This document shows positions 1 to 21,162 of a stretch of 21,162 nucleotides of DNA, piece by piece. Both the position numbers and the translations under genes were made by a program. The notes under the pieces were generated by a model that saw only the letters and a program-made list of their open reading frames with translations, did no database searches and was not told where the DNA came from. Position 1 is the first letter of the stretch; every line of letters starts with the position of its first letter. Source of the stretch: a virus; the IMG/VR virus record IMGVR_UViG_3300050014_000658, positions 1 to 21,162 of that record, one strand, 5' to 3'.

Positions 1-778
1 GAGCCGATACCGGGCCATGCTTTGCCGACAGCATCTTCGTCCACAGAGCCACAGTCTTGCGCGGCACGATCACGCCCCGCATGGTCACGCCCGGCAGCGC
101 CTCATGCTCCGCCTTCACCAAGAGATGACCGTCCGTCGCGACAAGCACCAGCATGTCGTCGCTCTGCTTGTACATGTAGACGCCGTTGAGGTAAGGGCGC
201 GTTTCCTCCGTCGAGATCGCGATCGACGTGGCCTTGAGGTTGGCCAGGAACTTCGCCGACATCACGTTGAACGACGCCTCGACGACGCCCTTGAATGTGG
301 TGCGCTGCCAATCGCACACCGGCGGCGTGTTCAGACTAACGCGGCTCGACCCCACCATCACAGTCAGCGCATAACCTTGCGTCGGCTCGATGGTGTCCTT
401 CTCGCCCGGCGTGGTCGCCTTCACCTTGCTCGTCGGCAGCTTCTCGTTTGCATCATATTCGAGCCTGATCTCGCACCCCTTCGGCGCGTTCTTGACCAGC
501 TTGAACAGCGTGTCGTTGTTCACCACGATGTCGAACACATCAGGCGTCTCCGTCGTCGGAAACGGATAGCGCAGCGTCATATCCATGTCCGTCGCGATCA
601 CCGCCATGAGCGCGCCGTCGAACTTGATCCGAACGCAGAACAGGGTTGGTGTTGCGTATCGCTTCTCGATGACTTCCTTCGCCAGCATCAGCGCCGGAAG
701 CAAGTCTTCCTTGTAGCAGCCAAACCCAATCTTGGTGCTGGCCACCGGCGCGGCTTCCGTGACCGTAGTCTTCATCAT
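1..778 (-). CDS. dnaN: DNA polymerase III beta-like sliding clamp, 3' end beyond window
   Basis: The minus strand stays open from an ATG at 778 to the window edge, giving 259 codons without a stop. The translation has the middle-domain signature of the bacterial beta clamp: a TRPYLNGVYMY segment, then VLVATDGHLLVKAE, then GVIVPRKTVALW. These match the E. coli DnaN segments around RYYLNGM, TVATDGHRL and SVIVPRKGV in order and spacing. The family forms a ring around DNA and tethers polymerase. The N-terminal domain is divergent, as is usual in phage clamps, and the third domain would lie outside the window. Two ATGs are adjacent (778 and 775), and an AAGGGG lies about 13 nt upstream, which is long for a ribosome site. 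It is the last visible gene of the leftward operon, downstream of queC. Identification is confident; the exact start is less so. Confidence 0.85.
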   Translation of the reverse strand, partial: MMKTTVTEAAPVASTKIGFGCYKEDLLPALMLAKEVIEKRYATPTLFCVRIKFDGALMAVIATDMDMTLRYPFPTTETPDVFDIVVNNDTLFKLVKNAPKGCEIRLEYDANEKLPTSKVKATTPGEKDTIEPTQGYALTVMVGSSRVSLNTPPVCDWQRTTFKGVVEASFNVMSAKFLANLKATSIAISTEETRPYLNGVYMYKQSDDMLVLVATDGHLLVKAEHEALPGVTMRGVIVPRKTVALWTKMLSAKHGPVSA

Positions 779-921
779 CTGCACGACATTACCCCTTGCT
801 TCGTTGTGTCAGTTGTTACAGCCTGTGACGGCGGATTATAACGCAGCTCCGGCAGCCCTCTGCATAGCGCCCCTCCCTGTTTTACGCGCGCTGCCCCTGT
901 TTACCGCGGCTATACGCGAGC

Positions 922-1695
922 TTAATTTACGCTCGCAGGCGCGCTCGCGCGGGAAGCGTCATAATTGCCCGTGCCCGGCAGCTCCGCGAGCAGTCCCTCC
1001 CGCCAGGCGCGAAGGATTAGTGGATCCGCTACCCCTGCTTCCTCGAACCCGTGCGCTCGCAACACGCTCGCATGGTTATTCCCCGGCGGATATAAGCCCT
1101 CGTAATCAGTGTGACTGTAGGCTAGGGCGTCCATGCACCCTGGAAGTTGCTGCGCAATTTTGATGCTCTCCGCCTTGCTGGCGTATAACAACGGTGCACG
1201 GATGCGAATGTCCTGTTCCAAGGCCAGCCCCGTCATGACCTCGAACGACTTTATGAAGCGACCACGGCAATCGCAATAATTCGCCCCGTCGGCCTCACAC
1301 ACACCGGTGAAGATATCACTGATTCCAAGGACGACCGCCGCATTGACGGCGAGGACAAGAAACAAGGGATTTCGCATCGGAACAAATGTCTTCTCAATCC
1401 GGCTGCCAATGATCTTTTCCATCTGCTCAAAGGACTCGTATTGTTCGACGGGCTCCGATGAATTAGTCAGCGGCGACATCCCGCCAAGAACAGGTCCCAG
1501 CTCCAGGATACGGTGGGACGCGACGCCGGCCATCGCCGCGACCTTTCGCGCGGACTCGATTTCAATCTTGTGCCGCTGACCATAATCCACCGTGATCGCG
1601 CTCACCTCCGGGAAGAATTGCTTCGCCAAAAAGAGACATATTGTCGAATCCTGCCCGCCAGACAGCACGACAAGGACTTTATGGTTGCTCAGCAT
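922..1695 (-). CDS. queC: QueC-like 7-cyano-7-deazaguanine synthase lacking zinc cysteines
   Basis: This 257-aa protein starts with the PP-loop SGGQDST (residues 12-18) and continues with VDYGQRHKIEIESA, FVPMRNPLFL, GVCEADGANYCDCRGRFI and PLLYASKAESI, all QueC landmarks. QueC converts 7-carboxy-7-deazaguanine to preQ0 using ATP and ammonia; phages use preQ0 to make deazaguanine-modified DNA. In cellular QueC the C-terminal region carries four zinc-binding cysteines (a single Cys after the HT motif, then CGxCxxC). Here that stretch reads SHTDYEGLYPPGNNHASVLR, so Asp, Gly, His and Ser stand where the cysteines belong and one residue is missing. The start is supported by GGAG 8 nt upstream. No QueD, QueE, FolE or DpdA-like transglycosylase lies in this window, so the rest of the pathway is either elsewhere in the phage or supplied by the host. 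Confidence 0.92.
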   Translation of the reverse strand: MLSNHKVLVVLSGGQDSTICLFLAKQFFPEVSAITVDYGQRHKIEIESARKVAAMAGVASHRILELGPVLGGMSPLTNSSEPVEQYESFEQMEKIIGSRIEKTFVPMRNPLFLVLAVNAAVVLGISDIFTGVCEADGANYCDCRGRFIKSFEVMTGLALEQDIRIRAPLLYASKAESIKIAQQLPGCMDALAYSHTDYEGLYPPGNNHASVLRAHGFEEAGVADPLILRAWREGLLAELPGTGNYDASRASAPASVN

Positions 1696-1722
1696 TTAGT
1701 TATCTCCATTCACAAGGAAACC

Positions 1723-1743
1723 GGGCGCTGACAATCAGCGCCC
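1723..1743 (-). terminator. Strong intergenic stem-loop between queC and the SSB-like gene
   Basis: A perfect 9-bp inverted repeat, GGGCGCTGA and TCAGCGCCC, is separated by 3 nt. It lies in the 67-bp gap between the SSB-like gene (stop at 1763) and the start of queC (1695). On the minus-strand transcript it is followed by GGTTTCC, so the U-tract is poor. It could be a weak or leaky terminator, or an mRNA-stabilising or processing hairpin that lets the SSB-like gene be expressed more than queC and the clamp. Confidence 0.5.
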
Positions 1744-1762
1744 AGCAATTATCGCGCTAGGG

Positions 1763-2644
1763 CTAGAAAGGAATATCGTCGTCCAATTCGACCTTATTGG
1801 ACGTACGCGGGCGCGCTCCGCCTCCAGCCTGCGGCCCAGAATTGTCTTCCTGCACCAAGTTCTCCGGCTTTAGGTCATTGGCAAGCTCGTTGAACTCTAT
1901 CGCTTTGTCGAAGATCGATCGCCCATTGGGATAGTCCAGCGTCCACCCCGCGCGATCCACAGTCGCGAGGAACCACGAGCCCTGGTCGTTCTTCGTCGGA
2001 GCGCCGCCAAGGAGATAGCTCATCGCAAAGATCGGGGGCGTGAATATTTTCCCGGTCTTGGGGTCCGTCATTGAGATGCTTCCGACGTCGCTCACCCAGC
2101 GCCGACTGGCCTTTTGCTGGGTGCCAGACAGCGCAATGACAGCTCGCTTCAGCATTGGGAGGACCTGCTTGTCGCGCTCCGCTTGGATAACAAGGCCAAA
2201 CCATGTCCCCGTCGCAATGACTTCCGTCCCGTCCCTCGTCACGCTGCGAAACGTATCTGGGTCTTGAACGCAGGTTTTGAGGATAGATTGGTCCGTGCCG
2301 TGGTTTTTGACCAAGCCGCCCCCGTCTTTGCGGGTATGCCATTCCAGGTAGTGAGTGACGAATTTGCACGGGACAAATACGATTTTGTCATAAGTCTCCC
2401 GCGCGATGGTATCGCACCATTGGCCCTCTTGCGCGCCCTCAATGTATTGCGGCTCGCTGCGGCGGACCTCGGGCGACAACGATTGCAGCAGCTTGAAGAA
2501 AGGCATTGCCATATCTTTGGCAGTGGCTTCCTCCAAACCCGCTCCCGCCATCCCCGCAAGCTCGCTCATATACTCGGACATGCCGCCCGCACTGGGCTTA
2601 GTGACGACAAGGTCCATCTTCCCTTCTTCCACTTTCTTAGCCAT
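1763..2644 (-). CDS. Putative single-stranded DNA-binding-like protein with SSB-type tail
   Basis: The protein has 293 aa from the ATG at 2644, chosen because AAGGAAC sits about 7 nt upstream; the frame stays open to 2695. The body (PFFKLLQSLSPEVRRSEPQYIEG, a Tyr-Leu-Glu-Trp segment, several beta-like stretches) resembles a protein common in phage replication clusters and usually left unnamed. The last residues are VELDDDIPF. The final DDDIPF is identical to the tip of E. coli SSB, the peptide that recruits helicases, nucleases and polymerase clamp-loader subunits to single-stranded DNA. A proline/glycine-rich, low-complexity linker (NSGPQAGGGARPRTSN) precedes the tip, as in SSB. From this tail and the replication neighbourhood I infer an SSB-like role. 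No OB-fold can be proven by eye, so the function is tentative. Confidence 0.7.
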   Translation of the reverse strand: MAKKVEEGKMDLVVTKPSAGGMSEYMSELAGMAGAGLEEATAKDMAMPFFKLLQSLSPEVRRSEPQYIEGAQEGQWCDTIARETYDKIVFVPCKFVTHYLEWHTRKDGGGLVKNHGTDQSILKTCVQDPDTFRSVTRDGTEVIATGTWFGLVIQAERDKQVLPMLKRAVIALSGTQQKASRRWVSDVGSISMTDPKTGKIFTPPIFAMSYLLGGAPTKNDQGSWFLATVDRAGWTLDYPNGRSIFDKAIEFNELANDLKPENLVQEDNSGPQAGGGARPRTSNKVELDDDIPF

Positions 2645-2701
2645 GCTCAGTTCCTTGCTTACTGCCGCGCGCCACACGGCGATTTTATAGCGCACATCAG
2701 C

Positions 2702-3652
2702 CTAAAACATGCGGTCGATGATTTCCACAAGATAGGCTGAATTCACTTTGAGCGGGTCCTTCTCTTTAATCTTCGTCAGGAGCTGCGAGAAGTAGGCCGC
2801 GTCCACGCCTGTCAACTGGTCCTGAAGGACTTCGATGTCGTGCAAGTCAAGCTCACTGACTTGCATCACCATTTTGAGGATCTGCCCCGCGTTGATCTTC
2901 CACCCGCGCCGAATGAATTTTCGCAGGCGAATGATTGAGCAAACCGGATATTTGGAGCCGCTGTAAACGAGCTCCCTGGCGAGTATCGCTTCCAGCGCCT
3001 TCTGGCGAAGAACGAGTTCCTTGTCCTTCATCACATAATAATTCGTGCAATGCGCGAAGTCATAATTGGTATGAATCTCGTCCGGGCTTCCGTGGAAGCG
3101 CAATATAACCTGGATGCGCCCGCTAAGGGTGATGGCGTTCGTGCTTAGGAACACAGGGTGGAAGTCCGATTTGCCACCCTCCTGCTCTTGTGAAGCGTCT
3201 TCATTGTCCTGGTTGGCATCTTCGATGTCGCCAGGGTCCTTCATGACTTCGCGGACATAATCGCCGCCCGCGTCCTCCGAGCGTGATTCAAAATATTCAT
3301 ACAACTTATCGGTGCCGTCCTCCGACGCAATTCCCGCGGACTTAATCACAACGCGAACGTATCCCTTGGATGTGTCCACTGACATCCGGCATTCGATGCC
3401 GTGGTGCGCCTTGACTTTGAATTCACCAAGATAATGGTTGGCGACCTTCTGAGCCGTGACCATCGTGGAGAAGTAAACATCAAAATCGTTGATTGGCTCC
3501 CCGAGCAGCATCGAAGCGACACAGCCTCCGGTCACTATGCCGTCCCGGCGTATCAAATCAGCAAGGGGCTTGTCCGTCTCCGCTACCTTGTCAATCCATG
3601 CTTGAAGCTTGCGCTCCAATACGGATTTAATTGTCTTCGTTCTCATGCCCAT
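2702..3652 (-). CDS. Phage nucleotidyltransferase-fold protein (pol beta/CCA-like head)
   Basis: The protein has 316 aa from the ATG at 3652, chosen because AGAGAGGA lies 8 nt upstream; two further ATGs upstream (near 3721) lack a good ribosome site. Residues 38-61 contain GIVTGGCVASMLLGEPINDFDVYF, the GG helix followed by D-x-D that marks the DNA polymerase beta/CCA-adding nucleotidyltransferase superfamily. A long acidic linker around residues 125-160 (EDANQDNEDASQEQEGGKSD) splits the protein. The C-terminal part (TNYYVMKDKELVLRQKALEAI, then IRLRKFIRRGWKI) is a block I recall in other phage proteins of this type. The substrate is unknown; a tRNA-end or nucleotide-modifying role is possible but not shown. 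It lies in the leftward operon between the SSB-like gene and a 187-aa unknown. Confidence 0.72.
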   Translation of the reverse strand: MGMRTKTIKSVLERKLQAWIDKVAETDKPLADLIRRDGIVTGGCVASMLLGEPINDFDVYFSTMVTAQKVANHYLGEFKVKAHHGIECRMSVDTSKGYVRVVIKSAGIASEDGTDKLYEYFESRSEDAGGDYVREVMKDPGDIEDANQDNEDASQEQEGGKSDFHPVFLSTNAITLSGRIQVILRFHGSPDEIHTNYDFAHCTNYYVMKDKELVLRQKALEAILARELVYSGSKYPVCSIIRLRKFIRRGWKINAGQILKMVMQVSELDLHDIEVLQDQLTGVDAAYFSQLLTKIKEKDPLKVNSAYLVEIIDRMF

Positions 3653-3728
3653 GTTCGTGGTCCTCTCTTTGTCTCTAATGACGGACGTTACTGAAGATTT
3701 GCGAGATGCTGTAGACATCACCCTCGCG

Positions 3729-3743
3729 AAGACTTAAAGTCTT
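3729..3743. promoter_or_regulatory. Small inverted repeat in early-operon gap
   Basis: AAGACT and AGTCTT are separated by TAA, giving a 6-bp hairpin or a protein-binding palindrome. It lies between the stop of the 187-aa gene (3765) and the nucleotidyltransferase-like gene. There is no U-tract, so it is not a terminator; an operator or mRNA hairpin is possible. Confidence 0.25.
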
Positions 3744-3764
3744 GGACTGTTCCATCCCGATCCC

Positions 3765-4328
3765 CTATTTTGTGTCCATTCGGACAATGCTGCCGATATA
3801 CACGCCCAGCGTATCCAAGGGCAACTTGTCCCCCTTTTGCACAAGGCGCTTGATGAGCCCCTTGTATGTTGAGTGATGAACGTCATACTCGACAACGGGT
3901 TCGACGTTGAACTCCGCAAGCGCTTCCAGGACCTTGTGCTCCGTGATCTCGTCGCCCTTGGGCAATTCCACGGTCAGCATCCGCTTGACGACGCCGCCGT
4001 GTTTGTTGTCCACAAGCCAGTTGATTGCAGTCGTTCGCGCTCCGGCCTCCTTAGGCAACGTAGCCTCCACAAGGGGCTCGCGCGTCAGGATGTGGTTGTC
4101 AACGCCAAGGACCTGGACCTTATGCTCAAACATTAAATCCGGCATTTTGCGGCGGCGCAGCTCCTCGCGCAGCGTGGTGAAACGCACGACGTCAGCTTTG
4201 GCTTGCTCAAGGTCCAATTCGACCTTTACAAGCCGCGCCCCCATCTCTCGCACTTGGTCAAGGGCGTCCTGGTCTTGCGGCGCGTCCTGGGAGGCTTTAA
4301 GCAAGATGTCGGCGGAGTCAAAGTCCAT
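3765..4328 (-). CDS. Conserved phage protein of unknown function, N-terminal coiled coil
   Basis: The protein has 187 aa from the ATG at 4328. An in-frame ATG 6 nt upstream (4334) is only 2 nt from the AGGAG, too close, while 4328 is 8 nt away. The first part is charged and helical (a probable coiled coil through about residue 62, ending TTLREELRRRKMP). A globular part follows with an INWLVDNKHGGVVKRMLTVELPKGD strand-helix segment and HHSTYKGLIKRLVQKGDKLPLDTLGVYIG. I recall similar proteins in other phage replication clusters, always unnamed, so no function is assigned. It overlaps the upstream 70-aa gene by 11 nt, which implies translational coupling. Confidence 0.75.
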   Translation of the reverse strand: MDFDSADILLKASQDAPQDQDALDQVREMGARLVKVELDLEQAKADVVRFTTLREELRRRKMPDLMFEHKVQVLGVDNHILTREPLVEATLPKEAGARTTAINWLVDNKHGGVVKRMLTVELPKGDEITEHKVLEALAEFNVEPVVEYDVHHSTYKGLIKRLVQKGDKLPLDTLGVYIGSIVRMDTK

Positions 4329-4530
4329 GGTCATTTCTCCTGTTTAGTGCTACGGAGGAAACAAGCCTCGCGGGAATCCGGACTGTCTGAGCGTCCCCGT
4401 TCGCTCTCATCGAGTCAATGAGGATGTCTCCTTCGCTGTCCTCATCCGTAAAGCCGAAGATACGGGAGGAATAATCAAAGACCTTGTCTCCGACCCGTTT
4501 AACGATAAGAAAATCCGCTTCGCTCTGCAT
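4318..4530 (-). CDS. Small acidic protein, unknown function
   Basis: This 70-aa protein starts MQSEADFLIVKRVGDK and ends VALNRRNDHGL. The ATG at 4530 follows GGAGG by 7 nt, one of the best ribosome sites in this operon. A longer open reading frame extends upstream but has no better start, and it would read through hairpin repeat A and a membrane-protein gene in another frame, so the short version is preferred. Residues 25-41 are strongly acidic (FGFTDEDSEGDILIDS). No domain is recognised. Its stop overlaps the start of the next gene. Confidence 0.62.
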   Translation of the reverse strand: MQSEADFLIVKRVGDKVFDYSSRIFGFTDEDSEGDILIDSMRANGDAQTVRIPARLVSSVALNRRNDHGL

Positions 4531-4531
4531 G

Positions 4532-4654
4532 TCACTTCCTCCCCTCAAGAAATTGGATTGGGTCCGTCGCCAAGGAGTTGCTCCACCAGCCCACCCCGGC
4601 ATTTGACATGGGCGGCGTCCACAAAGCTTTGTGCTGCTCTCGTGTACGACGCAT
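4532..4654 (-). CDS. Very small basic ORF, tentative
   Basis: A 40-aa frame (MRRTREQHKALWTPPMSNAG...) ends with its TGA one base before the ATG of the 70-aa gene, and it fills an otherwise empty 160-bp gap on the minus strand. The ribosome site is weak (GGAAAAAG about 6 nt upstream). The tight junction and the gap-filling position are the only support. It could equally be untranslated leader. Confidence 0.35.
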   Translation of the reverse strand: MRRTREQHKALWTPPMSNAGVGWWSNSLATDPIQFLEGRK

Positions 4655-4691
4655 ACGAGGCTTTTTCCGGGGCCTGAGTTTCTTAGTCCTG

Positions 4692-4847
4692 TCACATCCC
4701 ATAAGCTATCGCCACCATCAAAGCGGGCAGAATTCCCAGGAAGACGACCCACCGCGTGAATGCGGGCCACAGTATCGCGAGCAAAATCAGCGCTAGTTCC
4801 ACGCTGACGATTACAGGGATCATTTGATTTTCCATTTCCATTTCCAT
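4692..4847 (-). CDS. Small two-helix membrane protein
   Basis: The product has 51 aa from the ATG at 4847, or 47 aa from 4835; the beginning is a MEMEMENQM repeat, so the start is ambiguous. After it come two hydrophobic segments, IPVIVSVELALILLAILW and VVFLGILPALMVAIAYG, separated by a PAFTR turn with one Arg. This is the profile of a two-pass inner-membrane microprotein. It lies in the leftward early operon, far from any lysis-type cassette, so early takeover, superinfection exclusion or membrane anchoring is as likely as a holin role. It has no recognisable family. The frame is too short for usual gene-length cut-offs and is easily missed. Confidence 0.6.
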   Translation of the reverse strand: MEMEMENQMIPVIVSVELALILLAILWPAFTRWVVFLGILPALMVAIAYGM

Positions 4848-4870
4848 TTCCGACCGATCCTTGAATGAAT

Positions 4871-4922
4871 GCCGCCCCGGCGAGCCGCGAATGGGTTACG
4901 CTCCGTCTCAGGCCGGGGCGGC
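4871..4922 (-). repeat. Hairpin element copy A (52 nt)
   Basis: An 11-bp perfect stem (GCCGCCCCGGC and GCCGGGGCGGC) encloses a 30-nt loop with ATGGGTTACG at its centre. It has the same length, stem and loop core as copies B, C and D at 5544-5777. The left flank (CGATCCTTGAATGA) is also shared. This copy sits alone inside the leftward operon, between a 61-aa gene and the small membrane protein. There is no U-tract, so it is not an ordinary terminator. Confidence 0.9.
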
Positions 4923-4933
4923 CTGGAAGACGA

Positions 4934-5119
4934 TTACTCGCCGTCCAATTCCGTATTAAGCGACTTCCATTTCGCATACAGATCGCGGAGGAAACGCTTC
5001 TCGACGTATCGCTTTGCGGACGCGGCGACATGGGCGGAGTAAGATTCCTTACCTTCGGCCTCTTTGCGGACCCGGGCCGACTGGCCAGGCGTCAAACTCG
5101 AATCGTCTGGCCGTCGCAT
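4934..5119 (-). CDS. Small basic protein, unknown function
   Basis: This 61-aa protein is rich in Lys and Arg (AKRYVEKRFLRDLYAKWKSLN) with a predicted amphipathic helical C-terminal half. The ATG at 5119 is only 3 nt after the stop of the XRE gene, and AGGTGA overlaps that stop, so translation is probably coupled. A partner, adaptor or antirepressor role beside the repressor is conceivable, but nothing in the sequence identifies it. Confidence 0.58.
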   Translation of the reverse strand: MRRPDDSSLTPGQSARVRKEAEGKESYSAHVAASAKRYVEKRFLRDLYAKWKSLNTELDGE

Positions 5120-5122
5120 TGA

Positions 5123-5503
5123 TCACCTGCGTTTGGAGCGAATGTAATTGAGGAACTCGAGCAGTTCATTTTCTTCGCTCGCGGTCAGGTTATCGATAGA
5201 GAAGGTCGCCGCTCGGCCGTGCTTTATTCCTTCTGAACGATTGGCGGCGGGCACGATGTACCCTGCACGTTCCATCAGCGATTCATAAGCAACACCGAGG
5301 GCTGTCGATAGTGCATAGAGAATGTGCGGCGATGGTTTTGTGATTTTGCCAGTCTCAAGTTGGCTAAGATACGAATTAGACACTTCCTTTCCTGTCGCTT
5401 CTTCTACATCACGAAGTGACATGTGAACGTCTTGCCGGGCCTTTTTTATAAACTGGCCAAGGTTGATTGTCTGTGGAGTTTCCATTGCTTTGTCATCTGG
5501 CAT
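5123..5503 (-). CDS. XRE/Cro-CI family helix-turn-helix regulator
   Basis: In this 126-aa protein, residues 14-70 form a classical XRE domain: LGQFIKKARQDVHMSLRDVEEATG, then SNSYLSQLETGKITKPSPHILYALSTALGV, where SNSYLSQLE is the recognition-helix region. The C-terminal part (YESLMERAGYIVPAANR..., ending LLEFLNYIRSKRR) is short and lacks a CI-type LexA/peptidase domain. The start at 5503 has GGGAG 5 nt upstream. It is the first gene of the leftward operon, about 300 bp downstream of a promoter. This fits an autoregulated early repressor acting on the divergent promoters at 5805-5870. Such proteins bind palindromic operators as dimers; which operator it uses is not known. Confidence 0.9.
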   Translation of the reverse strand: MPDDKAMETPQTINLGQFIKKARQDVHMSLRDVEEATGKEVSNSYLSQLETGKITKPSPHILYALSTALGVAYESLMERAGYIVPAANRSEGIKHGRAATFSIDNLTASEENELLEFLNYIRSKRR

Positions 5504-5543
5504 CGATACTCCCTTCCTTCGTCACAGGCCTCTTTGCATGAGT

Positions 5544-5777
5544 GCCGCCCCGGCGGTTCGCGAATGGGTTACGTTCCGTCTCGGGCCGGGGCGGCGCGGG
5601 CAGCGGTCTCCCGCCATCCGATCCTTGAATGAGTGCCGCCCCGGCGCTGTGTCCATGGGTTACGTTCTTCGATTGGCCGGGGCGGCGCGGGCAGCGGTCT
5701 CCCGCCGTCCGATCCTTGAATGAGTGCCGCCCCGGCGCATCGTCCATGGGTTACGTCCTTTTGCTGGCCGGGGCGGC
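5544..5777 (-). repeat. Tandem array of three 52-nt hairpins, 91-bp period (copies B, C, D)
   Basis: Three hairpins at 5544-5595, 5635-5686 and 5726-5777 have identical 11-bp stems (GCCGCCCCGGC/GCCGGGGCGGC), loops of exactly 30 nt, and an invariant ATGGGTTACG in the loop. Loop flanks vary: copy B resembles copy A, and C resembles D. Starts are 91 bp apart. The 39-nt spacers are nearly identical and hold a smaller hairpin (GCGGG...CCCGC, first at 5596-5614) followed by CCGATCCTTGAATGAGT. The array occupies most of the untranslated leader between the leftward promoter and the XRE gene, so each unit would be transcribed. Open frames across it are by-products of the repeat. Confidence 0.92.
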
Positions 5778-5804
5778 ATGCGCTGTTTTTTGCAGCGTTC
5801 GTAA

Positions 5805-5833
5805 CTTATAAAATTAAATTTAGCGCTTTGCAA
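5805..5833 (-). promoter_or_regulatory. Leftward early promoter
   Basis: On the minus strand TTGCAA (5833-5828) is followed after 17 nt by TATAAG (5810-5805), a good sigma-70 arrangement, with transcription expected to begin near 5798. This drives the hairpin leader and the XRE operon. CGTAAC directly abuts the -10 box (5799-5804), matching the GTTACG core of the hairpin loops on the other strand. The CGCTT-TGC-AAGCG inverted repeat at 5824-5836 overlaps the -35 and could be an operator. Confidence 0.6.
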
Positions 5834-5842
5834 GCGTTATTT

Positions 5843-5870
5843 TTGCATTGTAATTTCGCTAAAATATGCT
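5843..5870 (+). promoter_or_regulatory. Rightward early promoter
   Basis: TTGCAT (5843-5848), 16 nt, TATGCT (5865-5870) precede the RHH gene by about 40 bp. An alternative uses TTGCAA at 5828-5833, a palindromic hexamer that also serves the leftward promoter, with TAATTT 17 nt downstream. The two transcription units therefore start back to back within about 70 bp. Confidence 0.5.
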
Positions 5871-5908
5871 TATAGCTTGCGCCCCTCCCCCGTGCAAGGG
5901 CTTGCATT

Positions 5909-6121
5909 ATGACATCTGACGCAAAAGACGCTGCTCCCTCGGACGAAAAAGACACGGCTTTCATTGGCGTTCTGGTGGACAAAGACGTGGTCCGCCAGCT
6001 TGATGAAATCGCAACGAACCAGGCTTGCACAAGGTCGTGGCTTGTGCGGCGAGCGCTGAAGAACTTCGTGCTCCGGCCCGACGTCCAAGCGCCCCTGGCG
6101 CAGCGCAACGCGGCGGAATAA
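5909..6121 (+). CDS. Ribbon-helix-helix (Arc/MetJ/CopG-type) DNA-binding protein
   Basis: The protein has 70 aa. Residues 18-54 (FIGVLVDKDVVRQLDEIATNQACTRSWLVRRALKNFV) fit the RHH pattern: one short strand, a helix with LDEIA, a turn with TRS, then a second helix with LVRRAL. RHH dimers place the strand in the major groove and bind short direct or inverted repeats cooperatively. AAGGG lies 8 nt before the ATG. It is the first gene of the rightward operon and faces the XRE gene across the control region, so it probably regulates one or both promoters. The tandem 8-bp-spaced TGTTAC repeats near 12.2 kb are the sort of site such proteins bind, but this link is speculative. Confidence 0.82.
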   Translation: MTSDAKDAAPSDEKDTAFIGVLVDKDVVRQLDEIATNQACTRSWLVRRALKNFVLRPDVQAPLAQRNAAE

Positions 6122-6127
6122 CCGATC

Positions 6128-7828
6128 ATGTCAGATTCCCAGCCCGTCGCACGGCGCGGCGTTGTGCATGTCAATGGGCACGCCTCTCCGGCTGTATTTC
6201 GCTTCATGTCACGTTGCCCTGGGTTCAAAAAATGGCTCGACGATGGGACAGCTTTGTTTGAAGCGTCCCGCGTCCACGTGGCATTGTGGGCCGCGTGCTT
6301 TCCAGATACCACTATTCAAGACGCGGACGGGACCCTCGCCAAGCTAGACATCGCCGCCGCACCTGTGTCCTCCTACACGCGCAAGTCCGTTCCCACAATC
6401 CCACCATTTAAGCACCAGGCGCACGCGCTGGATGTAGCTATGGCACGGGAGACGTATGGCTTCTTCATGGACATGGGGACAGGGAAATCGGCTATAATCA
6501 TAACAACGATCGTCGAGCAATACCTCACGGGCATAATCGACCGCGCAGTCGTATTCACCAAGAAGCGTGGCGTCGTCCAGTTTCTTGAGGAGCAAATCCC
6601 GTTGCATATGCCAAAGGGGTTCACGAGCTATGAAGCGCACCGATTTCCATCGACACAAGCCAAACACGCCTTTCGATCGGGACGAAAGGACCTGCTCATT
6701 GCTGTTGCGGGCTATGGCCCCCTGCAAAGCGCACAGCAAACCGCGGCACTTGTCGCGTTCGCTATGGCGGGGACATGCGCTATCCATCTGGATGAGAGTG
6801 CCGAGCTGAAGGGGTGGGCGAGTCTCCGTGTCAATAATCTATGGAAACTTCGTCCTCATGCCGTTCGGCGGTATCTCTACAGCGGGGAACCCACGCCGCT
6901 CGGCTACATCGACCTGTATTCCCAGTTCATGTTTATGGACCCAAATATCCTAGGTCACGCCTCGCTGACGTCGTTCAAGAACGAGTATTGCGTCTTTGGT
7001 GGATACAAAATCAAGGAAATCGTGGCGTATAAGAACGTCGAGAAGCTGTCAGAGTCCATCGCCCCGCACTGTGAGTTCCTGAAGATCACGGATTGCATGG
7101 ACATGCCGGAACGAAGTTGGAGCACCGCCCGCTATGAGCCGACCGACGAGCAGCGGAAAATTTACAAGCGACTCAAGGACGAGTTCGTCATTGCAGTGGA
7201 GCGCGCGGGCGCCGGTGGCGATGTTGAAATAAAACGCCGCGCCATCAAGGAAGCCGGGACCAAGTTCATCGCGCTACAACAAGTCGCCAACGGGTTTTTC
7301 GCCACGGACCCGAATGACGTTGACGGCACCCGCGAGATTATTGTCCTCAACGACGAGCGAGCGTTGTTTACGGTTGAGGAGCTTGTGCCCCGGGACAGTA
7401 AGACAATTATCTGGGCTCGCTTCCACGCGGATCTAGCTTCGCTGGAGCGCGCGTTGAAGGCGGCGGAAGTCCCTTACGCTGAGATCAGCGGTCGCGTCAG
7501 CAGCGCCCAATGCGAACTCAACAAGATCGCGTTCCAAAAGAATCCTCATGTCAAGGTCCTCATCGGCACCGCTGCAAGCGGGGGGACGTCGCTCAATTTC
7601 CAGTGCTCCTCCCGGATGGTGTATTTCTCCAACTCGTTTTCGTTCGGAGACCGCGCACAGTCGGAGCGGCGCATTTGGCGCGCGGGGCAGATCAATCATT
7701 GCCACTATGTAGACGTGACCGGCTTCCCCATCGATAATTTGATACTCCAAAATCTTCAGAAGAAACAGGACTTGAGCGCGGTCCTGTCTACTGTCACGGA
7801 GCTTGCGCGGCTGGCGACACAGGTTTGA
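6128..7828 (+). CDS. SNF2-type superfamily 2 DNA helicase/translocase
   Basis: The 566-aa protein shows the helicase motifs in order: a Q-like FKHQAHAL (94-101), Walker A MGTGKS (116-121), motif II LDES (221-224) in place of DEAD/DEAH, motif III-like SGEPTP (252-257), motif V GTAASGGTSLNFQ (480-492) and motif VI QSERRIWRAGQ (511-521). The last two are characteristic of SNF2-like ATPases, which move along double-stranded DNA. Residues 1-90 are a private N-terminal domain. Similar phage proteins remodel forks or promote recombination-dependent replication. It starts 6 nt after the RHH stop with only a weak ribosome site, suggesting coupling, and is followed at once by a nuclease gene, which supports a joint role in DNA processing. 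Confidence 0.9.
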   Translation: MSDSQPVARRGVVHVNGHASPAVFRFMSRCPGFKKWLDDGTALFEASRVHVALWAACFPDTTIQDADGTLAKLDIAAAPVSSYTRKSVPTIPPFKHQAHALDVAMARETYGFFMDMGTGKSAIIITTIVEQYLTGIIDRAVVFTKKRGVVQFLEEQIPLHMPKGFTSYEAHRFPSTQAKHAFRSGRKDLLIAVAGYGPLQSAQQTAALVAFAMAGTCAIHLDESAELKGWASLRVNNLWKLRPHAVRRYLYSGEPTPLGYIDLYSQFMFMDPNILGHASLTSFKNEYCVFGGYKIKEIVAYKNVEKLSESIAPHCEFLKITDCMDMPERSWSTARYEPTDEQRKIYKRLKDEFVIAVERAGAGGDVEIKRRAIKEAGTKFIALQQVANGFFATDPNDVDGTREIIVLNDERALFTVEELVPRDSKTIIWARFHADLASLERALKAAEVPYAEISGRVSSAQCELNKIAFQKNPHVKVLIGTAASGGTSLNFQCSSRMVYFSNSFSFGDRAQSERRIWRAGQINHCHYVDVTGFPIDNLILQNLQKKQDLSAVLSTVTELARLATQV

Positions 7829-7837
7829 GGAGGCAAC

Positions 7838-8236
7838 ATGCGAAACGAGCTGCAACGCGCCTACCCCGCGCTAAAGCGCCAATGGGAGCCCCACGGTAAA
7901 GTCTTCAGGCGCGACGGCGTGCGCGGGGAGCCAGATTTTATGCTGACTGCTAACGCCTGGCCCCGCATCCCCGCGTATGTCGAAGTCAAAGCAAAAGCCC
8001 AGATCGGAATCGATACGGGGCTGAGCTATCTCCAGGCAGCCCATTTGGACGAGCTAGCAGGGGTGCATCTCCTGGCGCGCCTGCTCATTTATAACGTCAA
8101 TCACGACTTGTGGCATGTCAGCGACGGGCCGTTCCTTAGTATTCATGGTCGTGTCAAATCAGCAAAAGACTTGCCGTGGCGAACGAGGAAGGAACTGGAC
8201 CCTGACTTTTTCATGTGGAGCGAATTTTTGCAGTGA
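7838..8236 (+). CDS. PD-(D/E)XK nuclease-like protein
   Basis: This 132-aa protein carries GEPDFML (Asp33) followed by AYVEVKAKA (Glu49, Lys51), the metal-binding PD...ExK core used by small phage nucleases such as VRR-NUC-like, Holliday-junction-cleaving or recombination endonucleases. The spacing between Asp and Glu (16 residues) is normal. The C-terminal part is rich in Trp and Phe with no second domain. GAGGAGG lies 4-5 nt before the ATG, the strongest ribosome site nearby. Its place directly after the SNF2-like helicase suggests branched-DNA processing or host DNA breakdown. The specificity cannot be read from the sequence. Confidence 0.75.
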   Translation: MRNELQRAYPALKRQWEPHGKVFRRDGVRGEPDFMLTANAWPRIPAYVEVKAKAQIGIDTGLSYLQAAHLDELAGVHLLARLLIYNVNHDLWHVSDGPFLSIHGRVKSAKDLPWRTRKELDPDFFMWSEFLQ

Positions 8237-8285
8237 ATGAACAAAGGGGATAACGCCCCCATGTAATCGAGAACTGAGGTGTCAC

Positions 8286-9020
8286 ATGCAATACCTAGGT
8301 GGGAAACAGCGAGTTGCCAGTAAACTGGCTGAATTTATGCAACCGTTCATAAAGGATAGTTATGTCGAACCTTTTGTAGGTGGTGGGTCCATGATGGCCG
8401 CAATGTCAGCTCCCATTCGTATTGGTTCCGATATAAATGTAGCGCTTATCAATATGTGGCGCGCTCTTGCGGATGGATGGGAGCCACCCAAAAGTTTATC
8501 CGAGTCCGAATATGCCGAAATCCGTGCTGCAAATAACTATGACGACCCATTAACCGCCTTCGCGGCTATCGGATGCTTATTTAGTGGTAAGTGGTGGGGT
8601 GGTTATGCTCGTAATGCTATTGGTCACAACTATGCTCAAAGCGCCGTGAATTCTTTGCATAAAAAGATGGTCACCTTAGGTGGCGTTGATTGGCGTTCCT
8701 GTGATTATAGGGAACTTGAGTATCCGTGCGAATCAGTAATATATTGTGATCCTCCTTATAAAGGAACTGTTGGCTATGCTGGAGCACCGGGTAAGTTTAA
8801 TCATGACATATTCTGGCAATTTTATCGTGACAAGGCATCAGAAGGTCATACTGTATTTATTTCCGAGTATAATGCGCCTCACGATTTTACTTGTTGCTTG
8901 GAGGTGCGGACTAAAACGTCCTTACGGACGGCGGATGGTAACGTATCGCCCCGTATCGAGCGGCTCTTTACTTTCAAAAGTCAAATGAACACAATGCCCT
9001 CGCCCGCGATCTCCGCTTGA
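8286..9020 (+). CDS. D12-class DNA N6-adenine methyltransferase (Dam-like)
   Basis: The 244-aa protein contains YLGGK (3-7), the AdoMet-binding FVGGGS (30-35), SDIN (48-51), and catalytic DPPY (155-158) in the order of the D12/Dam family (FxGxG first, DPPY later). It methylates the N6 of adenine in a short duplex sequence; the target is not evident. GAGGTG sits about 5 nt before the ATG. Third codon positions are visibly richer in A and T than in the helicase before it and the primase after it, a sign of separate acquisition. No restriction endonuclease is adjacent, so it is probably an orphan protecting phage DNA or affecting expression. Confidence 0.92.
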   Translation: MQYLGGKQRVASKLAEFMQPFIKDSYVEPFVGGGSMMAAMSAPIRIGSDINVALINMWRALADGWEPPKSLSESEYAEIRAANNYDDPLTAFAAIGCLFSGKWWGGYARNAIGHNYAQSAVNSLHKKMVTLGGVDWRSCDYRELEYPCESVIYCDPPYKGTVGYAGAPGKFNHDIFWQFYRDKASEGHTVFISEYNAPHDFTCCLEVRTKTSLRTADGNVSPRIERLFTFKSQMNTMPSPAISA

Positions 9021-9032
9021 GGATTGAGTGAT

Positions 9033-11495
9033 ATGTCGGATTGGGACAAGGAACCCACGCCACCTACGGCGGGTAAAAAAGCGCCGCGGGCCAAGGCGCA
9101 GTCAAATAAGAAAAATGTCAAGCGTGTCATCACACCCCATGTCAATATCGCGGCGGGCGATCCCGCCGGCTTCGACATATATGTGGAGCGCTTGCGTCAT
9201 AACGACGGCTCGGTTGTCACCGGCATAGGCCACCTCCTCAATGAAAATATGATGTCCGTTGACCGCGTGACAATCGTGCCTCGCGCGGACGGAAGCCCCG
9301 CCTACATCGAGGTGCGCCAGCGGCTCAAGGGGGAAGAATCCAGCAGCAAGGCGTATGCTGTCATATTTGACGCGGAGGTAAATAAGTCCGATGACCCAAG
9401 GGAAGATGGCCACAAGCTCCGGAACGAGTTCAGCGCCTTATCCGCATTTGGGCTTTACATCCCCACGAATGCACCTGCTTTGCTGGAGGCTCAAGATGCC
9501 GCGAGCCGGGGCGAGGTGCCGCGCGTTGCGGTTATGTGGTGCGAGGGCGAAAAGACGCGAGAGGCAGTTGAGGCTAGATTGGATTGCGAATATGCGGCTG
9601 AGGGCTTCGAAGGGCTTGGGGTGTATCCGGTTACAAGCGCTACGCTAGGCGGCTTCATCGGCGTCAAATACACCAACTACAGGCTGCGGCCTGGCAACGA
9701 GGTGCCCACAGAATTCACGGTATTTGGCAAGAATGACGTGGCGTTCGAATTGCAGCGGTGCAAGCATTATGTGGTGCTGGATAACGATATCGATGGGTGG
9801 AAGGAGGGAATGGAACTATGCAAGAAGCTTGAAGAAGTTTATGAAGTAAAGCGGGAAGATATATATATTGTTGAGCCCCCGGATAGTGCGCCAACAGGGT
9901 GGGACGACGCGGATACACTGCCTGAAGGTATAACTGAGAACAATCGAATTGATATGTTCCTCGGTTCCTATCAATACAGTGGTTGGTGGGTCCTTAAAGA
10001 TACGCGCAAGGGTCCGGAGATAGACATTGATATAATCTCCAACCGCAGGCGAGCCTTACTATTGTCAGGTATCAAGGAAGCATTTGTAGACACATCAACA
10101 GAACGTTACCACGTCCTTGGACCTAAGAGCTTTGCTAATGGTTACGTCCCAAACGATGTGGAGCTGTTAAACCTAGCAGAAGCCGCCACCAAGAAGATGA
10201 AGCACAATTTCTCCATAAAGCATTTGTCCAACTGGCGCGAGCCCCTGCTTTCCCTTGCGAGCGAGACGCCCCGAGATTTGATTTATGAGGAGACCCTGGC
10301 AATAGTGGAGCGGGGGCGGTTGCGGGTGGACGAACGCAACGCCCCGGAGCTGCTATTCATCAAAGCGTTCAACCTGCCTGAGACACCTTACCTGCGGCAA
10401 GCCGGATGGCATTTGATTCGCGACATTGTTGCGATGCGCGTCCGCCCCGCATTCCGCGCGCCGCCTGTCATTCCACAATTGCTCTATGTGTTGTGCGGCC
10501 CGGAGAACGACGGTAAGTCTACATTTGTGAAGATCCTGGCCGGGGGCTGCGTAACACCGTCGTCCACCAGTGAAAGATATTCGGACAGCATCAACTTCAA
10601 GGATTTGGAGGGCAGCGCCTCGCATGGGGATCACACACTTCACAATAAGATCGCGGGCAAGACAACGGTCGAATTTGCGGATAAGTCCCTTGGGTCTACA
10701 GTTGGAAAAGGTCTCGCGGACATATTGAAGCATTTTACTAACAAAGGCGGCGTCGAATACCGAGAGATGAATAAGGACGACATGAAGCGGTGCAATTTGC
10801 GATGTGTTAGGGTTTTCACGACTAATAACAAAGAGATATTGACGGAAGACATGGGTGAACGCCGTTGGGTTATTATAAATACGGAGGATGGCAATAGGCT
10901 AAAAGCGGCGGACATTCAATTGGCATTGCTTCGGGAACAACGATTGCCCACAAAAGATGAGCAAATGTTATTAAAGGGACACAACCCCGGACTTAACTGG
11001 CTCTGTGAGAACCTCGAACCAATGCTCGCGCAGATGTATGACAGCGGGGCTTGGAAGGCAGAACTAAACCCCACTACTCAAATGCTTCAGATGATGAAGA
11101 AGGAGCAGCGTGAATACCAAAGCGTGGAGAATTGGCAAATCGTATTGGACCACGAATTGAGCTTGAGGGAAGGTGTGGAAAATTTAGGGATCACGCCCGT
11201 CGATATAACGAATTGGGCATTGGACCTACCCGGCAGTAAGGCCCCCACTAGCCAGCAATACGGCGCGTTTATGCACAAGAAGGGATGGGATTCCAAAAAC
11301 CACCGGCTGATGAGCGGCAAACAAAGAAGAGTTTGGTTTCGTGAAACGGAGGGAGTGAAGAATGTTAAAGTGTATCTTGTATGGGCGCCAGGCTCAGGTC
11401 GTTGGCAGACCCAGAGCGAGCCCAATGCGGACGATCGGAAGCTTCTACTGGATAATGCAACACCGACGGCGAACGGAAAAGATGTCCCGTTTTGA
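9033..11495 (+). CDS. TOPRIM primase fused to SF3/VapE-like helicase
   Basis: The protein has 820 aa from the ATG at 9033, with GAGGA 9 nt upstream; an in-frame TTG at 9024 is too close to that site. A TOPRIM-like nuclease/primase core is visible as CEGEK (Glu171) and VVLDNDIDGW (Asp250, 252, 254), followed by GWDDAD. A P-loop GPENDGKST (489-497), then TTVEFADKSL, VRVFTTNNKEIL and GERRWVIIN, matches the superfamily 3/virulence-associated-E type helicase arrangement found in phage and P4-type primases. It should unwind the origin and lay primers. The final residues NGKDVPF resemble an SSB-type tip and echo the tail of the SSB-like protein at 1763-2644. The repeat cluster at 12.15-12.45 kb, just downstream of the next gene, may be its origin. 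Confidence 0.85.
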   Translation: MSDWDKEPTPPTAGKKAPRAKAQSNKKNVKRVITPHVNIAAGDPAGFDIYVERLRHNDGSVVTGIGHLLNENMMSVDRVTIVPRADGSPAYIEVRQRLKGEESSSKAYAVIFDAEVNKSDDPREDGHKLRNEFSALSAFGLYIPTNAPALLEAQDAASRGEVPRVAVMWCEGEKTREAVEARLDCEYAAEGFEGLGVYPVTSATLGGFIGVKYTNYRLRPGNEVPTEFTVFGKNDVAFELQRCKHYVVLDNDIDGWKEGMELCKKLEEVYEVKREDIYIVEPPDSAPTGWDDADTLPEGITENNRIDMFLGSYQYSGWWVLKDTRKGPEIDIDIISNRRRALLLSGIKEAFVDTSTERYHVLGPKSFANGYVPNDVELLNLAEAATKKMKHNFSIKHLSNWREPLLSLASETPRDLIYEETLAIVERGRLRVDERNAPELLFIKAFNLPETPYLRQAGWHLIRDIVAMRVRPAFRAPPVIPQLLYVLCGPENDGKSTFVKILAGGCVTPSSTSERYSDSINFKDLEGSASHGDHTLHNKIAGKTTVEFADKSLGSTVGKGLADILKHFTNKGGVEYREMNKDDMKRCNLRCVRVFTTNNKEILTEDMGERRWVIINTEDGNRLKAADIQLALLREQRLPTKDEQMLLKGHNPGLNWLCENLEPMLAQMYDSGAWKAELNPTTQMLQMMKKEQREYQSVENWQIVLDHELSLREGVENLGITPVDITNWALDLPGSKAPTSQQYGAFMHKKGWDSKNHRLMSGKQRRVWFRETEGVKNVKVYLVWAPGSGRWQTQSEPNADDRKLLLDNATPTANGKDVPF

Positions 11496-11548
11496 CGTAT
11501 GAACGGGGAGAGCACGGTGTCAAAAACAAAATGGTGCAGGAGAACAAT

Positions 11549-11989
11549 ATGTCGGAAGAAAGTGAGACGGCGGCTTTCGCGGCTCGCGCTGCTGCGGCCA
11601 AGGAAAAAATGGCAAGGGATAAGAAGGCCGAGGCAGAAGCCCGCAAGGACGCGGAGGAGGCCGAGAAGAAGGCCGACGATGATAAAATGATGACTGTTAT
11701 ACCAGCACACCCAGGTTACTTCTTTGTAGAAGAGTATGGAACAGCAGGAGACGAGAAAGACCCTTGGGGATATTTTCTTAATCCTATTGTTTCATGGTAT
11801 ATTGATCCCTCGGACCCTGTTTCATTGTCTATGGGAGCGTTTGGCATTGGTGTAGATATGTCAAGTAGCGAGGCTGAGATACATCCCACTATCCTATGCC
11901 CGGATGGGAAGGTCATTGTTCGGTGCGCACAGTCATTTGCTAAACTAGAGGATTTTGTGTTACATAAAAAGGGTCTGGTAGGAAAGTGA
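11549..11989 (+). CDS. Unknown protein with Ala/Lys/Glu coiled-coil head
   Basis: The protein has 146 aa from the ATG at 11549, chosen for GGAG 7 nt upstream; the frame is open from 11492. Residues 8-48 are almost only Ala, Lys, Glu, Asp and Arg, a single charged helix or coiled coil. A globular part with many aromatic and acidic residues follows (HPGYFFVEEYG, WYIDPSDPVS, ILCPDGKVIV). The DNA changes abruptly near 11690 from GC-rich to AT-rich codons at the domain border, as if two pieces had been joined. I do not recognise a family. It is the last gene before the terminator at 12104-12135. Confidence 0.7.
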   Translation: MSEESETAAFAARAAAAKEKMARDKKAEAEARKDAEEAEKKADDDKMMTVIPAHPGYFFVEEYGTAGDEKDPWGYFLNPIVSWYIDPSDPVSLSMGAFGIGVDMSSSEAEIHPTILCPDGKVIVRCAQSFAKLEDFVLHKKGLVGK

Positions 11990-12103
11990 CACGTATGTAA
12001 TACACAATAAAAACAAAGGGTTACAACGTATCACCTGCCAAAGTGGCACATGACACAGTGACGCGATTTGCGGGTGCGCGGGAAGTGTGTTAAGATGTAA
12101 TTG

Positions 12104-12135
12104 AAGCTGGTTCTCCGTTCGGAGCTCCAGCTTTT
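12104..12135 (+). terminator. Rho-independent terminator of the rightward early/middle operon
   Basis: A two-part stem, AAGCTGG...CCAGCTT enclosing CTCCG-TT-CGGAG, ends in a short TTTT. It stands 115 bp after the 146-aa gene and just before the TGTTAC repeats, so it separates transcription from the putative origin. Confidence 0.7.
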
Positions 12136-12150
12136 CACACTTCTAGGGGA

Positions 12151-12449
12151 TGTTACACTGTTACGGCACTTGTTACGGAGTTAGATAGTCACTGTAACAG
12201 TGGTAACTCACTGATCCAAAAATGAAAAATCCAATTTGTTACAGTGTTACGGGGCTCGCGCGCGTGTATACGCGCGAGGCGGCGTGTTTTGTGTGTTTTG
12301 TGAGGAGCAGTTTTGTGTTTCTTGTGCGTAGTTAAAATCGTATTTCCTCTGTAACACTGTAACAAAAATAATAAGTAATTGAAAATAAACGAGAAAAAGT
12401 TGTTACGGAGAAGTTACAGAGGCACGAAATGCTGTAACATGCCGTAACA
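12151..12449. repeat. TGTTAC repeat cluster, candidate replication origin
   Basis: Exact TGTTAC or its complement GTAACA begins at 12151, 12159, 12171, 12194, 12237, 12245, 12351, 12359, 12401, 12434 and 12444. That is 11 copies in 299 bp, where well under one is expected by chance. Three pairs are spaced exactly 8 bp apart (12151/12159, 12237/12245, 12351/12359), giving TGTTACAGTGTTAC-type doublets; CACTGTAACAGTG at 12190-12202 is a near-palindrome. An A-rich tract (about 12361-12399) and a GC hairpin with a long alternating purine-pyrimidine run (12255-12278) lie between clusters. Iterons plus an easily melted tract beside a primase-helicase gene suggest an origin; a dense regulator site is the alternative. 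Confidence 0.75.
12255..12278. other. GC hairpin / alternating purine-pyrimidine tract
   Basis: CTCGCG and CGCGAG arms surround an inner GCGCGT-GTAT-ACGCGC hairpin. Positions 12257-12276 alternate strictly pyrimidine-purine for 20 nt, a pattern prone to cruciform or Z-DNA formation. It sits between TGTTAC pairs in the candidate origin. Confidence 0.55.
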
Positions 12450-12682
12450 AAGCAAAGCCCTGCGCCGCAGGGGGCTCTGTTGCAGCGGGACGCACGCACA
12501 ATCAAGCGCAAACAGGGGCGGCGTTCGCAAAGCAGGGGGACGTGCTAGCATACTAGCTAAACGGATTTCGCCACGTGTAGCACGGCTCCCCGCAGCGGTA
12601 ACGGAGCAGTAGGCATTTTTTGCTTGACAAAAGCAACGCGGGCGCGTTGTCCAGTAACAGAGGTGCTTTACGAGGATGTCGT
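12450..12682. other. Non-coding leader before the NusG-like gene
   Basis: No gene is seen. The stretch holds two small hairpins (CCCTGC-GCC-GCAGGG at 12458-12472; GCTAG-CATA-CTAGC at 12544-12557), a perfect TTGACA at 12624-12629 without a convincing -10 at the usual distance, and the inverted repeat described separately at 12634-12649. Confidence 0.5.
12634..12649. promoter_or_regulatory. Palindrome downstream of a TTGACA hexamer
   Basis: CAACGCG and CGCGTTG are separated by GG, starting 4 nt after TTGACA and 34 bp before the NusG-like start. Its position where a promoter spacer would lie suggests an operator on the late promoter, but no clear -10 is present, so the call is tentative. Confidence 0.35.
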
Positions 12683-13183
12683 ATGAGCTGGGCCATCGCT
12701 TTCACATATGCCAATCAGGAATACTCCTTCGAGAGATGGATGGCGCGGCGCGGCGTGCGCGTTTATATACCGCGCAGCCGAGCAATGGTGCGGCCACGCC
12801 GGATGCGGAGGATGGTTGAGACAACGCGACCCGCGTTTGGGAACTATGCGTTCGTAGGGATACGTGGAGATTCGGTGGAGATTGCGAGGGAGTCTCCTAA
12901 TCTGAATCACATGATACGGCGGGAAGGCGTTTTAATTGTTGTTTCGGATAGGGAGATTGAGGACATACAGCGGCGAGAGAAGGCTGGTGAATTTGATTTA
13001 TTGCCGGAGGATATGTCTTTGAAGTTCTGCAAAGGAGTTGAGGTGCATATTGTTGCTGGGCCGTTTGAGGGGCGGACCGGGATCGTAACGCGGGCAGCGA
13101 CGCCCAAGGGGCATCTTGTGCAAATCGACGTCGGGGGGCATCTTGTAGCTTTGCCTCTTGTGCTTTTGCAAAAATGCGCGTAA
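12683..13183 (+). CDS. NusG/RfaH-like transcription elongation factor (phage antiterminator)
   Basis: The protein has 166 aa from the ATG at 12683, with GAGG 7 nt upstream. The N-terminal domain follows the NGN pattern: WAIAFTYANQEYSFERWMARRGVRVYIP (3-30), then RPAFGNYAFVGI (49-60), where NusG has the two strands that contact RNA polymerase. A KOW motif follows at 117-135 (KGVEVHIVAGPFEGRTGIV) and ends with a strand LVALPLVLLQK. Length and domain order match NusG and RfaH. Such proteins bind the polymerase clamp and suppress pausing or termination. It is the first gene of the late region, before two terminator-like hairpins after the terminase small subunit, so antitermination or late-gene activation is a natural inference. 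Confidence 0.88.
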   Translation: MSWAIAFTYANQEYSFERWMARRGVRVYIPRSRAMVRPRRMRRMVETTRPAFGNYAFVGIRGDSVEIARESPNLNHMIRREGVLIVVSDREIEDIQRREKAGEFDLLPEDMSLKFCKGVEVHIVAGPFEGRTGIVTRAATPKGHLVQIDVGGHLVALPLVLLQKCA

Positions 13184-13314
13184 CATAGAAAAACGCAAAT
13201 TTGAAGTGACTCGGTCATAGTGTGCGCGTCTTGTTCGGATTGCGCCCCCGAGTCTATCAAGCGGTCTTCGCTAGGAGCCGCAGTGCGAAGCTATTCCGGA
13301 GAGCGGAGAGTGTT
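13184..13314 (+). other. Structured leader between nusG-like and terminase small subunit genes
   Basis: Two stem-loops are visible: GACTCGG/CCGAGTC (13208-13214 with 13248-13254) and CTTCGC/GCGAAG (13266-13271 with 13285-13290). If translation began at the GTG at 13222 this stretch would be partly coding, but that start lacks a ribosome site. A position next to the terminase small subunit gene is typical for a packaging signal. Confidence 0.4.
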
Positions 13315-13812
13315 GTGGAATTCGACCCAATTACCGTAAAGATGGTGGAGGACACAATTGGTCTTATGGGTCAACGTCGCCGGTTATCTGCTCCGGGTGT
13401 AATAGAAGAGATATGTAACCGCTTGTCTGCGGGCGAGAATATGCTCAGCATTACGAATGACCCAACTATGCCTTCGACCTTTAGTATTTACACGCGCATG
13501 GCGCGCGACGAGTCACTTCAATTACAAATATCGCGCGCCAGGGCCGCTGGTGCTGAAGCCTTAGCAGAGCAGACCCTGGCTCTTATTGACTCCGCAACGC
13601 CCGACAATTGGCAAGTCAGAAAGCTTCAAGTCTGGGGTCGCCAATGGTATATGGGCAAAGTTGCGCCAAAGAAATACGGCCCTCCCAAGGAATCGGACAC
13701 GGAACCAAACACCCTCCGCGTCGTCATCGAAGGTGGGTTGCCGCAAGACGAGCCTCCGACATTGGAGCTCCAAGCTGTCACGGCGCCCTCTGACGTGTCC
13801 GCGTCAGACTGA
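13315..13812 (+). CDS. terS: Terminase small subunit
   Basis: The product has 165 aa from the GTG at 13315 (GGAG 6 nt upstream). The frame is open back to a GTG at 13222, so an N-terminal extension of 31 aa cannot be excluded. The protein has a small helical DNA-binding start (VIEEICNRLSAGENMLSITNDPTMPSTFSIYTRM), then an oligomerisation part with AGAEALAEQTLALID and QVRKLQVWGRQWYMGKVAPKKYG. This is the pattern of Sf6-type small terminase subunits, in which the WxxxKxAPKKYG segment is common. It recognises the packaging site and hands DNA to the large subunit. A strong terminator follows at 13878, and the large subunit gene lies 820 bp further on. Confidence 0.85.
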   Translation: MEFDPITVKMVEDTIGLMGQRRRLSAPGVIEEICNRLSAGENMLSITNDPTMPSTFSIYTRMARDESLQLQISRARAAGAEALAEQTLALIDSATPDNWQVRKLQVWGRQWYMGKVAPKKYGPPKESDTEPNTLRVVIEGGLPQDEPPTLELQAVTAPSDVSASD

Positions 13813-13877
13813 CGCCCAATAAAAATCGCGCATCACGGGGCTTTACATTTATAAAATTTGCGCGCATAAAGGGCGTG

Positions 13878-13902
13878 CTGCTTCTTGGTGGAGCGGTTTT
13901 TT
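13878..13902 (+). terminator. Rho-independent terminator after terS
   Basis: CTGCTTC pairs with GGAGCGG (two G-U pairs) around a TTGGT loop and runs straight into TTTTTT. It follows the terS stop by 65 bp. Confidence 0.65.
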
Positions 13903-13914
13903 CTCCCTTAACCT

Positions 13915-13952
13915 GGCCCAGCTTTGCGCCCGCATCGCTGGGCCGCCCTTTT
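13915..13952 (+). terminator. Second terminator-like hairpin
   Basis: GGCCCAGC and GCTGGGCC form a perfect 8-bp stem with a 14-nt loop; four T residues follow after a short GCCC gap. It is a weaker terminator or the first hairpin of the structured region that follows. Confidence 0.4.
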
Positions 13953-13954
13953 AC

Positions 13955-14336
13955 CTAGACTGTTGCCGAAATATCGGGGAGTGTGCATCTCCGGTTATGG
14001 CCGCCAGCCCCGAGCCGCAAACCGGACGGCAGCAGTCTAGCTAAGAGGGTATTTAGAGCTTTTGGTTTAGCCTTGGCCCAGACAAAGGGTGAAAGCATCA
14101 ATGTGAAGCGCGACGGCTAATAGCGCCAACCTCCACCCGGGGGTCGTAGATGGGTATAACCGCACAGCCTTGCAGGCCCGGGACGCGGTGACAGGTGGGG
14201 AGAGACCCACAACCTATTCGCCCAACCGGGCACTGAGATCGGAAGCCGGTAACTGTTTCAAGTCCCCTTGTATCAGTTTCCCGCCTACGGTGGCGCTAAA
14301 GGCAAGCATCTGGCCCAGCGGGGAGAATAGCCCCGC
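13955..14336 (+). ncRNA. Unidentified structured non-coding RNA between terS and terL
   Basis: No coding frame is convincing across nearly 400 nt, but paired segments are abundant. CTAGACTGTTGCCG (13955-13968) pairs with 14027-14040 over 14 bp with a single G-U. Inside it CGGGG/CCCCG and CCGGTT/AACCGG cross, a possible pseudoknot. TAGCGCCA (14121-14128) pairs with TGGCGCTA (14291-14298), enclosing CCCGGG/CCCGGG, GTGGG/CCCAC (14195-14210) and GCCC-AACC-GGGC (14220-14231). GCGGGG/CCCCGC closes at 14318-14336, 9 nt before the tRNA. Large structured phage RNAs such as GOLLD and ROOL also lie near tRNA genes, and phi29 uses a packaging RNA, but I see no signature that proves either relation. Confidence 0.45.
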
Positions 14337-14345
14337 AATGATTTT

Positions 14346-14420
14346 GCCAATGTAGCTTAGCGGTAGAGCGGCTCATTTGTAATGAGCGGGGCGAGGGTTC
14401 GAATCCTTCCTTTGGCTCCA
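14346..14420 (+). tRNA. tRNA-Thr (anticodon TGT)
   Basis: A complete 75-nt cloverleaf is present. The acceptor stem is GCCAATG with CTTTGGC, with one T-T mismatch at its sixth pair. The D-arm is GCTTAGCGGTAGAGC. The anticodon stem GCTCA/TGAGC carries the loop TTTGTAA (anticodon TGT, reading ACA). The T-arm is GAGGG-TTCGAAT-CCTTC, and the 3' CCA is encoded. It is the only tRNA in the window. The acceptor mismatch is unusual but occurs in phage tRNAs. Confidence 0.93.
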
Positions 14421-14449
14421 CATACGCGCGGGTGGGTGGGAGAACGAAT

Positions 14450-14623
14450 GTGAACGACGTCGCCATCAAGCCGCGGCGTAAACCGCGCAAGCTTCCGGAT
14501 GTCGATGACGAGGAAGCCGTCAAGGCCTGGGTAAACCGCATCCTTTTTGCGGAGTTCATGCGGCTCATTGAGGCAAATCCACAGGTCACGCACATCCATG
14601 TAGATGTGGATGTGGTGACATAA
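14450..14623 (+). CDS. Small protein upstream of terL, unknown function
   Basis: The product has 57 aa from a GTG at 14450, with GGGAG 7 nt upstream; an in-frame GTG at 14432 has no ribosome site. It starts with a basic patch (IKPRRKPRKLP), followed by an amphipathic helix (EEAVKAWVNRILFAEFMRLIEANP) and a HIHVDVDVV strand. It ends 7 nt before terL and is probably co-translated. No family is recognised. Confidence 0.6.
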   Translation: MNDVAIKPRRKPRKLPDVDDEEAVKAWVNRILFAEFMRLIEANPQVTHIHVDVDVVT

Positions 14624-14630
14624 GGGTCTT

Positions 14631-15917
14631 ATGTCCACCCTAAACATTAAACTCCCCACCATGCACGCGGACCAAGTTCGCGCGTATCGTGCGTTCCAAG
14701 CCACCCGATTCTTGGCAATGCGATGCGGACGGAGGTGGGGCAAGACCGAGATCGACAAAATCCTCGCCAGCGACATAGCGCTGCACGGCGAGCCCGTGGG
14801 ATGGTTCACGCCCGTGTATAAACTCATGTCAGAAGCCTATAATGACATGAGCGAGATACTGGCGCCCGCCGTCAAGCAGGCGTCAAAGACTGAGGGTGTA
14901 ATCAGGCTGCATACACGGGGACGCATTGACTTCTGGACGTTGGAGAATGAGCACGCTGGGCGCTCCCGCAAATACAAGCTCGCCATAATTGACGAAGGTG
15001 CATTTGCCAAAGACAACATGATGGAGATATGGGAGCGCGCGATTAAGCCGACGCTCCTCGATCTTCGCGGCAAGTGCATTGTCACCAGCAACACGAACGG
15101 GTCAAGCCCCTCCAATTTCCTTTATCAGATATGCCACGAAGAGCGTTTCGGCTTTAAGGAATTTCACGCCCCGACGCGGAACAATCCTACGTTGCCGGCG
15201 GACTATGTGGAAAAGTTGCGGGAGGAGAATCACCCGCTCGTCTACGCGCAAGAATACGAGGCTGCGTTTGTAGACTGGAGCGGCATTGCTTTCTTCTCAC
15301 TTGATAAGATGCTCGCTGGGGGCGCTCCTGTTGATTATCCCACCATCTGCGACGGTGTATTTGCGGTCATTGACACAGCGATCAAGGACTCGAAAGAGTC
15401 CGACGGAACGGGTGTCGTGTTCTTTGCAAAGTCGCACGAAGGACTAGGGGAGTATCAGCTAGTGGTCCTCGACTGGGACATTGAACATATCAAGGGAGCT
15501 GTCCTTGAGGAATGGTTGCCCAGTGTCTACGAACGCCTTGAGCAGCTCGCTCGCCAATGCCGCGCACGATTCGGGTCGCTAGGCGTCTGGATTGAGGACA
15601 AGGTTTCCGGGACCATTCTGCTACAGCAAGCCGAGCAACGCGGGTGGGACGCGAACGCCATCGACTCCGTTCTTACATCGGTAGGCAAATCTGCCCGCGC
15701 CATTAGCGTATCAGGTTACTATTGGCGTGGGATGGTCAAAATAACTGGCCCGGCTTATGACAAGCAGACGCTGTTCAAGGGCATCACGCGCAATCATTTC
15801 GTGGGACAGGTCGTGGGTTTCTCGCCAGGCGAGAAAGACGCCAGGGCGCAGGACGACCTTCTCGACGCTTTCGTTTACGGAATAAGTATTGCTCTAGGGG
15901 ATGGAGCGGGAATATAA
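14631..15917 (+). CDS. terL: Terminase large subunit (packaging ATPase/nuclease)
   Basis: The 428-aa protein carries the ATPase Walker A CGRRWGKT (32-39) and Walker B LAIIDE (117-122), with a coupling-type SNTNG (153-157). The nuclease domain shows Asp248 in FAVIDTA, IEDKVSGT with Glu322, and QDDLLDAFVYG (407-417) supplying the last acidic residues. This is the normal domain order of TerL; the length is on the short side but complete. The enzyme pumps DNA into the prohead through the portal and cuts it. It starts 7 nt after the small upstream gene, with AAGGG just before the ATG. Confidence 0.95.
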   Translation: MSTLNIKLPTMHADQVRAYRAFQATRFLAMRCGRRWGKTEIDKILASDIALHGEPVGWFTPVYKLMSEAYNDMSEILAPAVKQASKTEGVIRLHTRGRIDFWTLENEHAGRSRKYKLAIIDEGAFAKDNMMEIWERAIKPTLLDLRGKCIVTSNTNGSSPSNFLYQICHEERFGFKEFHAPTRNNPTLPADYVEKLREENHPLVYAQEYEAAFVDWSGIAFFSLDKMLAGGAPVDYPTICDGVFAVIDTAIKDSKESDGTGVVFFAKSHEGLGEYQLVVLDWDIEHIKGAVLEEWLPSVYERLEQLARQCRARFGSLGVWIEDKVSGTILLQQAEQRGWDANAIDSVLTSVGKSARAISVSGYYWRGMVKITGPAYDKQTLFKGITRNHFVGQVVGFSPGEKDARAQDDLLDAFVYGISIALGDGAGI

Positions 15918-16008
15918 CAGACACACTTGAAGCACCCCGCGACTATGTCCCTTCGTGGCTCCATTGGCCACCGAAAAGAGTATCAACACTCCAGTCGGAG
16001 GCGGAAGA

Positions 16009-16296
16009 ATGTGGGACGGCGGAGTTCACGAGGTAAAGGGAGACGGCGTCCGGTGGCTTGTCGGTATTCTTATTGCCGCAATTTTTGGTCTTGTCGCAGT
16101 GGTGTGGACAAGTGTCAACAGCGAACTAATACATATTCACGAGGACCAGCATTCCATGCTGCGGGACATCAATGACCTCCAAGTGTCGGTCCAAGACTTA
16201 AAGACTAGGGTGATGAGTCTCTCCCAGTTGCTTGATACACGGGAAACACAGCGCATAGATCGCGATGGGCGTAACCAGAGAAGCCCCGCGCGTTGA
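16009..16296 (+). CDS. Single-pass membrane protein with coiled-coil tail
   Basis: The product has 95 aa from the ATG at 16009 (GGAGG 7 nt upstream); the frame is open from a GTG at 15955. One hydrophobic segment (WLVGILIAAIFGLVAVVW, 16-33) follows a short charged N-terminus. A helical tail with heptad-like hydrophobics (SMLRDINDLQVSVQDLKTRVMSLSQLLD) comes next. Small proteins with this shape in phages include holin-like and spanin-like components, but no endolysin is in the window, so the role stays open. Confidence 0.7.
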   Translation: MWDGGVHEVKGDGVRWLVGILIAAIFGLVAVVWTSVNSELIHIHEDQHSMLRDINDLQVSVQDLKTRVMSLSQLLDTRETQRIDRDGRNQRSPAR

Positions 16297-16328
16297 TCGC
16301 GAATACCTTACACAAGATTGGAAATACA

Positions 16329-16589
16329 ATGGCTACAGCGGCACCAGAACTCAACGCGGATCAGGCGCGCATTGTGGACGCGCTCCTGGCCAATCTTCAT
16401 GTCATCAACATCAACTCAGAGCATTTGTCCATTGAAGCGAAACGCGATTTGACGCGCCATTGCATTGAGATTGCGGGCACACAAGCGGGGGCGGACGTTG
16501 TGGACTATTGGGTGCGAAACTATACCCATCCGACGCTTCGCCAGCGCGTCGTTGCCGCAATTGGGTCAGAACGCATGGATGTGAAATGA
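16329..16589 (+). CDS. Small protein, unknown function
   Basis: The product has 86 aa from the ATG at 16329, with GGAA 6 nt upstream. An in-frame TTG at 16293 overlaps the previous stop but has no ribosome site. The sequence is mostly helical (ADQARIVDALLANLHVININSEHLSIEAKRDLTRHC), with one Cys and a WVRNYTHPTLRQRVV segment. No domain is recognised. It overlaps the next gene through ATGA. Confidence 0.65.
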   Translation: MATAAPELNADQARIVDALLANLHVININSEHLSIEAKRDLTRHCIEIAGTQAGADVVDYWVRNYTHPTLRQRVVAAIGSERMDVK

Positions 16590-16804
16590 CGCCCTACCCA
16601 GAAGACATCAGGTTTGGCCGGTGGCTCCGCGATCCCGCAGGCGTCTGGTTTTATCAAAGTGGCGCTGGATTTCTTCGAGCCGGGATTCGTGAAGAGTTCT
16701 TTGACAGGAGCAAGATGGATCCTTTGTGGGGGATTTCTGAGGCTGCAATGAGAAATCAGCAGGCCGCCCTTACAAAGGCTCTGTATATCCCTCTCCACGG
16801 CTGA
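16586..16804 (+). CDS. Small protein, unknown function
   Basis: This 72-aa product starts with an ATG that overlaps the stop of the 86-aa gene by 4 nt (ATGA), which indicates coupling. It is rich in aromatic residues (FGRWLRDPAGVWFYQSGAGF). No family is recognised. Confidence 0.6.
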   Translation: MTPYPEDIRFGRWLRDPAGVWFYQSGAGFLRAGIREEFFDRSKMDPLWGISEAAMRNQQAALTKALYIPLHG

Positions 16805-17001
16805 TGAGGGGTAATCAAATAACGTCTGGGGCGTTCCGCCGCACAGTGGAGCGCCATGTGGATCGAAGGTGGAGACAGGTTATGCAGCGGCTCGAAGGGG
16901 ACTTTGGAGTGATGGGGGGCGCAGTCAAGGCGGAAGACGTGTCTATCTCCAATGGGCGGAAGGGTAATACGTGGCATTCGCGGGGATCAACTCAAACTTA
17001 G
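16804..17001 (+). CDS. Small basic protein, unknown function
   Basis: The 65-aa product starts at 16804, sharing one base with the previous stop (TGATG), and overlaps the portal start by 31 nt. It is strongly basic (RRTVERHVDRRWRQVMQRLEG). The chain of tight overlaps from 16586 to 16971 supports a real gene, although the sequence itself has no recognisable motif. Confidence 0.5.
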   Translation: MRGNQITSGAFRRTVERHVDRRWRQVMQRLEGDFGVMGGAVKAEDVSISNGRKGNTWHSRGSTQT

Positions 17002-18512
17002 GCAACTCGCTGAGTCAACTGCTCCTCGCCCCGGACATTCAGCCGGGCGACGATATCAGCTATCAGACTTGCAAAGCGCTGTTCCTATACCACCCGCTCG
17101 GACAAAAGATGACGTCGTTCCCCGTGGCGATGGCACAGAGCCAGCCCCGGGATATTTCAATACCCAACTCCCCGGAAGAATTTGTCCGCGATCAGTTCCT
17201 CGACCAATGGGAAAAGGACGACGCGGACGGCATCATCCACAACGTCGCGCTGCACGCGCGCATATACGGTGTCTCGTCCTTGGCCTTGTTGGAGAAGGAC
17301 GTCAAGCCCAATGTAGCGCTTGATTGGGACAAGTTGGCAACGGCGGACGTGTCATTTAACGTATTGGACCCGCTCAACACCGCGGGCTCGCTGGTGCTGA
17401 ACCAAAATCCAAATTCGATGGACTTCCAGAAGCACAGCGGGATTTCGGTCAACGGCGTGCCCTACCACCGCAGCCGCACTATCACGATAATGAACGGCAA
17501 GCCAATTTACATCGCCTATTCAAACTCCGCGTTCGGCTTTGTGGGGCGCAGTGTCTACCAGAGCTGTTTCTTCCCGCTGAAGTCCTACATCCAAACGATG
17601 CGGACGGACGACCTCGTGGCTGTCAAGAGCGGGCTGATCATCGCAAAGATTAAGCAAGCAGGCTCCATCGTCAACAAGGCGATGAAGCTGTTCACGTCCC
17701 GCAAGCGCGAATTGTTACAGGACGCCCAGACGGGTAACGTGTTGTCGATTGATACGGATGAGTTTATTGAGTCGTTGAACCTACAGAACATTGACGGCGC
17801 CGCGCAAATGGCGCGCAAGGACATCATTCAGAACATTGCGACCGGGGCGGACATGCCCGCGCTGTGGCTGAATCAGGAAACATTTGTCGAAGGCTTTGGC
17901 GAAGGCACGGAAGACGCGAAGAACATTGCGCGATATATCGACCGCCTTCGCATCTGGCTTCGCCCATTATACCGATTCATGGATCGCGTCACCCAAGCCC
18001 GTGCGTGGAATAAGGACTTCTACGCAATCGTTCAGAAGAAGTTCCCAGAGCGATATAAGGACGTCACCTACGAGCAGGCGTTCTACGAGTGGACCAATTC
18101 GTTCAAGGCCACGTGGCCTGAGACAATCCAGGAGCCTGAGAGCGAACAGATTAAGGTCGAAGAAACCAAGTTCAAGGCCCTGCTTGAAGCAGTCAAGACC
18201 GCTGCGCCGATGGTTGATCCTGCCAATCAGTTGCGTCTGTTACAGTGGATGCAAGACAATTTTAATGAGTGTGTCATGTTATTCTCCAATCCTTTGGAAC
18301 TGGACTTCACGGAGCTGGAGCAGTTCATGGAGGAGAAGTCCGCGCAGGAAGAAGAGACGCGCAATGCCCAGATGCAAGGGTTGACCGAGCAGGGTGGCGG
18401 CGAGGGTAGTGACGAAGGTGAAGGTGAAGGTGAAGGCAAGAAAGAAGGCGACGCGGCGGGCGGCAATGTGACGAAGCTACCGCCGCCCAAGAGCGGACTC
18501 GGGTGGGGATGA
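16971..18512 (+). CDS. Portal protein (DUF1073/Phage_portal_3-like)
   Basis: The product has 513 aa from a GTG at 16971 with AAGGG 6 nt upstream. It contains LFLYHPLGQKMTSFPVAMAQ near the start, a central GRSVYQSCFFPLKSYIQTMR, and DMPALWLNQETFVEGFGEGTEDAKNIARYI with a long helix after it, a stretch typical of portals in this family, where the wing and stem helices form the ring. The tail after about residue 470 is low-complexity Gly/Glu/Lys (GEGEGEGKKEGD). The portal is the dodecameric vertex through which DNA enters and the tail attaches. Its position after terL and before the head morphogenesis gene fits. Confidence 0.85.
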   Translation: MAFAGINSNLGNSLSQLLLAPDIQPGDDISYQTCKALFLYHPLGQKMTSFPVAMAQSQPRDISIPNSPEEFVRDQFLDQWEKDDADGIIHNVALHARIYGVSSLALLEKDVKPNVALDWDKLATADVSFNVLDPLNTAGSLVLNQNPNSMDFQKHSGISVNGVPYHRSRTITIMNGKPIYIAYSNSAFGFVGRSVYQSCFFPLKSYIQTMRTDDLVAVKSGLIIAKIKQAGSIVNKAMKLFTSRKRELLQDAQTGNVLSIDTDEFIESLNLQNIDGAAQMARKDIIQNIATGADMPALWLNQETFVEGFGEGTEDAKNIARYIDRLRIWLRPLYRFMDRVTQARAWNKDFYAIVQKKFPERYKDVTYEQAFYEWTNSFKATWPETIQEPESEQIKVEETKFKALLEAVKTAAPMVDPANQLRLLQWMQDNFNECVMLFSNPLELDFTELEQFMEEKSAQEEETRNAQMQGLTEQGGGEGSDEGEGEGEGKKEGDAAGGNVTKLPPPKSGLGWG

Positions 18513-18757
18513 TGAGCCAATGGGCAAAGATGGCTGATGCTACGGAAGCGCTGGGCAAGCGGTTTGACGTCATTGCGGCTCGGATGGATACGGTTAGCAC
18601 GGCGGAGCAGGAACGCAAGTGGCGTATCAAGGGCGTCTATCCCGATGGGAAGAAACTTGAGTTTTCTGTTTTAGCATTCGATCATTCCGATGCAAAAACC
18701 AAAGCAGAAAAGCGAAAAGGCGGCGCCAAAATTACTGATATTGTGTTGGTGTCCTGA
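18509..18757 (+). CDS. Small protein, unknown function
   Basis: The product has 82 aa from the ATG at 18509, overlapping the portal stop through ATGA; a second ATG follows immediately. The first 40 residues are a helix (MADATEALGKRFDVIAARMDTVSTAEQERK). Next come a strand pair (WRIKGVYPDGKKLEFSVLAFD) and a basic helix. No family is recognised. A portal-associated or scaffold-like role is only a guess from position. Confidence 0.65.
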   Translation: MMSQWAKMADATEALGKRFDVIAARMDTVSTAEQERKWRIKGVYPDGKKLEFSVLAFDHSDAKTKAEKRKGGAKITDIVLVS

Positions 18758-18782
18758 TTCTAGTGAAGGCAGGGACGGCGAG

Positions 18783-18977
18783 ATGCGAACTCCGGGCAGT
18801 TGGGCGATGACGTGGTCCGCGAAGTGCGGTTCGGACCAGCCCTACCTGATCGCGGAGCTAACAGCTGACGTCCCTGACGACGTAGTGACGCATACGGCAG
18901 CGCTGGCGCGGGACGCGGGACTGCTGACCTTTGCTGACAGGCTACAGAGGGAACACGCCCAGTTCCGCGCGTCGTAA
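18783..18977 (+). CDS. Small protein, unknown function
   Basis: The product has 64 aa from the ATG at 18783 (AGGG 8 nt upstream); the open frame extends to 18690. It is Ala- and Asp-rich with a helical end (DDVVTHTAALARDAGLLTFADRLQRE). It is the last rightward gene before the inverted cassette at 19122-19767. Confidence 0.5.
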   Translation: MRTPGSWAMTWSAKCGSDQPYLIAELTADVPDDVVTHTAALARDAGLLTFADRLQREHAQFRAS

Positions 18978-19121
18978 GGTTTCAGCACAGGGGGCCGAAT
19001 TTCTAAGTCTTAGTGGGGCTGTGCGCGCGAAGCGCTCCTATAAGCGACTACCACACGTAAAGCGGTGATCCTGCGCTAGGGGGCGTGCTACAAGCTGCAA
19101 CGGAGCAGTTGCTCGCGTCAC

Positions 19122-19149
19122 AAAAAAGCCCCCGGCGTGGGCCGGGGGC
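19122..19149 (-). terminator. Terminator of the leftward cassette
   Basis: GCCCCCGGC-GTGG-GCCGGGGGC forms a very stable 9-bp stem. On the minus strand it is followed by six U residues, a textbook rho-independent terminator 25 bp beyond the stop of the leftward gene. On the plus strand the tail is only TTGTT, so it may also slow rightward transcripts. Confidence 0.85.
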
Positions 19150-19173
19150 TTGTTGGTCGATCGGAAGCAGTCG

Positions 19174-19671
19174 TTAGGCGAATGTTTCCTCGCGGACCGT
19201 CTCGGTCGAGGTAGACTCGCCCACAGCTTTGGGCTCCACAGCCCACCTGTCCGTTTCCGCCTTCAAGGCAGCCTTCTTCGCCTTGTTGGCTTCGCGAGTC
19301 TCAGCAGCCCCAGCCGAAATAAGGGCGCGGCGCTCGGCGTCGACCTTGGTGATATTGGCAACGCGGTATAGCCGAGCACCAACTCCGCGCTTGTCGTCGG
19401 CGCCGACGGGACGAATCGTGAAGTGCTTCAGCTCGCCTTTGCCGCCTTCCATCGCGTGCTTCACCCACTTGGAATTTTCGGCGATCACCGTGTGTCCGTA
19501 GAACTTGTGCGGCTCCGGGACGTTGTCGGTCGCGGGAATATGATAGGAATGGTCAAGCGTCAATTGTTCCAGAGCCTGCTTGATCAGCGCACGAACAGGG
19601 TTGGTCCTGCCGGAGCCCATTTTCGGAGGGGCGACGTCCTTGTCAAAATCCAGCGCAAACTTGGTGCTCAT
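19174..19671 (-). CDS. Unknown protein in an inverted moron-like cassette
   Basis: The product has 165 aa from the ATG at 19671, chosen for GGAG 6 nt upstream; the frame is open to 19806. Recognisable parts are DFDKDVAPPKMGSGRTNPVRALIKQALEQL, FYGHTVIAENSKWVKHAMEGGKGELKHFTIRPVG, and a C-terminal Ala/Lys/Glu helix (REANKAKKAALKAE). No family is recognised. It is the only leftward gene among the late genes and has a promoter (19739-19767) and terminator (19122-19149) of its own. That layout is typical of a moron, a gene expressed independently of the lytic programme, or of an early gene inserted into the late block. Confidence 0.78.
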   Translation of the reverse strand: MSTKFALDFDKDVAPPKMGSGRTNPVRALIKQALEQLTLDHSYHIPATDNVPEPHKFYGHTVIAENSKWVKHAMEGGKGELKHFTIRPVGADDKRGVGARLYRVANITKVDAERRALISAGAAETREANKAKKAALKAETDRWAVEPKAVGESTSTETVREETFA

Positions 19672-19738
19672 GACATTCTCCATTTGTGGGGTACAGCGCC
19701 CCGCGGCTTGTTTGTTGCCCGTCTTGGACAGCCCACAC

Positions 19739-19767
19739 ACTAAACACGCGACAGGCGGACAAGTCAA
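19739..19767 (-). promoter_or_regulatory. Promoter of the leftward cassette
   Basis: On the minus strand TTGACT (19767-19762), a 17-nt spacer and TTTAGT (19744-19739) precede the 165-aa gene by 68 bp. The -35 matches the consensus at five of six positions and the -10 at four. Confidence 0.55.
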
Positions 19768-19780
19768 CAGGGAAATATGA

Positions 19781-20587
19781 ATGTCCGTCGAAACCTTTTC
19801 AAGCATCCTTGCTCAAGCTGTGAAACACTTCGCGGAGCAAGGGTTTACATCCAAAGAGGACCTGGAGCTTTGGATTAAGCGTATTAAAGCCGCGGCTGTT
19901 GCGTCACTTGTCCCCGAGCGCGTGCTTGAGGAACGTCTTAAAGCTTCGTTCCAGGTCATTTTCAAGCGCCTAGTCGATCGCGGGGGCTTGCTGCGCTGGC
20001 ACAGGGGCGTTGAGCGCTACACACTAGAAAAGGTCAAACCGCATCTCCGGGACGAGCTCGCGCGCCAAGTTTTCGCGGCGGCGGACCTTATAAAGCTAAA
20101 TCGGGAGCAAGCCATTGCAAAAACCCTGGCGCGCTTTTCGGGATGGGCGACTTCAGTTCCGGCAGGTGGCTCCAAAGTTGTTTCGAAGGTTGACACCAAG
20201 GAACAAGTCAAAAAAGCAATGGCGTCACTCCCATACGAGGAGCGCCGCGTTCTTGTAGACCAGGGCCAGAAATTTATCAGCAACCTGTCCGCGCTCGTTG
20301 CGACGGACAACGGCGCAATTGCTTATGTGTGGGAGCATCACTATTCATTACACCCACGGGAGTCCCACGTCGAGCGAGCGGGAGACGTTTACTTAATTCG
20401 TGGATCATGGGTGCATCTGGCGGGGTTCGCCAAGCCGGGTAAGAGTGGTTACTCGGACGAGGTTGAAAAGCCCGGTCAGTTCATATTTTGCAGATGCACA
20501 GCGGACTATCTGTATGGGTTGAGTGAATTGCCGGACAACATGCTGACGAAGCGCGGCAAAGAGGAACTGGAGAGGATTCGCAAATGA
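19781..20587 (+). CDS. Phage head morphogenesis protein (Mu gpF / SPP1 gp7-like)
   Basis: The product has 268 aa, with AGGGA 7 nt before the ATG. The C-terminal quarter has the family's conserved core: EHHYSLHPRESHVERAGDVYLIRGSW and then FIFCRCTADYLYGL (ending near residue 247), corresponding to the H...R..H and N/F-CRC elements of gpF-type minor head proteins. The first half is helical (KEDLELWIKRIKAAAVASLVPERVLEERL). These proteins bind the portal and join a few copies into the prohead. The position after the portal agrees. It overlaps the next gene by 4 nt. Confidence 0.8.
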   Translation: MSVETFSSILAQAVKHFAEQGFTSKEDLELWIKRIKAAAVASLVPERVLEERLKASFQVIFKRLVDRGGLLRWHRGVERYTLEKVKPHLRDELARQVFAAADLIKLNREQAIAKTLARFSGWATSVPAGGSKVVSKVDTKEQVKKAMASLPYEERRVLVDQGQKFISNLSALVATDNGAIAYVWEHHYSLHPRESHVERAGDVYLIRGSWVHLAGFAKPGKSGYSDEVEKPGQFIFCRCTADYLYGLSELPDNMLTKRGKEELERIRK

Positions 20588-21069
20588 AGCCACTGATCAA
20601 TCACAAGGCGTGGTCCGTCGCCTTTGCTCTTTGGGCATATTTGATGTGCGGCGGGAGCGCTAAAGCAGCTGATGTCTGCACAGTCAATGGGACCTCTCTT
20701 GCGTGTGAAACTTTGGATGCGACTCACGTGCAAGCTGTGGCGGCGTATGCGCCCAATGGTATTCCGCTGCCGGTAGCTCCTTTAAACTATGGAGTCGGAA
20801 CAGGCTCGTTCAACTCTCCGCCTCCCGTCACCGTGGCCACAACGGCTACTTTATTGGTAGCAGCGCGCGCTGGGGCAATTGGAACGGGGCGTGCGGCAGT
20901 GACGATCACATGCGCGGCCGCCGTGGCGATCGCTCCGACAAGCGGCGTGACCTTCGCTGGCAACGCGCAAATTCCGGCGGTCGGCGCATTGACGCTCAAC
21001 ACGACATCGGCGATCTATGGGATCGCGTCAGGGTCATCGACAACATGCAACGTGTGGGAAACATATTAG
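20584..21069 (+). CDS. Exported protein with phage beta-sandwich-like domain
   Basis: The 161-aa product starts through ATGA at the previous stop. Residues 1-28 are a classical Sec signal peptide: basic start, hydrophobic core VAFALWAYLM, and GGSAKA before the likely cut between residues 28 and 29. The mature part has two Cys near its start, then VTVATTATLLVAARAGAIGTGRAAVTITC...TFAGNAQIPAVGALTLNTTSAIYGIASGSSTTCNVWETY. That run of alternating strands resembles a small domain common in phage structural proteins (decoration or fibre-type). An export signal on such a protein is unexpected in a structural operon. Four further Cys could form disulfides after export. Confidence 0.72.
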   Translation: MKPLINHKAWSVAFALWAYLMCGGSAKAADVCTVNGTSLACETLDATHVQAVAAYAPNGIPLPVAPLNYGVGTGSFNSPPPVTVATTATLLVAARAGAIGTGRAAVTITCAAAVAIAPTSGVTFAGNAQIPAVGALTLNTTSAIYGIASGSSTTCNVWETY

Positions 21070-21151
21070 TGCCTGTGAACGTCACGATATGCAAAATCGA
21101 CGGCTGCTGGCGAGAAAAGCGGTTTAGCAAAACTAACAGAGAGCGACGTTC

Positions 21152-21162
21152 ATGAAATCAGA
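21152..21162 (+). CDS. Start of the next gene, cut by window edge
   Basis: An ATG at 21152 begins MKS and runs to the end; GAGAG about 9 nt upstream could be a ribosome site. A tiny frame ending in CKIDGCWREKRFSK overlaps it by ATGA and may or may not be translated. Confidence 0.3.

Follow-up and report, generated by a model that had tools for sequence, protein, structure and literature searches.

A four-copy hairpin element in the leftward leader and operon of a phage genome

The leftward operon and its repeated hairpins

We analyzed a window of 21,162 nt, which is the full length of viral record IMGVR_UViG_3300050014_000658; copies in any further part of the genome would not be visible in it. 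On the minus strand, the leftward order is xre, a 61-aa open reading frame (ORF), one hairpin copy (copy D), a 51-aa ORF, and further ORFs. The further leftward genes include a nucleotidyltransferase-like gene (phrog_4400), a Pam3_Gp34-like gene, queC, and a beta-clamp gene. Upstream of xre lies a candidate promoter flanked by two palindromic operator-like sites. The features, all on the minus strand, are as follows.

5820..5838, minus: operator-like palindrome AACGCTTGCAAAGCGCTAA; by eye it resembles sites upstream of three xre relatives (L159, L164, and L165)
5805..5833, minus: candidate leftward promoter, TTGCAA-17-TATAAG, read from the sequence
5780..5799, minus: operator-like palindrome AACGCTGCAAAAAACAGCGC, read from the sequence; in the fold of the leader, the predicted transcript has its first small hairpin here
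5726..5777, minus: hairpin copy A, tail to 5708
5687..5725, minus: spacer A-B, with the tail and a small hairpin, GCGG-GAGA-CCGC (z, -2.2)
5635..5686, minus: hairpin copy B, tail to 5617
5596..5634, minus: spacer B-C, with the tail and the same small hairpin, GCGG-GAGA-CCGC (z, -1.2)
5544..5595, minus: hairpin copy C, tail decayed; adjoins the xre ribosome-binding site
5123..5503, minus: xre, HTH_3 regulator (PF01381, 46 bits), first gene after the leader
4871..4922, minus: hairpin copy D, between genes, tail to 4853
4692..4847, minus: 51-aa ORF, apparently membrane spanning from its sequence, no family match

The promoter candidate was missed by a consensus scan whose rule demands that the second hexamer end in T. 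The three tandem copies sit between the promoter/operator region and the start of xre (5503), and copy D sits between the ORFs at 4934-5119 and 4692-4847. All four copies have the same sense as the leftward genes and lie downstream of the promoter candidate. This agrees with the original prediction, which had placed the copies in the leader of the leftward operon and once between its genes.

Four 52-nt inverted repeats had been described at 4871, 5544, 5635, and 5726, and we found all of them there. The 11-bp perfect stem (arms GCCGCCCCGGC / GCCGGGGCGGC) was identical and the loop 30 nt long in four of four copies, and the copy at 5726 extends to 12 pairs, spanning 5725-5778. We confirmed the invariant loop core as ATGGGTTACG (minus strand, CGTAACCCAT), 10 nt present in every copy. 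The spacing of the three tandem copies is exactly 91 bp, as had been noted, and the fourth copy (4871) lies 673 bp from the array. There is indeed no U-tract 3' of any copy on the minus strand, and the second small hairpin reported for each spacer folds in both, marginally above shuffles.

We also found a 3' tail, A-Y-TCATTCAAGGATCGG on the minus strand, that was absent from the original prediction. The tail is kept after the copies at 5726, 5635, and 4871 and has decayed after the copy at 5544, adjoining xre. Because the tail is conserved 3' of the hairpin, the repeat unit is about 70 nt rather than 52 nt.

Each stem arm, GCCG-CCC-CGGC, is an interrupted palindrome in itself, and eight of the nine GCCGNNNCGGC sites in the window are hairpin arms. 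The window holds seven perfect stems that have 11 bp or more and enclose a loop of 10 to 40 nt; this count takes in pairings between arms of neighboring copies, and the mean in 60 Markov shuffles was 0.32 (largest, 3). The four-copy element is real and nonrandom and is so far found in one virus.

Among the other leftward genes, the queC product scored 162 bits (922-1695), which suggests deazaguanine modification of DNA or tRNA by the phage. The beta-clamp gene encodes a DNA polymerase III beta-clamp homologue (2-784) and is cut by the window end. The 61-aa ORF (4934-5119) aligns with the C-terminal portion of phrog_4285, a PHROG annotated as transposase (E, 2.7e-6), although no transposase is present.

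Variation among the copies and predicted folding

When the four copies were compared, 16 columns were variable, all of them in the loop, and none of the 22 stem columns varied (P, 1.4e-5 for a random placement of variable columns). The tandem neighbors A and B, with a 91-nt unit, differ at nine positions, eight of which fall within the loop (P, 4.7e-4). Up to 15 of the 30 loop positions differ between copies, and no stem position does. Since stem and core are kept beyond what the loop divergence leads one to expect, we consider it likely from these alignments that the stem, the core and, less strictly, the tail are under constraint. The isolated copy D also retains stem, core, and tail, which indicates that the unit is kept and not the tandem array alone.

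The original prediction had taken this conservation as a sign of selected RNA or DNA structure. Both P values favor constraint, but the stems are identical, and structure as the constrained thing is not singled out. Compensatory stem changes had been proposed as a check; the 11 stem pairs never vary in the four copies, leaving covariation unscorable. Because the stem is invariant, the RNA and DNA readings are inseparable by covariation. A possible helix extension at loop positions 14-16/39-41 was rejected, as it pairs fully in copies A and D only.

The arms are palindromic and supply eight of the nine GCCGNNNCGGC sites, so inverted DNA-binding sites would leave an identical trace. Such an array would present the interrupted palindromes in inverted pairs around the core to a phage repressor, partition protein, or replication protein, and it would explain why identical sequence, and not merely pairing, is kept. 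However, all sites have the same sense and are found either downstream of the promoter or in the gap between two genes, and the symmetry includes neither the invariant core nor the 3' tail. We consider an array of this kind unlikely.

Single units were predicted to fold at -25 to -32 kcal/mol (z, -2.7 to -4.1). For the 297-nt leader, the predicted optimum pairs arms between copies at -138.7 kcal/mol versus -135.5 kcal/mol for pairing within copies, a near tie. Identical arms mean that tandem copies can exchange partners. In these predictions, three discrete hairpins are not the sole fold of the leader. In leader prefixes of 75 to 125 nt, which mimic transcription, the first copy folds locally, and for the isolated copy D, only local folding is possible.

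Some features of the leader would fit a posttranscriptional element, that is, a 5' stabilizer, a processing site, or a translational operator. The predicted transcript has stable hairpins from about 20 nt after its start onward. The tail of copy D gives AAGGA (4858-4862), 10 nt upstream of the ATG of the 51-aa ORF. The loops of copies A and B read as SD-like purines, CGUAACCC, and AUG, with AAGGA-CGTAACCC-ATG in loop A. In contrast, copies C and D carry ATT where A and B carry ATG, and copy C, nearest to xre, has lost the tail. The copies also fall in different frames (91 nt), and no leader ORF of either strand gave a convincing family match; on these same grounds, coding repeats were rejected for both strands. 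Taken together, we regard posttranscriptional control as rather unlikely. Type III toxin-antitoxin repeats, in which tandem repeats precede a gene, were dropped as well, the gene here being an HTH regulator.

Searches for further copies and related loci

We built a covariance model of the 70-nt unit and searched 150 loci in total. The four window copies scored 88 to 95 bits. Nothing scored above 23.5 bits in 91 other loci, including nucleotidyltransferase relatives, and the best match in 58 further loci (terminase relatives and stem-pattern matches) scored 34.5 bits, at a locus that had been picked by its stem arms. Hairpins in unrelated genomes reach 35 bits, and we therefore treated both matches as noise. 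The 34.5-bit look-alike shares only a few tail bases with the unit and was judged a chance match (L156). The 23.5-bit match (E, 0.044) is one GC-rich hairpin whose loop contains AACCCAT. It precedes a putative regulator in L024, which is related through one protein, a nucleotidyltransferase (61%); this match too was judged noise, as hairpins in unrelated genomes give 24 to 35 bits. A scan of collected loci for repeated hairpins found no similar array.

Exact patterns recovered no further true copy in all viral contigs and about 85,000 genomes, and none in a set of 289 genomes. The core-plus-stem pattern gave six chance matches in viral contigs, which are not hairpins, and two in genome contigs. 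Stem arms alone gave 15 GC-rich hairpins, none of which carries the core, and core plus tail with any stem gave no match. An occurrence of ATGGGTTAC at one locus (L103) sits in an AT-rich, apparently coding stretch and was set aside. In host-type genomes, no copy was found by exact pattern or by the model (14 genomes). The Rfam 15 covariance models placed no family over the element, and their only matches were a tRNA and one subthreshold match elsewhere in the window.

According to the original prediction, a lack of copies in related phages would argue for simple duplication. We found none in the searched collections. The phage proteins have at most about 62% identity to their matches, which are scattered over different contigs. 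Because no close phage relative is in the collections, the absence of the element elsewhere is weak evidence.

The xre gene has relatives on a Bradyrhizobium plasmid (L159) and in two genomes of a class Alphaproteobacteria sample (L164 and L165; 58 to 59% identity). Compared by eye, their upstream sequences are similar and contain TTTAGCGC, CTTGC, and TTAGCAAA. The leaders of all three are short and lack such hairpins. As the operator region is common to the xre relatives and the array is absent from them, the array looks to have been added between a conserved control region and xre. Searches of viral records with one protein at a time, xre or the ORF at 3765-4334, found no relatives.

These results bear on a nonfunctional origin by local duplication. 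Here a GC-rich inverted repeat would have given rise to tandem copies and a single distant one, all of them either recent or homogenized by recombination. The restriction to one virus, the exact 91-bp tandem of three copies with near-identical spacers, and xre relatives that manage without the array are all consistent with this. Neutral copies, however, should not spare stem and core while their loops diverge, and we think it improbable that duplication alone accounts for the element.

Possible action on the early leftward transcript

Our preferred reading, held tentatively and as somewhat less than probable, is that the four copies act in cis on the early leftward RNA, as a lineage-specific element of about 70 nt to which a sequence-specific factor binds. 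We infer the action as RNA rather than DNA, the binding factor, and any effect on elongation. The unit would consist of the stem, a loop presenting CGUAACCCAU, and the tail ACUCAUUCAAGGAUCGG, which would stay single stranded. Its occurrences on the early leftward transcript, all in one sense, would number three in the leader and one between genes. Each copy would fold during transcription, and a sequence-specific factor of phage or host would then bind. Binding would alter the fate of the transcript; among the options, we rank first a reduction of pausing or termination along the operon. The Xre promoter/operator would already have been functional when the array was inserted between it and xre, and local duplication would have multiplied the array, with stem, core, and tail retained.

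The pattern of stem and loop variation, the shared sense, the retention of copy D, and the absence of the array from xre relatives argue for this cis-acting element. The phage also encodes a NusG-like protein, and LoaP offers a precedent for action through a leader hairpin (PMC12691694). Against the cis-acting element stand the lack of covariation, the lack of a second genome with the element, and the lack of a terminator-like site to overcome, none being found on the minus strand at 4000-5800. In addition, the NusG-like gene is in the rightward operon beside terminase genes, and tandem copies may pair between copies.

The original prediction had likened the element to nut or put sites and suggested antitermination. 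Its position supports the comparison; the absence of boxA, the difference from putRNA, and the absence of terminator-like sites in that same interval do not. In phage lambda, boxB is a small hairpin adjoining boxA. Like lambda nut, the element described here occupies early-leader and between-gene positions and has a hairpin with a conserved loop. Unlike nut, it has a 30-nt loop, and its leader has no boxA-like sequence (no match within one mismatch at 4800-5850).

The put RNA of HK022 is about 70 nt long and forms two stem-loops and a triplex with contacts to the beta' zinc-binding domain of RNA polymerase (PMC9378689). Both putL and putR, like the copies here, are stem-loops that open an early phage transcript, putL lying just 3' of PL. 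In contrast, each unit here has one 11-bp stem with a 30-nt loop and is repeated, in the leftward operon only within this window. The 70-nt unit does not match the put-type double stem-loop when its architecture is compared with the published one (PMC9378689), a comparison made without alignment to put sequences.

LoaP, a NusG paralogue, acts via a leader hairpin, the dfn element, in which an intrinsic terminator follows a small UNCG hairpin (PMC12691694). The likeness lies in the NusG-like protein of the same genome and in a hairpin placed early in a long operon. The hairpins here differ in having a 30-nt loop without a UNCG tetraloop and no terminator-like site on their strand at 4000-5800. 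Matches to the RfaH ops element were at chance level. REP-like palindromic repeats of bacterial genomes are likewise GC-rich inverted repeats with several between-gene copies; unlike them, the present element lies in one operon of one virus, in a single orientation, with an invariant loop core and no genomic copies found. With moderate confidence, we place it among phage early-leader cis elements.

The NusG-like gene lies at 12683-13183 in the rightward operon (PF02357, 28.7 bits versus a cutoff of 22.2; phrog_6386, antiterminator). Its protein had no tblastn match in phage records. Among 26 related records, of which many are fragments, a NusG-family profile matched none; this, like the place of the gene in the other operon, speaks against antitermination. 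By analogy, a partnership of this protein with the hairpins is possible, as a candidate link. An antitermination role for the element is possible from its position, from its sense orientation, and from this gene elsewhere in the phage. We consider it very unlikely that the copies represent a new class of phage leader RNA, an identical-stem hairpin array with an invariant core and variable loop flanks that would be read by the NusG-like protein or RNA polymerase, sustain early transcription, and switch between within-copy and between-copy pairing.

If the copies are a true RNA control site, they would constitute an early-transcript element unlike nut, put, and the LoaP hairpin, and the four variants, sharing stem and core and differing in loop flanks, would provide a natural test. 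If they are mere duplications, they warn against taking repeated perfect hairpins that show no covariation as proof of RNA function.

Other features lie in the rightward part of the window. The NusG-like gene directly precedes the terminase genes. Before it, in a noncoding stretch of about 690 bp, is a cluster of TGTTACNG octamers, with ten within 400 bp at 12159-12449 and 14 in the window versus 1.6 expected. This cluster is a candidate iteron-type origin or late control region. An analogous cluster of CATTACAG palindromes lies upstream of terL at another locus (L107, 4993-5120). A tRNA-Thr gene (anticodon TGT) is located at 14346-14420, just before terL.
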